From Aurantiochytrium sp. KH105 (Eukaryota > Sar > Bigyra > Thraustochytrida > Thraustochytriidae), in contig BGKB01000074.1 in NCBI GenBank assembly GCA_003116975.1, positions 62,001 to 126,000 of the forward strand: a stretch of DNA of 64,000 nt, in the 5' to 3' direction. Below the pieces are notes generated by a model that saw only the letters and a list, made by a program, of their open reading frames with translations, made no database searches and was not told the DNA's origin. Below, piece by piece: positions 1 through 64,000 of the stretch; the stretch's first letter is position 1; each line of letters starts with the position of its first letter. The translations under genes and the position numbers were made by a program.

Positions 1-1440
1 GTCCTCCGGAATGTTGATTCCCAAGTTTCCAAAGTATGTCCCAATCGATAGCACAGGCCCAAAATAGGCAATCCGACCGGACTTCATCAGCAGCAATAGA
101 TCAAAGAGCTCAAAGATGTCGGGCCGAGGCTGGTGAATCGTTGCCACGACGGTACGACCCGTGTCTGCCAGCACGCGCAGCGTGCGCACGAGCTGAAGCG
201 ATGAAAATGAGTCGAGTCCCGTCGTGGGCTCGTCGAGAAAGAGCACCAAAGGACGCGTGATGAGCTCGATACCCACGGTAACGCGGCGCGCTTGCCCACC
301 CGAGATACCGGGAACACCATTGCCTCCCACACGCGAGTGCGCCACACGCTTTAGGTCGAGATCCCGAATGACCTTGGCCACAGCCTCCTTCTTGTCCTTG
401 AGATCAGTTCCCGTAATGCGCAGCTCCGCCGTGTAGCGCAGCGTCTCGCTCACCGTCAAGTGCGGAAACAAGCTGTCAAACTGCATCACGTATCCCGACA
501 CGCGCTTGAACATCGCCGAGCGTGGACGACCATTTACAAGCACCTTTCCGCGTGTCGTCCCACCATGCTTGCGATCTGCCAAGATATCCAACAGCGTGGA
601 CTTGCCGCAGCCGCTCGGTCCCATGATGGCAGACAGTGTCTTGGGCTCAAACACGCCCGTAATGTTGTCGAGAATAAGTTTGCGGTCCCACCCGGGCGTG
701 CTTGGTTTCTTGCCTCCATTTTCTTTGATCGCGCTCTTTACTGCCGACTTGTTAAGCGGCACATTGTAACTCAACTTGTGAAAGGATAGGTACACGGGGA
801 AAGATTCCTCTGTCACGTCTGCAGAACTCTCGTCTTTGCTATCCTTGCTTTGGTTAATTACGCCCTGCCCGGTTTTTGATGCTCCCTTGCCCGCACCTGA
901 CGGCTTGGTATCCATCAACCGAGGTGGCGCCTCCTTGGAGCTCTTCGCTTCATCGTCCTCATCGGACAGGGTTTGGTAGAACTGAATGCGCAGAACGGCG
1001 ATTGCAAGGAAAACCGCAAAGGGAACAATAAAGTAGAGAACCAGTAGAATTGAGATCACAATCATTGTCACGGGGGGGTCATTGTCCACCGGCTTGTCCT
1101 TACCGTTCTGAAAGACGTACTGGAACTGCAGCAGATTGATGCACTGGTCGCGAAGATTAGACGGAATCCCAAAGTCGGCTGCAGTATCGCTCAGGCATCC
1201 CGGCGTCGACATGAAATTGAACGACGACAGCGAGCCAGCCTGCGGATTTACAGCGGCGGCAGCGCATGCTGCGTCTCCCAACACCGACTCGCAGGTCTCG
1301 TTCGAGAGCAAGAACACACAGGCATTATCGTCCGCGGCGTCGGTCTGCTCGATCACGAGCGAGGCCAACACGGCAAGCATGGCCCACCATCGTTGCCGCC
1401 ATTGACCTACAAACTTCAGCTCTGTTGTCGGCTGCCCCAT
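1..1440 (-). CDS. ABCG-type ABC transporter, N-terminal part (cut by window edge)
   Basis: The frame is open from ATG at 1440 to the window edge (480 codons). The N-terminus has a basic stretch and a hydrophobic segment like a signal peptide (about residues 18-33). A short lumenal region with about six cysteines follows, then a strong transmembrane helix (about 125-150), a charged linker and an ABC nucleotide-binding domain. Walker A GPSGCGKST lies near residue 273, the signature ISGGQARR near 379, Walker B LVLFLDEPTTG near 397, and the switch TIHQP further on. The order NBD before the main membrane domain, and the signature, identify the ABCG (white) family. The extra signal peptide, Cys-rich ectodomain and TM ahead of the NBD resemble plant ABCG24/28-like members. 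The six-helix membrane domain must lie outside the window. Substrate cannot be judged. Confidence 0.9.
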   Translation of the reverse strand, partial: MGQPTTELKFVGQWRQRWWAMLAVLASLVIEQTDAADDNACVFLLSNETCESVLGDAACAAAAVNPQAGSLSSFNFMSTPGCLSDTAADFGIPSNLRDQCINLLQFQYVFQNGKDKPVDNDPPVTMIVISILLVLYFIVPFAVFLAIAVLRIQFYQTLSDEDDEAKSSKEAPPRLMDTKPSGAGKGASKTGQGVINQSKDSKDESSADVTEESFPVYLSFHKLSYNVPLNKSAVKSAIKENGGKKPSTPGWDRKLILDNITGVFEPKTLSAIMGPSGCGKSTLLDILADRKHGGTTRGKVLVNGRPRSAMFKRVSGYVMQFDSLFPHLTVSETLRYTAELRITGTDLKDKKEAVAKVIRDLDLKRVAHSRVGGNGVPGISGGQARRVTVGIELITRPLVLFLDEPTTGLDSFSSLQLVRTLRVLADTGRTVVATIHQPRPDIFELFDLLLLMKSGRIAYFGPVLSIGTYFGNLGINIPED

Positions 1441-2226
1441 ATTCTTTTCCCGCTGCGCAGCTGCTCACGTGCTGCTGCTGCAGCTTTTCGCGCTCTTCGA
1501 GACACCGCGATCGATCTGGTGCGCCCTGACGCTTCTGGATCTTTGACTGCAGCAACAAAGGGCCCTCGCCGTTCTCGCCTTCGCCTTCGCTTGCTGCAAG
1601 CTGTCGTCCGGGAGCCGTGGAGCAGCTCGCAGTTCTGGTCCTTTTCCAATCAAAACGGCGGCGAACCCGCCGTCCCTGGCACCTGCCTGCCGGCGCACTC
1701 GCGCGAGCCTCGGCGTTTGCGTCGGAGCTCTCGACGTCCGCGTCGGGGCGTCCGCGTCGCACGCCCCGAGCGCGCGCGAGCGCAGCCGAGGCGATCAAGG
1801 TTTGCTGTGCTTTGCTTGATTGTTTGTTTGTGTCGCGCTTGGAGGTTCGACAAAGTTTCGCCGACTTTGATCGATTTCTCCGGCGCCTCCTGGGACATCA
1901 TGCTTGGTTCCTTGCTTCTTCGTCGCCTTCGTCTCCTCCTCGCGAGCCGCGCGCTCACTCTCTCTCCGCTCACACGCAATTCGAATGCAGCGAGCGAGCT
2001 GCCTGGGCGAGAAGAATGCCGTATCCGTCTCGCCAGAGAGCAGCACCAATTGTTGTAGTCAACCGGGAATTGGGCAGTTTACCGGCATGATGTGGGGAAA
2101 GAAACGTTCGACACGTGCATGGACAGTGAGAGGCTTGCAGATTTGTTCACATCGTCAGCCGTTTTGAGGTGGCGAAAGGGAAGAGTAGACGCACAGTTCA
2201 AGCGCAAGAAGGGGAAAAGATACCAG
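1441..2226. other. Intergenic region upstream of the ABCG gene
   Basis: This stretch should hold the promoter and 5' leader of the ABCG gene, which reads leftward. Open frames run through it on both strands but are Arg/Ser-rich with no recognisable domain, as expected of GC-rich non-coding DNA. No gene is supported. Confidence 0.5.
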
Positions 2227-2445
2227 TACCATACCATACCATACCATACCATACCATACCATACCATACCATACCATACCAGACCAGACTAGACCAGACC
2301 AGACCATACCATACCATACCATACCATACCATACCATACCATACCATACCATACCATACCATACCATACCATACCATACCATACCATACCAGACCATACC
2401 ATACCATACCAGACCATACCAGACCATACGATACCAGACCATACC
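2227..2445. repeat. ATACC pentanucleotide satellite
   Basis: About 44 head-to-tail copies of the 5-mer ATACC cover roughly 220 bases, with scattered AGACC variants clustered near 2280-2310 and 2390-2440. Both strands are open across the repeat, giving artificial Trp-Tyr-Gly-Met or Tyr-His-Thr-Ile-Pro repeats. It lies about 160 bases past the stop codon of the strumpellin gene, so it is 3'-flanking or untranslated DNA. Confidence 0.95.
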
Positions 2446-2605
2446 GTTCGTTGGTAAACAAGCACAACAATGATGTCAGTGAAATGCGTCAGGAGCGAAC
2501 AGAATAAAGCACAAATAATCGGCGCCAAAACTACGACAAAATAAAATATAAAGTTCAAGAAGGCAGTCACGAGTCTAAATCCTTCGACAAGAGGCTTTCT
2601 CTTCT

Positions 2606-5600
2606 TCAAGATGAACTTGGAACGTGGAGCAAATGCAAATGCGCACGACACTGTACCGGAAAAGTCGCTGCGACAAGGTGAGGATCTACATCAGTGAGCG
2701 CAGTAAAGGCGTCAACAAAATGCACCGCTGCCACCGCGCCAGGTGCAAGAATCTTGGAGCCAGATCTCGCATGAAAGGCCTCAGAGATACACCCTCTAAC
2801 AAAAGCGCCGAGACCACTCAAGACACCCACCGTGCACTCATCAGGAAGCTGTGCCAAGACAGTCGCGAGGCCTGCCGCAAGAGGATATCCGTTTACGGCA
2901 GCCCCAACATGCTTACCGTGCGGAATGAGTGTTGAGAAGGTACCATCGAACTGGAGTCGAGGCAGAACATCGACAAGAACAATCACCAAAAGCGCAGGGA
3001 CATCCAAACTCAGCGATGTGGCATCTGCAAGCTCTCCGAATTGTTGACAAAGGGGCTCAGAGAGCCCGCAGCGATCGAGTAGGGACCGCAGCGTAGAATT
3101 CTTTTCCTCGTCATGGCCGACATCGTGCGCTGGGCTGGCCACCTCAGCATCGCCATTCTCTTGGCAGACGACCTTGGCTCTAGCCGCGAGCGCCCGCCGT
3201 CTCGCAACCTCTGACGATGCGTAAACCAAACTCGACTCGATTTGAGCCGTGAAACAAAGTTCGTGCTTGATGCCAATTCGCAAAAGTTGAGATCGACCCA
3301 AGCTCACCAGCCAAGACACAATTGCAGATGCTCGACTTGTGCCGCCACAGGCCTTCATGGCTGTCACGAAAGATAAAGGCCGAGGATTGCTGGCTCGTGC
3401 CAGGTCTGCGCGGATCGATGCAAGGGCATCCAAAGAATTCTTGCGTACATCGTTCCAAACCAGCTCCAGGCCGCTCTCAAGTCTCGCGCACAAGAGTCGG
3501 TCAAGCGCACGCAGACCTGGCACGCCTACCGCCTCCTTGAGATGGCGGAGAAGACGTGCCCCAAGTACTTCAGCGCGTGAACCCAGGTCAAGCCAAGCTG
3601 CTCGTCTTGGCGCGTAGACGCTCGTATCTGGCTGCGTGAGCGCGTACAGCATTTGCTCCAGTCTTCTCAAGAATGTGATGGATTGCGAATCTCGGTGCAC
3701 AGGAACTTGAAGCTCGCCTGGCAAAGGAGGTCGCTGCTTCACCTCGACGTCAGCATATACGCCGAAGATGCGTTCGAGCTCCATGTGCCAGACGCGAAGC
3801 CCATTCATGGATACGTAGTCTTGCACAAACTCGAGCGAGTGTCGCAGATGCTTCATGCTCGCCGCTGCGCTGACAAGCTGTCGTTCCATCTCCTTTGTTG
3901 TGATATTCCCGAAGACGTCACTTCTGGGGCTCGTAAAATGCTGGTCCAGTGCGGCGCAAACACGCGAAACGAGCTCTGTGCGGATTCCATCTTCCAGAAG
4001 CTGCCGCGGATCAACCTCTACGACGCCAAGTAAAGTCGTTTGCATCGCCAGGACGCCCTCTGTGAAGACGGAGATCCAGTGCGACAATTCCGCGACGCGA
4101 AAGCGCGTCTCTGCTTGCGAAAACTCACGAAGCTTGCTGGCCTCGAGCCGCGTCGGCACCGCGGGCAGTCGCTCCACCAACAAGTCGGTGACCTGCATCA
4201 GCATATCGAACATTGTTCTCGGAATCACTGAAAGCACTCGCTGCACAAAGCGTACGAGCTCCCCTGAGTAATACGCTGCCACCACGGGCGCATCCGGAGA
4301 ATCGGCTTGAGAGATCCGCGTCAAGGGAACATCCAGAATGGACGCGAGCTTCAAAAAGGTAGCCCGCAGTAGCTGAATACTTCCAGGGTCCTTGCGGATG
4401 CGCGCGTGCAAAAGATCCATGTAGTCTGCGATGAGCTCCCAGGCATACGACATATCCGTCACGAGATCCAGATTTGCGAGGAGGGCTTCGTCCAGCGCGA
4501 CAACGCGGACCATTTGCAAAAGTAACTCCCTCGAGTCGGCGAGAAACTGCTTCACATGAAGACTTGTGTCGATTTCGTCGACCTTTTCAACTTCACGCAG
4601 CGCAAGAACCAATTTTTGAATGCGCCTTCCTGCTAAAGTTGGCTTCGTGTGGTCGAGCGCGTCAATTTCGCTGCCAATTCGTGTAAACCAGGCTACCAGC
4701 GTGTCGTTGCGCTGCACGCGACTGAGCGCCATTGTTCCGGTGAAATACTGACATAGCTCACCCATGCGCTTTGACGCCAGCTCGCGACTTGACGCCCAGG
4801 TTTCACGTTTGCTTGCGTGGAGGGCCTTGAGCTTCGTCTTGACGATAAATTCGAGCTGTGCTGCGCTAAGCACGAGCTCGACAAGGTCCTTGGCAGCAAT
4901 TAGACTGGAGTCAGCTGCACGGTGGAGCATGAACCATCGTATCATCACGTTGCTGCGCCGCACCACGCGCAGCAGACGCTGAAGATTTTCGAGGACAAAC
5001 TTGTCCGTGAGCACACCCTTGACCAAGAACCGGTTGAGGCTGGTCTGGACCTCGCGCACGTCGAAACTCTTGGGCGGCTCTTGCGCATCCTCCAGGGCTG
5101 CAGATGCAGCGGGAAACTCGCGCCACGCCACTCTCAGATTGACCCAGGTACCCATGTGAATAGGGATGACCCAGTTATCGCTAAAGAAGCGATCAACAAT
5201 CGCGCGCATCGATGCGCGTCCCTCGCGGAGGATTTCTGGACAGAACCGCAAAACGACAAAAAGCATGGCTGCTTGCTGTCCGAGAGCAGTCGTTCGATCA
5301 TCGGGTCGAGGAAAGGCTCGGCGCATGGCATAGAGATCATCGAGCTCGAGCTTGCTTGCGATCATACGAGCAATTTTGACGTCGACGCGAAGCCGTGAAA
5401 AGTCGTCCGATTTCGCAAGCAGGAGAACCGCATCTAAATCCGCTAGCTTGGCTTCGCCACGCGCGCGCAAAGCAAATATGACCAAGCGCTCGCGCACCGC
5501 TGGAGCAAGTTTCAGTTCAAGAAGCGAAAGCATGACGCCGTATTGGTACAGGGCTTCACTCATGAGCTGTGCGCCGTCGCGGTCCATGAGAATTTCCTCG

Positions 5601-5998
5601 ACAGAGTATTGAATGTAAAAGCCCGATTCTAGATCTTGCCAAAACGCTGATAACTGACGGTGATAGCGCACAATCGCCCGGAATAAAAGGTAAAAACGAT
5701 CGACCAGCTGTGCATACCGCATTTGAAGTTCTAGGTCCCTTGCCAGAAGGCTTTCGTCGGCGCTGATGCGCTCCTCGAATCGTTCCTGCATCTTTAGATA
5801 CGTGAAATCAAAGATCACCAGGTCGCACTTGCTTTGCGCGTTGCCGCAATTTCGAAAAACGGAGGGAACAGCGTCTGAAAGCTTGAGAATCTCTGACACT
5901 ACGGCGCTGCCGCGTGCTACGAGTTGTAGCAGAGTTTGTCCGCACACATTCCTCTTTCCCAGTAGATCGTGTTCGTCCTCGAGGTCCCCTTGATCCAT
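2606..5998 (-). CDS. WASHC5: Strumpellin, WASH complex subunit 5
   Basis: The 1,130-residue product matches strumpellin along its whole length (the human protein is about 1,159 residues). Strumpellin belongs to the five-subunit WASH complex, which activates Arp2/3 on endosomes to build branched actin for cargo sorting. Recognisable family segments in order are NVCGQTLL near the start, FDFTYLKMQERFEERISAD, EALYQYGVMLSLLELKL, ALGQQAAMLFVVLRF, FLKLASILDVPLTRISQADS, VDPRQLLEDGIRTELV, FVQDYVSMNGLRVW and LRALDRLLCARLESGL. The open frame continues to 6196, but that first codon is TTG. ATG at 5998 is the first methionine and places the conserved N-terminus correctly. There are no introns. A C-terminal insert near residues 985-1020 is rich in Glu, Ser and Asp. 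Confidence 0.93.
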   Translation of the reverse strand: MDQGDLEDEHDLLGKRNVCGQTLLQLVARGSAVVSEILKLSDAVPSVFRNCGNAQSKCDLVIFDFTYLKMQERFEERISADESLLARDLELQMRYAQLVDRFYLLFRAIVRYHRQLSAFWQDLESGFYIQYSVEEILMDRDGAQLMSEALYQYGVMLSLLELKLAPAVRERLVIFALRARGEAKLADLDAVLLLAKSDDFSRLRVDVKIARMIASKLELDDLYAMRRAFPRPDDRTTALGQQAAMLFVVLRFCPEILREGRASMRAIVDRFFSDNWVIPIHMGTWVNLRVAWREFPAASAALEDAQEPPKSFDVREVQTSLNRFLVKGVLTDKFVLENLQRLLRVVRRSNVMIRWFMLHRAADSSLIAAKDLVELVLSAAQLEFIVKTKLKALHASKRETWASSRELASKRMGELCQYFTGTMALSRVQRNDTLVAWFTRIGSEIDALDHTKPTLAGRRIQKLVLALREVEKVDEIDTSLHVKQFLADSRELLLQMVRVVALDEALLANLDLVTDMSYAWELIADYMDLLHARIRKDPGSIQLLRATFLKLASILDVPLTRISQADSPDAPVVAAYYSGELVRFVQRVLSVIPRTMFDMLMQVTDLLVERLPAVPTRLEASKLREFSQAETRFRVAELSHWISVFTEGVLAMQTTLLGVVEVDPRQLLEDGIRTELVSRVCAALDQHFTSPRSDVFGNITTKEMERQLVSAAASMKHLRHSLEFVQDYVSMNGLRVWHMELERIFGVYADVEVKQRPPLPGELQVPVHRDSQSITFLRRLEQMLYALTQPDTSVYAPRRAAWLDLGSRAEVLGARLLRHLKEAVGVPGLRALDRLLCARLESGLELVWNDVRKNSLDALASIRADLARASNPRPLSFVTAMKACGGTSRASAIVSWLVSLGRSQLLRIGIKHELCFTAQIESSLVYASSEVARRRALAARAKVVCQENGDAEVASPAHDVGHDEEKNSTLRSLLDRCGLSEPLCQQFGELADATSLSLDVPALLVIVLVDVLPRLQFDGTFSTLIPHGKHVGAAVNGYPLAAGLATVLAQLPDECTVGVLSGLGAFVRGCISEAFHARSGSKILAPGAVAAVHFVDAFTALTDVDPHLVAATFPVQCRAHLHLLHVPSSS

Positions 5999-6507
5999 CT
6001 TGTTTCGTCCTTGGTCTTCTTCAGACCAGCTCGCTCGTATGCGGCGTCGAAAGCCGAGGTTCTGGAATGCCAAGGCTCCCGGCTCTTTGCCGGGTAGCAG
6101 AAGCTCCTCCGCGTCTTCCCGGTCCAGACCACGTTGAGTCTTTCTCGCCCGCGTCAAGATCGCTCCATCTGATTCTGCCACAACCACGTCAAGCAAAGCA
6201 AGTCTCCAAAAAAATAAAAAAAAAAATCGTGAAAATCCGACGTTTCGTAAACGGCGACTAACGTCGTTTCAACGTTCAATTTTTCGAGCAGTTGCGCTTT
6301 AGGCCCGAGACCCAAACTTGACTTGAGCACCGCGCCGAAGCCGCGCAGCAGGCAGACAAGCTGCCGCGCGAGCGCAAGCACAAGCCTCCGGCCGTCATTA
6401 AAAGCCCTGCCTCGCGGCTCGCTTGATCCATCTCTTCCTCTGGCGGCACAAGCCGGGGTTTGCCAGAGACCCACTCTGCCTGACCCGTAAAGCCGCCGCC
6501 GCGGGCC
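5999..6507. other. Divergent intergenic region between strumpellin and coiled-coil genes
   Basis: About 510 bases separate two divergent start codons, so the stretch probably holds both promoters. It contains a short A-rich run near 6208-6228. No clear TATA box or conserved element is visible, and no gene is supported. Confidence 0.5.
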
Positions 6508-8631
6508 ATGCCCGCAAATGGCGGCCGGCGCTCTGACGCGCCTCTGTCGCTTGAAGACTTGGAGCTCGAGTTTGAGAGGACGCTACAGCGCCTCGGGGCT
6601 TCAGAAGGTCAAAATCACAATGACGATGAGTCACGAAGTCGTCGCCATCGCGACGCAATGCTCAAGTGCCAACCTTCGGATAAAGCGCAGGCCACTCAAC
6701 CCAACAATCGAAAAGGTCAAGACCGCGAGCGTCACGAGGCCATGCAGGAATTCCTGGCTCTGCAAAAGACACAGGAAAAGGCTCTTCGCGACGAGCTGGC
6801 CGCCAGCGAAGCTCTCGATGAAGAGTTGACGCAGGAGGCACTCATGACGGAGCTGCGTGGCATTCAGATGGAAATGGACGAGTATTCTCGTCTTCGAAGC
6901 GCAAGACGAAGACTTGCGCGGTCGCTTCCGCCCGCACCAAGGCCCAAACCACCCCAGAATGAGCTTGCCATGCAGGAGAGTGCCCGTGCTGGTCCACATC
7001 GCAAGTCGAAGCGACTTGCGGAAAGTGCACGCCATGAGAGCGTGACGCAACAAATGGACGTGGCCATGCGACGTGCCCTCGAGCTCTCACGCGAGCATGA
7101 GCTCGAACAGCGCGAGGCTAGTATTATGGAGGGCATGTTCGAGCGAGAGAACGCCAATCTTGAGATGATTCTGCGCACACATTATGAACGAACTGGCATG
7201 AAACATCTCGAGGCCTTAGGCCGGGAGCTCTCCGAGCGAAGGCGCAATGAGCTGGCGCACCTACGGAGTTGTCTAGAAGACGAGAACGAAGGATTGCTGC
7301 AGGAGATGCGGCAAGAGTTTGAGGCGCGACTCTCAAAGGAGAAAGCAAGTGTCGAGCACGAGTATGAAGAGAAACGCAAGTCGTTGAAAGAGGAACTCCA
7401 AACAGAATTCTCGGAAGCTGCGCTGGAGCAAGAGATTGAAAATTACAAGGTGCAGGTCGAGCACCGCATCGGCGAGGAAATTGCCAAGGCGCGACGAGAA
7501 GAAGAATCACGCCAACGCGAGCTACTTGGCAAGGCGTGCGCGGAGAAGCTGGCGGAAAAAGAGGCGGAACTCGCAAGGGCGCGAGAAGCCGTCCGAGCAG
7601 AGTATGCACAGCGACGTGAACGGACCTTGCGCGACCTCGAAAGCGCTCTTGGCGAGGGTGCCCGTGAGTCGCAACTTGCGCTTGTCTCGCAGCTTGAACG
7701 CGAAATCGAGGCCGATGTACAGGCTCGCCATGCGTTTTGGGATGACAAACGGTCAGCTACCTTGGGCCAGCTACGTGCCGAGCAGGATGCCTCACGCAGC
7801 GCACGTCTCGACGCTATCGATGCCAAGGCGTCAGAGGCGCTGGAGTCGGCCATGTGCGAAGTTCGCGAGGCAGGTCAAGAGGCTCTTGAACAGGAGGTCC
7901 GCGCTCGCACGCTTGCAGCGCAAGAGCGACAAGAGGTCGTGCTGAAGCAAGCCCGCGAAGAGCTCGAGGCTGATCATGCACGCGCGCTTGCGGATCTTGC
8001 TGCAACGCATAAGCGGGATTTGGAAGCTGCTGAGGCCTCCAAGCGAAGTGATGCGCTTAGCGAGCTGCAGGCTTTCCTTGAAAGCGAGCGGCAACGTCTT
8101 CAGAATGAGATGGAGGAGCGTCTTGACGCTGTTGAGACGCGATATGCAAACATGCTCGACGAAGGACGCGCGGCTTTTGCCGCCTTTCGCAATCAGGCTC
8201 TCAACAGTGGCAAGACAGCAGCAGCAGCAGCAGCAGCAGCAGAAAATTTAACAGCGGATACCAAGGACCTGGTGGACGGGTACAGCGATGATTTTGACGA
8301 GGCCGACGAAGAGGAGGACAAAACGGAGGGCCCGAACAAGATCAAGTGGAAGCTCCCTTCGCATGTTCGCCCTGATGAAGCAAGCGAGCGTATGGTGCTC
8401 AAATTTCTTCAAAACGCAGCCGAAGGACACCACGAACTTTCCGAGCGCCTTCGTCAAGCCAACCGCAAGGTGTCGAAACTGGGCAAGGAGCTGGTGCAAA
8501 TGCGTCAAACCAAGGCGACGGACCTGAGCGAAACCAAGCGTCAGCTCCATGAAGCCCGGCAAACCATTCAAAAGCTTTTCCAGGCCAACCGCAACCTCTC
8601 TCAGGCCAAAATTCCCCATCATGATTCGTAG
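6508..8631 (+). CDS. Long coiled-coil protein, unknown function
   Basis: The 707-residue product is almost entirely charged, Glu/Arg/Ala/Leu-rich alpha-helical heptad sequence from about residue 60 to 565, as in coiled coils. A short Ala tract encoded by CAG-type triplets (8217-8241) and an acidic stretch (YSDDFDEADEEEDK) come next. A second, more distinctive segment begins WKLPSHVRPDEASERMVLKF and continues into a C-terminal coiled coil (QANRKVSKLGKELVQMRQ). No catalytic domain is visible. Such proteins are often centrosomal, ciliary or cytoskeletal, but nothing here decides that. ATG at 6508 opens the frame and there is no intron. Confidence 0.8.
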   Translation: MPANGGRRSDAPLSLEDLELEFERTLQRLGASEGQNHNDDESRSRRHRDAMLKCQPSDKAQATQPNNRKGQDRERHEAMQEFLALQKTQEKALRDELAASEALDEELTQEALMTELRGIQMEMDEYSRLRSARRRLARSLPPAPRPKPPQNELAMQESARAGPHRKSKRLAESARHESVTQQMDVAMRRALELSREHELEQREASIMEGMFERENANLEMILRTHYERTGMKHLEALGRELSERRRNELAHLRSCLEDENEGLLQEMRQEFEARLSKEKASVEHEYEEKRKSLKEELQTEFSEAALEQEIENYKVQVEHRIGEEIAKARREEESRQRELLGKACAEKLAEKEAELARAREAVRAEYAQRRERTLRDLESALGEGARESQLALVSQLEREIEADVQARHAFWDDKRSATLGQLRAEQDASRSARLDAIDAKASEALESAMCEVREAGQEALEQEVRARTLAAQERQEVVLKQAREELEADHARALADLAATHKRDLEAAEASKRSDALSELQAFLESERQRLQNEMEERLDAVETRYANMLDEGRAAFAAFRNQALNSGKTAAAAAAAAENLTADTKDLVDGYSDDFDEADEEEDKTEGPNKIKWKLPSHVRPDEASERMVLKFLQNAAEGHHELSERLRQANRKVSKLGKELVQMRQTKATDLSETKRQLHEARQTIQKLFQANRNLSQAKIPHHDS
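8217..8241 (+). repeat. CAG triplet tract encoding polyalanine
   Basis: An (AGC/GCA)n run of about eight triplets inside the coiled-coil gene is read in the alanine frame. Similar CAG tracts occur at 16351 and 38357 in the window. Confidence 0.85.
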
Positions 8632-9043
8632 TAAGACCTAGGAGCTCTTGTATTATCCTGTCCTATGTTGCCATTGACCATTGACTTGTGCATCCACAAA
8701 GCAGAAACAGCGAGCGACCTTCCTTGGCTTCTTCTGTGAGGTGGCAAGCCGACACCCTAACAAAAAACAACATGTAAATCTTGACCGAGGGACGGAGCGT
8801 CACCATCGAAAGCAAGCATCCTGCTGCTATGGGCACGTGCCGTCCCTGCAGATTAGATCAGATCGTTTTGCTTGCCGCGGCCGAAAGAGAGGGGAGGGGA
8901 CGGAATCTCGACGGGCGTGGCGGGCGCGGCGGGCACAGCCAGCCCTCGTGGCTCTCGCAGCGCCCGCGAGTCGCCTGCGTCCGTTGCTCCTCCCTCGTCA
9001 GTCAAAGGCAGGCGGGCGGGGACACAGACGCACAGCCCGCAGG
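8632..9043. other. Intergenic region, tandem plus-strand genes
   Basis: About 410 bases between the stop of the coiled-coil gene and ATG at 9044. The reading frame of the downstream gene stays open back to 8681, but only from a TTG codon, and the extra residues are Arg/Ala-rich filler. I see no gene, only 3' and 5' flanks. Confidence 0.5.
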
Positions 9044-10303
9044 ATGGCGGACGACACGGGGACCACGGCGAAGCTCTTTAGCCCTCGCCAGCGCGGAGTT
9101 CTGCGTGCACTGGCGCGCTTCAGGATGCGAAGACGGCTCATGCAGCAGCGACGCGTAGTCAATTTTCTCTGGGAAACTGGCCTGCTTTGCATTGTGGCGT
9201 CAGTATTCACCCAGTTTCTCTTCATGCTGCTTGTGCAACGATACGTGGACCTTGACATGCATATCTTGCTCGAGTTCTATGCACTTGTAGTCGGGACCCT
9301 GCTTGGGTGCTTTGTGGCTGCATGCGTGTTTGTGATCCGTCTGGCCATCCGCAGATGGCCTCTGCCCGCACAAGTACAAGGTCCCGCGCTCAGCGTAAAA
9401 GAGCTCGAGCAGCTTGCAGGCAGCGGCGATCTTGTACTCTTTTCTTACCCGGTGAGGTGGTCGGGGTTGTTCACAGGCCACATCGTCGATGTCATTGAAA
9501 CATGGCTGCTCAAGCTCCAAGGAAAGATTCAGTGGACGCACGTGACTATCGTGCTTGAGGACGAAGAAGGGACCAAATGGCTGGCAGAATCAACGACGGA
9601 CGGCGAGTCAACAGGTCACTCGGGACCAGGTCTGTGCCTCTTGAGCGAGCGTCTCGCCCGCTCTGCAGAATACGATCTGATTGCTTGGCGAAAGTTGCAT
9701 TGGAACCCAGAGATTGAGCCAACGGAACGCAAGGAAAACGAACGAAGAGCCATCGAGTGGGTAAGGTCCCTCTGTTGCTCACAACCAGCAGCATATCGCT
9801 TAGACTTTTTTCGAGGACTAGGAAAGATCATGTGGGACTTTGGGTTCACCAACGCGGGTGCTGTGATGCTCACGAGCGGGTTTGATTGGGACTACGACTG
9901 CGCAATGTTCGTCGGAGCTGTCCTTCGGATGCTGCGCGTCATTGAGCGTGGAGAAGCGATGCTTCGCATCTTCACCGTTGCTCACTTCTCCGTCGAGCGC
10001 AAAGAATCTACATATGCAATTGACACAATGCACAACATGAGCTGGGGCGCGCAGCGCCTCATTGACGTGAGCGAGGCGGCGCGACGTCTCGAGCAAGAGC
10101 TCAAAGAGAAGACCAAAGAGCTGGGCCCGCCGGCCATGGCTGTCCCGCCTCGAGGCAGCGAGACTCCCGACACCTTGATGTCAAACACGAGGGCACCAGC
10201 AGCGCTGGCGCCTGGCAAGGCGGCCCTCAGGCCAGCTCTTCGAGGGCGCCTCGCCGCGGCGCCGCCGCCGCCATCTCCAGCAGAGGTTCTGGCGAAGAAA
10301 TGA
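9044..10303 (+). CDS. Membrane-anchored permuted papain-like (NlpC/P60-LRAT type) protein
   Basis: A 419-residue protein. Two hydrophobic helices lie at about residues 43-65 and 75-100. A soluble domain then begins with GDLVLFSY (about 128-135), has a histidine in the strand WTHVTIVLED (His166) and, much later, a cysteine at the head of a helix, YDCAMFVGAVLRML (Cys286). A GDL strand first, His next and Cys last is the circularly permuted arrangement of the NlpC/P60-LRAT superfamily, whose members act on peptides, amides or lipid acyl chains. Calling it an enzyme is an inference from these landmarks. The C-terminal 60 residues are Pro/Ala-rich and low complexity. ATG at 9044 was chosen because earlier codons lack a methionine. 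The 3' end overlaps the convergent MPV17 gene by 77 bases. Confidence 0.62.
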   Translation: MADDTGTTAKLFSPRQRGVLRALARFRMRRRLMQQRRVVNFLWETGLLCIVASVFTQFLFMLLVQRYVDLDMHILLEFYALVVGTLLGCFVAACVFVIRLAIRRWPLPAQVQGPALSVKELEQLAGSGDLVLFSYPVRWSGLFTGHIVDVIETWLLKLQGKIQWTHVTIVLEDEEGTKWLAESTTDGESTGHSGPGLCLLSERLARSAEYDLIAWRKLHWNPEIEPTERKENERRAIEWVRSLCCSQPAAYRLDFFRGLGKIMWDFGFTNAGAVMLTSGFDWDYDCAMFVGAVLRMLRVIERGEAMLRIFTVAHFSVERKESTYAIDTMHNMSWGAQRLIDVSEAARRLEQELKEKTKELGPPAMAVPPRGSETPDTLMSNTRAPAALAPGKAALRPALRGRLAAAPPPPSPAEVLAKK

Positions 10304-11120
10304 CGGCAGGAGCACTGATTTCGGCGGCAGGGACGAAAGCGTCTCCAGCGCCTCTGGGGCCAGCGCTTTCCACAGGAACTTCGCTGGCGTTCGAGGCCGA
10401 GCTGGACTCGGAGCTCGCAGATGTCGTGCTCGAGGCGCGGCTTCGGCGCGGCCCACCAATATTGCTGCTACACACGCTGCTGTTGGCGCGGGCAAGCAGC
10501 GCTCTCCTGGGCTGAAAGGCGCCCGTCTGCTCGTCTTGTGCGACCTCTGCCTCGGTTGCGGTGCTTGGGCCGAAGAACAAGCTAAAGAGACCTCCCTTGG
10601 CATTGGCGACAAAGGATAATAAGGTGTTCCACACGCAATTGATGCCGGCCATTGTGACGCTTTGCAGCGGTTCTGGGACGCGCGCAAAGACGAGCGTGTT
10701 GGTGGGAATCCAGAACGCGAGACAGCTAATGTAAGTGGGCCAGAAGCGCTCCTGCATGTCCTCGACGATGCCGTCCACGCCGCGGCCTCGCAGGGCGTTA
10801 TTGACGACAAAGAATGCAGGCAAGTAAACGATGGGACTCCACAGGCCTTGCTGCACGAACACCTTTTTGGCAAGATTACGTGTCCCGCCTGTCTTGGGGT
10901 ATTTGCTCTCCAAGAAGGCCAGCCACTTGTGGTTCACGGGTCCGGTCCACATGGCGCCGAAGGCGGTGAAGGCGGCAAGGCGCTGCAGGTCGAGGGGCTC
11001 CTCTCCTCCCGACTTGACTTTTTGCGCCATGACATCGCCGACCATCGCGGTTCCGGCCCCTGTCAGCGTCTTGACGAGCAGAGGCCTCGCCTCGAGCGCG
11101 CTCATGTACGCGCGAAACAT
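10227..11120 (-). CDS. MPV17/PXMP2 family membrane protein with long C-terminal tail
   Basis: A 297-residue product. Residues 1-185 match the MPV17/PMP22 family of small four-helix proteins of the mitochondrial inner or peroxisomal membrane: an N-terminal YMSALEARPLLVKTLTGA segment, then MWTGPVNHKWLAFLE, VFVQQGLWSPIVYLP and FWIPTNTLVFARVPEPLQ. These proteins are thought to form channels or affect metabolite and nucleotide balance. Beyond the family core is an unusual tail of about 110 residues rich in Ser, Ala, Arg and Pro with no domain. ATG at 11120 starts the core. The longer upstream frame is low complexity. The gene ends inside the convergent permuted papain-like gene, so the tails of both proteins share DNA. 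Confidence 0.88.
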   Translation of the reverse strand: MFRAYMSALEARPLLVKTLTGAGTAMVGDVMAQKVKSGGEEPLDLQRLAAFTAFGAMWTGPVNHKWLAFLESKYPKTGGTRNLAKKVFVQQGLWSPIVYLPAFFVVNNALRGRGVDGIVEDMQERFWPTYISCLAFWIPTNTLVFARVPEPLQSVTMAGINCVWNTLLSFVANAKGGLFSLFFGPSTATEAEVAQDEQTGAFQPRRALLARANSSVCSSNIGGPRRSRASSTTSASSESSSASNASEVPVESAGPRGAGDAFVPAAEISAPAVISSPEPLLEMAAAAPRRGALEELA

Positions 11121-11587
11121 GGTCGCCGGTCTCTGCCCGCGCGTCGGCCCTGCGGCGTCTCTCCTCTTCGCCTCTCGAGCGACCTCGAGCGACGGTCGAC
11201 CGTTCGACCAACGATCGAACTCGCCGTGAGGTCGGCCTCCGGCGCCTTCTTCTCCCCGTCGCCGGCCTCCGCCTCCTGCGCCCGCGCGGCCTCGTGTCCC
11301 CGCTCGCGCCGGCCGCGGTCGCTTCGAGGTCTGCGCTGCTGCCCACGCGCCGCGTGTGCCTCGCCGTGCGATGCCGATGGGCCAGCCGATCCAATCAATG
11401 CCCGTCGCCGCCTCGGAGCGGGCTGCCTGCGCTCCGTTCCTGCCTGAGCCTGCGCGCAGCCGCGCGGCTGCAGAGTCTCGGACTGCGTCCAGCCCGGTTC
11501 CTGCTCTGCTCTGGCTGCGCCGCGCCGTTCTGCCGCCGGGCTGCTGGCGCGGCATGGCATGGCGCACGGCCTCTGCGAGCACGCCTT

Positions 11588-11694
11588 GCAGAACAGCGAC
11601 GTGCAGAACAGCGACGTGCAGAACAGCGACGTGCAGAACAGCGCGAGCAGAGCACGACTTCAAGACAGCGCGAGCAGAGCACGACTTCAAGACA
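11588..11694. repeat. Two adjoining minisatellites (15-mer and 27-mer)
   Basis: GCAGAACAGCGACGT is repeated three times exactly from 11588 with a partial fourth copy. Immediately after come two exact 27-base copies, 11641-11667 and 11668-11694. Both units end in a CAGAACAGC/AAGACAGC-like core, so the longer one may have grown from the shorter. There are no spacers, so this is not a CRISPR array. Confidence 0.9.
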
Positions 11695-12013
11695 GCAGGG
11701 CAGGGCGCAGCAGCAGGGCGGGGAGCAGAGCAGAGCAGAGCGGAGCAGCGGCAGAGCGCAGGAGCGGCGCAGGGGGCGAGCGAGCGAGCGAGCGAGCGAG
11801 CGCCTCAGGCGCGTTCTTGATGCGTTGCGCACGCCGCGGACGGCGGGCCGGAGGAAGGAAGGGAGGGAGGGAGGGGGGGAGGAAAAAGGGTTGCACCGGC
11901 AGAGCCGTTCGATCCGTTGGTGACGCAGACGCGTGGCGGAGGCAGCGTTTTTTCTTAAGGCTTCCTCGGTCCTCGACTCAGTCGAAGTTGGAGTGAGTAT
12001 GTACATTTGACTT

Positions 12014-12042
12014 GATGAATGAATGAATGAATGAATGAATGA
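12014..12042. repeat. AATG tetranucleotide microsatellite
   Basis: About seven perfect copies of GAAT/AATG in intergenic DNA. Confidence 0.9.
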
Positions 12043-12262
12043 TGGCGACAATGATGAGGAGGAACTTGGCAGGCGAGACCAGCGAGCCTTGGCCTTCTCT
12101 TCTACTAATAATCTTGACTTCCCGAAACAACTCGCGCTCTTTCGACGAGGAAGGTGGCGGCTAGCCGTCAGGGAGGATTTGCGACCAGCCGAGTCAGTGA
12201 TGCTTGCACGGAATATTCGTCCAGAGCACCGACCAACAAAGTCTAGAAGAAGATGCTCACAG

Positions 12263-12661
12263 TCAGTGGCTGGTGGCTTCCGCGTATGGCAGACAGATTC
12301 GTTTCCAAAACTGTCCGGGACGCTTGCTTACTTTTGAGAAGTTAATTAATTTGCGTTTCAGTAATTTGTCCCCCTCCATCGCTTTCATTTTTGGCAAGAA
12401 CTTTAGCGCGGCAGCAAATCTCCGCTCGAAGTTCTCGTCGTACGAAGACGATACCACGTTGGAAAAGAATTCTTGCCAAGGGTGAATGAATGTCTGCCAT
12501 CGTGAGCGATTGGTGGAAAACCTTCCGTGGCCATGGCGGGCGGCGCGATCATCTCCGAGCCAGTTGAGGACCTTGTGGTCGGGGGAGAAGGAGAGGGGCG
12601 AGGTCCGTTGATTTGAAAGCTGAAGCTGTGGGCGTTTCGCGACTTTGACCCTGCCAACCAT
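12263..12661 (-). CDS. Possible small protein, weak candidate
   Basis: A 132-codon frame from ATG at 12661. The C-terminal half (FSNVVSSSYDENFERRFAAA and a Lys-rich segment) has a more protein-like composition than the surrounding filler, and the region is locally less GC-rich. No family is recognised, and the opposite strand is open over part of the same DNA. It would share a 160-base divergent promoter region with the frizzled-like gene. It is as likely to be chance. Confidence 0.2.
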   Translation of the reverse strand: MVGRVKVAKRPQLQLSNQRTSPLSFSPDHKVLNWLGDDRAARHGHGRFSTNRSRWQTFIHPWQEFFSNVVSSSYDENFERRFAAALKFLPKMKAMEGDKLLKRKLINFSKVSKRPGQFWKRICLPYAEATSH

Positions 12662-12821
12662 AGCGAGATTCAATGTAGGGCAACCGGGGGGCGAGTGGGG
12701 GGTGGGCGGCTCCCAGCTTCAAGGACGAACCAAAAAAGGGCAAGGTGCCAGGACGCGTCAGCGTAACTCCCTACTTCCTTGCTTCCAGCAAACTCTAAAT
12801 AGCACTCCAGAATCCCTCGTA

Positions 12822-14210
12822 ATGTGCAAGACCCGCGCTCGCCACAGGGTGAGCGCTGCATTTACTTCAAGCATTATCACACTCGCCACGATGCCCACGA
12901 CGGGCCTCGCGGCGGCAGAACAAACGTCGTGGGCGAATCACGAAGGCGATCGCACAGCTGCAGTGACAGTGTGCGAATCAGGCCTGACGACGCTTTACAA
13001 TGGTTCTTGCGAAGTCAATTGTCCACATCCTCTATACACGGGGGCAGAATACGAAGCGATGCGCGATACGTACGCCTTGGTAGGACTTGCAGGGGGTCTA
13101 CTATGTTTCATCCTCTTGGTCGATACCTGTGTCTCGCTCATCTCATCATCGAAGAGGAGCGTGGCGGCGCGAAAGTCCCGAGCCTTCGTCTTTCAGGTAG
13201 TGGGCTCAGCTACGGGTTTCATCTACTTTCTCATTGGTCCCTTGCAAATTCTAATACGTCCAACAGAAGAACCAGTTGGATGCAGAATCCCCGTTATTCC
13301 CGAGGTGCTGCGCCCGAGCGATGAAGGCCCTGGTACGACGCTTGCATGCGAAGTAAATCGCGTGACAATCTACCCGCTTATGATGCTACTTGTCGTAGTG
13401 CTCGTGCACATGACAAATACGCACAATCGATTGACACGAACTTCGACTGCGAATTCAAAGGGCTTCGCCTCTCGTTTGCTTGCCAAACTTCCATCACAAA
13501 AAAGGGGGCTCTATGCATGCTTGGGCATCATCGGCGTCTTGTGTGTAGTCATGTGCGCTGTAGAGGCGCACATGGAGACCTCGTCGCCGCATTACCAGGG
13601 CAGTCTTGTACGGTTCTCGTTTTTTTGCGGCCCGCGACTTGATCTTGCCAGCGAGATCCTTTTGATCAAATTGCCGCTGGTGGTGCTCACTCTGCTTATT
13701 GTCACGCAAACGATCCGCATGAAGTTGCTGCTGCAGCGCCTCATCATCATATCGGAGACGGAGTTGTCCTCGTCTGCAGTCATAGCTCCGCTGCGCAGAT
13801 ATCTCCGACGACTCAGTTCGGCCATGACAACATTCGGGTTTCTTTGCGGTCTCTTTGGTGTGCTTTACATTGTCTGTGACGCCATCGCAGAGGCCGAATT
13901 GAACGCATCGGCAGACGAATTTGCGGACTGGGTTCAGTGCCGACAGAATGCAACCTTTAGCGAGCATTACACGCTCCAAGGCGGATGCGAAGAAGTGCTG
14001 AATCGTGTTGGTGGGTCTACGATTTCCACGGCAAATTTCGCCGCTCGACCGCCGATCGCACTCGTTGTCTCGGCACATGTTCTCGAGGCTTCCTTAGTTG
14101 TTGTTTTCGGCGTTTTGCACTGCTGGACGATTTACCAGCGGCGGTTCAATGCTGATGCGTCTGTTTCACTCAGCGTGTCCTACAAGCGTCGTCGTCGACG
14201 ACACCACTAA
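12822..14210 (+). CDS. Seven-transmembrane receptor, frizzled/smoothened-like
   Basis: The 462-residue product starts with a signal-peptide-like stretch and a short ectodomain containing CESGLTTLYNGSCEVNCP, then seven hydrophobic helices: DTYALVGLAGGLLCFILLVD, AFVFQVVGSATGFIYFLIGP, IYPLMMLLVVVLVHM, GLYACLGIIGVLCVVMCAVE, ASEILLIKLPLVVLTLLIVT, MTTFGFLCGLFGVLYIVCD and VVSAHVLEASLVVVFGVLHC. The cysteine-proline spacing just ahead of helix 1 (NCPHPLYTGAEYE) is like the extracellular edge of frizzled-family (class F) receptors, especially the amoebozoan frizzled/smoothened-like type. There is no full Cys-rich ligand-binding domain. The class F assignment is an inference; the 7TM topology is clear. 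ATG at 12822 is chosen because it begins the signal peptide. The frame runs further back, but into Gly/Arg filler. The basic tail ends in an Arg/His run. Confidence 0.72.
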   Translation: MCKTRARHRVSAAFTSSIITLATMPTTGLAAAEQTSWANHEGDRTAAVTVCESGLTTLYNGSCEVNCPHPLYTGAEYEAMRDTYALVGLAGGLLCFILLVDTCVSLISSSKRSVAARKSRAFVFQVVGSATGFIYFLIGPLQILIRPTEEPVGCRIPVIPEVLRPSDEGPGTTLACEVNRVTIYPLMMLLVVVLVHMTNTHNRLTRTSTANSKGFASRLLAKLPSQKRGLYACLGIIGVLCVVMCAVEAHMETSSPHYQGSLVRFSFFCGPRLDLASEILLIKLPLVVLTLLIVTQTIRMKLLLQRLIIISETELSSSAVIAPLRRYLRRLSSAMTTFGFLCGLFGVLYIVCDAIAEAELNASADEFADWVQCRQNATFSEHYTLQGGCEEVLNRVGGSTISTANFAARPPIALVVSAHVLEASLVVVFGVLHCWTIYQRRFNADASVSLSVSYKRRRRRHH

Positions 14211-14477
14211 AGAAGAGAAGCTCTGTGGATCAGAGGATGAACAGGAAAGAACAAAAATGGAAAAGGGATAAGGAATGAATTATAGCGGTGAGGGCGAAAA
14301 TTGCGTGGAAGAAGGAGATCAAGAAGAAGAAGAAGAAGCAGAAGAAAGAAAAGAGACGATCGAGATTGATAAGTTTTTTTTTTTTCTTACATGCCTTTCT
14401 AACTTTTTTGTTGGTGTCTTATTGAAAGGAACGAGCTCGAACAAATAGACCACACTCACGCCAAGGCTCAGAAGACC
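14211..14477. other. Convergent 3' flanks with AAG-rich tract
   Basis: Under 270 bases between two converging stop codons. It holds an AGA/AAG-rich run (about 14305-14352) and a T10 run near 14374, and is A/T-richer than the coding DNA around it. It probably contains both polyadenylation regions. Confidence 0.5.
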
Positions 14478-15428
14478 CTAGGTCTTGTATTTGTTGTGCG
14501 TCTTGATCCAGGTTCCGGCCGGACGTGTATCCTTTTTAAGATTTTTCTGTTTGCTCCGCTTTTTCTTGCGACGCGTTTTGTCCGCTGGCCATGACGGCTG
14601 CATGGGCGCGGTCGGGTCGCGGGGAGGAGCCCATGCGTTTTCCGTTGATGTTTCTCTTGTGTTCAAGTCGGCAGCATCGCCATTGGACTTGCCTTCAACA
14701 TCAACCTTTTCGCCGGCATCAAACGCAGCAGCAGCCGATGAAGAATCTGTTTTCGCCCCCGATGGTACTGGTGTTTCTGAGCTCGCATCCTCTTTTTCTT
14801 TTTGACCCTGCCCCTCCTGCTGTTGCTGTTGCAAAAGCTTTTTCTTCTCGCGTCTTCGTCGGTTCCGAATGGTGTTTTTGCTAAGCTTCTTGGTCTCGGT
14901 ACCTGCCTCATCTGCAGGTTTGTCGGTTGCGATGCCGCCAGCGGTGGCAACGGCGGTAGAGCTGGCTTTTTCTTGCTCCTTCTCCAAGGCCGCGCTGAGT
15001 ACGTCGGTGCGGGCCCGCTTGCGCGATTTGACAGCAGAGGCGCGGCTCTCGCCGAGCTCATCGTCGCTCTCGTCATCGTCACCACCTTCCCATGTGCGCA
15101 GCTCGGTGGCTGCGACGCCTTCGAATGCCGAGGTCGGTTGACGACGTTTCTTTGCCGTCGTCTTTTTCGCTCGCGCGGCGAGTTTGTCGAGAGCATCAAG
15201 CTTGGTGGGCTTTGCAGCATCCTTGACGGCGGACGAGGACTTGACATCAAGCTCTTCGACATCGGCACCTAGACCTTGGCGCTGCAGTTCTGGGCCTCTG
15301 TTCGCGCTGTCTTCAGCCTCGCGCAAGGCCTCACGATCCATATCATCGTCTGAAGCACCATCATCTAGGCCGAAGACGTCGGCGAGCTGCGCCTTGAGCG
15401 CGGCTCCGGAGAACTGCACGCCGCTCAT
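14478..15428 (-). CDS. Lys-rich low-complexity protein, probably nuclear/nucleolar
   Basis: A 316-residue product opening MSGVQFSGAALKAQLADVFG, followed by acidic and basic low-complexity sequence, a basic helix (KNTIRNRRRREKKKLLQQQQ), and a distinctive basic C-terminus, KTRRKKKRSKQKNLKKDTRP followed by AGTWIKTHNKYKT. That final motif looks like a conserved element of small ribosome-biogenesis or nucleolar proteins, but I cannot name the family. Nuclear location is inferred from the basic clusters. ATG at 15428 is the only plausible start, and there are no introns. Confidence 0.72.
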   Translation of the reverse strand: MSGVQFSGAALKAQLADVFGLDDGASDDDMDREALREAEDSANRGPELQRQGLGADVEELDVKSSSAVKDAAKPTKLDALDKLAARAKKTTAKKRRQPTSAFEGVAATELRTWEGGDDDESDDELGESRASAVKSRKRARTDVLSAALEKEQEKASSTAVATAGGIATDKPADEAGTETKKLSKNTIRNRRRREKKKLLQQQQQEGQGQKEKEDASSETPVPSGAKTDSSSAAAAFDAGEKVDVEGKSNGDAADLNTRETSTENAWAPPRDPTAPMQPSWPADKTRRKKKRSKQKNLKKDTRPAGTWIKTHNKYKT

Positions 15429-16347
15429 TTTGCTCGATTTCGTAGAGGCTTCCCAATGGCTCGAGCAAAGATCGGAGACAAATCTGCTCGTGCTACTGTT
15501 GATGCTCTGTCACGTTGTTGTGCCACGCTCACCCGGCTTGTTTTTGAACTCCTTATGCACGTAGAGCAAGCAGCAAACGGGCTCGACGCGAACTCGAGTT
15601 GGCCTTGTGTGCAGAGGCTTGCAAATACCAACGAGACGTGCACACGAACAAGCAGTCTCTCGACCCTGAAGAGGCGAAGTCTTACCCAAATAGCCCCTCT
15701 TGTCCGTCTCACGTCAAACCCTGTCGCGCGTCGCGAGCCTGCGCAGGCGCGCTCTCCGTAGACTCTTCAGTCTTCACGTTTGCGCGCTCGACCAGCCAGC
15801 CGTCCGAGTCCTCCATTCATTCCCTCCATTCCCTTCATGCGCAACGTAAAATGGGTTTCGCAGCGGTTGAGATACGTTTCATTTAAGACGGTTATGATAA
15901 CTTCGGTTACGGCCTGGCCTGCCTCTTGCTCGTCTCCGCAGCTGCCGCCGGCGTGCTCTCGGCCACTCGACCTCACCTCACCTCGCTCAGTCTCTGTGGT
16001 CTGCCGCCATGGCCGCTGCCACTCGTCGTCTGCCGCGCTTCTTCCGTCTTCCCTCGCCCACTGCAAGTCTGGGTCCTCTTCCTGCCCCGCGGTCCGCTTC
16101 CTCCTCGGCGGGCGTGAAATCGACGACTCCAGCTTTGGGCCACGCCCGCCACGATGAAGATGGAGACGAAGACGAAGATTGCAGATGAAGATGAAGATGA
16201 AGATGAAGACGACCACCGTTCCCATCTCCGCCTCCATCCACGACGTGCCAACAGCCGCAACAACTTACATGTAAAACTAACTATCGAGGGCATTTTTGTA
16301 GCTCGCTGTAGCCGCCGCACCTCGTCTTTCTTTCCACGACGACTTTG

Positions 16348-16350
<3 letters not shown>

Positions 16351-16384
<34 letters not shown>
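16351..16384. repeat. CAG triplet microsatellite
   Basis: About eleven perfect GCA/CAG units in intergenic DNA. Confidence 0.95.
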
Positions 16385-16387
<3 letters not shown>

Positions 16388-17655
16388 GGAGGACGATTGC
16401 TCGCGCAGACAGCAAGGAGACAAGAAGGCCGGTCATCCCATCTTCTGCGCTAAAAAGCTCGCCAATGTATGGTGCTGCAGCTGCTGCTGGCGGCTCGAGC
16501 AAGACGAGCTATCCTAGCTTGCTTTGGCGAGCTTTTGCAGCATGCTTTGGTTTGCTTGCTTGCTCGCTCGCTTGCTTGTTTGCTTGGAGGAAATGCACGG
16601 ATGGAGGATGGAATGGAATGAATGGCACAACGCTTGGCCAAGCGATGTTTGTGAAAACTTGTCTTCGGCGTTGATGTTATAACGCTGGAGAAAAGAACCA
16701 ACAACAGCAGTACTAGCAAGCTTGCAGTCGTGTCGCCCGCTCGCGCGCCTGCCTGCCTGCCTGCCAGCCTGCCTGCTGGAGCCGCACGCCGTGGTCGAGC
16801 GGGGCTGCTCGACCTCGCAGGTCGCTCGACCTCGCAGGTCGCCTCGCTGTTGGTGGCGGGACCGAGTCTCGCGGCGGAGATCGACCCCGTCGGGACACGA
16901 CTGCAGCCCGTGCGGCGCAGGACGGGTTTCTCCGCGGCTTCATCCATGATGTCGATTCGATCACGATGTCCTCGTTGTCGGAGACGAGTCGCCTCTTGCA
17001 TTCATGGCCCCTGCGCACTGCCCTGCACCCGTCAAGTCCGCAGTCCTTCTCGAGGCGTCATCATCACGCGGGCCTGCACTGCCTGCAGCTGCTGCTGCTG
17101 CGTGCACAAGCTTGCAGATAGTATTAGTATAGATACTTGCACAGATACTTGCCATCTTGCGCCGGTCTTCTTGGTATTCATTCTCCCTGCGCTTGCATGT
17201 CCGCTGGCAACACAACTCGAGGGCATTTCACACGCGTGCTCCTTCCTTCCTCCCGCGGCAACAGCACCAGCACCAGCGCCAGCAGCGACGCCCTGCGCGC
17301 TTTGCCTGCCCGTCTGCTGTTGCTGCTCGCTCTTGCCCTCCGCTGCCGCGCCCGGAGCTGCGCACAGCGCGCGAGCGAGCGAGCTAGCCAGCCAGCCAGC
17401 TGCAGCTAGCTCGCTAGCTGCGGCGCGCCGTGCGTTTCGCGCGGTTCTGCGCCGCGGCGCGACATTACGCCTGCCCGCGCCGCATTTCACGCCGCGGCGG
17501 CCGCAGGAAGCGCAGCCCTCGCTTCTTCTCCTCCTTTTTTCCCTTTCCGCCTTTGCGTTAGCTAGTTGGATCCTAGCCAGATCGCAGTGCGCATCGCATT
17601 GCATCGCACCGCATCGATTGCACTGCGCCACATTGCACTGCATCGCGGTGCACTA

Positions 17656-17721
17656 CACTGCACTGCACTGCACTGCACTGCACTGCACTGCACTGCATTG
17701 CGTCGCGTCGCGTCGCGTCGC
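17656..17721. repeat. CACTG pentamer array followed by CGTCG units
   Basis: Eight perfect CACTG copies (17656-17695), then CATTG and four CGTCG-type units. The change from CACTG to CGTCG suggests stepwise decay or expansion of one pentamer family. Confidence 0.9.
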
Positions 17722-18189
17722 GTTCGCCGCACCGCATCGTCGGCCGCGTGCAGGCTGAGCATCAAGACGCCGCCGGCGCTGCGTGAAGATCCCGGCCTCG
17801 CGCTTCGTCTGTCTGTCGGTTGGGCCTTGGTCAGTCTGTCATTGCGCCGCCCACTTTACTGTTTCCGCGCTGTAAGTATCGCCCCTGTAATGCAGGCCCC
17901 TGCTTACTCCTCCTCCTCCCTCCCTCCCTCCCTCCTCCTCGCGCCCGCGCCCGCCGCCTCGCGCCGCGCTCGCTGCGCGCCTCGCGCCGCGCCCTCGGCG
18001 CGAGGGCGGGCGGGCGGGAGCGAGCGAGCGCGGGCGGCGGGCGGGAGCGAGCGGGGCGCCGAGGGAGCGGGGGCGGTGCAGTACTTTTGGCAGAAGGGAA
18101 GGCGCGACGCGGGGACGAAAGCGAGGAAAGAATGAAAGCGCGGCGCATCTTTTCAGGCCGCGGCGTGGCGAAACAGGCAAACCCGTAAA

Positions 18190-18285
18190 GCCCTGGCGAG
18201 CGAGCGAGCGAGCGACGAGCGGGCGAGCGACGAGCGGGCGGCGAGCGAGGCGCGAGCGGGCGAGCGAGCGAGGGCCTGCGCGGAG
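18190..18285. repeat. GAGC-rich GC block just upstream of ETF-QO
   Basis: Irregular runs of GAGC/GGGC units, then alternating GC (about 18293-18306), end about 45 bases before the ETF-QO start codon. It may lie in the promoter or 5' leader. Its function is unknown. Confidence 0.7.
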
Positions 18286-18351
18286 AAGGAGCGCGCGCGC
18301 GCGCGCCGCGGGGAGCTAGATACAGACAGATACACGGAGACGCAGGGGAGG

Positions 18352-20148
18352 ATGCTCGCGAACACGGGCATGCGCGCGTCCGCAGCCGCGCGGCTGGCGC
18401 TCCGCAGCCGCGGCGCGGCCGTGCGGCTGAACGGCGTGCGCGGCCTCAGCGCAGCCGCCGACGAGGACGACCCGCGCAACATGGAGCGCGAGGCCATGGA
18501 GTACGACGTCGTCGTCGTCGGCGCCGGCCCCGCCGGTCTGTCGACGGCGATCCGCCTCAAGCAGCTCGAGGCCGAGAAGGGCCGCGAGGTCTCCGTCTGC
18601 GTCGTCGAAAAGGGCGCCGAGGTCGGCAGCCACATCCTCAGTGGTAACGTCTTCCAGCCCACCGCGCTCGAGGAGCTCTTCCCGGACTGGAAGGAGCAGG
18701 GCGCCCTCGGCGACGACCCCACCCCGGCCGGCGAGGACAAGTTCCTCTTCCTCACCAGCGAGACCGGCGCCATCGAGGCCCCCAGCCTGTCCATCCCGCC
18801 CACCCTCCACAACCACGGCAACTACATCATCTCCCTGAACCTGCTCACCCGCTGGCTCGGCGCCAAGGCCGAGGAGATGGGCGTCGAAATCTACCCGGGC
18901 TTCCCCGCCGCCGAGGTCCTCTACAACGAGGCTGGCGGCGTCGTCGGTGTCGCCACCGGTGACATGGGCATCTCCAAGGCCGGCGAGGTCAAGGACACCT
19001 TCATGCGCGGCATGGAGCTCCGCGCCAAGCAGACCGTCTTCGCCGAGGGCGCCCGCGGCAGCTGCTCCGAGGACGTGATCCGCAAGTTCGACCTCCGCAA
19101 GGACAGCGACATGCAGAGCTACGGCCTCGGTGTCAAGGAGATCTGGCGCATCCCCAAGGAGAAGCACCAGCGCGGCCTCATCCAGCACACCTTTGGCTGG
19201 CCCCTCGACTCGGCCACCTACGGTGGCAGCTTCATGTACCACCACGGCGAGGACGAGATCTTCATTGGCTTCGTCGTCGGCGCCGACTACAAGAACCCCT
19301 ACCTCTCCCCGTATCAGGAGTTCCAGCGCTTCAAGCACCACCCCAAGGTCAAGCAGTACCTCGAGGGCGGTGAGCGCATCTCCTACGGTGCCCGCGTCAT
19401 CAACGAGGGCGGCTTCCAGGCTATCCCCAAGCTCACCATGCCCGGTGGTGTTCTCGTCGGCTGCTCGGCCGGCTTCCTCAACGTTCCCAAGGTCAAGGGC
19501 TCGCACACCGCCATGAAGTCCGGTATGCTCGCCGCCGAGGCCATCTACGACGCCCTCGAGACCATCGAGGAGGGCGACGCCAGCGAGGTCACCGAGTACG
19601 AGACCAAGCTCAAGGACTCCTGGGTGTACTCGGAGCTCAAGAGCGTCCGTAACTACGCCCCGGCCTTCAAGTGGGGCCTCTACGCCGGTGTCGTCTACAG
19701 TGGCATCTCTGGCTTTATTCTTCGCGGCATGGAGCCCTGGACCTTTTCCAAGCACGGCAAGATGCGCGACTGCGACGCCACCGAGCCTGCCTCCAAGCAC
19801 ACCCCGATCGACTACCCCAAGCCCGACGGTGTCATCTCTTTTGACCTCCTCGCCAACCTTTCCACCAGCGGCACCAACCACGAGGCCGACCAGCCTGCCC
19901 ACCTCCGCATCAAGCCCGAGAAGAAGGACATGCCTGACGAGAGCATCTCTGTCTACGCCGGCCCCGAGCAGCGCTTCTGCCCGGCCAAGGTCTACGAGTA
20001 CGAGGACGATGCCAACGGCAAGCCCCAGCTCGTCATCAACGCTTCCAACTGCCTCCACTGCAAGATGTGCAGCATCAAGATGCCCGACGAGTACATCCGC
20101 TGGACTGTTCCCGAGGGTGGTGGCGGCCCTGCCTACGAGAAGATGTAA
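18352..20148 (+). CDS. ETFDH: Electron transfer flavoprotein-ubiquinone oxidoreductase
   Basis: The 598-residue product matches ETF-QO end to end. The enzyme sits on the mitochondrial inner membrane and passes electrons from fatty-acid and amino-acid dehydrogenases, via ETF, to ubiquinone. The N-terminus is Arg/Ala-rich with no acidic residue for about 35 positions, as in a mitochondrial presequence. The FAD-binding motif is YDVVVVGAGPAGLSTA (GAGPAG at 57-62). LSGNVFQPTALEELFPDWKE and IQHTFGWPLD are further family segments. The C-terminal 4Fe-4S ligands are all present: Cys543, Cys567, Cys570 and Cys573 (NCLHCKMCSIKMPDE), followed by WTVPEGGGGPAYEKM. Codons are overwhelmingly C- or G-ending, more so than in neighbouring genes, suggesting high expression. 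The opposite strand is open for 682 codons as a by-product of that bias. Confidence 0.97.
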   Translation: MLANTGMRASAAARLALRSRGAAVRLNGVRGLSAAADEDDPRNMEREAMEYDVVVVGAGPAGLSTAIRLKQLEAEKGREVSVCVVEKGAEVGSHILSGNVFQPTALEELFPDWKEQGALGDDPTPAGEDKFLFLTSETGAIEAPSLSIPPTLHNHGNYIISLNLLTRWLGAKAEEMGVEIYPGFPAAEVLYNEAGGVVGVATGDMGISKAGEVKDTFMRGMELRAKQTVFAEGARGSCSEDVIRKFDLRKDSDMQSYGLGVKEIWRIPKEKHQRGLIQHTFGWPLDSATYGGSFMYHHGEDEIFIGFVVGADYKNPYLSPYQEFQRFKHHPKVKQYLEGGERISYGARVINEGGFQAIPKLTMPGGVLVGCSAGFLNVPKVKGSHTAMKSGMLAAEAIYDALETIEEGDASEVTEYETKLKDSWVYSELKSVRNYAPAFKWGLYAGVVYSGISGFILRGMEPWTFSKHGKMRDCDATEPASKHTPIDYPKPDGVISFDLLANLSTSGTNHEADQPAHLRIKPEKKDMPDESISVYAGPEQRFCPAKVYEYEDDANGKPQLVINASNCLHCKMCSIKMPDEYIRWTVPEGGGGPAYEKM

Positions 20149-20543
20149 ATGTGCATCTCTCCACGTTTCGCCGTATGCGTATACCCCCTTCTCCCCCCCC
20201 CCCCACACTTTTCCTACAAGAACTCTACCCAAATCCCATCCGTCTCTGGTCATGTCAACAAAGAAATTGAACTTTCTCCTTCCTTTTTGCCTCCAACTAT
20301 CCTCGCTGCTGCTTCGTCTTCTTCTGCTTCTTCTTCTTTTCCTAATCTGCAATTCCTCTTTCAAAAGGAGCTTCGTTCGGACTTGTTATTACCGCTGCGG
20401 TCAGCAGTCAGCTTTTCAGAATCCATCTCGTTCGCACTTGTTGCGTGCTCAGCTGATGTGAAAGCTCAATCGCCCTAACCGTCACACCTAGCAAATAGAC
20501 AAACCAAACAAGACCAACAACAAAAGCCAACGTTGGCGTCTCG
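20149..20543. other. Intergenic region, ETF-QO 3' flank
   Basis: About 395 bases between tandem plus-strand genes, with a C9 run near 20194-20205 and CT-rich DNA near 20270-20340. No gene is supported. Confidence 0.5.
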
Positions 20544-21821
20544 ATGGAGGAGCACGCGCGGCAGCTCGCGCGCGGGCTCCAGCGCGCTCAGCAAGGCACC
20601 CGGGCCGGTCGTCTCTCCGTGCCGGACGCAAGAGGCCAAGGCAGGCCAACTCGCGACGACCACGTACGAGGACGCTACCCGGGCCGCAGCCGCGATGGCG
20701 ACGGCGACCATGACAGCGACGGCGACAGCAACGAGGACGAAGCACAGGACGACGAGGACTTGTACGCTCTGAAACGCGCACTCGAGGGTGCAAAGTCGAG
20801 GCTCAAGAGAACGCGCGAAGGCGCGGCGCGAAAGGACCAACAGGACGAGGACCTCGCCGAAGACAAACGCAGACGCATCAACACCCAGGACCTCGACAAG
20901 CTACGCAAAATGCTGGCAGTGTCAAACACGCAGTCGTTTCTACGGACGATCCAGCACGCCGATGTGCGCGACACCGCGGGTACATTCTATCGCATGGAAG
21001 GCCTCGATCGCAATGTGCCCATCCCCGTGGCCCCGGAATCCGAATCCAAGCTCTGTCTCCGCGAAATGGCCACAACTCTTGCGGATCTCACCGGGGTCCG
21101 GCTCTCACGACTGAGTCGCGTCCAGCTCCCAGACTTGCGTCGCACAGCTTGGACAATTCTTGGAGAAGCTGCTGCCACACCGTCGACAAATTCAGATCCA
21201 GCCTCGGTCTTAGCGGCTGCTGCAGCGTCGTCGTCGTCATTCAAGGCCACTTTTTTCGTCAACGAGGGCGAGCAGCGCGTTTCTGACCTGCAACTCCAGG
21301 TCTCCGACGAGGTAGCTCTCGAAATGGCGCCTGCACTCGTCTACTGCCAGGAAAAGTCCTGCTTTCGAACATTTTTTAGCATTTTTGCAGACTACGGCCG
21401 GTTTCATGCTGAACGGGCTCGACTTTTTGCATCGCTCATTGATACATTTCCAGGTGCATGCAAAGCTACCAACCAGTGGACCACGGCTGATTTTGCGCAG
21501 CCAAATCTCCTCGAGGGTGTCAGCGAGATTTTGCGCATTCGAATGCGGAGCCAAGCCCTCGCCTTTCTCATCTGGGCACCTGTTTTCCGTCCGGGGAACG
21601 CTGGGCGAAGTTTCGAGACACGGGCCCATCTTTTGCGTCTCTTGCCTCAAAAGCAAAAGAAATCTCAAGGAAATCCTGAACTTGATGATGACGTGACTAG
21701 CGATGAGGAGGCAAGCTCGCGCAAGAATCGTTTTCGCGTGGACCCAGATTTCGAAGTTCTCGCGCAGCATCTGGGACTTCACGAGGCGGCGCAAAAGTTT
21801 GTCGCAGCAACCACTCGATGA
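20544..21821 (+). CDS. Unknown protein with disordered N-terminus and folded C-terminal half
   Basis: A 425-residue product from ATG at 20544. Residues 1-75 are Arg/Asp/Gly-rich disorder. A basic coiled-coil-like helix (about 76-125) follows, and then a region that looks folded: TFYRMEGLDRNVPIPVAPES (about 149-168), an Ala/Ser tract, a strand-rich segment (FKATFFVNEGEQRVSDLQLQ) and an aromatic-rich helix (FRTFFSIFADYGRFHAERAR). An acidic patch DDDVTSDEEASS lies near the end. I do not recognise the family. A nuclear chromatin- or kinetochore-type protein would fit the coiled coil plus strand-rich layout, but that is only a guess. There are no introns. Confidence 0.7.
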   Translation: MEEHARQLARGLQRAQQGTRAGRLSVPDARGQGRPTRDDHVRGRYPGRSRDGDGDHDSDGDSNEDEAQDDEDLYALKRALEGAKSRLKRTREGAARKDQQDEDLAEDKRRRINTQDLDKLRKMLAVSNTQSFLRTIQHADVRDTAGTFYRMEGLDRNVPIPVAPESESKLCLREMATTLADLTGVRLSRLSRVQLPDLRRTAWTILGEAAATPSTNSDPASVLAAAAASSSSFKATFFVNEGEQRVSDLQLQVSDEVALEMAPALVYCQEKSCFRTFFSIFADYGRFHAERARLFASLIDTFPGACKATNQWTTADFAQPNLLEGVSEILRIRMRSQALAFLIWAPVFRPGNAGRSFETRAHLLRLLPQKQKKSQGNPELDDDVTSDEEASSRKNRFRVDPDFEVLAQHLGLHEAAQKFVAATTR

Positions 21822-22311
21822 AGACACAACACCAGCCAGCTATTGCGTGTTATATATATCAATGTGTGCGGCCGCTGGTTGGTCCATGACGATTACGAAG
21901 CAAAGGGAGGAGAGGAAATTCGCGCTCTTTACTAGCGAACCTATCGCTCTTGCTTGCGATTGTGTGCTCACTACCACAAGTTCTCCTGATTCTGCTGATC
22001 ACCAAACCTGGGAGCTCCCGATTCGTGACACAAAGACTACCTCGAAGCAGCAGTCACCACGTGCAATTGTCTCTGTCAACTCTCCATACGCGAAGTGAAC
22101 GCCTCGCTGCACACGAACCTTAACAAGAAGAACGAACGACGACATTACATGATTTTATATGAATGATTGAATGATTGAAGATGGAGATCATCAGTGTGGT
22201 GTGGCCCTTTCATGCCGGCGTCCCTATCCGTGCGCGAGCCAGCACTCGCTCACCATCTTGCGGGCGTAACGAGGCCTAGGCTGCTATGGTATGTGATTCA
22301 TGTTTCGAGTT
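21822..22311. other. Convergent intergenic region
   Basis: About 490 bases between the stop codons of two converging genes, A/T-richer than the coding DNA, with imperfect AATGATTG repeats near 22160-22182. It probably holds the polyadenylation regions of both. No gene is supported. Confidence 0.5.
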
Positions 22312-24399
22312 CTACATACTCGCGTCAAACCCCTCACCATCAAAGCCCTGAAAACCGGCGAGCATAAAGACGGGGTGATAGACTTTCTTTTCCAGTTTGG
22401 AGCACCAGTTCCACGAGCTCGTGAGGCGACCATCGATGCAGCTGCGAACGCAATACGAAATTGAAACAGAGCGTGAGAAGGCTGTTGGGATGGCAAAGGG
22501 AATCGCGCAAGTATCAAGAAAAATACAGAAAACGCCCACATAAAACGTACCTGCCACCGTCGTCTCCAGAACCATCAAATCCATGTCGAAAGAAGTCTAC
22601 GCGCGCACAAAGCGTAAAAATACACACACATACACACAAAGCAAGGGCGAAAGAAAGTCAGTCAGTCAGTCAGTCAGTCAGACACTCAGTCAGTCGGAAA
22701 CACCTGTAAAAATTGAACACGTACCTGCGAGAATGAGCTTGCGGAGACGCTCATGGTCTCCAAAGTTCTTGGTAATGTAGGCAGAAATGTGCGGGTCGGC
22801 GTTGAGTTCATCGATGCGATCAATGGTGTTAGCAAGGGGCGCCAGGATTCGAGGCACTTGCGTGTACTTGTCGATGAAAATTAGCGCATTGGGCACATCC
22901 CGATCGCCGAGATGGACGACGCTGAGGCCAATCCAGCGGCCCACCTTGGCACGAACTGTGGCGAGAATGCGACTCATTTCCTGTGACACCCGAGGCGCGC
23001 TCTGGCAGCGCTGCAAACCCTGACCAGTGTTGCAGAGGCGGTAGCCATTGCGACTGTCGAGAAGATCCTCCTCGGCGAGGCGCCAAAGCTTAAAAAAGTT
23101 GCCCATGATCTCGCGCCAAAGGGTAAGGGACTGCAACACGAAATAGTATTGCGTCTCGTGCGAGTGCGTTAGCTTGGACCCGTTGCGACCGCTGCGGATA
23201 GCCAATGACTCGTCTGATTTGCTCGGAGATACGTTCGGGTTGAAGTACCGCTTCAGGTAAGCAATCATGCGGTCGACGGGTCCCCGATTACTGCGCAGAA
23301 AACTAAAGTTGTCCGAGATGCTGGCTACAACAAGCTTAACAGTCTCGGCCGAGAGACCCTCGTCAGAGGCATACTTTTGGACAATGTCATCCAGAGCGCG
23401 CTGTTTCTGTGCGCGAGCCTCCGCAGCGTCCTCGCGCGAGCCGCCGGCGTCGACCTCGGACGCGGCGATCGCCAAGAGGGGGTCTTGAAGCAACTCAAGC
23501 TGGTCCGCGTCGGCGAGTATGCTGTGGACAGTGACGACTGGGTTCTTGAGGTCGACGTCGAGACGCAGACGCGGATTGACGTTGTCCATGATGATGTACA
23601 ACAGCTTGCCGTACGTTGAGCGCATCTTGTCTGGGTTCATGATTTTGTAGCGACGACCAATTTCAAGAGCTTCGCGGAAGAACTCTTCGTTGTCCTCAAT
23701 AGGGCGGTCACGGAGCATGCGCGCGCCGACCGTCCTGAAGTCGTTGCTCACGGCCAGTCCAGCGAGCTGCTTGCACAGCTCGATTTGTTCCTCGCGAATC
23801 ACCTCTTCCTTGTCCCAGGTGTTCCGCGCAAAGTAGTTGTTGCTACTCACATCCACCTTGTCGGTATACTCGCTAATGTCAAGCGCGCCTTCTACGATGT
23901 CGAGCTTGATGCGTTCTTCGTGGCTCAAGCGCATGGGGATGCTCTTGGCGCGATCCTCGAGTCCTTGGAGGATGTTGATGTGGTACTTGGAGAGGAGCTG
24001 CACGACGGCGCCTGCTCCTGTTGCTGCTGCTCCTCCCTCGGAACTTTGCTGGGAGGAAGCGTCCGCTTGATCTTCGGACTTGCTCTCAGCGCCTGAGGCG
24101 CCGGCATCTTCTTCGGGCTGTTCCTTTTCCTCCTCCGGTGCATCGAGATCGTCGCGGATGTCGCGTTTCATGGCGTCGCGGACCTCGGCCAGCTTGGCTT
24201 CGTCCATCTCCTCCTCCTTTTCGTCCACCGTGGGCGCGGGCATCATCTCCATGTCCGCGTCGTCCTGCTGGCCCTCTCGCTGCGCCGGGCTCGTGGGCGG
24301 GGTCGCGTCGCCGCGGGCGGCCTCGGCAGCGGCCTCGGCGCCAGCGGGGTCTGGCCCTCCATTTCCGGCATCCGCGGCGCGCGTTGCGTCCCGGTCCAT
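22312..24399 (-). CDS. DUF2009 / UPF0652 family protein, three exons
   Basis: Exons at 24399-22725, 22596-22551 and 22441-22312 join in frame to about 616 residues. Both introns are GT-AG (22724-22597 and 22550-22442), with donors reading GTACGT. Residues 1-115 are acidic and disordered. The remainder matches the DUF2009/UPF0652 family, widespread in plants, animals and protists and of unknown function. Family landmarks are LTHSHETQYYFVLQSLTLWR, WRLAEEDLLDSRNGYRLCNT, VVHLGDRDVPNALIFIDKYT and, only after splicing, FFRHGFDGSG followed by SCIDGRLTSSWNWCSKLEKK and MLAGFQGFDG. The splice model is therefore supported by homology across both junctions. The start at 24399 (MDRDATRAA) is my choice; the frame is open to 24837 but is filler. 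Intron 1 contains a CAGT microsatellite. Confidence 0.85.
22655..22694. repeat. CAGT microsatellite inside intron 1 of the DUF2009 gene
   Basis: About seven GTCA/CAGT units, then ACACT and two more. It sits wholly inside the 22597-22724 intron, so it does not affect the protein. Confidence 0.85.
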
Positions 24400-25062
24400 G
24401 GTCTCCGCTGCGGAGCTGGCACGCCCTGGCCCTCGGGTCGGCGCCGCGCGCACTGCGGTCGCCGCAACGTTCTGTAGCGCTCGCGCGAGCAGGGCGCCTG
24501 CGCGCGCGCACGAGCAGGCCCGTCGTGTCGACGTTGCGGCTCTGCGCCGCGCAGCCGACGGCCTCCCTTTGCGGCATTGCATCGCTTCTCCCGCGGATGA
24601 ATCTGTAAAAAAAAAAAAAAAAACACGAGACCGCGAAGCTGTGCGTGCACAAGAGCGCTCGCTGCACGGCAGGTAGGGAAAAACAAACGGGAGAGAGGAC
24701 ATGATTACGTGCGTCGGTGCTTGATTAAAATTTGATCGCGCGCGTGTTTGGTGACGATGGGGATGATGATAGGGCTTAGAGGTGTCTGTTTGATCTTTTG
24801 GAGGGTAAGTGATGGATTGTGGGATCAGACAAAGCATGGTGGTGCAGTATGGTTGGTTCGTTTCTCCAAAGATGATTGACTGTGAATGATAGGTTCACAA
24901 GCACACACAGTGTATAACCTTGGCTGAGGAGAGAATCAAAGTTGACATCTTTGGGTAAAAAAGAGAGAGACAGAGATTATAGTGGTAGTGGTGGTAAAAC
25001 AACAACAACAACAACAACGCGGACACACAAAACGCGCTGGAAAACGCAAATCGACAAGACGT
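24400..25062. other. Intergenic region between tandem minus-strand genes
   Basis: About 660 bases: the leader and promoter of the DUF2009 gene and the 3' flank of the 7TM-RGS gene. It includes an A17 run near 24606-24622 and a short AAC run near 25002-25018. No gene is supported. Confidence 0.5.
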
Positions 25063-26496
25063 TCAGGGCCCTGAATGCTCGCTGCGCGAAGACAAGGAAG
25101 CCTTGGCATGCTTGTACAGATGAGACCTTTGAAAACGCGGAAAAGAGTCTGTTTCGACGAGCTCGTAGACCTCTTCGTAGGCACGATCAAAGAGCTCTAG
25201 TGGGGGCTTGGGCATGATATCGAGTTCCTTAGCGTTGGACTCGAGGAGAGCTTGCAGAGGAAGCACCTTTGACTCCAAGTCGCTCTTAATGGAAGAAGGC
25301 AAATTCACCTCGAGCATGCTGCCGTCCTTGATAAACGTCGCGTAGATATCGACAATGCGCGAAACAAGGTCACGCGTTGGCAAATCATTGTGGCGAACGC
25401 GATATCGGGAAATTGCGTCGAGAAAAACACCATTCTCAGAACTCCACTCTTGTGCCAGATAAGCCTGAAAAATGCGCTTGGCCCCGGGACTTTCGAGTAT
25501 CATGGACAGCGTTGTGGAGTCCTTGCGTCGACTGTGCTTGTGACTGTTCTCACGATACGTGAGAAAAATTGGATAGACACACTGCGTCAAGTGGACACCG
25601 AAAGAAGCCAAAGCGACAATGTAAAGCCAATCGAATTTGCCATGTTCACGGACCCCGCCCGGATCTGGGATGGAGAGCAGCGTGCCAATGAAAACCACAA
25701 GTCCCAAAATCACCACGACGCGCAGCTCGTGGACGATGCCAATGGGATCGTCGGTCTTCCACAGGATAATGCTTGTCGGCGCGATGATGATCAGCATAAA
25801 ACAACCCAGCGAGACGTACGCAACAAATGGTTGACCTTCCACCACGCAACCATAGCAACCCCTGAAGCCAAAGTTAGTTTCCGCGGCGACGCTAAGACCA
25901 ATGCCAATGAATAAAGTGATGGCGGTCACGAGCACCTGTAGCGCAATGCCAAAAGCGTTCGATTTACCGAAAAAGATGGCTTGCGTGCGCGAGGCTCGGC
26001 GGGGCCTGCCGGCGCTCGTCGTCGTATCNTCGCACGTGCACGAACAGAGCGTTCGAAAGAAAGAGCGCAAGACTGCGGCGAGCGAGCCCGTTCGGTAAAG
26101 CTCTGGGTCAAAGTCTTCGCTTTCCTCGTAGACATCTTCGAGGATGAGCTTGCCGAAGCGAATCCGATACGTGGTGAGCACCAGGCGAGTAGCGACGGGT
26201 CCGCACGCGAGGGGCAAGTAGAAGAGAGTTAACCAGAGCGTGAGGTCGCAGGGAAAAGCATCGCGACCCATGTAGTTGGTCAGGCCGCTCGCGATGGCCT
26301 GCAGCAGGATGCCAAAGGCGCTCACGACCATGAGGCCGAAATGCCGCTTCGCCAGCAATGGATGGTTCGACCTGGTCATCCACCATACGATGGTGATAGG
26401 AATGACGACAATCTCCGCCACAAAGATGATCAGGCCCAGCCACTGCTGCGAGGCATCAAACTCGATCACATCCTCGTACGCCTCGCATTCTGACAT
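25063..26496 (-). CDS. Seven-transmembrane receptor with C-terminal RGS domain
   Basis: A 477-residue product. Seven hydrophobic helices run from about residue 19 to 335, including LGLIIFVAEIVVIPITIVWW, LMVVSAFGILLQAIASGL, LTLFYLPLACGPVATRLVLT, IALQVLVTAITLFIGIGLSV, YVSLGCFMLIIIAPTSIIL, LRVVVILGLVVFIGTLLSI and WLYIVALASFGVHLTQCVY. A basic linker follows, then a helical RGS domain (about 355-470) with the typical LESPGAKRIFQAYLAQEWSS opening and the closing helix FPRFQRSHLYKH. RGS domains speed GTP hydrolysis by G-alpha subunits, so a receptor-RGS fusion can switch off its own G protein, as in plant RGS1. An ambiguous base at 26029 leaves residue 156, in a cytoplasmic loop, undefined. ATG at 26496 is chosen; the frame upstream is open but repetitive. 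Confidence 0.88.
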   Translation of the reverse strand: MSECEAYEDVIEFDASQQWLGLIIFVAEIVVIPITIVWWMTRSNHPLLAKRHFGLMVVSAFGILLQAIASGLTNYMGRDAFPCDLTLWLTLFYLPLACGPVATRLVLTTYRIRFGKLILEDVYEESEDFDPELYRTGSLAAVLRSFFRTLCSCTCXDTTTSAGRPRRASRTQAIFFGKSNAFGIALQVLVTAITLFIGIGLSVAAETNFGFRGCYGCVVEGQPFVAYVSLGCFMLIIIAPTSIILWKTDDPIGIVHELRVVVILGLVVFIGTLLSIPDPGGVREHGKFDWLYIVALASFGVHLTQCVYPIFLTYRENSHKHSRRKDSTTLSMILESPGAKRIFQAYLAQEWSSENGVFLDAISRYRVRHNDLPTRDLVSRIVDIYATFIKDGSMLEVNLPSSIKSDLESKVLPLQALLESNAKELDIMPKPPLELFDRAYEEVYELVETDSFPRFQRSHLYKHAKASLSSRSEHSGP

Positions 26497-27668
26497 TCTC
26501 CAACGCGAAGCACCTGATGCAGGTCTGTTTCTTCGCAGCGGCCAAGCAGATGGCTGGCTGGCTGGCCGGCCGGCCAGCCGGCAGCGGCCACCTAGCTCCT
26601 CGCAACGACCCAACTCGCCAGCCAACACCACCCGCCCCGACGAACAGACGCTGGCGCCAGGAGTTTCTGGTTTGGGAGGCCTGGTCGCCTTGGCGCAACG
26701 CGGTCGCAGCCCTTGCGCCACTCGCACACATGCACGCGCTCGTCGTTGTAGTGGACACTGCCGCATCCATTTCGCTTCATTTTGGCAACTAGCGTGCCGG
26801 CGCGATCTTCCGCTCGGACGCACCGATCGCTCGATCAATCGATCGCTCGATCGCCCGATCCTCCTTCCGGCCAGCCTGCCAGCCTGCCAGCCAGCCGAAC
26901 AACCGACACGCATGCATGCGGTGCGTGCGTGCGCGCCCCTGCGTCCGTGCGTCCGTGCGTCTCTGTCTGACAAACTCCACTGCGACGTGCCTCGCGGGTG
27001 CACGCACGCACGCACGCGCACACGCACGGCGATCAATCGATCTACCTGGATGGCCTCTCGCGCGCCGACCAAAGTGCGCCGTCGCGATGTCCGCGCTGGC
27101 CACGCCCTCGCTCGCCGCGCCCGAGGCCTCGCCGCCCGGCCGCAGCTCGCGCGACCGGGCTGGGCTGGGCGGGTGGGCTGGGCTGGGCGGGTGGGCAGAG
27201 GATCGACTTGGGCTGACTGTGAATGAATCTGCACGTGCTGCACGCGCTGCATGCAGCGGCTGCACGTGCTGTTACAGATGCGTCGGAAAGCTCCAACCCA
27301 AAAGGCATTTTCTTCCTTTGGCCTCCTACCGCTCCTCTTTCCCTCTCCCCTTTTCCTGAGCCTACCGCGCCCTGCCCCGCGAGCCCGCGGCGGCCGCGCG
27401 AGCGTCCGTGCGTGCGTATAGCTGAGGCGGTGCAGGTGCGCGCGCAGCGAAGGGAGGGCGCACATCTGCAGCCGCATCTGCTGCAGGCTGCGTGGCCTCA
27501 TCGGGCCAGGTCTTGACGAGGGGCTGGCCTGTGCGCGAGCCAGCGCCCCACAGACGTGCCGGACCCAGCGAAGGAAGCAGCGACAGTGGCGGAAGCGAAA
27601 GCGAAAGCAACAACAATAACATCATCAAGAACTAATAGGCCTAATAAGTCCTCCGCGCGGGCCGCTCT
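26497..27668. other. Repeat-rich intergenic region
   Basis: About 1.2 kb with GGCT/GGCC runs (26546-26582), GATC-rich DNA (26823-26860), CAGC-type runs (26875-26900), GCAC runs (26998-27030) and GGGCTGGGC repeats (27160-27195). The minus frame feeding the 7TM-RGS gene is open across most of it, but its product is low-complexity Arg/Ala filler. No gene is supported. Confidence 0.55.
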
Positions 27669-30503
27669 CTAGAGGCTCTCTGGACTGAAGAGCTTACGCG
27701 CACCCTTGGGCTTGGAGAAGAAGCGGGATACACGAAATCCCTTTGAAGCCTCGAGCTGCTTGCGCTGCTTGGCCATGCGAATCTGCTCTTGCAGCTCCTC
27801 GTTCTGCGAGGCCAGATTTGAGATATCCTCAGTCCCGTCCTGCGCGGCGCGTCGAGCACGCTCGCGCTGGAGCTCGGCGCTGGTATCCATCACCATGCGC
27901 GTTACAACGTTATACTCATCGTTCGGATCGTATTCGACCGCGCGATCAAGATTGTATAACTTGCCCTCCTCAATGTAAGCCTTGTCACGCTGCCAACGGC
28001 GACGAAAGACAAAGAGCAACACCATGGAAAGGATCAAAAAGAAACCCGTCACGCCGCCACCAACTGCAGAATACAGCAGCACATTCGAGTCATCATTCGC
28101 TGAAGCGACAAAGTCCGCAGGTGACCGCGTTGGCGACGGTGTCAAAGCGTTCACGCGCACCGCAAAGTCCACATGACTGTAAAAAGAGCTCGACTCCATC
28201 GCCTCCATCGACGTCCAATTGTACGCGCAGTCCGGACCAAAGCAAGCGTACAATGCATACACATCCACATCGCTGCTGCTCAAGAGCGCCGTATACGATC
28301 CGTCCTCGTTGTCCACGATCGTCGCCTCCACGCGCTCGTCCGGGTACAGGATCCACTCGGTCTCGTTGTCGACCTCGTCCTCGAGAACGCGTCGCGTCTC
28401 GTTCAAGTCCAGCACCGAGTCCAACGTGCGCACTGGAACGTACCATGCTTTCATATAGTCTGCGTATCCGCCGTTCTGCACCACATTGCCACACAGATCA
28501 CGCGTCTGAATCGTAAACCCGGCTGCGTCTTCACCATCCCCCACGACGTCCAGCGTCTCTGCATCCGGCGTCAGCGTCCCAGCGTCGGTCTGACTCGGCT
28601 CCACTTCGATCGTCTCGAGCGTAAAGTTCAGAATCTCCAGCGTCGCAGGCACATCGCCCGTCGCCGACATCAAGCCAATGTACGCGTCGCGACCGCCGAG
28701 AACCTCCTCCAGGTCAAAGCCTGTTTCACGAAGATACAGGCTGTCGTCAAGATACACCTCGATCCAGTCCGGGCGCTGCAGGTACTCAATGCTCACGGTG
28801 TGCACCTCGTTGCTGTAGCGTAGACTGCGCTGGACGCCATCGTATACGCGCTTGGTGCCGGCCATGTCCGCGTTCGAGCCCTCCGGGCTGTCCGGATAGT
28901 GAAGGCGAATCTCTTGGTCCTCACACGCATCGCCGTCGCCACGATCGGCGCACATGTCAATGGCAACTGCCACAGTGTGCGTCATGAAACGATACCCGAG
29001 CCCCGAGCCTGTAGATGTGGGAATGTCGTCGAGGCCGTCAGGCCGACGGGTCGCCACAAAGGCGAGACCCTCGATGGGGGCCTCATCCACCACACGAAAG
29101 CTAAAGGTGGCGACAAAGCCTGCGCCGACGTTTTGCGCTTGTGGTGTAAAGAGCCACGTGGAGACACCAGGGCCTGTAGACGCGGCGCTTGTGAGCTGGA
29201 CAACGTTCGCGTCCACATCACGCACGACGCCTTGGCTGAGAGCAACTTGATCATCTGCGATGGCATCGAGCAGGCTAAAGGCCACAGAACTGGTACCAGG
29301 GCGCGCCACATTGCAGGACTCGGAGATGCTGGTGTAGATATTAAAGTTGGATGCATCCGTGTGTCGCTCCGCGTGAAAGAAAGAGAGCGGATATATTTCA
29401 CCAATGGTAAGGTTGAGATATTCCGGCCCAGCGTATTCAGCAAGGGTGATATTGTCTTTTGTTGACCCGTGCGTTCCACCGATATCGATGGCAAGCTTCT
29501 CGTTGATAAAGACCCAGAAGTCGTCATCACCAGTGAAGTTAAACGCCTCGTTGCCAGAGTACTCAAAGTAGGTGTGGAACTCCGTTGTAAACCAAAAGTG
29601 ATGTCTTCCTGTATCCCGGAATGAATTTGGCCACGCATGTGCACGCTTTGGATCCGGGTAATTCTCTTCATAGACTGCAGGTCCATCTGTATACAGGCCT
29701 TCGTCCCGCGCCGCATCAAACTTATCGAGGGGGAAGAAGCTGCTCGACTCATACCCGTAAAGGCTGTTTGCTTCGTTGAAGGTGAGGACGAGCTTTTGTC
29801 CCACTCGTTTGTTAAAAGTAGGATCGTCGTTATACCACGAGGAAAAGTATTGCTGACGCGAGGTCGTGCACCGTCCGTTAACATGACAGCCACAGCGAGA
29901 GTTATATGTGCTGTTGTAGTAGACGACCTTGGGTAGGCCAGACGTGGCGATCTCCAGCTCCGACTTGATGAGATTGGAGAGATCGTTGCAAGTGCCAAAA
30001 TCTTGTCCGCCTTTGGTGCAATTCGTCAAACCAGACATTTTACTATATTGCGCCGCTTCAAAGTCAGGGTGAGACTTGATGGTTCCATTCCACATACCCT
30101 GCGTCCAATAAGGGCAATAATGGTTCACCTGAATTGACGAAAAGTCCGGCTTGTTGCCCCAATTCGTAGGGCCATCGTTTGTGCTTAAGTCCATGGCCTT
30201 GCTTAGATCGTTTGCATACCAGTCGTTGGGGATGGCGGTGCCCGGATACAGCGTGGCCACGCTATCGCGCATGCCCATGTACCTTGACACCGAGCTCGCG
30301 TCGAGATACTCATACAGCTCAACGTACTCCGTCTCTGGGATGCAATGCGCAGGCATAAAGTCCCGCAGCGTCAACCTGTACGTGAGCGTGTTTCCCTGCA
30401 CGAGCGTCGCCATCAGCGCGACCGCCGCCGCCAGCAGGGCCGCGGGGCTCGTCGTCGTCGTCCGCGCCGCGGCCATGGCCCTGGTCGCCCTCATCCCCCT
30501 CAT
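27669..30503 (-). CDS. Large type I surface protein, copy 1 of tandem array (fibro-slime/PA14-like, lectin-like)
   Basis: A 944-residue product. A signal peptide (about residues 1-37) is followed by a fibro-slime/PA14-like ectodomain beginning YRLTLRDFMPAHC. This has cysteine-rich inserts and the hallmark FNFTGDDDFWVFINEKLAID (about 320-340). A legume-lectin-like beta sandwich follows (GLAFVATRRPDGLDD, VAIDMCADR, YLQRPDWIEVYLDDSLYLRE), then a filamin-type Ig fold (AGFTIQTRDLCGN, VDNEDGSYTALLSS). One transmembrane helix (about 806-835, VTGFFLILSMVLLFVF) precedes a cytoplasmic coiled-coil tail (LASQNEELQEQIRMAKQRKQ). Many NxS/T sites suggest N-glycosylation. It is probably a carbohydrate-binding adhesin or surface sensor. 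ATG at 30503 is the first methionine; the codon before it in the open frame is TTG. Confidence 0.85.
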   Translation of the reverse strand: MRGMRATRAMAAARTTTTSPAALLAAAVALMATLVQGNTLTYRLTLRDFMPAHCIPETEYVELYEYLDASSVSRYMGMRDSVATLYPGTAIPNDWYANDLSKAMDLSTNDGPTNWGNKPDFSSIQVNHYCPYWTQGMWNGTIKSHPDFEAAQYSKMSGLTNCTKGGQDFGTCNDLSNLIKSELEIATSGLPKVVYYNSTYNSRCGCHVNGRCTTSRQQYFSSWYNDDPTFNKRVGQKLVLTFNEANSLYGYESSSFFPLDKFDAARDEGLYTDGPAVYEENYPDPKRAHAWPNSFRDTGRHHFWFTTEFHTYFEYSGNEAFNFTGDDDFWVFINEKLAIDIGGTHGSTKDNITLAEYAGPEYLNLTIGEIYPLSFFHAERHTDASNFNIYTSISESCNVARPGTSSVAFSLLDAIADDQVALSQGVVRDVDANVVQLTSAASTGPGVSTWLFTPQAQNVGAGFVATFSFRVVDEAPIEGLAFVATRRPDGLDDIPTSTGSGLGYRFMTHTVAVAIDMCADRGDGDACEDQEIRLHYPDSPEGSNADMAGTKRVYDGVQRSLRYSNEVHTVSIEYLQRPDWIEVYLDDSLYLRETGFDLEEVLGGRDAYIGLMSATGDVPATLEILNFTLETIEVEPSQTDAGTLTPDAETLDVVGDGEDAAGFTIQTRDLCGNVVQNGGYADYMKAWYVPVRTLDSVLDLNETRRVLEDEVDNETEWILYPDERVEATIVDNEDGSYTALLSSSDVDVYALYACFGPDCAYNWTSMEAMESSSFYSHVDFAVRVNALTPSPTRSPADFVASANDDSNVLLYSAVGGGVTGFFLILSMVLLFVFRRRWQRDKAYIEEGKLYNLDRAVEYDPNDEYNVVTRMVMDTSAELQRERARRAAQDGTEDISNLASQNEELQEQIRMAKQRKQLEASKGFRVSRFFSKPKGARKLFSPESL

Positions 30504-31578
30504 CAACCCCGCCGCGCAGCGCAGCCGACGTGCGCGCCCGGCGAGCGACGAGCTCGCGAGGCTCCGCGGGCCCTTCCCCGCCGCCTCGTCTCCGCCCTCT
30601 CGCGCCGCGTGCGTGCGAGCGGCCGACCGAGCGGGCGTGCGAGCCCCGGGTCGGGATGGGATCTGCTGCGACGATCTCGCGAGATGGACTCGGCCCTCGG
30701 CCGGCCGGGCGGCGCCAGGCCAGCTGGCGGGCCGGCACGCGCTCGCTTTCTCCTACGTGGCCGCCCTCGGCCGCCCCCTCCCCTCCCCTCCCTCGCGCGT
30801 GGCCGCTGCTCCCGCTCGCAGTCGCGGTGCACGCGCTTCTGCTCGCTCGCTCGCTTGCCGGCTTTCGGGACCCGGCCTGGGCCGTCGTCGCTTACACAAA
30901 CTCACGGTAGCTTCTGCAGCTGCTCGCGCGAGACCCGTCGCGCCGCCGCCTTCGCCCACTCGCTCGAAGGAGCGGACGGGCGGCGGGTCGCGCGTGGCGC
31001 GCCCGCGCGCTCCGCCGCCGCGGCCTCTGCGCGCGACCCCGGGCCCGGACGCGACGCGCGCGCCGATGCACGCGTCGAGCGGCGGGCCGCGGCCTCTGGC
31101 GCACACCCCGGAGAAAGCGAAAGAGAGAGAGAGCGGGAGACGCACGCGCACACCGCGCACACCTCGTAATTAGGAGGTGGCCAGGCCTCCTTTTACCTGA
31201 GCTTGCTGGCGTACAGTCCCCGGTTTTACTGCGCGAACGCGCGCACGCCCGGATTCTGCAGCAGCCGGCCAGGTGCTCTGCGCTGCTGCTGGTCGTCCGC
31301 CTCCCAGCCTGCTTGCTTGCCGTGCATTAGAAGTTTGTGAAGAAGGCGGGGGGGGGAGGAGAGGAAGGCGCCAGCCAGCCAGCCTGCCAGCCAGCCAGCC
31401 CAGCTAGGCGAAAGCACGGCCTTGGCTCGCGTGGAGTTGGCGATGAGCGGCGAGATTGGCGCAAAGAACACGGACAAGAGGGGCGAGAGTGGAGAGACAA
31501 GAAACGGAGCGTGAAACAGGGGGAAACATGAGGTTGGGAGGGAAGCTTTCTACGAGCGCCTGCCTGGGCCTTTACTTA
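30504..31578. other. Intergenic region between surface-protein copies 1 and 2
   Basis: About 1.1 kb with very GC-rich DNA (30520-31110), AGAG runs (31118-31135) and CAGC/CAGCC runs (31369-31402). Open frames on both strands are Arg/Ala/Pro filler. No gene is supported. Confidence 0.55.
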
Positions 31579-34386
31579 TCACAGTGATTCGGGGGAATAC
31601 TCCTTCCGAGCGCCACGCCCCCCGCCGCCACCCTTGAAAAAACGGGAAATTCGCGATCCCTTTGAAGCCTCGAGCTGCTTGCGCTGCTTGGCCATGCGGA
31701 TCTGCTCTTGCAGCTCCTCGTTCTGCGAGGCCAAGCTCGTAATGTTGTCCGTACCGTCCTCCACGTCGCGTCGAGCGCGCTCGCGCTGGAGCTCTGCGCT
31801 AGTGTTCATCACCATGCGCGTTACAACGTTGTACTCGTTGTTCGGATCATACTCGACCGCGCGATCAAGATTGTATAACTTGCCCTCCTCAATGTAAGCC
31901 TTGTCACGCTGCCAACGGCGACGAAAGACAAAGAGCAACACCATGGAAAGGATCAAAAAGAAACCCGTCACGCCGCCACCCACTGCAGAATACAGCAGCA
32001 CATTCGAGTCATCATTCGCTGAAGCGACGAAGTCCGCAGGTGACCGCGTTGGCGACGGTGTCAAAGCATTCACGCGCACCGCAAAGTCCACATGACTGTA
32101 AAAAGAGCTCGACTCCATCGCCTCCATCGACGTCCAATTGTACGCGCAGTCCGGACCAAAGCAAGCGTATAAGGCATACACATCCACATCGCTGCTGCTC
32201 AAGAGCGCCGTGTACGACCCGTCCTCGTTGTCCACGATCGTCGCCTCCACGCGCTCGTCCGGGTACAGGATCCACTCGGTCTCGTTCTCGACCTCGTCCT
32301 CGAGAACGCGTCGCGTCTCGTTCAAGTCCAGCACCGTGTCCAACGTGCGCACTGGAACGTACCATGCTTTCATGTAGTCCGCGTACCCGCCGTTCTGCAC
32401 CACATTGCCACACAGATCACGCGTCTGAATCGTAAACCCGGCTGCGTCTTCACCATCCCCCACGACGTCCAGCGTCTCTGCATCCGGCGTCAGCGTCCCA
32501 GCGTCGGTCTGACTCGGCTCCACTTCGATCGTCTCGAGCGTAAAGTTCAGAATCTCCAACGTTGCAGGCACATCGCCCGTCGCCGACATCAAGCCAATGT
32601 ACGCGTCGCGACCGCCGAGAACCTCCTCCAGGTCAAAGCCTGTTTTACGAAGATACAAGCTGTCGTCAAGATACACCTCGATCCAGTCCGGGCGCTGCAG
32701 GTACTCAATGCTCACGGTGTGCACCTCGTTGCTGTAGCGTAGACTGCGCTGGACGCCATCGTATACTCGCTTGGTGCCGGCCATGTCCGCGTTCGAGCCG
32801 TCCGGGCTGTCCGGGTAGTGAAGGCGAATCTCTTGGTCCTCACACGCATCGCCGTTGCCACGATCGGCGCACATGTCGATGGCAACTGCCACAGTGTGCG
32901 TCATGAAACGATACCCGAGCCCCGAGCCTGTGGATGTGGGAATGTCGTCGAGACCGTCTGGCCGACGGGTCGCCACAAAGGCGAGACCCTCGATGGGGGC
33001 CTCATCCACCACACGAAAGCTAAAGGTGGCGACAAAGCCTGCGCCGACGTTTTGCGCTTGTGGTGTAAAGAGCCACGTGGAGACGCCAGGGCCTGTAGAC
33101 GCGGCGCTTGTGAGCTGGACAACGTTCGCGTCCACATCGCGCACAACACCTTGACTAAGAGCAACTTGATCATCTGCGATGGCATCGAGCAGGCTAAAGG
33201 CTACAGAGCGGGTACCAGGGCGCGCCACATTGCAGGACTCAGAGATGCTGGTGTAGACATTAAAGTTGGATGCGTCCAAGTGTCGCTCCGCGTGGAAGAT
33301 GGAGAGCGCATAGACCTTGCCCACAGTGAGGTTCAAATGGTCTTCGTCAGCGTACTCGCTAAGAGTGATATCGTCTTGTTGAGACCCGTGCAATCCGCCG
33401 AGATCAATGGCAAGCTTCTCGTTGATAAAGACCCAAAAGTCGTCATCACCATTGAAGGTGAACGCCTCGTCGCCAGAGTACTCAAAGTAGGTGTGGAACT
33501 CCGTTGTAAACCAAAAGTGCTGGCTTCCTACATCGCGCAAAGAATTTGGCCACACATGTGCACGCTTCGGATCCGGGTAATTCTCTTCAAAGACGGCAGG
33601 GCCATCAGTGTAGAGACCTTCGTCCCGCGTCGCGTCAAACTTGCTCAGGGGAAAGAAACTTCCTGACGTGAACTTGTAGAGTCCGTCAAGTTCGTCGAGG
33701 GTAAGGTCGAGCTTTTGTCCCACTCGTTTGTTAAAAGTAGGGTCGTCATTGTACCACGACGAAAAGTATTGCTGACGCGAGGTCGTGCACAACGACTGAT
33801 CTGCATTACAGCCACAACGAGAGTTATATGTGCTGTTGCAGTACACGATCTTGGGCACACCGGAACTTGCAATTTCCATTTCGGGCTTGATCACACTTGA
33901 TATGTCGGAACAGCCGACGAAGGCGCCGCCTTTATAACATCGTGGCGGTCCGTTGACTTGAGACAGAGCGGCTTGTTCAAAGTCTGGATGAGGCTTGATG
34001 GTGCCATTCGACATGCCTTGCGTCCAATAGGGGCAGTACCGATTCACCTGGACGAATTCATAGTCTGGCCCGCCCCAATTCGACGGCCCAAACTTTGAGG
34101 TCAAATTCATAGCCACAGAAAGGTCGTCCGCGAATAAAGTGTCTGGGATCGCCGTAGCTTGATAGTCCTCGTACACGCTGTCGCGCATGCCCATGTACGT
34201 GGCGTACTCGTAGAGCTCCTCGTATTCGGTACTTCCAATGCAATGCGAGGGCAAAAAGTCCCGGAGCGTCAGGCGGTACGTAAGCGTGTCGGGCGCCTGA
34301 AAACCTGCGCTCAGCGCTGTCAGCGCGGCCAACATCAGCGCCAGAAGCGCCGCGCGCCACGGTTGCTGCCCTCGAACCTTCATCAT
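31579..34386 (-). CDS. Large type I surface protein, copy 2 of tandem array
   Basis: A 935-residue paralogue of its neighbour with the same order of parts: signal peptide (ALLALMLAALTALSAG), fibro-slime/PA14-like domain (FTFNGDDDFWVFINEKLAID), lectin-like domain, filamin-like domain, TM (about 794-822) and coiled-coil tail. From the end of the fibro-slime domain (SESCNVARPGT) to the start of the tail, the DNA is nearly identical to copy 1, with only scattered single-base changes. The N-terminal 350 residues and the last 60 differ much more. The start is the ATG-ATG pair at 34386; the open frame reaches 34431 only from a TTG. A GC dinucleotide run (34393-34411) lies just upstream. Confidence 0.85.
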   Translation of the reverse strand: MMKVRGQQPWRAALLALMLAALTALSAGFQAPDTLTYRLTLRDFLPSHCIGSTEYEELYEYATYMGMRDSVYEDYQATAIPDTLFADDLSVAMNLTSKFGPSNWGGPDYEFVQVNRYCPYWTQGMSNGTIKPHPDFEQAALSQVNGPPRCYKGGAFVGCSDISSVIKPEMEIASSGVPKIVYCNSTYNSRCGCNADQSLCTTSRQQYFSSWYNDDPTFNKRVGQKLDLTLDELDGLYKFTSGSFFPLSKFDATRDEGLYTDGPAVFEENYPDPKRAHVWPNSLRDVGSQHFWFTTEFHTYFEYSGDEAFTFNGDDDFWVFINEKLAIDLGGLHGSQQDDITLSEYADEDHLNLTVGKVYALSIFHAERHLDASNFNVYTSISESCNVARPGTRSVAFSLLDAIADDQVALSQGVVRDVDANVVQLTSAASTGPGVSTWLFTPQAQNVGAGFVATFSFRVVDEAPIEGLAFVATRRPDGLDDIPTSTGSGLGYRFMTHTVAVAIDMCADRGNGDACEDQEIRLHYPDSPDGSNADMAGTKRVYDGVQRSLRYSNEVHTVSIEYLQRPDWIEVYLDDSLYLRKTGFDLEEVLGGRDAYIGLMSATGDVPATLEILNFTLETIEVEPSQTDAGTLTPDAETLDVVGDGEDAAGFTIQTRDLCGNVVQNGGYADYMKAWYVPVRTLDTVLDLNETRRVLEDEVENETEWILYPDERVEATIVDNEDGSYTALLSSSDVDVYALYACFGPDCAYNWTSMEAMESSSFYSHVDFAVRVNALTPSPTRSPADFVASANDDSNVLLYSAVGGGVTGFFLILSMVLLFVFRRRWQRDKAYIEEGKLYNLDRAVEYDPNNEYNVVTRMVMNTSAELQRERARRDVEDGTDNITSLASQNEELQEQIRMAKQRKQLEASKGSRISRFFKGGGGGRGARKEYSPESL

Positions 34387-34392
34387 CTCGGT

Positions 34393-34413
34393 GGCGCGCG
34401 CGCGCGCGCGTGT
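34393..34413. repeat. GC dinucleotide run upstream of copy 2
   Basis: An alternating GC/CG run, then GTGTG, lies about 10 bases before the ATG pair of copy 2. The corresponding site before copy 3 (37459-37468) is also alternating GC, so the feature may be shared ancestral leader sequence. Alternating GC can adopt Z-DNA; nothing more can be said. Confidence 0.8.
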
Positions 34414-34685
34414 GGATGCAAATTTGATCAATTAGGGAATTGGCAAAGGTATTAGGGAAATGGACGATGCGGAAAACATTTTCCCTTAGTCCATACGAGA
34501 GTGGAAAGAAAGTAAGACAATAAAACACATGAGCAAAATTGGATTGAGTCGATTGCTGGGGTATGTATGCAAGGCAAGCGCCGAAGGGTTGAAGAGTATG
34601 CTAGCGCCAAAGGGTTGAAGAGAAAGCCGAAAGAAGAAGGAAAGGGAACGAAGATGATCACGACAATGGCGACACCATCTCATTT

Positions 34686-37433
34686 TTACAGGTCGGTGGG
34701 ATTCTGAAATTGTTTGCGCACATGACTGGCCTTGGACCCAAGAAACCGAGAGAGGCGGGTTCCCTTTGCAGCTTGCAGTTGGCGGCGCTGCTTGGCCAAG
34801 CGAACCTCCTCTTCAAGCTCGCGGTTCTGCCCGGCTAGAGTTGCGATGTCGTCACCATCGGTGCCTTCCTCGGATCGCCGAGCACGCTCATGCAAAATGT
34901 CTGCGCTCGTTTGCATGACCAGGTTCGCCACCGTCGCATACTCATCGTTGGCATCGTAAGAAACCTCGCGCTCCAAATTGTAAAGTTTGCCCTCCTCTAT
35001 AAACGCCTTGTCACGCCGCCAACGTCGCCGGAAGACAAAAAGGATAACAAGGGACAAGAGAAAGAGAAAACCGGCCACACCGCCGCCAATGGCTGCATTT
35101 TGAATGAGGCCCGAGTCCGTCGAAGCTGGCGCCACGTAATCGATCGGAGATCGCGTCGGCGAGGCCGTCAGCGCATTTGCCCGGACAGCAGTGTCCACGT
35201 GGCTGTAAAATGAGCTCGATTCCAAAGGCTCCAGCGATGTCCAATTGTAGCCGCAATCCGGCCCAAAGCACGCATACAGAGCAAAGGTCTCGACGAGTTC
35301 CGTGCTGAACTCTGCAGTGTATGATCCATCGAGGTTATCAACAATTGTCGCCGCAACACGCTCGTCTGAAAATAAGTTCCAAAGCTCTGTCTCGTTGGCG
35401 ACTTCGAGGGCACGTCGTGAAAGCTCGCCACTTTGTCTCGTGGGGATGAACCAGGCCTTCATGTAATCGGCTTGACCGCCATTGTCCATTTCATTTCCGC
35501 AAAAGTCCCGCGTGTAAATCGTGAAGCCAGCTGTTTCTTCGCCATCCGCGGCAATCTCGACCGTGGAAGCCTCGGGGATGAGATCGCCCGCGTCAGTCTG
35601 ACTCGGCTCCACTGCAACAGTCTCAAGCGAAAACTCAAGAATCTCCAATGTCGACGGCGTGTCTCTTGTGGCTGACGTGAGCCCAATGTAGGCGTCTCGA
35701 CCTCCCAGAATCGTCTCGAGATCAAAATTTTTCTGACGGAGGTAGAGACTGTCGTCCAGGAACACCTGGAGCCAGTCTGGTCGCTGCAAGTACTCAATAC
35801 GCACCGTGTGATTTTCAGCGTCATAGTTTAGACCGCGTTGTATCCCATCATAAACGCGTTCTGTTGCATTCAGGTCGTCGTTCATAAGCTCTGGCATTAT
35901 TGGATAGTGCAATCGAATTTCCTGCTCCGAGCAGACGCTGCTCGATTGACGATCAGCGCACGTGTCAATCGCAACTGCAACCGTGTGTGTCAGAAACCGG
36001 AAACCAAGCCCTGACCCAGTCGACACCGGCATGTCCACGAGACCTTCAGGACGTCGCGTCGCCACAAAGGCAAGACCTTCTAACGCCCCCTCGTCGGGGA
36101 CACGAAAGGTGAAGCTAGCCACAAAGCCAGCTCCCACATTTTGCTGCGCGCTCGTAAACATCCATGTTGAAGCGCTGGATGAGGTAGCGGACGCGCTGGT
36201 GAGGTGCAAAACGTCCGCTTGTAGCCACTCGACCCCTGCGCTGTAGGAAAGCGTGGCGTCCGTGGCATTAGCCAATGAAAATGCAGTCGAGCGCGCATCG
36301 CGTCGGGCTACGTTGCAAGATTCTGAAATGGTTGTGTCGACTTGAAAATTTGATGCGGAAAAATGGCGTTCCGCATGAAAGACGGAAAGTTCGTAGATTT
36401 CCCCAACCGTGAGGTTGAGCTGCGTCGGATCGCTGTAATTGGCAAGAAAAATGCTCCTATTTTCCTGGCCATGCAGGCCCCCGAGATCAATGGCCGGCTT
36501 CCCGTTGATGAAAGCCCAAAAGTCATCATCGCCATAAAAGGTGAACGACTCATCGCCAGAGAACTCGAAATATGTGTGAAGCTCGGTCGTGAACCAATAA
36601 TGTTGGCTATGGAAGTCACGAATCGCATTGGGCCAAATGGGCGCGCGAGCTGGGTCTGGATACACCGACTCAATATCAATACTATTGTAATCCTGAAGTG
36701 GGAAGAACTCCGTCGAGGCATACGAATAGACGCCTTCTGTATTCTTGTCGAGTGTCAGTGGCACGCCAACGCGCTTGTTGTACTTGGCGTCATCGTTGTA
36801 CCAAGCATCAAAGAATTGAGAGCGGGAAGTCATGTATGTGTCTAAATTTTGATCCCACCCATGCCCGCATCGCGCCATTGCCGAGGAGTTACAGTACTGA
36901 AGCTTGGGTAATCCAGAACTCGCGAGTGTCAATGTCGGGCTAATGATGCTCGTGCGCTCCCCGTTACAAGTCTGCGCAACACCTCCATAAAAGCACTCCG
37001 AAGGACCATCCGCAATTGAGTTTTGAGCGCTCTCAAAGTCAGGGTGACCCGAGATTGTTCCATCGCGCATGCCTTCGGTCCAGTACGGACAATAATGTTT
37101 GACGAGGATTGTGTCGCCGCGCCCCACGTAAGGGGGTCCATTAGATGAATCGAAGTCAATGAGCCCTGTCACATTGGCGTAAAAGTTGTCAGGGAGCGTT
37201 TCGTAGTCCTCGTAGACGGAATCGTTGAGACCAACGTAGCTATCGTAGTTCCACCAGAGCTCATACTCGGACTTTCTGATGCAGTGGCTCGGCAAGAAAT
37301 CGCGGATTGTCAGCCGATATACCACGCTGTCTTGCGACTCCACCTCTTGGCCGAGCACATTGGTTATCGCAAGCACGGAGAGAAACCAAAACACAGCCAT
37401 CGTCTTCTTCTTCGTCCTTAACTGCAACATCAT
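34686..37433 (-). CDS. Large type I surface protein, copy 3 of tandem array
   Basis: A 915-residue, more divergent paralogue. It keeps the opening YRLTIRDFLPSHC, the hallmark FTFYGDDDFWAFINGKPAID, the lectin-like domain (GLAFVATRRPEGLVD, YLQRPDWLQVFLDDSLYLRQ), the filamin-like domain (AGFTIYTRDFCGNEMDNGG), a TM (about 776-803, GVAGFLFLLSLVILFVF) and a tail ending RKQFQNPTDL. Differences from copies 1 and 2 are spread along the whole gene, so this copy has escaped the homogenisation that links them. The start is ATG at 37433 (MMLQL on the minus strand), with the signal peptide starting at or just after MAVFWFLSVLAITNVLG (37400). The frame upstream begins only at TTG. Confidence 0.85.
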   Translation of the reverse strand: MMLQLRTKKKTMAVFWFLSVLAITNVLGQEVESQDSVVYRLTIRDFLPSHCIRKSEYELWWNYDSYVGLNDSVYEDYETLPDNFYANVTGLIDFDSSNGPPYVGRGDTILVKHYCPYWTEGMRDGTISGHPDFESAQNSIADGPSECFYGGVAQTCNGERTSIISPTLTLASSGLPKLQYCNSSAMARCGHGWDQNLDTYMTSRSQFFDAWYNDDAKYNKRVGVPLTLDKNTEGVYSYASTEFFPLQDYNSIDIESVYPDPARAPIWPNAIRDFHSQHYWFTTELHTYFEFSGDESFTFYGDDDFWAFINGKPAIDLGGLHGQENRSIFLANYSDPTQLNLTVGEIYELSVFHAERHFSASNFQVDTTISESCNVARRDARSTAFSLANATDATLSYSAGVEWLQADVLHLTSASATSSSASTWMFTSAQQNVGAGFVASFTFRVPDEGALEGLAFVATRRPEGLVDMPVSTGSGLGFRFLTHTVAVAIDTCADRQSSSVCSEQEIRLHYPIMPELMNDDLNATERVYDGIQRGLNYDAENHTVRIEYLQRPDWLQVFLDDSLYLRQKNFDLETILGGRDAYIGLTSATRDTPSTLEILEFSLETVAVEPSQTDAGDLIPEASTVEIAADGEETAGFTIYTRDFCGNEMDNGGQADYMKAWFIPTRQSGELSRRALEVANETELWNLFSDERVAATIVDNLDGSYTAEFSTELVETFALYACFGPDCGYNWTSLEPLESSSFYSHVDTAVRANALTASPTRSPIDYVAPASTDSGLIQNAAIGGGVAGFLFLLSLVILFVFRRRWRRDKAFIEEGKLYNLEREVSYDANDEYATVANLVMQTSADILHERARRSEEGTDGDDIATLAGQNRELEEEVRLAKQRRQLQAAKGTRLSRFLGSKASHVRKQFQNPTDL

Positions 37434-38365
37434 TGTCGTCGTCGTTTGTTTATCTTGCGCGCGCGCGCACAAGGAAGCGCCTTCGCCCTAGCCTTCGACC
37501 TTGCTCTTCAGAGGCCGCAGGCAAGCTGGCCCGCGAGGTGCTTTCTTCTCCACGCTCGGGGTTTGCTCTGTTTTGTCGACAACCATGCCGCATCATTGAC
37601 TTTATCATCTATGGCGAGAACCTGTATGCAAATCTAGAGTGGACATCCGCATAATAACGATAATAATATTCGCGATAACAAAGTATAATACTGTATTCAC
37701 GACTTGTGGTACTCGAAACGTTGGTGCAAGGTTTCAGTCTATTGTGATATGTATATTGATACAAGAAGACCATGCGCTTGGCACGCGCGTGGCAGGTGTG
37801 CACTGACGTCGTGCAGCGCGTGCCAATGGCTGTGGATCGCACAGGCTGCTGCCAACATACGGCCCCGGACGCAGGCAATCAAGTGTTCGCAGTCGCTCGA
37901 CGAGTGATGCGACGCTCGCTCTGACTCTGTCGCACGGCCCAGCAAACCGCTGTGCGCGGAGAAATGAAAAACAACCATGGAGGTCAACTTGACTGGCGAC
38001 TGCCTTTGTTTTGTTCTAGGCAAGAACGCCGCGGAGGCACGGGATTCCCCCCCCCCCCAAAGTGCGGGGATAATGAGCACGAAAGTACTCGCTCGGTACC
38101 CCCAAGGAGGGTAGAGTCGCGCAGCGCTCCCCGGTCCTTCACGTTCTTAGCTTATCGAGTTGCCACTCTCTATCGTAAAGACTAGCCAGAGTACCCCCTG
38201 AATATTTTACGGAGTGAACAGACGAAACAGCAGTAGTTGAGTGAGGACTCACAGAGTACACCCCAACCGGCGGGTGGCCGTGGCATGCGGGCGCGGAGCC
38301 AACACAGCGGCAGAACAGCAGCGCGAGCGAGACGTGCGCGACGAGCGTGAGGGAGCGCAGCAGCA

Positions 38366-38396
<31 letters not shown>

Positions 38397-38429
38397 TGGC
38401 AGCAGCGGCACCGAGGACGGCGTGGCGCG
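37434..38429. other. Divergent intergenic region between surface-protein array and J-domain gene
   Basis: About 1 kb that should hold two promoters. It includes alternating GC at 37459-37468, an A/T-rich patch (37640-37700), C-runs (38048-38059) and a CAG tract (38357-38396). The last is open in the glutamine frame of the downstream gene, but only from a GTG codon. No gene is supported. Confidence 0.5.
38357..38396. repeat. CAG triplet tract upstream of the J-domain gene
   Basis: About thirteen CAG/CAA units, in frame with the downstream gene but ahead of its first ATG (38430), so most likely in the 5' leader. If translation began upstream at a non-ATG codon it would give polyglutamine. Confidence 0.85.
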
Positions 38430-39455
38430 ATGCAGCAAGAAATGGTAGCGCGAGAGGATACGGCCCAGGCGAAAGAGCAGGTGCAACCAGCGTCTGGCGA
38501 GGGTCGCCAAAACGACGAAGAGGACCGCCAGGACGACGAAGAGGACCGCCAGGACGAGGCCGAGGACCAAGAGAAAAATAAGGGCGATGAAGAGGAGGAA
38601 GCCAACGATGAAACCAATGATGTGAAAGAAGCCGAGGAAACCGAAGACAAGCGCAACGAGGACGATGGTGATGACGACGAGGAGGAAGACGACGAAGAAG
38701 AGTCCCGCAAGATTGAGACCTTTGAAGACCTCGAGCCCTTTGATCTGTACAAGACGCTCAAGCTGAGCGCCTCATCCTGCAACGCGGACAGGGCACGCAC
38801 AGCGTACCATCGGCGCGCACACAACTACCATCCTCGTAGGGGCCGAAAGGCTTCAGCGATACGGTTCGCCAAAGCAGGATTCGCCTACGAAATACTGCGA
38901 GACGACGAGCGGCGGCGTATCTATGACCAGCACGGATTCCCGGGTCTCGTTGCATCTGAAAAGTTCATGGGTACAAGCGTGTTCGACCTTACCCCAAATG
39001 ATATTTACAACCAGTTCTTCTCGGAGGAAAACAAAGAGTACTTTTTCCTCAATGGTGCTTCCATCTATCTAAGTGACAGTGAAGAGGAAGATAGCGACCA
39101 AGATGGTGACGGCGCAAATGACGCGGAAGATGACGAAGAAGAAGAGGAAGAGGAAGAGGCAGCCGCGCTCGCTGCCGCGGCAGCCTTGGAGGCTGACGAG
39201 GCCGCGCGCGAGCGTTTCGCAGAGAAACTGAGACAAATCGAAAGCAAGCCAATGCCCAAGCTTTCGCCTGCTGCCTCAACCATTGCGCTCATGACACAGC
39301 CTTCGCTCATGGGCGGGAGCGGAGAAGCAGACATTTTCAAGGAAATTAAGCGGAGATTTGCCGAAACTGCAAAGGAAGACTCGGCGAGCGAAGACAACGG
39401 AGCTTGTTCTTCAGAAGCTGACGTTGGGAGTTCCCCGAAACGTCCCAAGCATTGA
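38430..39455 (+). CDS. J-domain (DnaJ-like) protein with HPR in place of HPD
   Basis: A 341-residue product. Residues 1-95 are extremely acidic (Glu/Asp runs). A J domain follows from about residue 100: DLYKTLKLSASSCNADRART, then YHRRAHNYHPRRGRKASAIR and FAKAGFAYEILRDDERRRIY, ending DQHGFPGL. The tetrahelical pattern and the YEILRDDERRRIYD helix are clear, but the loop that should read His-Pro-Asp reads His134-Pro135-Arg136. The Asp of HPD is needed to stimulate Hsp70 ATPase, so this may be a non-activating co-chaperone or bind another partner. The C-terminal half has further acidic runs and a Ser-rich end. The nearest class by layout is DNAJC9-like nuclear proteins. ATG at 38430 is the first methionine. 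Confidence 0.75.
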   Translation: MQQEMVAREDTAQAKEQVQPASGEGRQNDEEDRQDDEEDRQDEAEDQEKNKGDEEEEANDETNDVKEAEETEDKRNEDDGDDDEEEDDEEESRKIETFEDLEPFDLYKTLKLSASSCNADRARTAYHRRAHNYHPRRGRKASAIRFAKAGFAYEILRDDERRRIYDQHGFPGLVASEKFMGTSVFDLTPNDIYNQFFSEENKEYFFLNGASIYLSDSEEEDSDQDGDGANDAEDDEEEEEEEEAAALAAAAALEADEAARERFAEKLRQIESKPMPKLSPAASTIALMTQPSLMGGSGEADIFKEIKRRFAETAKEDSASEDNGACSSEADVGSSPKRPKH

Positions 39456-40346
39456 GCGAGTCTTTTTCCTTTTTTATGGGCAAGCCACATGGCCAATTTT
39501 CTTTGCTCTCCAGGCGTACATAATTGTAGTACCGAGAAATGCACGTCTGAGGCCCACCTGACCAGGATAAGCGTCCGAGCCTCTGGGTTGTTCTGTGCTA
39601 GCTTGCGCTTTGGAGAGGCTGTCTGTCACGCGGTCGCGCCGCGTGCGAGCACGAGCGGAGGGGTATGTTTGGTCGAAGGACCAGCTCGTGCACACAGCGT
39701 TGGACAAGGCGCGCGCGCCTTTTTAAAACCCATGATGAGAAGCCCGGAGAATTTCTGCGGCCTTCTAGTACTACAAATAGGTGTGGTGTTTCTGACCGTC
39801 AGCGCAAGTACACAACAAAGCGGCGTAGTACTCACACTCAATTCCATCCGAGTTTGCGGGAAAGGTGCTCAGAAATCGGTGGATGACCAAAGATGATCGC
39901 ATGCTCCGCGTGCGACGGAGAGAAATAGATTCGTGCAGATGTTGACTCTCGACACCAAACTTCAAACCAATTCCCCCTTGTAAAGCCCTGCTCATTCACC
40001 CTCAAGCAAGATCGCTTGGACCACACATTTTCTTTAGACTTGGCGCCAATTTCTATTCACAATCACGCTATTCCTCAACAGTCACATGTGTTATCTGCGC
40101 GGAAAAGGATGTACTAACGTGTGTCGGTGCGCTCAAAAGCAGCTCGGGAAGCAAGACCATTAAAATCAAAAAAAGAAGACAAGGATGCTGAACGCTGTGC
40201 AAGGAGCTATATCTCGCTCTTCTTTGCATTGTTGCTTCGAAGAAATGTAAACATTACGAAACGAACAAAAGTACGTACCAATATTTTCTTTACCAGTGTT
40301 TGATGTTGACATGTGCATGTAGTGGTGTTCATCAAAGCATACATCA
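39456..40346. other. Convergent intergenic region
   Basis: About 890 bases between converging stop codons of the J-domain and LAMTOR3 genes, A/T-richer than average. A 135-codon plus-strand frame (39489-39896) has no recognisable feature and lacks the local codon bias. No gene, tRNA or small RNA is supported. Confidence 0.5.
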
Positions 40347-40745
40347 TTACACGGCATCGCGGAGAGGCTGAAAACCCTTTTGCAGCCTCTCGTGCAGCTC
40401 TGTGGAGGTGAGAAGATCAACGTCAAGATCACTCGTGCCGACCACTGTGAGCACAAGCGGTGCAAGGTTAATGTGTACCAGCTGGCTGGCTTGGAACTGC
40501 GCAATAACGCTTCGCATTTGCCCGAACTGCAGCTTGCTCACTTGGTCGATAATCACTGAGACAGCGGACACGCTTTGGTTCCTCGGCTCGCCATGACCAC
40601 CATCGACCCACCGTTGTCCGAAGCAGATGGCATCCGCTGTGCTAAGCACCACGCCCGACACACCGGGGACTTCCTTGATGAGCTTGTCAAAAACGGGCTC
40701 CTGCGTCGCACGTGTGATCGATTCCAGGGTCAGAGCACGATCCAT
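40347..40745 (-). CDS. LAMTOR3: LAMTOR3 (MP1) subunit of Ragulator, roadblock fold
   Basis: A 132-residue product of roadblock/LC7 size. The segments VPGVSGVVLSTADAICFG, IIDQVSKLQFGQMRSVIAQF and QLVHINLAPLVLTVVGTSDL line up with human LAMTOR3, including its characteristic SKLGL-like and VQFNRLPLVV-like strands. LAMTOR3 pairs with LAMTOR2 in the Ragulator scaffold on lysosome or late endosome membranes, where it anchors Rag GTPases for TORC1 signalling and MEK1-ERK. The homology covers the last two thirds best. ATG at 40745 is the first methionine. It is single-exon. Confidence 0.82.
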   Translation of the reverse strand: MDRALTLESITRATQEPVFDKLIKEVPGVSGVVLSTADAICFGQRWVDGGHGEPRNQSVSAVSVIIDQVSKLQFGQMRSVIAQFQASQLVHINLAPLVLTVVGTSDLDVDLLTSTELHERLQKGFQPLRDAV

Positions 40746-41299
40746 CAATGTCAGTTTTCGCGTTCACCCGCATGCGCTGCTCCTCTCCCCCCTCCTCTGC
40801 TCTCTTGCTATTCTCGTCCGCAGCCTCCTCGTCCTCGTCTGCCTGCGTCTCTGTCTGTCTGCGCCCTCCTCGTTCGCCATGATATCGGCGCTCCCGCGAC
40901 GCGCGCTCCGCCCCTGCGCGGGGCCGCGGCTCGCGACGTACCAGTACGGGCTCCATGGCGGCCGGCTGGCTGTCCTCGCGCAACGCAGGCCCGCTCCGCC
41001 GCGCTCGAGAGCTCGCCCGGGGCCGCCGCGATCAGAGTTTGCCTGCGCTCCACGATGTTGGCGCCCAAGGTGAAGAAGAAGAAGAAGAAGAAGAAGAAGA
41101 AGAAGAAGAAGAAGAAGAAGAAGGAGAAGGAGAAGGAGAAGGAGAGGAAAAAGGAGAAGAAAAAGGAGGAGAGCGAGGCAGACAAACCCCGCTCGCCCCG
41201 CCCGCACGTGCGCGCGCAGAGCGCTCCCGGGTCGGCGCGGAGACACGCTGGGGCCGCAGCGGCCGTCGCCCGCGTCTGCGCGGCGGCGCGCGGGGCGAC
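40746..41299. other. Divergent intergenic region with AAG repeat
   Basis: About 550 bases between divergent starts of LAMTOR3 and the five-TM gene. It carries a long AAG tract. The plus frame through it is open from 40955 and would encode a poly-Glu leader for the five-TM gene, but it has no ATG that improves the protein. No gene is supported. Confidence 0.5.
41072..41172. repeat. AAG triplet microsatellite
   Basis: A perfect AAG run from 41072 to about 41123, then an interrupted GGAGAA/AGGAGA run to 41172. All three plus frames read through it as poly-Lys, poly-Glu or poly-Arg type filler. Confidence 0.95.
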
Positions 41300-42400
41300 A
41301 TGAGCTTCGAGGCCGGGAACGCGAGCCTGGCGACCCTGAACGCGAGTCTCGCGGACGCCGGCGGCGGGCTCGAGGCCGTCAACACGGTCCACGGCTGGTG
41401 CGATGGGCTCACGGGCTGGGGGCCGACCACACGGGGAGATGCGCTGACCATGTGCTTTTGCAGCTCAGTGATCGAGCTGCCAAGCGCGTTCCTCTTCCTC
41501 ACCTACGCGTTGCCTCGCCTGTACCGAGTCATGCGCGAACCCGAGGTCAAACCGGCGGCTTCGTGGCGATACCAGCTCAAGTTTGTTCTGACGCTCGTCG
41601 CGCTCGCATGTGCGATCGTCCTTGCCATCGACGATGACCCTCCCTCTCCGGCGGTCCGCATTTCCATGTCGCTCACCTCCTTGGGCTGGCTCGTATCTCT
41701 TGCCTTGCTCGTGGCGGGCTACCATCGGCATTTGCCCTCCTTTACCTGCCTGCGACTCTGGTGGGTCGGGCAGTTCACCATCACAATCGTCATCTTCCTC
41801 ATGCATGCCGAACTGCATACAAGCGACATCGTGCACTTTGTGCGCGGGGCCTACGCCTTCATCTGCGTTCTCTTAGGCATCGCTTCCCTTCGACCCAGCG
41901 ACCAGCCCTTGTACCAGAGTGTGGACTTTAGCACGTCATTCTCGCGCGTCAATTCAGATGATAGCTATGATGTTGGGGCTGCAGAGGCCATGGGCGTGCG
42001 GGCTCTCGATCGATCGGTCTCTGAGACCTCGCTTTCTGACGAAACCCCACTTCTCGACTCGTACGCAGAGCAGTACGACAGTATTGAGGCAGGGAGCGTG
42101 CCCGCGACGATTCACGAATCCTCTGCTGCATCCCCGCCAATGGGGCCTTTTTCAAGGCCTCTGGAGCGTCAGATTTCGAATAATTTGCTCATGACCGGTG
42201 CCTCCACGAGTCGGTATAATCGTGTTTTTGCGGCCTTTAATGACGCGCTCTATGGGACCAGAGTGCGCAACGAGGAGCGCAAGAGCCCTGAGCATGGGCA
42301 TGTTCGCGTTCCTCGCGGCAATTCTGAACCTGACAGGACTCGCGATAGTAATAGAGAGTCGGGCTTGTCGAGCAGCCTCGGTGCAAATTCAAAGTGGTAA
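41300..42400 (+). CDS. Five-transmembrane protein resembling a free-standing ABCC TMD0
   Basis: A 366-residue product. Residues 1-45 are lumenal, with NxS/T sites (GNASLATLNASLAD). Then five hydrophobic helices: VIELPSAFLFLTYALPRLYR, LKFVLTLVALACAIVLAIDD, MSLTSLGWLVSLALLVAGY, LWWVGQFTITIVIFLM and FVRGAYAFICVLLGIASLRP. The N-terminal topology, helix spacing and sequence texture (basic LYRVMRE loop, LAIDDD, GYHRHLPSF) resemble TMD0, the five-helix N-terminal domain of ABCC (MRP-type) transporters. Here a Ser-rich soluble tail of about 170 residues and a stop codon follow instead of the ABC core. TMD0 normally directs targeting and partner binding. An alternative is a five-helix segment of another membrane-protein family. 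ATG at 41300 is chosen as the first methionine with a sensible N-terminus. Confidence 0.7.
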   Translation: MSFEAGNASLATLNASLADAGGGLEAVNTVHGWCDGLTGWGPTTRGDALTMCFCSSVIELPSAFLFLTYALPRLYRVMREPEVKPAASWRYQLKFVLTLVALACAIVLAIDDDPPSPAVRISMSLTSLGWLVSLALLVAGYHRHLPSFTCLRLWWVGQFTITIVIFLMHAELHTSDIVHFVRGAYAFICVLLGIASLRPSDQPLYQSVDFSTSFSRVNSDDSYDVGAAEAMGVRALDRSVSETSLSDETPLLDSYAEQYDSIEAGSVPATIHESSAASPPMGPFSRPLERQISNNLLMTGASTSRYNRVFAAFNDALYGTRVRNEERKSPEHGHVRVPRGNSEPDRTRDSNRESGLSSSLGANSKW

Positions 42401-42549
42401 CAAACGAACGACGGGCAGTGTCTGGCGGAACAGGGAAGTTAGTAACGCAAGCAATTAATCAAGCAAGCGAGCTGACGCGACGGAGAGCAGGGAAGCGCTC
42501 CACAAGAAAAAAAAATGGACAAAGATCAGTCTGACCAAGGTTTTGTTTG

Positions 42550-42555
42550 TTTATT
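42550..42555 (-). terminator. AATAAA-type polyadenylation hexamer (minus strand)
   Basis: TTTATT on the plus strand reads AATAAA on the minus strand, about 150 bases past the stop of the CHAT-STAND-SH2 gene. Whether this organism uses the canonical hexamer is unknown. Confidence 0.3.
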
Positions 42556-42588
42556 CGTTCCAATGCAGCACCTTTGCGTCTATACCAA

Positions 42589-42594
42589 AATAAA
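42589..42594 (+). terminator. AATAAA polyadenylation hexamer (plus strand)
   Basis: AATAAA about 190 bases past the stop of the five-TM gene. It lies beyond the opposite-strand hexamer, so the two 3' untranslated regions would overlap. Confidence 0.3.
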
Positions 42595-42707
42595 TGTGTT
42601 TTTGTAGAGCATATGTGTTGCTTTACCGTTCTGTGTTTTCTTGAACTGAGCGTGAGAGAAGCTGAGCCTGAGTCAATCAACATGTAATGTGCGGTCCCTG
42701 GCAACTT

Positions 42708-45029
42708 TCAAGTTGCAGACGCGCGCGTCTTCCCGAAAATAGCTTCCTTGGACACAAGTTCACTAGGTACCGATGCGCCAGCCATTACGCCAACTTGCGA
42801 GGCGTGACCGCTTGATGTGCGGTGGCCCGAGTAAACTGTCTTGAAAACGGCTGTTCGCAAAATTGCCGCGTGCAATGACGGAAAAGGCTCTGCACCGCAG
42901 CTGCACGTGCCGTCAGCGTTCATTTTGATGATAATGTGTTGGATCTCTTTTTCAGATGTCTGCGCATTTCCCCAGGAGGAATGCGTCGACTGTGCGCTCA
43001 GCCCTCGGTGTAGCCAGCCTTGGTTTGATCTCTTCACAACGACTCCTGCAACGAGTGAGCCCGGATAGCTCTCGCTCAATCGGAGCATAAAGGTCCCTGG
43101 CGGAGCGTTCCGAATGTGATTTTCCACCCCCGTCCGCGAAGTTAGCCACAGCACAGGATAGTGGCGACCGACACGACGCGCCCAAAGGTCACTCAAAAGA
43201 CGTATACTCCGAAGCGTATACACATACCAAGGCCAAAAGGACTTGATGAAGCGCGAGACGGACACAAGACGTCTCGAGGAGGCCGAAACGGCGGCCGGGA
43301 GGACAGGCGATATACGCGTAAGATTCCGAATACCTTCTGCAGATGAATCACTCAACGGGCGTGTTCCTCCAATTGTCTGTGCAAAGTGGCGACGCAGCTG
43401 CTCCGAGAAGCGCGTCCAGGTTGTGCGGCTCTGACTAGCCATGCGCGCACCCTTGCGCTCACAGCACAGTTTCCAAAAGTTCACGCCGGCTGCTGCATCC
43501 TCATCGTCCAGCAGCATGCCGAGCATCTTACGAAAGTCTTCCAGCGTCGACTTTTCACGTTTTGCACAAAGGATGTCGAGGCGGCCGTTCACCAAACTAC
43601 AAGGGCTTTCTCGCGCCGCAGCTTGAATCATTTCTGGGGTGCAGAGTTGCATGGAGTGCAATTTTTCGACAGCGCGTCCGAGAGCCCTCATTTGCTGGGG
43701 TGATGGCGCCTCGATGTCATGCTCGTGCTCGAGCATCGCGAGCGCCGCGGAGGGGTCCATGCCTTCAAGTTCCACGTGTGCAATGTGACTTGAGCTTATT
43801 GCGCCCAAAAAGGGAGAGGCAAATCGTGATACGCACAGCATCGTGATTCCCAAATACTCTGTGAGGCCCTTGACCAGGTCCACAAACGCAGTGTTGCAGA
43901 CCCCCGCCGCCTCGCAATCGTCTAATACGAGAACAATTTCCCGCTGCGGTGTGCAAGTGTCCTCAAAGAGTTCCTTGAGGGCGATCCGGACCTGTTGAAG
44001 AGCCTGTTCAGGCTTGAGTGCGCTTGCAGCGTTGCTTGCCGTCGTGTTACCCGTTTGACCTCCCGCCAAGAGAGGATGGTTCACCTGCAGATCTGCTTTC
44101 TTCGCAATGTCGGCGGCAATTTCCTTGGCAATGTCCAAGGTCCATTGCAGCCGGGCTGCATCATAGTTAGGGGCCCGTTCGTTGATTCTACGGTTAAGTT
44201 TTGCGCAATTGACATAAAATACAGCCCGCATGAGTCTTCGCTCCAAGGCAAACTGAACGACATGCATGGCCAAGGCAGATTTTCCGCTGCCGGGCATGCC
44301 CGTGATAAGAGCAACTCGCTTTTCCTCGTTCAAAAGGGCGTCGCAAACGTCTTGCATGGCTTTGTATCGACCAAAGAAACGCGTTGGCGCCGATACCATT
44401 TGGGGCAACGCAGGCGCGCTCGAAGCTCGTCGAAGCATGTTGTGTGGGTGGAAGAGAGCACTTCTGTCAATGCTCACCTCCGTAGCGTTTGCGTGGCTAG
44501 GGACGACAAGCTTGACTATGTCTGGATCAACCTCTGACGTTGCGAGCGCTTGGTTTAGGACCTCTTGCACAGGTGCTGAGTCGTCTGGCCATGCGAGGAG
44601 CGTCGTGTAAAAGACTTCAACAAAGCCAAGTGCAAGCCCGCGAAGGAGCACAACGGCAGGAACGCCCACATCCAAAAATCCCTCTGCTGCGTCATCGGCG
44701 TGCTCGAGCCCTTGTGCGCTCACAAAGACGACGGGGCGTGGTCGCTGGGCAAGCCGTACTGTGCGAAGGGCCTCGGGTCCGAGGTCGCATAGTTTGCCCT
44801 TGTTTGTCTCGAGCATAAGCCTACCGCCAGCAATTCCAGAGCCTACAAAGTGCAGGACGCTTCCCATCGGGTTCGCGTTTAGTGCGCCCAGCAGCGCTTG
44901 GCTTGTCGCTGCGTGAAGAGTATACGCGACGCCGCTCGCTTCGCAGACGCGCCGCACCACATGGGCCTCTTCACGATATTGTCCAGGCCGCAGCCTCGAG
45001 TCGCGCGGCGCGCTGAAGAGCACCTGCAT
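42708..45029 (-). CDS. CHAT-like pseudo-protease + STAND NTPase + STAT-like linker/SH2 fusion
   Basis: A 773-residue single-exon protein with three parts. (1) Residues 1-170 have a CHAT (caspase-like) fold: VLHFVGSGIAGGRLMLE, then VVFVSAQGLEHADDAAEGFL, DVGVPAVVLLRGLAL and VEVFYTTLLAWPDDSAPVQE. The catalytic His and Cys positions read Ser64 and Ala105, so it is probably inactive. (2) Residues 217-435 form a STAND/NB-ARC-type P-loop NTPase: FFGRYKAMQDV, Walker A GMPGSGKSALA (244-254), Walker B IVLVLDD (365-371) and a sensor Arg in TMLCVSRF (Arg402). (3) Residues 590-735 resemble the STAT linker plus SH2: FIKSFWPWYVYTLRSIRLLS, then PPGTFMLRLSESYPGSLVAG with phosphotyrosine-binding Arg650, then IQHIIIKMNADG. 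This suggests a nucleotide-switched scaffold that reads phosphotyrosine. ATG at 45029 is fixed by an upstream in-frame stop. No DNA-binding domain is visible. Confidence 0.8.
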   Translation of the reverse strand: MQVLFSAPRDSRLRPGQYREEAHVVRRVCEASGVAYTLHAATSQALLGALNANPMGSVLHFVGSGIAGGRLMLETNKGKLCDLGPEALRTVRLAQRPRPVVFVSAQGLEHADDAAEGFLDVGVPAVVLLRGLALGFVEVFYTTLLAWPDDSAPVQEVLNQALATSEVDPDIVKLVVPSHANATEVSIDRSALFHPHNMLRRASSAPALPQMVSAPTRFFGRYKAMQDVCDALLNEEKRVALITGMPGSGKSALAMHVVQFALERRLMRAVFYVNCAKLNRRINERAPNYDAARLQWTLDIAKEIAADIAKKADLQVNHPLLAGGQTGNTTASNAASALKPEQALQQVRIALKELFEDTCTPQREIVLVLDDCEAAGVCNTAFVDLVKGLTEYLGITMLCVSRFASPFLGAISSSHIAHVELEGMDPSAALAMLEHEHDIEAPSPQQMRALGRAVEKLHSMQLCTPEMIQAAARESPCSLVNGRLDILCAKREKSTLEDFRKMLGMLLDDEDAAAGVNFWKLCCERKGARMASQSRTTWTRFSEQLRRHFAQTIGGTRPLSDSSAEGIRNLTRISPVLPAAVSASSRRLVSVSRFIKSFWPWYVYTLRSIRLLSDLWARRVGRHYPVLWLTSRTGVENHIRNAPPGTFMLRLSESYPGSLVAGVVVKRSNQGWLHRGLSAQSTHSSWGNAQTSEKEIQHIIIKMNADGTCSCGAEPFPSLHAAILRTAVFKTVYSGHRTSSGHASQVGVMAGASVPSELVSKEAIFGKTRASAT

Positions 45030-45480
45030 CCTGCGTGCGGGCGCACTCTCCTAGCTCACAGTCCTCCTGCCGCGCCCTCTCACTCAAGCGCGCGCCGGCG
45101 GCTCGCGCCGCCCGCGACCCCAAACAGTCTTCGTTTTTATGTTTACATTCCGCCGAGTCATCGTCGTCATCATCATCATCATCTTGCTCACCATTGGAAA
45201 GGGGAAAGTGCCCCCCACCTAGCGGAGCACAGGCTGCTTGCCCGCGATAGCGAAAGTTTTTGGCAAGAAGAACTCACGCATCTATCACAAAGTTGAATGT
45301 ACGATTTTGAGCTTGAGTGCTTAATAATAAAAAAAACGTGATTTTCCATCATTTTGCCCAGCTTTCGCGTCTAAATTTGGCATTGCATCCGTCCCTAACG
45401 GAGCGCACTCTGCCCCAGCCTGCTTGTCCCCCACGAGATATTGTAGCAAGAAGATTTCACGCGTCTATCATAAAGATAAT
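45030..45480. other. Intergenic region between tandem minus-strand genes
   Basis: About 450 bases, with a TCA/TCG run (45160-45183) and two similar phrases (CTAGCGGAGCACA... and CTAACGGAGCGCA..., near 45217 and 45397) each followed by GCTTG-CCC and, further on, by a CGCGTCTATCA or CGCATCTATCA string. This suggests an imperfect duplication of about 180 bases. No gene is supported. Confidence 0.5.
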
Positions 45481-45485
45481 TTACA
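45208..45485. repeat. Imperfect direct duplication of about 90-100 bases
   Basis: The stretches about 45217-45293 (CGGAGCACAGGCTGCTTGCC ... AAGAAGAACTCACGCATCTA) and about 45400-45473 (CGGAGCGCACTCTGCCCCAG ... AAGAAGATTTCACGCGTCTA) share the same order of phrases with many differences, and both end in ATCA-AAAG. The copy next to the OTU gene's stop probably gave rise to the other, or the reverse. Alignment by eye only. Confidence 0.5.
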
Positions 45486-45814
45486 ATTCTGTCCTGCTCG
45501 TGCCGCCGTGATTGGTTTCCGGGGGCTGCACATTGTTCTTCAAACTACTACTACTGCCATCGGCACTCCCACCACTGCTATTGGTCCCGCTTAGCTCGGC
45601 CACATCTGAGGGGCTCGGCGGTATACTTGCGCTGGGGACTTGCATAATGAGCGAAGAAGCCTCGCTCATGCTGTTTGCACGAGAAAGTAGAGCCAACGCT
45701 TTGTCAGAGAAACGCTTGCGACGCTCATCATCCCGAATCGTCATTACATTGTAGTGAACTGGAGAGAGATACGTGAGAAAAACATGTCTCTGGATGTTGT
45801 TGTTGGCAACATTA

Positions 45815-45854
<40 letters not shown>

Positions 45855-47223
45855 ATTCGCCGCCATCACTACTCTCAACCTCCTCAAGCTTATCATGGGA
45901 ACTCTTTTCCTTTTGTGTTGCGACTTGCGGAGCATACTCAAGATAGTAGCCCCCGAAGCCCTCCGTGGACGTGAGCACATGCACAGTGACACATAGTGCG
46001 TCAGCCACGGCCTTGAGTGTCAACTCATCGCCCCATTCGCCATTTTTGGACATTTTCTCGAGGTATGCTTCGAACTCCTCAGGACTGCCAAAGAAGACGT
46101 TGCTCTCGTCGGGGTGAGCTTGCATGTGCGCAACAGCCTTGGCCCGAACCCAGGCATGATGCTCCTGGGTTCCAAAGAGTTCGTGACTTATGGCTCGAAA
46201 TTGGCAGTTTCCGTCTCCACTCACAACAATTTCGCCCATCCCAAAATTGCTCAGACGCTCCTTGAGCAGGTTCATTTGCGAGGTTCCGCGGCGGACTTGA
46301 ATCGAGTCGGGAGAGCCCGGGGCATCCCGTTTGCGGACCGTCTCCTTGGCATCATCCGCTTTGCGTTTCATGGCCACCATGGCGCGAACAAGCGCAGGAT
46401 TCCACTTGACGCTCGATCGGCCCTTGAGAGCGCGCAGCATCGCCTTATCGTGGGCCCGGCGTTTACGGATCACCGGCACTGCCACGGGTATGCCCGTGAC
46501 CACAAGAGCAGGTGGTTCTTCAGGCTCGATATTCGAACCAAAGCGCGAGTGAGGCGTCGAAGAGTGCAGCGTGGAAGGCGACGACATTGTTTTGGGTGTT
46601 GAAGGATCGATAATATCGTCTGCCTTGAGAGCAGCCGTCCCCTTCGACTCGTCCTTTGCATCTGCGCTCGCCCAAGTTCTATCTCGAAAGGCATCAGAAG
46701 GCGCATGCGATAGCACATGGCGATGATGTTCTTTGAGCAAGAGCTTGATTGCCTCTAGTTCATTGTAGCGGGTCTCCCGAAGTGCTCGCAGCGTATGTAC
46801 GTCCGAGAAGCCGAGCTTTCGTAGCGAGTCGATCTCCTTGGCATGGATCGAGCGACGGAACTTGTCAGAGATCCTGCTCGATCGGGCCTGACCTGCAAGA
46901 TGCGAATCTGGGTCTTCATCGTTGACGCGCTTTGCGATGGTGCGCAAGATCCGGAGGTGATCTCCCTCGAGTTCCTCGACAAGATCCACGGCAATCTCGT
47001 CGGGGACACCAATCTCCTCAACGAGCTCACGGAGAAGCGCCGAGCTTTCGCGCAAAAGTGCGATGCTCTTGCGCTCCCCCTTGTTCGCGCCCACGCCCTT
47101 TCCCCCTGCCGCTGCCGCTGCAGCCCCGCTCGCGGCGTCCTTTTTCTTCGCATCGCCGTCGCCGCCGCCGCCGGCTCGGTTCTGCGCCGTCGCCGTCGTC
47201 GTCGAGGAGGCGTTGTTGCCCAT
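45481..47223 (-). CDS. OTU-family deubiquitinase with UBA-like domain and myristoylation motif
   Basis: A 580-residue product. The start MGNNASS fits the N-myristoylation consensus (Gly2, Ser6), which would tether it to membranes. A Gly/Ala-rich linker follows. Next is a helical region with a UBA-like unit (about 128-165: EIDSLRKLGFSDVHTLRALR and YNELEAIKLLLKEH), a basic disordered middle and an OTU cysteine-protease domain (about 320-495). The catalytic set is visible: Asp337 and Cys340 in VSGDGNCQFRA and His490 in YLSPVHYN. OTU enzymes remove or trim ubiquitin chains. Between the core and the last strand is a pure Asp run of about 13 residues from a GTC/GAC microsatellite. ATG at 47223 is chosen for the MG motif. 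The gene diverges from EFL1 across a 554-base shared promoter region. Confidence 0.88.
45816..45853. repeat. GTC triplet tract encoding poly-Asp in the OTU protein
   Basis: About twelve perfect CGT/GTC units, read as GAC (Asp) on the minus strand. It sits in a surface loop of the OTU domain, so its length can probably vary without destroying the fold. Confidence 0.9.
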
Positions 47224-47777
47224 CTTCGCCCCGAGTCTGGCCGCGAGTCCTGCGCAGGCGCTGCGGACAGGTCGGGCGGCGAGGAGGAGCGCGCCGTCCA
47301 GGGCCGGCAGGCGTCGCGCGAAGGGCGTCTGCGCCGAGCCGAGCCGAGCCGAGCCGAGCGCGCCGCACAAAGCCTCACGCCGCCAGTATCCTTCCTTTCC
47401 GGGTCTGCTGCAGTGCAGTGCCGCCTTTTGGGCCACGTTCCTTTTCAAAAACCAGTTGTTCAAATCCCCGTTCAAAACCAAGTTCAAATCCTCGTTCGAA
47501 ACGCAGCAACAAAGCCTCTCTGTCAATAGACGCAACCAACAACTCGAGGAGGAAACCTTGGAGGACTCGGAGCAGAACGCCTCCTCGCCTCGCCTCGCCT
47601 CGCCTCGCCTCGCCGCCCTGACGCGCGCGAACGCGAACGCGAGGCCGCTGGACGCGCGCGAGGGCGCCCGGCCCGCGCTGCGGCCGCCTTGCTCGCGCGC
47701 GAGGCAGGGGGTTTGGAGATCGCGGCGCTTGCTTGCTTGCTTGCTCGCGGGCATCGAGCGGCCACGAGGAAGCCGCC
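47224..47777. other. Shared divergent promoter region (OTU / EFL1)
   Basis: About 550 bases between divergent start codons. It contains GAGCC runs (47335-47360), CGCCT repeats (47580-47613) and TTGC runs (47727-47745). An imperfect TTCAAA/TTCGAA-type phrase repeats near 47445-47500. No gene is supported. Confidence 0.5.
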
Positions 47778-50700
47778 ATGCCGGCGACCGTCAAGCCCGC
47801 GGAGCTCGCGGAGCTCCAGGGGAACGCAGCGCAGGTACGTGGGCCTTCTGCTGCCCGATCCTGAGGCCGAGACTGCGCAGCTGACGCCGACGGGGGGGCG
47901 GGAGGGAGTGACGAAAGACTGACGCGCAGACGAAATATGCGACTTGGTGATGGCGACGCGCGATGATATGACCAACACGGGTGGACCGCGGGAATTGCCA
48001 TTCTTTTTTATCGATCTGATTAATGCTTTGCACAGGTGCGGAACATTTGCATCCTGGCACATGTGGACCACGGCAAGGTAAGCGAAAGGAAAGAGGAACA
48101 CAGAGACCAAATTGACGCCAGCTTCTTTTTGCTAACTTTACGTTTACGTGCCTCTTCCGCTTGATGCTCATAATGTAATAGACTACACTTTCAGACTGCC
48201 TCGTAAGCAGCAATGGCATCATCTCTGAGCGCCTGGCAGGAAGCGTGCGGTACCTGGACAGTCGTGCCGACGAGCAGGAGCGGGGCATCACCATGCAATC
48301 GAGTGCGATCTCGCTTCTGTACAAGCACGAGCGTCTGAACAAAGAGTACCTCGTGAACCTCATTGACTCGCCTGGTCACGTGGATTTTTCTTCCGACGTT
48401 TCGACAGCAGTGCGTCTTTGCGATGGCGCTCTCGTCGTGGTCGACGTCATCGAGGGCGTGGCAATCCAGACGCATGCAGTCTTGCGTCAAGCATGGGAGG
48501 AACGTCTCCGACCGTGCTTGGTTCTCAACAAGATTGATCGTCTCATTATTGAGCGGCAGCTTGACCCAATTGAGGCATACGAGCACCTTCTCAAGATCGT
48601 AGAGCGCGTCAATGCCATCCTGCTTGGCTTTATGAATGCCAGTGTCATGGCAGCCGGCTCGTCGGAGCGTAACCCGACGGAAGACGTGGACGAGGAGCTC
48701 GGCGACGACAAGATTGACACCCAAGCATGGGCGCTCGAGTTTGATGACGATGAGGAAAACGCCTACATTTTTGCTCCCGAAAAGGGGAACGTCGTCTTTT
48801 GCTCGGCCGCCGACAGCTGGGCCTTTCGCACGCTCGATTTTGTACCCATGGTGGCGCAGGCTTTGGGCATCAAGAATCGACGCAAGGTACTGCGATCACT
48901 CTGGGGCAACTTTTGGTACAGTGCCAAGCAGGGCAAAATCATGCAGAGCAAGTCAACACAGGCCAGCGTGACGACGGGCGAGGCATCGCGCCAGCACCCA
49001 CCCATGTTCGCCTCGTACGTGCTGGATGCCATTTGGCAAATCTACGGTGCAACGGTGATTGATAGCAAGCCCAAGAAGCTGGAAAAGATTGTCACACGTC
49101 TAGGCATTGGCGAAAAGGTGAACCGTCGCGAGCTGAACAAGGGCGGCCGCGCAGCGCTTCGAACGGCCATGCACGCCTGGCTTCCAGTGACGCGGGCCGT
49201 GCTTTCCATGGTCGTGCGTTGCGTTCCAGACCCAGTGCGCGCGCAAAACCGTCGTGCAGAGGTGCTTTGGCCCCACGTACATGCCGAAGAGCCCCTCGAG
49301 TCTCGTCTTGCCGAGGCGCGCGCCCACATTGAGCGTTGCGACCCCCAGGGCCCCCTGATCGCGTACGTTACAAAGATTTTTGCTGTGCAGCGTTCGGAGG
49401 TGACGCCGCAGACGGCCGCTCTTCTCGAGGACTTGCGTCGAAAGCAGCAAGCTGCTGCTGGAGAGACCTCGTCAGGCCAAGACCTTGTCTCTCCGGAAGC
49501 AGGAGCAGCACCTGGGACCGCAAATGGTGAAGAGCACGACGACAGTTCTTCGGAGCTCTTTTTTGCCTTCGCACGCGTATTTAGCGGCACGGTGCGCCCC
49601 GGAGTTCCTGTGCATGTGCTCGGGCCCAAGTACCTGCCGACGCACCCCGATCGTCATCGCGCACAAGTTCCCTGCGGTGTGATTCCGCTTCTCATGATGA
49701 ACACCGAGCTGGTACCCCTAGGCGCGGCGCCCGCGGGCAACATTTTGGCGCTCGCTGGCCTGGACAGGGACGTGCTAAAATCTGCGACCATCTCTGACTC
49801 GCCGCAATGCTGCTCTCTCACCAAGATGCCTTCGCAGAGCGCCCCGGTTCTGCGCGTTTCGTTGGAACCGAGCAATCCCCTCGAGTGGCCTCAGTTGACA
49901 CGAGGTCTGAAACTGCTCAATCGCGCCGATGCTGTGGCCGAAGTACGCATTCAGCCAAATGGCGAGCATATTCTGGGATGTATCGGCGAATTGCACCTCG
50001 AGCGATGCGTCAAGGACTTGCAGGAGCGCTTTGCCAAGATCGAGCTCAAGGTTTCCAAGCCTATTGCCATCTTCCGCGAGACCGTAGTCGTTGCTGGGAG
50101 CCATGTCCCGACCCCTCAGCCCTCTTTTGCGCCGTTCGATGTACGCAAGGAGGAGACCAAATTTGCCGAGGCCATGCAAAAGTATACTGCCGCTGTATCG
50201 GGAGGTAACGGTGGCGGTGCTGCAGACGCGGATGCACGAGATGGGGAGAATGGCGAAGTCGATGTAGATCAGATTGCCGTCAAGCTTACTCCTCCGGAGC
50301 CCTTTGCTCGTCGCGTGCTTCCGGGCGGTCGCGTGCTTGCCTGCACAGGTGGCAATGCTGTGGTGGTGTGTTTGCGCGTGATTCCCCTGCCAGAGCCCAT
50401 TCGTAAGGTGATTGAGGAATCGCGAGCGGACTTGACCGATTTGCTCGAGGAGGAGGATGCCGACGCAGATGACCAAGACGCGGCTCTGGATGCGACGGGA
50501 GCCGGCGCCGAAATGGGCGATGCTGCCAAGCGGGGTTCCCAGGTGCAGTTGTCGACATCGCGAGCATCTGCGCGGCGATCGTCCCGCGCCCAACAACTTC
50601 GGCGCTCTTCGTCGTCGCGGACGCAAGGTGAGAACGCGGCCGAGGCGGAGCGCGCACGGCGTGAGGAGGCTCGGCGCGCAGACATTTTTGCCAAGCTGCA

Positions 50701-51673
50701 AGAGGCGTTTGGGGAAGCTGGCGAAGACTGGGATCTCCAACGCTTGTGGTCTCTGGGTCCACGTGGCGTGGGTCCAAACGTCCTGCTCAACGCTGTGGAT
50801 GCTGGTCAACCGTTGGCGTCGCACCGCATGTATCAGCTGCTGTCCAAGGCCTCGTCTGCGGTCATTGCCGAAGAGGGGAATGCCGAGGGTCATAATGAAG
50901 AGGACGAAGAGGATGAGGATGAGAGTCCTGAGGCGACGAGTCAACTGCTAGAGGAGGTGGCAGGTGGCATAATTGCCGGTTTTCAACTGGGATGCCGCGC
51001 GGGCCCGCTTTGCGAAGAGCCCTTGTGGGGGACATGCGTGGTTGTGGAGCAAGTTACCCTCAAGGATGCGTCTGCCGAAGAGCATGCTGCACTAAAGCGA
51101 AATGTTGCGATTCAGGGCCAGGTGATGTCCAGCGTGCGGGACGCTATTCGGCGTGGCGTTTCACTGCACCATGATCAGCATTTGCACGGGGTCGACACAG
51201 GCTGCGAAGTTCGACTTGTGGAGGGCTTTTTCAAGTGTATGCTGCAATGTCACGTGGAGTCGCAAATGGGAGACCAGCTTGGGCGCATGTACGGCGTTCT
51301 CTCGGGACGTCGTGCCAAGATTATGAGTGAAGACATGTGGGAGGGCACGTCTATTTTCACGATCGAAGCGCTCGTCCCTATTGTGGAAAGCTTCCGGCTC
51401 GGCGACGACTTGCGCAGACAGACCTCGGGCGCAGCCTCTACGCCGCAGCTGTTGTTTAGTCACTGGCAAGTGATTCCGGAGAATCCCTTTTTCCGCGCCA
51501 CGACGGAGGACGAGCTCGAGGAGTTTGGTGAGCGCGGCTACGAGGAGTCCTATCAGGCACACAATCGTGCTTACAAGTACATGCAGGAAATTCGGAAGCG
51601 CAAGGGACTCTCGACGTCCGAAAAGGTAGTGGTTGCCGCAGAGAAACAGCGTACGCTGGCGCGCAAAAAATAG
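47778..51673 (+). CDS. EFL1: Elongation factor-like GTPase 1 (Ria1), three exons
   Basis: Exons 47778-47834, 48036-48077 and 48182-51673 join in frame to 1,196 residues (human EFL1 is about 1,120). Both introns are GT-AG. EFL1 with SBDS evicts eIF6 from new 60S subunits, the last cytoplasmic step of large-subunit maturation. GTPase motifs are G1 AHVDHGKTT, G2 in EQERGITMQSS, G3 DSPGH and G4 NKIDR. The second intron cuts the P-loop between Lys and Thr. Further EF2-like landmarks are GELHLERCVKDLQERFAKIE, FRETVV and, in domain V, GCEVRLVEGFFKCMLQCHVE with LSGRRAKIMSEDMWEGTSIF. A family-typical insertion and an extra acidic/Arg-rich stretch (about residues 790-870) lengthen the protein. The ATG at 47778 gives a 19-residue first exon. 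Confidence 0.92.
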
Positions 51674-51794
51674 AAGAACATACTTGCCATAATAGGTGGT
51701 TAGCGTCGTGTACGTGAGCAGCCATGCGTCGTCATTCGCTTATCACTTCGATAGCGTATGATCCGAGCATTTATCTTTATCTCAATGTTCACGA

Positions 51795-51825
<31 letters not shown>

Positions 51826-51928
51826 TCCTTTTCCTACTCATGATCAGTTTTAAGCTGGCAGACAGACGATGGACATTGGTTCTGTTTACCTATGTGAACA
51901 GGCAGGCTTGGCGAAAGTTACAAGTCGG
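51674..51928. other. Convergent intergenic region with CTTT microsatellite
   Basis: About 255 bases between converging stops. A TTTC/CTTT run of about eight units occupies 51794-51830. No gene is seen. Confidence 0.6.
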
Positions 51929-53254
51929 CTATAATACATTTCGCTTACTTGACACTCTCTTGGGCGAGGCGGTTCGCTGACGCCTTGAACCTCGTGTGGA
52001 AAGGCGCTGACTCGCTCGCGTTGTGTATGATGCAGAAGTTGCTGGTCGCGTGCGCTGTCGGCTCGCAGGGGTTTCGTTAAAGGTCTGAATGGCCTCGAGA
52101 GCCCCGCGACTTTCTTGCTGGCGGCGCTGCAAGGCGCGCTGTGCGTCGCGCTGCGTCCAAAGCGGAGCGGGGGATATTGCACGCGAGGGAGGTCGTGAAG
52201 CTCTTGTGATCTCTGAGAAAGCAGACGAAGGTGTCTCGCGCAAATCGACGGTCTGGGAAACAATAGACGCTGGCGTTTGCTTCCGCACATAATTCTCGGG
52301 AGCAGTGCCAGGACGAGAAGAGCGACGTCTCCGGCTAGTGCGTGCAGGTACGGTGCGCGGGACGTGAAGCTGACGCTCGAAAAACACGTTGCCGGAGAGC
52401 AGATACTCGCCTATTTCAGTCGCAGAGATGAGCTTGTAGTCATCAAGAAGACGCATGAGCATGTCTGCAGCTTCGGTACGGTCTCGTGCAGTTTCCCAAA
52501 CGAGATTTCGAAGCTCGCGCGTATCGTCGCAAGCGCAAAGGTCGATTTCTCGACGAATGTCCTTGCGCTGTTCCTCTTGTACCAAGTAAAGAAGGTGTTC
52601 GAGTCGCCGGAGGCGATGGTCGGCCCTACGTTTGCTATTGGCGACCCAGTGAAGCTTTGTGTTAGCTGCCTTTTGAAAAGGCTTGCCCTTTTCAAGAATG
52701 CGTGTTTGAAATTTGTAGCGGACCTGATCTTCTTCATTCTTGCTCAGCACGGAGAGCCAGGGGCGCTCGGTAGTCTTGCTTGGTTTGCCGAGTATAGTCG
52801 AAGGCTGCGACTTTTCCACTTTGGCTTTTAGAGCGTCGCGTTCCCGCTCGAGCACAAAGTAGTCCTTGTGCTCCTGCGCTACGCTCTCCGGGTAGAAGCG
52901 CTTTGCAGGCGCGGCGTGGTGGCGTGGATCGAAGGGTGCCTTTGGGCGAGCTTTCACTTTTTCAATTTCGTTTGTAATTCGTTTCACGGCGCGTTCCAGA
53001 ACCTCGCCCAGCGTGTCCGAGGCGTTGAAGAGCGAGTCCTCCCGTTCTGCCTGCAAGGGTCCGGGTGCGCTGTCCGCATTCGCGGGTACGCTACGCGCTC
53101 GAGCGGCTTCCCTTGGCTTTTCCACCGCGCCGGTGTTGCTGCCCCAAAAGATGCCAAAAGCCTGCGTCTGTGACTGTGACTGTGACTGCGCGTGCGCGTG
53201 CGCGTGCGCGTGCGCGTGCGCGTGCGCGTGCGCGTGCGCGTGCGCCTGCGCCAT
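51929..53254 (-). CDS. Unknown protein with alternating Ala-His repeat
   Basis: A 441-residue product. It opens MAQ followed by about nine alternating Ala-His pairs and then a Ser-Gln run, both from hexamer repeats in the DNA (53166-53251). The middle is a charged helical region with a distinct core: APFDPRHHAAPAKRFYPESV, YFVLERERDALKAKVEKSQ, KNEEDQVRYKFQTRILEKGK and LRRLEHLLYLVQEEQRKDIR. The last 110 residues are Ser/Arg/Thr-rich and disordered. I do not recognise the family. The YFVLERERDALKAK helix plus Arg/Ser tail is a texture common in ciliary or basal-body proteins, but that is only a guess. ATG at 53254 is the first methionine; the longer frame upstream starts at GTG. Confidence 0.7.
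   Translation of the reverse strand: MAQAHAHAHAHAHAHAHAHAHAQSQSQSQTQAFGIFWGSNTGAVEKPREAARARSVPANADSAPGPLQAEREDSLFNASDTLGEVLERAVKRITNEIEKVKARPKAPFDPRHHAAPAKRFYPESVAQEHKDYFVLERERDALKAKVEKSQPSTILGKPSKTTERPWLSVLSKNEEDQVRYKFQTRILEKGKPFQKAANTKLHWVANSKRRADHRLRRLEHLLYLVQEEQRKDIRREIDLCACDDTRELRNLVWETARDRTEAADMLMRLLDDYKLISATEIGEYLLSGNVFFERQLHVPRTVPARTSRRRRSSRPGTAPENYVRKQTPASIVSQTVDLRETPSSAFSEITRASRPPSRAISPAPLWTQRDAQRALQRRQQESRGALEAIQTFNETPASRQRTRPATSASYTTRASQRLSTRGSRRQRTASPKRVSSKRNVL
53166..53251. repeat. GTGACT and GCGTGC hexamer arrays encoding Ser-Gln and Ala-His repeats
   Basis: About three GTGACT units (53171-53188), then about ten GCGTGC units (53188-53250), inside the 5' end of the unknown gene. 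On the minus strand they read CAGTCA (Gln-Ser) and GCACGC (Ala-His). Confidence 0.9.
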
Positions 53255-53679
53255 GCCGTTTTCCCTCGTCACTCGCCGCGAGATGAAAGTTCTGCTTTCT
53301 TTTGCTCTCTCGAGCACCAGAGGCACTTCCTCGCCAAAACGGTGTGTACCCGTCCTCGTGAGCACTATGGTGTGTACCGCTTTTGGGAGAGAATTCGTCT
53401 GCTTTTGTCATTCCGCCAGTTTCCTGTGATCGCTTGTAGGCGTGGGCCCTCTAAAAAAAACCAAAAAAAACCTGCCCGCCTCGAGCGATGGCGAGAATCC
53501 GGCACCTTGAGACTTCCTCGCGATGCAAAGGTACGAACGACTTCTTGACTCTCGCTCTTGCATCACGCTTGCATACACGACCGTTCCGACCGATCGATCA
53601 GGTCGATCAGGCTGATTTCTTGCGGTCCCCGGCGACAAGGACTGCAGAGAAGGTTCTAGCATCGCGCCGGGGTGACTAA

Positions 53680-53704
53680 TCGATCGATCGATCGATCGAT
53701 CGAT
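53680..53704. repeat. CGAT tetranucleotide microsatellite
   Basis: Six perfect, self-complementary CGAT units in intergenic DNA. Confidence 0.95.
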
Positions 53705-54757
53705 GAGTCGGTCGATGTGCGCTTTCGTCATCATCATCACCCTCATCTCATTGTCACTAAGAGCGACAGGGGCCATGGCTAATCTATGGGACTCGTGCCC
53801 CTTGCGCTCCGATTTTCGCGGCCCACGAGCTCCAGCTCGCGACGCCTCTGCACGTACATTTCACGCTCACAGCTCTCGCGGCAAGGTCGCCATCGCTCGC
53901 GGAGGGGCGGGCGGGGGCCGTTTCCGCGGGGACTGACTGCGAGGCAAGGCTGCGGGCGGGTTGGCCCGAGGTGTTGCAAAGTGGCCTCACGGGCGACCTG
54001 CGGACGACCAACCGCAAGGCGACGAGGCGGCGGCAGGCCTCGCGGGCAACAAAGAATCATGGCAAACAGCACACAAACAAGCAGAAGCCAACACTTGCAA
54101 CTTCCTTTCACGCGCAGTGCGCCCCGGGAAAAGCAGCCGGAGCTCGCCTGGAGCGACCGGCCCAGCGAGGCCCTGCGCCCATTCTCGCGCTCATTCTCGC
54201 GCCCAATCTCGCGCCCATTCAAGCGCATCGCGTCGCGCCTTCGAGGCCGCGAGGTGGGCGAGGAGGGGCCATGGTCGCCGGGATACCGAATTTGCTTTTG
54301 GCTTTCGCAGTCCCAGTGGTGGTGGCGGTGATGATGGTGGAGATGGTGGTGGGTAAAAGGAGGGTTTGAAAGTCGACTCGACGCGGCTTTGTCGCTCGGT
54401 CGATCCACTCTGGCTGCGCCCGCCGCAGTCTGGCCGTCTTCCCGGCGTCTCGTCGGGGCTTTGTTTTGCGGCGCTGCTCGTTTCGGGCGCGCGCGGCGCG
54501 TTGGAGTTTGCAGTAGTACTACTGCTTCGCAAGGCGCTGCCGCGGCTGTGGCTGGCACTGTATTGAGAGAAGAACTGCACTTGCGCCACCCCGCGCGCAA
54601 GGGCTTATCCATACCTTTCTACAGTGCGGCAGCGGCCGGAAGAAAGCTTGGCAAGCAAGGGAGGAAGGAGGGAAAAGAAGGAAGGAATGTAAGAAAGAAA
54701 GAAAAAAGAAAGAAAAAAAGAAAGAAAGCAAGCGGAGATTGAATTTGCATTGACAGT

Positions 54758-54800
54758 GAATTTGAATTTGAATTTGAATTTGAATTCGAATTTGAATTTG
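54758..54800. repeat. GAATTT hexamer array
   Basis: About seven TGAATT/GAATTT units, one with a T-to-C change. It forms an A/T-rich island in GC-rich DNA. Confidence 0.9.
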
Positions 54801-54833
54801 ACTTCGAAAAGGCAAGAAGAAAGGAAAAAAAGG

Positions 54834-54885
54834 GAGGAAGGAAGGAAGGAAGGAAGGAAGGAAGAGGAGGGAGGGAGGAGGGAGG
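54834..54885. repeat. GGAA then GGAGG purine tract
   Basis: About seven GGAA units run into GGAGGGAGGGAGG-type sequence. It is a pure purine strand of about 50 bases, capable of triplex or G-rich structure. Confidence 0.85.
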
Positions 54886-55472
54886 GAGGGCAGACCCAAA
54901 TTGGAGCGACGCGAGGCGGCACGAGGCGCCGCTGGACTCGCTTGGCTCGCTCGCGTCTGCAGACGCGGCCACCGCTGCGCGGCTCAGGCCCGACACCGCG
55001 CCCGCGCTGCGACTGCCCCGTCTAGATCTCGGCCTCGCTCCGCGCGCGCGCGCTTTCGCGGAGAGACGGGGCCCCAGCCACTCGGACAGTAAAAGCAAAG
55101 CCAAACAGACCTCGCGAAATCCCGCGTCGAGCTCGTGCCGTCCTCGGCTCGTCACGGCCTCGACGCGCACAGCCGCGCGCGAGAGAGACCGACCGCGCTG
55201 CTGCTGCCTGCCTGCTGCTGGCGCGGCCTGTGGACTCGCGGCGGCGCCAGAGGCCGCAGCGGCGTGAGCAGGCGGCCCGCGGGCGGCTGCACGTGCTGCG
55301 CCGCGCAGCGCTGCGCGTGGCGGACGTCGTTCGGACGGACCTCGTCTCCTTACGTGCCTGCCTGCTTCCTTCCTTTTTTTTTCTTTGCCAGCCGGCCTTG
55401 GCTGGGCTGCCAAGCGCGTGCCGACGCAGCCGTAGCCTGCGAGGCGAGGCGAGGCGAGACGGCAGGAGAGCC

Positions 55473-58010
55473 ATGGCCATGATCCGGGCGGCCGTGGCGC
55501 GGTGCGCTGCGGCGGCGCTCGCAGCCTGCCTCGTCATGGAGCAGGCCTCGGCGCAGTCGTTCTGGACGCAGCCCACAACCGACCTGAGCGACCTGGAGGC
55601 CCGCGAACTTCCGGGCATGGCGTACTGCGAGGCTTTGGACGTCATGCTCGTGGCCTTTGGGGCGGGCGCAAATGAAACGATTCTCAATGATTTGGCCCTT
55701 TACGACTTCGCTTCCCAGACCTTTGCGAGCTTTACGCTCCCGGACGAGGTTATCCCTCGCTTCGGACCGAGTGTCGTGAGCATTGAGGCGCCGCTTGCTG
55801 CGGCGGACTCGTGCCGCTTCTTGCTCTGGGGAGGCTCTTTCAACTACGTAGATAATTTGCAAGACCCGTTCGAGGACGTGGTTTCGGACTCGCTCGTCTG
55901 GGCCATTGATGTGCTGAGCGTGAGCGCCGGCGGGGAGATCATCGTTAATGCGACCGAGGTCCAAGTCTCAAATCCGCTTCTTGGCCGCTTGGGCGCCACA
56001 GTGTCTGTACGGAATAATTCTATGGTGGTCGTTAGCGGCCAAGAGGCTTTGGAAAATGGTGAGGACGCCTCGTATCCGGCAAACGACCTGTGGCGATTCA
56101 CGCTGGACACCAATGCTCCTGTGGACGCACCAGTTGGGAACTGGACGCAAATCGCTGACTCTCTTACGAATCGATTTTACTCGGGTGCAACGTGGTCGAA
56201 TGATGGCCAGAGTCTTGTCATGCATGGAGGCCAGGGCCGCGTCTTTGACACCTCAAATAATCCTCGCGACATTGCCAGGTCTGATATTTCTGTTGTCAGC
56301 TCTCCGTCACTATTTACTGAAGATGTAGCCAGCCTCGAGATTACGTCCAACCGCGTGCAGCAATCGGATGTCCTGTATCGTTTACATCACATAATGGGGC
56401 ATGTCGGCGACACGATTTTTATCTTTGGCGGTCTTCAATTTGTGCAGACTTCATCCGGCGGGACCGTTCTCCAAGCCAATCCATTCTTGGCCTTGACCAC
56501 GATTGATTTTGATCTTTTCACGTCTTCGTGCGAGCTGGCTGATGGCTCTGTCGTGGCATGGTGTGGTCTCACCGAGGAGTTTCCGGGCACATCCAAACTC
56601 GTGAGTGGTGCCCAGCGGGGCGACGAGCTTGTTGTACTCCGACAGGTTAGAAACCAGAATGGAACCCTCGATAACGAACTGTGGTCGCTCGATATGGCTG
56701 CTGTTCTGACGGAAGGCAAACAATATTTGAAAAACGGTTTCGCGCTCGAAGGCTGGGGCGGAACGGACGCGGGTTTGAAAGGGTATTTTGCATTACAATT
56801 CTCCCTCGTCATCGTCGCGATTGTAGGCGTGTGCGCCATTGGCATAATCCACCGATCGCGCATGCGCAGCGACTCGAGTTTTGCCAATGCCTTCACGGAT
56901 CGTCGCAGCCGATCCTATGGCGTGCCGAAAGAAGTTGTGAATGCTCTTCCCTGGATTCGCTACGATGTAGATGGTCATCACGTGCGCCTTCGTCGTGAGG
57001 TTGACGAAGATGGGAATGAAACTTTTACCGAGATTCCTGGGTCTGACATTATCGTTAAAAAGGCATCCATCGGCTCCAATGCAAGCATCAGCCATACCCC
57101 GCAGTCAGGCATTTCCATCGAGGTGTCGCGGCCGGAAGCTGACGTTGTAGACCATCGCGCTGAGCACAATTGCGATCGTCGGCCCTCTGAGATTATAGAC
57201 GACGATCACCTCGACAAAACGCAAGAGTTGGACACAAATGCGGACGCGAACGAGATTGATATCGAGGATGACGGCGAGGTAACCGATACCGACGGCGGCG
57301 AGCAGACCGATGACGAGGATAAGCAAGAGAACGACGACAAAAAATCGGACATCGGACGGACCAACTCGGCCAGCTCCGAAGCTACGATTCTAGTGGAACG
57401 CATCTCTTCCAAACTGAGCGAGCTTTCGGAGCGGGTCCCATCACTTATTAGCGCCGGAAGCCGGCGACTGTCGCGTCTCAGCAATTCAAGCCGTGAGTCT
57501 GGGGCAGGACTAGCCGCCACTGGCCAGCCAGGCATTTCTGGGGCAACATTTAATTTTATGGGCGAAGAAGAGGGTGATCTCTGCTCCATTTGCCTTTTGG
57601 AGTTTGAGCAAGGCGAACCCATCAAGCAGCTTCCCTGCAACCATTTTTTCCATGGCGACTGCATTGAGCCCTGGCTTCTCAAGCGTGGCGATTGCCCGCT
57701 TTGCAAGCGCCACATCATCACTCTGCGTACCATTGAGGAGGAGGAGGCGCTTCGCGAGGCCTCGCCCGATAGTTACGTCAGCCAGGCCTACACAGAGCGC
57801 CAAGCTCGGGCCTCTGGTATTGGCGCCAACGACATGGAGTCTCAGCGGCCGGGTAGCGACAACATGAGCGACCCCGCAGCCTCGTCGGCTGCGGTGGCTG
57901 CCGGGGCGTCCTCGCGTCCTCCCGCATGGCGGCGATTTGCGACTTTTGTCACGGGCAGCAACTCCCTTCGCCCAGAACTCCCGTTTCGCCGTCACGAGAG
58001 ACGACAGTAG
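55473..58010 (+). CDS. Kelch ectodomain, transmembrane, RING-H2 ubiquitin ligase
   Basis: An 845-residue product. A signal peptide (AAVARCAAAALAACLVMEQA) leads into a beta-rich ectodomain of kelch-like repeats (to about residue 430), with blade strands such as RFLLWGGSFNYVDN, VSVRNNSMVVVSGQEAL, NDLWRFTLD, SLVMHGGQG and IFIFGGLQFV, plus several NxS/T sites. A transmembrane helix follows (about 436-462, FSLVIVAIVGVCAIGIIH), then an acidic cytoplasmic linker and a RING-H2 finger (about 704-745) with all eight zinc ligands: CSICLLEFEQGEPIKQLPCN, then HFFHGDCIEPWLLKRGDCPL and a final Cys. A Pro/Ser/Arg tail ends the protein. RING-H2 fingers recruit E2 enzymes, so this should be a membrane-anchored ubiquitin ligase whose external or lumenal kelch propeller may sense a ligand. 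ATG at 55473 begins the signal peptide; the longer frame lacks an ATG. Confidence 0.87.
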   Translation: MAMIRAAVARCAAAALAACLVMEQASAQSFWTQPTTDLSDLEARELPGMAYCEALDVMLVAFGAGANETILNDLALYDFASQTFASFTLPDEVIPRFGPSVVSIEAPLAAADSCRFLLWGGSFNYVDNLQDPFEDVVSDSLVWAIDVLSVSAGGEIIVNATEVQVSNPLLGRLGATVSVRNNSMVVVSGQEALENGEDASYPANDLWRFTLDTNAPVDAPVGNWTQIADSLTNRFYSGATWSNDGQSLVMHGGQGRVFDTSNNPRDIARSDISVVSSPSLFTEDVASLEITSNRVQQSDVLYRLHHIMGHVGDTIFIFGGLQFVQTSSGGTVLQANPFLALTTIDFDLFTSSCELADGSVVAWCGLTEEFPGTSKLVSGAQRGDELVVLRQVRNQNGTLDNELWSLDMAAVLTEGKQYLKNGFALEGWGGTDAGLKGYFALQFSLVIVAIVGVCAIGIIHRSRMRSDSSFANAFTDRRSRSYGVPKEVVNALPWIRYDVDGHHVRLRREVDEDGNETFTEIPGSDIIVKKASIGSNASISHTPQSGISIEVSRPEADVVDHRAEHNCDRRPSEIIDDDHLDKTQELDTNADANEIDIEDDGEVTDTDGGEQTDDEDKQENDDKKSDIGRTNSASSEATILVERISSKLSELSERVPSLISAGSRRLSRLSNSSRESGAGLAATGQPGISGATFNFMGEEEGDLCSICLLEFEQGEPIKQLPCNHFFHGDCIEPWLLKRGDCPLCKRHIITLRTIEEEEALREASPDSYVSQAYTERQARASGIGANDMESQRPGSDNMSDPAASSAAVAAGASSRPPAWRRFATFVTGSNSLRPELPFRRHERRQ

Positions 58011-58240
58011 CACAAAGCTCTTTCTGTACATTTGCAAGCTTTGGGCTCTTTCATATATGGTTGATCGTGAGTGACATGGATTGATTTATTCTTTTTATAT
58101 ACGATTTGTTCGACTGGAGGGACCCATCACCTGGAGAATCAGTGAAGGGAATGACTTAACCACAATGTGACCGTCTTTCCTTCACCAAGCCCTCTGTGCT
58201 TGTAAGTGCGTCCAGTGTCAAAGAATTTGGGCGTGACTTA
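58011..58240. other. Convergent intergenic region
   Basis: About 230 A/T-rich bases between converging stops, including TATAT runs near 58052 and 58098. No gene is seen. Confidence 0.55.
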
Positions 58241-59641
58241 CTAATCGAGCTCGATAACTTCGGTCTCGTTCTTGCTCACGCAACGGCGCTGCGTTTGGGT
58301 GGCCTCGGGGGTCTTGCTCTCCGTCTCGCGGGAGCGCTTGAAGTAATCACGAGGGATCTCCTTGTCACTGCCCCAAGAGTCAGAAGTCCACTGAGAGCTG
58401 CGCGTGGTGGGAGGCTGCGTCTTGCGCTCCTGAAGACCTTCATACTTGGCGCGCTTCGACTTCGGGCCCGTGCGGCCACGCTCGGTCAACTTCGAGGGTT
58501 GATTCGCCGGAGCATCGCGGCGGGAGGTGTTGGTCTCGGTCGAGCGCGAAGGCTGCACGGCCTGCTGCACCGGAACCTCGTGGTCGGTGCCATGGCTCTT
58601 CCATGTTGTGTCGAATTTCTTCTTCTTCTTCTTGTCAGCCGGGGAGATGGAAGTCATTCCGTTCGGAGCATCAGCCACAGTCGACTGGGAATCGTCCGGC
58701 TCGCCCATGTGGTAGTCCACGATCGAGGGCTCGCTCATCTCCTTGTCCTCCTCCACGATCTTGTTCTCCTCCTCGTACTCGTCCTTGGCCTGGTCCGCAG
58801 CCGAGTCCTCAGCCTTGTTATCCTTGACCTGAGCCTTGGCCTGGTCCTCAACCTTGGCCTGGTCCTCAACCTTGGCCTCGGCCTTGTCGTCCTCGGCCTT
58901 GTCGTCCTCGGCCTGGTCCGCAGCCGAGTCCATCATCGTCTCCGCGTCCTTGGACTGGTCCGCAGCCGAGACCGCCATCGCCTCCGCGTCCTTGGCCTCG
59001 TCCTTCGTCTGGTCCGCAACCTTGTCTTCAGGCTTAACCTCAGCCTTGTCGTCCTTGGCCTGAGCCTTGTCCTGGGCCTCAGCCTTGTCGTCATCCACGA
59101 TCTTGTCCTCGGTATTGTCCGCAGCATTTTCGCCATTGGCCTGGCCCGCCTCCTTAGCTTGGCCCGCAGCCGAGTTCTCCGCCGGGATGTCGATCTCTTG
59201 CACCTCAGTCGCCATGGTGACGTCCTTGACATCCTCGATGAAGCCGGTAATGCTGGGCGAAGCGCGCTTGCGACCACGACGGCACGACATGCCAAGGAAG
59301 ATCACCGCGGTAACAAGAGCTGCGCCGGCGATTCCCATGGTAGCGTGATCGGCACTGTTGCAGGCTTCCACAAAGACGGCAACTTTGTCTGCCACGGCGT
59401 CAAAGTTCTGCGTCAGCACGGCACGAAACTCCTCTGCTTTGCCAGCGACGACGTTGGGGGCGTCCTCGATGATCTTCTGGATCTCAGCCATGGCCTTACT
59501 CTCCGTATCCTTCATCACTTCAAAGCCCGCTTGCACAATGGCTGGCACCTTGAGGTTGGCGCACATCGCTGCTACGCTCTTGCAGAGGGCGATCATGTTC
59601 AGCCTGCTCGGCATCTTCAGCTTGGACGTCATGCTTGTCAT
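58241..59641 (-). CDS. Acidic Lys/Asp/Ala-rich protein with one membrane segment
   Basis: A 466-residue product. Residues 1-100 are predicted amphipathic helices (LKVPAIVQAGFEVMKDTESK and similar). A single hydrophobic segment follows (about 104-122, TMGIAGAALVTAVIFLGMSC) with basic residues after it (RRGRKR). Residues 160-330 are an imperfect repeat series built on DKAE, KDDKAE and ADQAKD units. The basic C-terminal third ends EVIELD. Codons are strongly C- and G-ending, like the ETF-QO gene, which suggests an abundant protein. I recognise no family. An organelle or lipid-droplet surface protein, or an LEA-like protein, would fit the amphipathic helices and charged repeats, but nothing is decisive. 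ATG at 59641; another ATG lies three codons on. Confidence 0.72.
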   Translation of the reverse strand: MTSMTSKLKMPSRLNMIALCKSVAAMCANLKVPAIVQAGFEVMKDTESKAMAEIQKIIEDAPNVVAGKAEEFRAVLTQNFDAVADKVAVFVEACNSADHATMGIAGAALVTAVIFLGMSCRRGRKRASPSITGFIEDVKDVTMATEVQEIDIPAENSAAGQAKEAGQANGENAADNTEDKIVDDDKAEAQDKAQAKDDKAEVKPEDKVADQTKDEAKDAEAMAVSAADQSKDAETMMDSAADQAEDDKAEDDKAEAKVEDQAKVEDQAKAQVKDNKAEDSAADQAKDEYEEENKIVEEDKEMSEPSIVDYHMGEPDDSQSTVADAPNGMTSISPADKKKKKKFDTTWKSHGTDHEVPVQQAVQPSRSTETNTSRRDAPANQPSKLTERGRTGPKSKRAKYEGLQERKTQPPTTRSSQWTSDSWGSDKEIPRDYFKRSRETESKTPEATQTQRRCVSKNETEVIELD

Positions 59642-60277
59642 GCTTGTCTTGCTTGTCTTGCTCGTCTTGCTCGTCTGCTTTCGCTCCGAGGATTTTTGCT
59701 CTTAGGTTTCGGGTTTGCTTTTCGAGCGCTGGTGCCCGCTGCTGCTGGCGCTGGTGCCTACCTGCCTTTTCTACTCCGCCGACCGTTCTCGAGAGCGCTT
59801 GCTAAAAGAGGAGGAAAATACGCAGAAGGAGAGTTGAAATCATGGCTGGAAGGACCACCCGGGCCGTCTGTTGCCACCGGCACGGCTTTTCCGTGTCGGC
59901 TCCCGCAGGGTAGCCCATTCATTCTGTCTCGCTGCGCACCGGCGCGCGAGCGGCGAGTCCCGGAGTGCTCTCTTTTACGAAGGCCGCACAGGCCTCTTCG
60001 CGCGGAGATCAACCACCTTCTCGAACGGCCAACCGACCCCGCGAGTCCGACGCGTCAGCTTCGCGCGTTCCTCCCCCCTCCTCAGCTCCGGCTCCGGCTC
60101 CGCTCCAGCACCGCGCTCTCGCTCTCGCCTCGCTCTCGCTCTCGCTCTCGCTCTCGCTCTCGACCTGGTCGCTCGACCCCGTTTCGACGTTTGCGCTCGA
60201 TCTTTTGCGCTCTCAATTTTAAAGTCCCGATTTGCGGCTGCACTTGGTCCCATCGTCCCATGCTCTGTCAGTGCATA
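59642..60277. other. Intergenic region between tandem minus-strand genes
   Basis: About 640 bases. Just upstream of the acidic-protein start are repeats of CTTGTCTTG/CTCGTCTTG (59641-59680), in frame with it but without an ATG. A GCTCTC array follows at 60114-60163. No gene is supported. Confidence 0.55.
60114..60163. repeat. GCTCTC hexamer array
   Basis: About eight CTCTCG/GCTCTC units with one GCCTC interruption. It is located about 115-165 bases below the 3' end of the HECT gene. Confidence 0.9.
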
Positions 60278-62869
60278 TCAGCCCAGCAAGAAACCATCCG
60301 TGTTGCGAATGGCAAAGAGCACCTTGTCGCGGAGCACGGCCTCGGTCGCGTAGTCCGGGAGGACGACCTGGTTGAAGCAGGCGTGCGCCTTGCAGAGGGC
60401 ATGTCTGTCGAGCTGGTCGTTCAACGTGAGGTTGAAGGGTGGCGTGAAGCCGTCCATCGGCACCTTGGAAGTTCCCGTCGCGAAGCGCAATAGCAGCGCC
60501 TGATCGGCGGCGTCCATGTCGCGAAAGAGCGTCCAAAACCAGTGCACGGCGGGGCTGTTGGCATCAAATCCCCCTTGATACACGCAACCAGCCCGGATCT
60601 GCTGTACGTCAATAAAGGGCAAACCATTCCACAGCATTTCGAGCTCGGCAAGCGAAAAGTCTGCGGCGCGCAACGTCGCCTCGGGCACGACCTCGAAAAG
60701 ACCGCGCCTAATTGCCTCGATGTGGGGCCGGCACGAGTCCACAGCGCGCCATTTGAGCATCTTTTCAACGTAGTCCTCCTTGTTCTCGTTGGTCACCTCG
60801 ATGTTGCGACCGCCGGGAACGAGATCGACAATGACCTGCTCCTGCACGGACGCGTTCGGATGCGGGTCCACATTGACGCAGAATTCCTCAAAGAGAATGC
60901 CGTCAATATCATTCTCAAGCATCCACATCATGTTCTTGACGAGGGCCGGGTCAGATTCACGCAAGTCGTCAATATCCACATGCATGCCAAGAATCTGCTT
61001 GAACAGGGTGCCGCTGAGTTTGACGTCAACGAGCTGGCGGTCGAGAATGGCCTTGCCAAGAACGCGACCCACAAAATAAAACCAGGACTCCAACGCGCCG
61101 CCGTCGGGAGCCGCGGGCGCGAGGCGAACGTCATATCCTCCCGCCTCGCTCTCGCTCATGACAAAAAGACCAGAGTCCTCGGCAAAGAGGAGCTGGGAGA
61201 CGCGCAGAAACCAATCCTTGGCAATGCCGCCAGCATCAATTCCCTCTTCACCCTCGTATTCAACCTTGATTCGCATCTGGAGTTTCTCCATGTCATGCAC
61301 CGCCATGAGCTTTGCCATGGAGTCCATGAGGAGAGAATTCCGATCGATGTAAAGACGCAACACGTTTGCTGGGCCTTTTGGCACCTTGCGTAATAGCTCG
61401 GCATTGAAGCGAAACCTCTTCTTTTTGAACTCTACAATTGGATCCACCGGACCGTCAATTGCGGCGGGGCGATCGTCAGTTTCCGTGCCGGTTTCAATAT
61501 TGATATAGCTGGCCGCGTACGTGTCCCAGCGCACCACCTCGACCCAATCCGATATATAAGGTCCAGGACTTGGGCCATCTTGCGAGCTGCCAACAGTTCC
61601 AGCACTAACACCCGCGCCAACACCAGCAGAAGTAGCACTCGTAGCATTTACGACGGCATTTGGTGGCTTGGTGCGAACGGTCATGTACTCGCTCCAAGGA
61701 CTTGGACCCACTGCATTGACTGCCTGGACCTTGAAGTGGTAGTCCGCGGAAGGAGCGAGATTCAGCAGACGCAAGTGAAGAGCTTGGCCCGTGAAAATAT
61801 CTTGCACCGTCTCGTCGCGCAGCGCCCCGCCAGCGACGCGGAATTCTTGAATTTCGCTGCCCCGCGCAGCCGGGCACGTCCATTGCAAAACAAGTCGATC
61901 CGCACGAATTCCGGACGGCTGCTGCACAAACGGAGGTGCTGGGACAGACGGAGCTTCGGGGAATGTGTGCACGGCTTCACTGGGTACAGAAAAGGGGCCC
62001 CAGCCAAGTTTGTTATGTGCGCGTGCGCGAAAGATGTACTGCACGCCACATTGAATATTCTCGACGTCAATTTGGCGCGAGGCAGCGGAGACATGTCCGA
62101 GCGAATCCCATTCGCGCGAAGTACGAAGACGCGGATCAAGAATGACGGCTTCGTGGTTCGGAACGACGGCCATGTACTGCACCTCGTAATAGTCAACAAG
62201 TCCGAGGACGTTGCAGATGGTGACGGAAATGATATTTGCTCCCTGCACCTCGGCGCGAGGGGGTTTGCGCGGTCGGCGCGGCAGCTCAAAGGCTGCCCAG
62301 ACGTCATCGCCGGATATTTTGCGACCGGTCTCCCCAACCTTGACGTTTCCGATATTGTTTACCGAGACGCCGGGGGGGAAAGAACGTTTGTGCTTTTCCC
62401 ATTCGGCAGCGTCTGCGGTCCCGGTGTTGGCTTGTCGGTCGACGGCCCGCTCATCGAGCTCGATCCAAATGTAGCTCTCCCGCTTCGCCTTGAGCTTGCT
62501 CACACGGACTGGCGCCGCGTAATAGATGTTGTTTACAACGTAGTGAACTGAGACCTTTTGCTTGACGACGTCACCGCCTTCGAGCACGACACCAAACTCT
62601 GCGCCACGCTCTGCAGCCTCGGTCTGCAGCGCCGAGGTCGCGGCATCGGTCTCATCCTCGTCCTGGCGCACCTTGGAACTGTTCGAGACCAGCGAGCCGG
62701 ACGAGAGTCGCTTACGCGAAAGAACGCCGGACAGCCACGTCAGCATTTCGTGAACGCCTCTGAACGCCCCTTTGGCATTGCGCGCGGACTCTTCATCCAG
62801 CCGCTCTGCCGCGCTCGCTGCGTCCCTCTTCCCTGTGCTCTTCTCGAGTGCGAGCCTGCGCTCAATCAC
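60278..62869 (-). CDS. HECT ubiquitin ligase with two fibronectin-III domains and a WW-like unit; 5' end unresolved
   Basis: The frame gives 863 codons. Parts in order are: a charged N-terminal helix; two fibronectin type III domains (about 203-306 and 308-402, with SVPAPPFVQQPSG between them and YIFRARAHNKLGWGPFSVPS and YHFKVQAVNAVGPSPWSEYM as their closing strands); a WW-like segment (about 441-468, DWVEVVRWDT ... DDRP); and a HECT domain (about 500-863). HECT landmarks are YEGEEGIDAGGIAKDWF, ESWFYFVGRVLGKAILD and the catalytic-Cys strand AHACFNQVVLPDY (Cys831, codon 60377-60379). The HECT Cys takes ubiquitin from an E2 and passes it to substrate. The first ATG in frame is at 62746 (822 residues), but the 41 codons before it are protein-like and end at a perfect splice acceptor (CTAG, then GTG) at 62869. 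The true start probably lies in an upstream exon. Confidence 0.88.
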   Translation of the reverse strand: MIERRLALEKSTGKRDAASAAERLDEESARNAKGAFRGVHEMLTWLSGVLSRKRLSSGSLVSNSSKVRQDEDETDAATSALQTEAAERGAEFGVVLEGGDVVKQKVSVHYVVNNIYYAAPVRVSKLKAKRESYIWIELDERAVDRQANTGTADAAEWEKHKRSFPPGVSVNNIGNVKVGETGRKISGDDVWAAFELPRRPRKPPRAEVQGANIISVTICNVLGLVDYYEVQYMAVVPNHEAVILDPRLRTSREWDSLGHVSAASRQIDVENIQCGVQYIFRARAHNKLGWGPFSVPSEAVHTFPEAPSVPAPPFVQQPSGIRADRLVLQWTCPAARGSEIQEFRVAGGALRDETVQDIFTGQALHLRLLNLAPSADYHFKVQAVNAVGPSPWSEYMTVRTKPPNAVVNATSATSAGVGAGVSAGTVGSSQDGPSPGPYISDWVEVVRWDTYAASYINIETGTETDDRPAAIDGPVDPIVEFKKKRFRFNAELLRKVPKGPANVLRLYIDRNSLLMDSMAKLMAVHDMEKLQMRIKVEYEGEEGIDAGGIAKDWFLRVSQLLFAEDSGLFVMSESEAGGYDVRLAPAAPDGGALESWFYFVGRVLGKAILDRQLVDVKLSGTLFKQILGMHVDIDDLRESDPALVKNMMWMLENDIDGILFEEFCVNVDPHPNASVQEQVIVDLVPGGRNIEVTNENKEDYVEKMLKWRAVDSCRPHIEAIRRGLFEVVPEATLRAADFSLAELEMLWNGLPFIDVQQIRAGCVYQGGFDANSPAVHWFWTLFRDMDAADQALLLRFATGTSKVPMDGFTPPFNLTLNDQLDRHALCKAHACFNQVVLPDYATEAVLRDKVLFAIRNTDGFLLG

Positions 62870-62986
62870 CTAGAGGCTCTCTCCCGTTGCGCTCCCTCCC
62901 TCCATCTTGTTGCTAACGCCGCCCGGCCAGTCACCGGACACCTTGACGCAAGCCATGTGTCCCCGCTGCTTCTGGCTGTGCTGCCG

Positions 62987-63253
62987 CTACGTGCTCGCTT
63001 CAAGTGCTTGGCCTTGCCTTTTTTGTCTTCCCTTGCGCGCGAGGTCGAGGGCGAGCGCACGCCACTGCCCAAGCAAGCGAAGCGAGATCGCCGCCGGGAC
63101 GCGCTCGCAGGCCCTCCGGGCGCGTGCCTGCGACTCGTTCCCGTCATTTGATGGATGCAATGATGCAATACAACGAGGAGTCGAGGCAGAGCGCCTGGCT
63201 GCATGAACACGGAAGGCGGCCTCGATGGCCTCCAAAACATCCACCGTCTCCAT
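62987..63253 (-). CDS. Candidate 5' exon of the HECT gene or separate small frame
   Basis: An 88-codon frame from ATG at 63253 begins METVDVLEAIEAAFRVHAAR and contains an IQ-like helix (LGQWRALALDLARKGRQKR). Its composition is better than the surrounding filler. It lies 120-380 bases upstream of the likely splice acceptor of the HECT gene. A donor (AAG then GTGTCC) occurs near 62952, but an in-frame TAG comes first, so no simple join is obvious. Confidence 0.25.
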   Translation of the reverse strand: METVDVLEAIEAAFRVHAARRSASTPRCIASLHPSNDGNESQARARRACERVPAAISLRLLGQWRALALDLARKGRQKRQGQALEAST

Positions 63254-63461
63254 TCCGTGCTTGGACGCTCACGAGGCGCTGGAGATCCTGCTTTCGAGAA
63301 ATGCCTGGCGCCGCCTCCCGCGCGGTTTGTTCCCCTCGCCCTGACGATGACGAAGATGGTGATTCTGGACGCGACGACTCCCTGATGACGGCGATGCGAG
63401 CTCATCGATGCGAGGAGGGCGTGCATCGATCGTCGAACATGCGTTTTTTGTGAGGACCCGG

Positions 63462-64000
63462 ATGACGGCGTCGCGCAGGGCGTGGCGAGCGCCGACCCAG
63501 ACCGCCTTCGCTCGGCGCGGCGTGCTCGTCCACCGGCGAGCCTGGGTGCCTGGGTGCCTGTCTCCTGGCTGCCTGCGCGCGGTCGCGGAGCCGCGAGGTC
63601 GCGTGCGAGCCCGCGTCGCAGGGCGGGATCTGCAGCTGCGAGGAAGCGGGATCGAGAGCGAGCTCGAGGACGAGGAGGGGGACAGCATGACGGACGCCAA
63701 GCTGCAGCAGCAGCCGAGCACGGCGGCGGAGAAGCACCGACGCAACCTGGAGGAGCTCAAGCTCAACATCCTGGCCGGGTCGTCGTGCACAGCGTTTAGC
63801 GTGGCCGTCTTCAACCCGCTCGACACCGTGAGGATACGATGGCAGGTGGCGACCGCGGAGGACCGGGCGCTGGGTATTCGGGGCTTCGCGCGCAAGGTAG
63901 TGGCGAACGAAGGCTTCGTCCGCGGGTTCTGGGTCCCCGGCTGCGTGGCGCACTCGAGCGCCGTGGCAGTGAGCTCAGGCATGCGTCTCGGCTTCTATCC
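63462..64000 (+). CDS. Mitochondrial carrier family protein, N-terminal part (cut by window edge)
   Basis: The frame is open from ATG at 63462 to the window edge. From ATG at 63687 the sequence is a mitochondrial carrier first repeat: LNILAGSSCTAFSVAVFNPL with the signature PLDTVRIRW (Px[DE]xx[RK]x[RK]), then GFARKVVANEGFVRGFW and VAVSSGMRLGFY. Carriers exchange metabolites across the mitochondrial inner membrane through three such repeats; the substrate cannot be inferred from one. The 75 in-frame residues before it begin MTASRRAWRAPTQTAFARR, are Arg-rich and then turn acidic (SELEDEEGDS). They could be a cleavable presequence, which most carriers lack, or 5' leader. The start is therefore uncertain between 63462 and 63687. 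Confidence 0.8.
   Translation, partial: MTASRRAWRAPTQTAFARRGVLVHRRAWVPGCLSPGCLRAVAEPRGRVRARVAGRDLQLRGSGIESELEDEEGDSMTDAKLQQQPSTAAEKHRRNLEELKLNILAGSSCTAFSVAVFNPLDTVRIRWQVATAEDRALGIRGFARKVVANEGFVRGFWVPGCVAHSSAVAVSSGMRLGFY

Follow-up and report, generated by a model that had tools for sequence, protein, structure and literature searches.

Bacteria and fungi are known to have CHAT-STAND proteins, in which sensing is usually left to repeats. Fungal NLRs with an N-terminal CHAT domain, and the cutting of gasdermins by CHAT, are described in a passage of PMC10197012; the protein analysed here (P0001) resembles these NLRs in joining an N-terminal caspase-like CHAT domain and a STAND-type NTPase in one chain. 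According to the same passage, the fungal CHAT NLRs carry repeats (ANK, TPR, WD40) or cluster with gasdermin (PMC10197012), whereas P0001 ends in a linker-SH2 region, has lost its catalytic pair and comes from a genome in which no gasdermin was matched at E<=10. A paralogue in the same genome, P0002, shares the CHAT fold family and the His/Cys pair with SAVED-CHAT (8tl0) and with TPR-CHAT/Csx29 of type III CRISPR, the latter mapped to P0002 by motif and spacing and not matched by sequence. P0001 is unlike both, with its dyad lost and an SH2 domain present. SAVED-CHAT of 8tl0 is activated by cyclic nucleotides, not by an SH2 domain; TPR-CHAT is activated by target RNA in the account excerpted from PMC9729208.

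STAT-like linker-SH2 regions are carried by plant and other proteins as well as by STATs. Like STATs, of which Dictyostelium STATa (1uur) was nearest, P0001 has a linker with an aromatic helix followed by SH2. Unlike STATs, neither P0001 nor P0002 had a detectable coiled-coil or DNA-binding domain, their N-terminal half is CHAT-NTPase, and they share no conserved tail tyrosine. The nearest precedent is the sponge Death-TRADD-N proteins, whose variable C-terminal domains include SH2 in the relevant passage of PMC8195603: an apoptosis/immunity-type core is likewise joined to a C-terminal module that varies and may be an SH2. However, these are animal proteins, with a Death-like/TRADD-N core and no CHAT-STAND, and their kinship to STATs is unstated in that passage (PMC8195603). 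No NACHT-SH2 fusion is named in the portion of the amphioxus NACHT paper cited here (PMC2575513). Among the matches listed from the open-access literature, no protist protein joining CHAT or STAND to SH2 was described, and no open-access paper was found that pairs an SH2 domain with a thraustochytrid. CHAT-STAND fusions are known, and a STAT-type linker-SH2 on what appears to be one was not found reported among those matches, in agreement with the earlier note on this DNA, to which the architecture was unfamiliar.

Reading frame, second copy and paralogue

In the window (the whole stretch of 64,000 nucleotides that was analysed), P0001 is a single uninterrupted open reading frame (Table 1). 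Its position was exactly that given by the earlier note, from which the strand was absent. From base composition only, the chance of 773 open codons is P ~1e-13. When the genome (76 Mb, 367 contigs) was searched, a second copy with 97% amino acid identity was found on contig C178, from 48909 onward. Of the 2,319 coding bases, 64 differed between the copies, and 45 of these differences lay at third codon positions; there were no indels in the coding sequence and no stop in the C178 copy. The two 2-kb flanks contained 8 and 12 indel events, a rate at which ~11.6 coding indels would be expected vs 0 observed (P ~1e-5). Divergence between the copies was dN 0.0118 and dS 0.0803 (dN/dS ~0.15). Maintenance of the whole frame by selection is shown here at the level of sequence.

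Table 1. Features of P0001, with positions in the window
Feature	Position	Strand	Basis
Whole P0001 coding sequence, 773 aa + stop	42708..45029	-	Single open frame, ATG to stop; second copy intact
CHAT-like (caspase-like) domain, residues ~1-180, predicted pseudoprotease	44490..45029	-	BLASTP to P0002; relatives' profile; alignments
Ser64, where the CHAT catalytic His is expected (His141 in P0002)	44838..44840	-	Alignments
Gln106, where the CHAT catalytic Cys is expected (Cys183 in P0002)	44712..44714	-	Alignments
STAND-type P-loop NTPase, residues ~217-440	43710..44381	-	AAA_16 4.5e-12; NB-ARC across family
Walker A, residues 244-252, GMPGSGKSA	44274..44300	-	Sequence
Walker B, residues 365-371, IVLVLDD	43917..43937	-	Sequence
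STAT-type linker, residues ~532-625, aromatic helix from residue 597	43155..43436	-	STATa match 532-659; profiles
STAT-type SH2, residues ~626-728	42846..43154	-	Pfam SH2 631-720; STATs best in profiles
Arg650 in GTFMLRLSES (Arg855 in P0002)	43080..43082	-	STATa alignment

P0002 is a 969-aa open reading frame on C20 (L034:1576-4485) with a second copy on C121. It is 28% identical to P0001, and the order CHAT, P-loop NTPase, linker, SH2 is common to both. Its copies gave dN 0.0153 and dS 0.0694 (dN/dS ~0.22), and the 4 codon columns with gaps all preserved the frame. The paired near-identical (~97%) copies of P0001 and of P0002 are probably haplotypes, because SH2, CHAT and many other genes here form near-identical pairs.

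Two adjoining genes, or a misassembly, might have been taken for one. However, P0001 was open in two independent contigs without the coding indels expected from the flanks, and P0002, itself in two copies, has the same domain order. Because two diverged genes share this order, chance fusion or gene-model error is unlikely; two genes read as one were rejected on the intact second copy, the missing indels and the order in P0002, and we regard an artefact of either kind as barely credible. The three-part architecture of CHAT-like domain, STAND NTPase and STAT-type linker-SH2, claimed for one protein by the earlier note, is in our judgement very probably real. The gene next upstream, at 45481-47754 on the minus strand, encodes an OTU cysteine protease (1.2e-16; a UBA match was weak). 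The convergent neighbour at 40955-42400 on the plus strand matched an ABC transporter TMD0 domain (3.9e-9), with no ABC transporter in frame, and a 928-aa frame at 34686-37472 on the minus strand matched PA14 (2.8e-8) and, weakly, L-type lectin.

CHAT domain and P-loop NTPase

No CHAT match to P0001 was obtained in the direct Pfam scan at E<=10. A profile built from the three other CHAT-STAND proteins of the genome matched it with 21.3 bits (E 2e-4 in 20,598 sequences); the best of 20,000 shuffles reached 12.8 bits against the same profile. BLASTP between P0001 and P0002 gave 2e-9 over residues 21-273 (a two-sequence E-value). These results place P0001 in the CHAT family, through its relatives only. 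P0002 matched CHAT (PF12770) directly at 5.8e-14, over the Pfam cut-off, and contains the catalytic motifs LHFTCHG (His141) and VSAC (Cys183). The P0002 His and Cys aligned with their equivalents in the SAVED-type CHAT structure 8tl0; a profile built from the CHAT-NTPase cores of all four family members hit this structure at 4.3e-13.

All six rows that represent the P0002, L047 and L049 gene pairs kept the His/Cys dyad; it was replaced in both P0001 rows, each copy having Ser64 and Gln106. The P0001 row of this alignment lacks the first residues, and a separate clean alignment also gave Ser64/Gln106. The replaced residues are 42 apart in P0001, as are His and Cys in P0002; a spacing of 42 is likewise given for H585-C627 of TPR-CHAT in an excerpt of PMC9729208, where the Cys is required for cleavage. 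Residues 1-180 of P0001 had the strongest constraint within the protein (dN 0.0025, dS 0.066). The CHAT domain of P0001 is predicted to be catalytically dead, and we conclude that it is a putative pseudoprotease retained for function, because the dyad is gone while this region stays the most constrained. A predicted pseudoprotease (P0001) and a predicted protease (P0002) would thus be encoded in the same genome. For the caspase-fold N-terminus proposed earlier, the homology was borne out through relatives, and the catalytic His and Cys proved to be replaced.

P0001 might instead be a stand-alone phosphotyrosine adaptor or scaffold, independent of P0002, in which a relic CHAT domain serves folding or contacts, the NTPase sets the oligomer state and the output is recruitment, not proteolysis. 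The loss of both catalytic residues under continued constraint on the CHAT part is consistent with this, and an identity of just 28% to P0002 implies an old split. However, the linker-SH2 and NTPase common to the two proteins suggest related ligands, and we hold the adaptor reading to be possible but doubtful. The reading we prefer is that P0001 is NLR-like and works with P0002.

The P-loop motifs were located as GMPGSGKS at residue 244 and IVLVLDD at residue 365, in line with those noted earlier. AAA_16 (4.5e-12, residues 217-375) and ATPase_2 (3.9e-8) were both over their Pfam cut-offs in P0001. STAND families scored below theirs in P0001 (NACHT 25.0 vs 26.7, nSTAND1 22.2 vs 27.1, NB-ARC 15.1 vs 23.5), as did nSTAND3 and NPHP3_N. 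Across the family, NB-ARC was matched at E<=1 in 4/4 members, the best value being 4.2e-5 and still below cut-off; none of these proteins had a STAND family over its Pfam cut-off. A GxP-type motif of the ARC region was present as RGHP in P0002, EGNP in L047 and AGNP in L049; when P0001 was aligned with these three, Gly482 aligned and the Pro was absent. The Pfam scan gave no repeat family as a C-terminal sensor in P0001, the linker-SH2 standing there instead. P0001 is assigned as STAND-type by its P-loop, the sub-threshold matches and the family context. NCBIfam returned weak P-loop matches only, and the best PADLOC match, mad8 (1.1e-5 over the NTPase), was taken as P-loop kinship only.

Linker and SH2 region

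SH2 (PF00017) was matched in P0001 at residues 631-720 with 24.0 bits against a cut-off of 21 (4.3e-5) and in P0002 with 25.1 bits (1.9e-5), also over cut-off; in P0002, CHAT and SH2 passed their Pfam cut-offs and the NTPase matches fell below. When P0001 alone was searched with phmmer, Dictyostelium STATa was matched at E 5e-4 over residues 532-659, running from the linker into SH2, and STAT6 came next at 0.07. A profile of P0001, its second copy and P0002 matched STATa in the PDB at 2.3e-8; its 21 best distinct PDB sequences were all STATs, and the first non-STAT SH2 was Drk/Grb2. With the linker-SH2 alignment alone, STATa was matched at 3.8e-9 and 21 STATs again came first. For P0002 alone, the 20 best sequences were STATs (STATa 1.9e-7, STAT5B 2.4e-6), and 8tl0 came next. 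The linker-SH2 of P0001 is assigned to the STAT type on these matches, and the STAT identity put forward earlier was strengthened by P0002. The signature was found as GTFMLRLSES at residue 645 and the linker helix as SFWPWYVY at 597. Arg650 is the invariant SH2 arginine, whose established role is phosphotyrosine binding.

The PDB profile alignments run from the final helix of the linker through the first half of SH2, to about residue 671; the distal half is covered in P0001 by the Pfam match alone and carries an insertion relative to P0002. The SH2 domain may no longer read phosphotyrosine and may, like degenerate SH2 domains, serve only structure or protein contacts. Its divergence, the insertion, a Pfam score 3 bits over cut-off and the end of the profile matches near residue 671 all fit such a module. 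However, Arg650 and the SES motif that follows are kept in both P0001 and P0002, and we consider the loss of reading unlikely. Single-sequence AlphaFold models of residues 521-745 (pLDDT 36.6) and 585-735 (pLDDT 38.9) were too poor to count as fold evidence. Foldseek on these two poor models listed SH2-containing entries in 50/50 and 44/50 rows, none at E<=0.001 and not independent evidence, as Foldseek also scores sequence. The other 6 rows listed for 585-735 were a collagen XVIII trimerisation domain or spike complexes, and no STAT by name was among the 50 rows listed per model.

STAT_bind, the DNA-binding domain, was not matched in the Pfam scans of P0001 and P0002, and in the genome none was over cut-off, two rows elsewhere having E 0.52 and 1.2. 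Past the SH2 domain, P0001 has Y733 only and P0002 has no tyrosine after residue 868, which is inside its SH2; a conserved tyrosine C-terminal to SH2 is absent between the two. These observations bear on a STAT-style reciprocal dimer, in which SH2 would bind the C-terminal phosphotyrosine of a partner chain and switch the NTPase, possibly in the nucleus. The STAT type of the linker-SH2 and the place of Y733 just past it speak for such a dimer. However, self-dimerisation of this kind is not supported because the SH2 of P0002 is followed by no tyrosine, and the absence of STAT_bind also counts against it; we judge it improbable. The interpretation in the earlier note held for the three-part order and the STAT identity; the caspase-fold domain of P0001 is predicted to be inactive, and the NLR-like switch gated by tyrosine phosphorylation suggested there is still an inference. 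We continue to prefer docking of the SH2 domain on phosphotyrosine sites, as set out below.

CHAT-STAND family, signalling context and proposed mechanism

When the genome was searched with P0002 and PF12770, two further CHAT-STAND gene pairs were found (C194/C2 and C110/C33), both ending soon after the NTPase. In the first (L047:1-3465, plus strand of C194, copy on C2), an EGF-like module (24.3 bits, cut-off 24.3) and a probable membrane-spanning segment precede CHAT, suggesting a receptor-like CHAT-STAND protein with its dyad intact. In the second (L049:1-3192, plus strand of C110, copy on C33), LRR matches (LRR_1 20.9 bits vs 20.6) precede an intact-dyad CHAT and the NTPase; 1,064 aa of its 3,380-aa open frame were read. 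PF12770 gave 10 rows in the genome, 8 over cut-off; the family described here is that of P0001, P0002, L047 and L049, and does not take in C200/C97, whose CHAT match passed the cut-off, or C256/C15, whose match fell short of it. The varied partners of P0001, P0002, L047 and L049 indicate that the CHAT-STAND core is combined with different modules, with linker-SH2 in two of the four gene pairs. Among viral contigs, none had P0001; of 81 pattern matches for A1, none was confirmed.

At E<=0.01 the genome had 10 SH2 rows, corresponding to 5 stretches in 4 gene pairs: P0001, P0002, an SPT6-like gene (by sequence reading) and a tandem-SH2 gene. The last (L032:2507-4615, minus strand of C43, copy on C193) encodes 702 aa, in which a second SH2 comes after a Cbl-TKB-like EF-hand/SH2 region (Cbl_N3 4.8e-6; PDB CBL 5.7e-4 over 212-348); its Pfam list contained no RING. 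Protein tyrosine phosphatase genes were present, with two strong pairs. The DNA pattern for a classical tyrosine kinase, HRD(L/F)(A/R)A(A/R)N, had one match in the genome, HRDFRARN, on a single contig. For PF07714, a family that extends to TKL kinases, there were many matches of TKL type (144 rows). A phosphotyrosine writer in this genome is conceivable by analogy, because TKL kinases activate Dictyostelium STATs, according to a reference title in PMC5758549.

On the mitochondrial contig C366 (L057), TTA accounted for 0/65 Leu codons over 531 codons of the cox1 frame, where TTA first appears at the C-terminus. In another frame, nad4-like by sequence reading, TTA was 0/66 over 457 codons. Such avoidance agrees with the Thraustochytrium mitochondrial code (NCBI table 23), making the earlier assignment to a protist (labyrinthulomycete) plausible.

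We propose that P0001 may be an intracellular NLR-like CHAT-STAND protein with a linker-SH2 where others carry repeats. Under stress or invasion a kinase, probably of the TKL type that activates STATs in Dictyostelium, would create a phosphotyrosine site, and the SH2 domain would anchor P0001 there. Clustered docking sites would bring NTPase domains together, and ATP-dependent oligomerisation would then gather the CHAT domains. The complex would owe its protease activity to P0002, which has the same design and keeps the His/Cys pair, and P0001 would dock and oligomerise without cutting, as a modulator (brake or scaffold) comparable to cFLIP for caspase-8. The common domain order, the STAT matches, the dyad of P0002, the constraint on both genes and the phosphatase and TKL-type kinase matches speak for this mechanism; the single odd tyrosine-kinase pattern, the failure to match gasdermin, the sub-threshold STAND scores and the missing Pro of the GxP-type motif in P0001 speak against it. 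That the two act together is a guess from their shared design. For P0001 as such a protein, with the full mechanism including P0002, we put the chance a little short of even. A wider reading is that tyrosine phosphorylation acts directly on a caspase-like protease in a unicellular protist. P0002 would then combine an SH2 sensor, a STAND switch and a CHAT executor in a one-chain receptor-protease, with P0001 as its evolved pseudoprotease regulator; we offer this tentatively and place it on the unlikely side.

A STAT-type linker-SH2 in the place of the sensor would make the trigger testable, as the ligand would be a phosphotyrosine peptide. Taken together, P0001 and the intact-site P0002 hint that tyrosine phosphorylation may feed directly into a protease of the cell-death type. 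If the wider reading is true, the STAT linker-SH2 would be an old portable module that also serves NLR-like defence, outside transcription.
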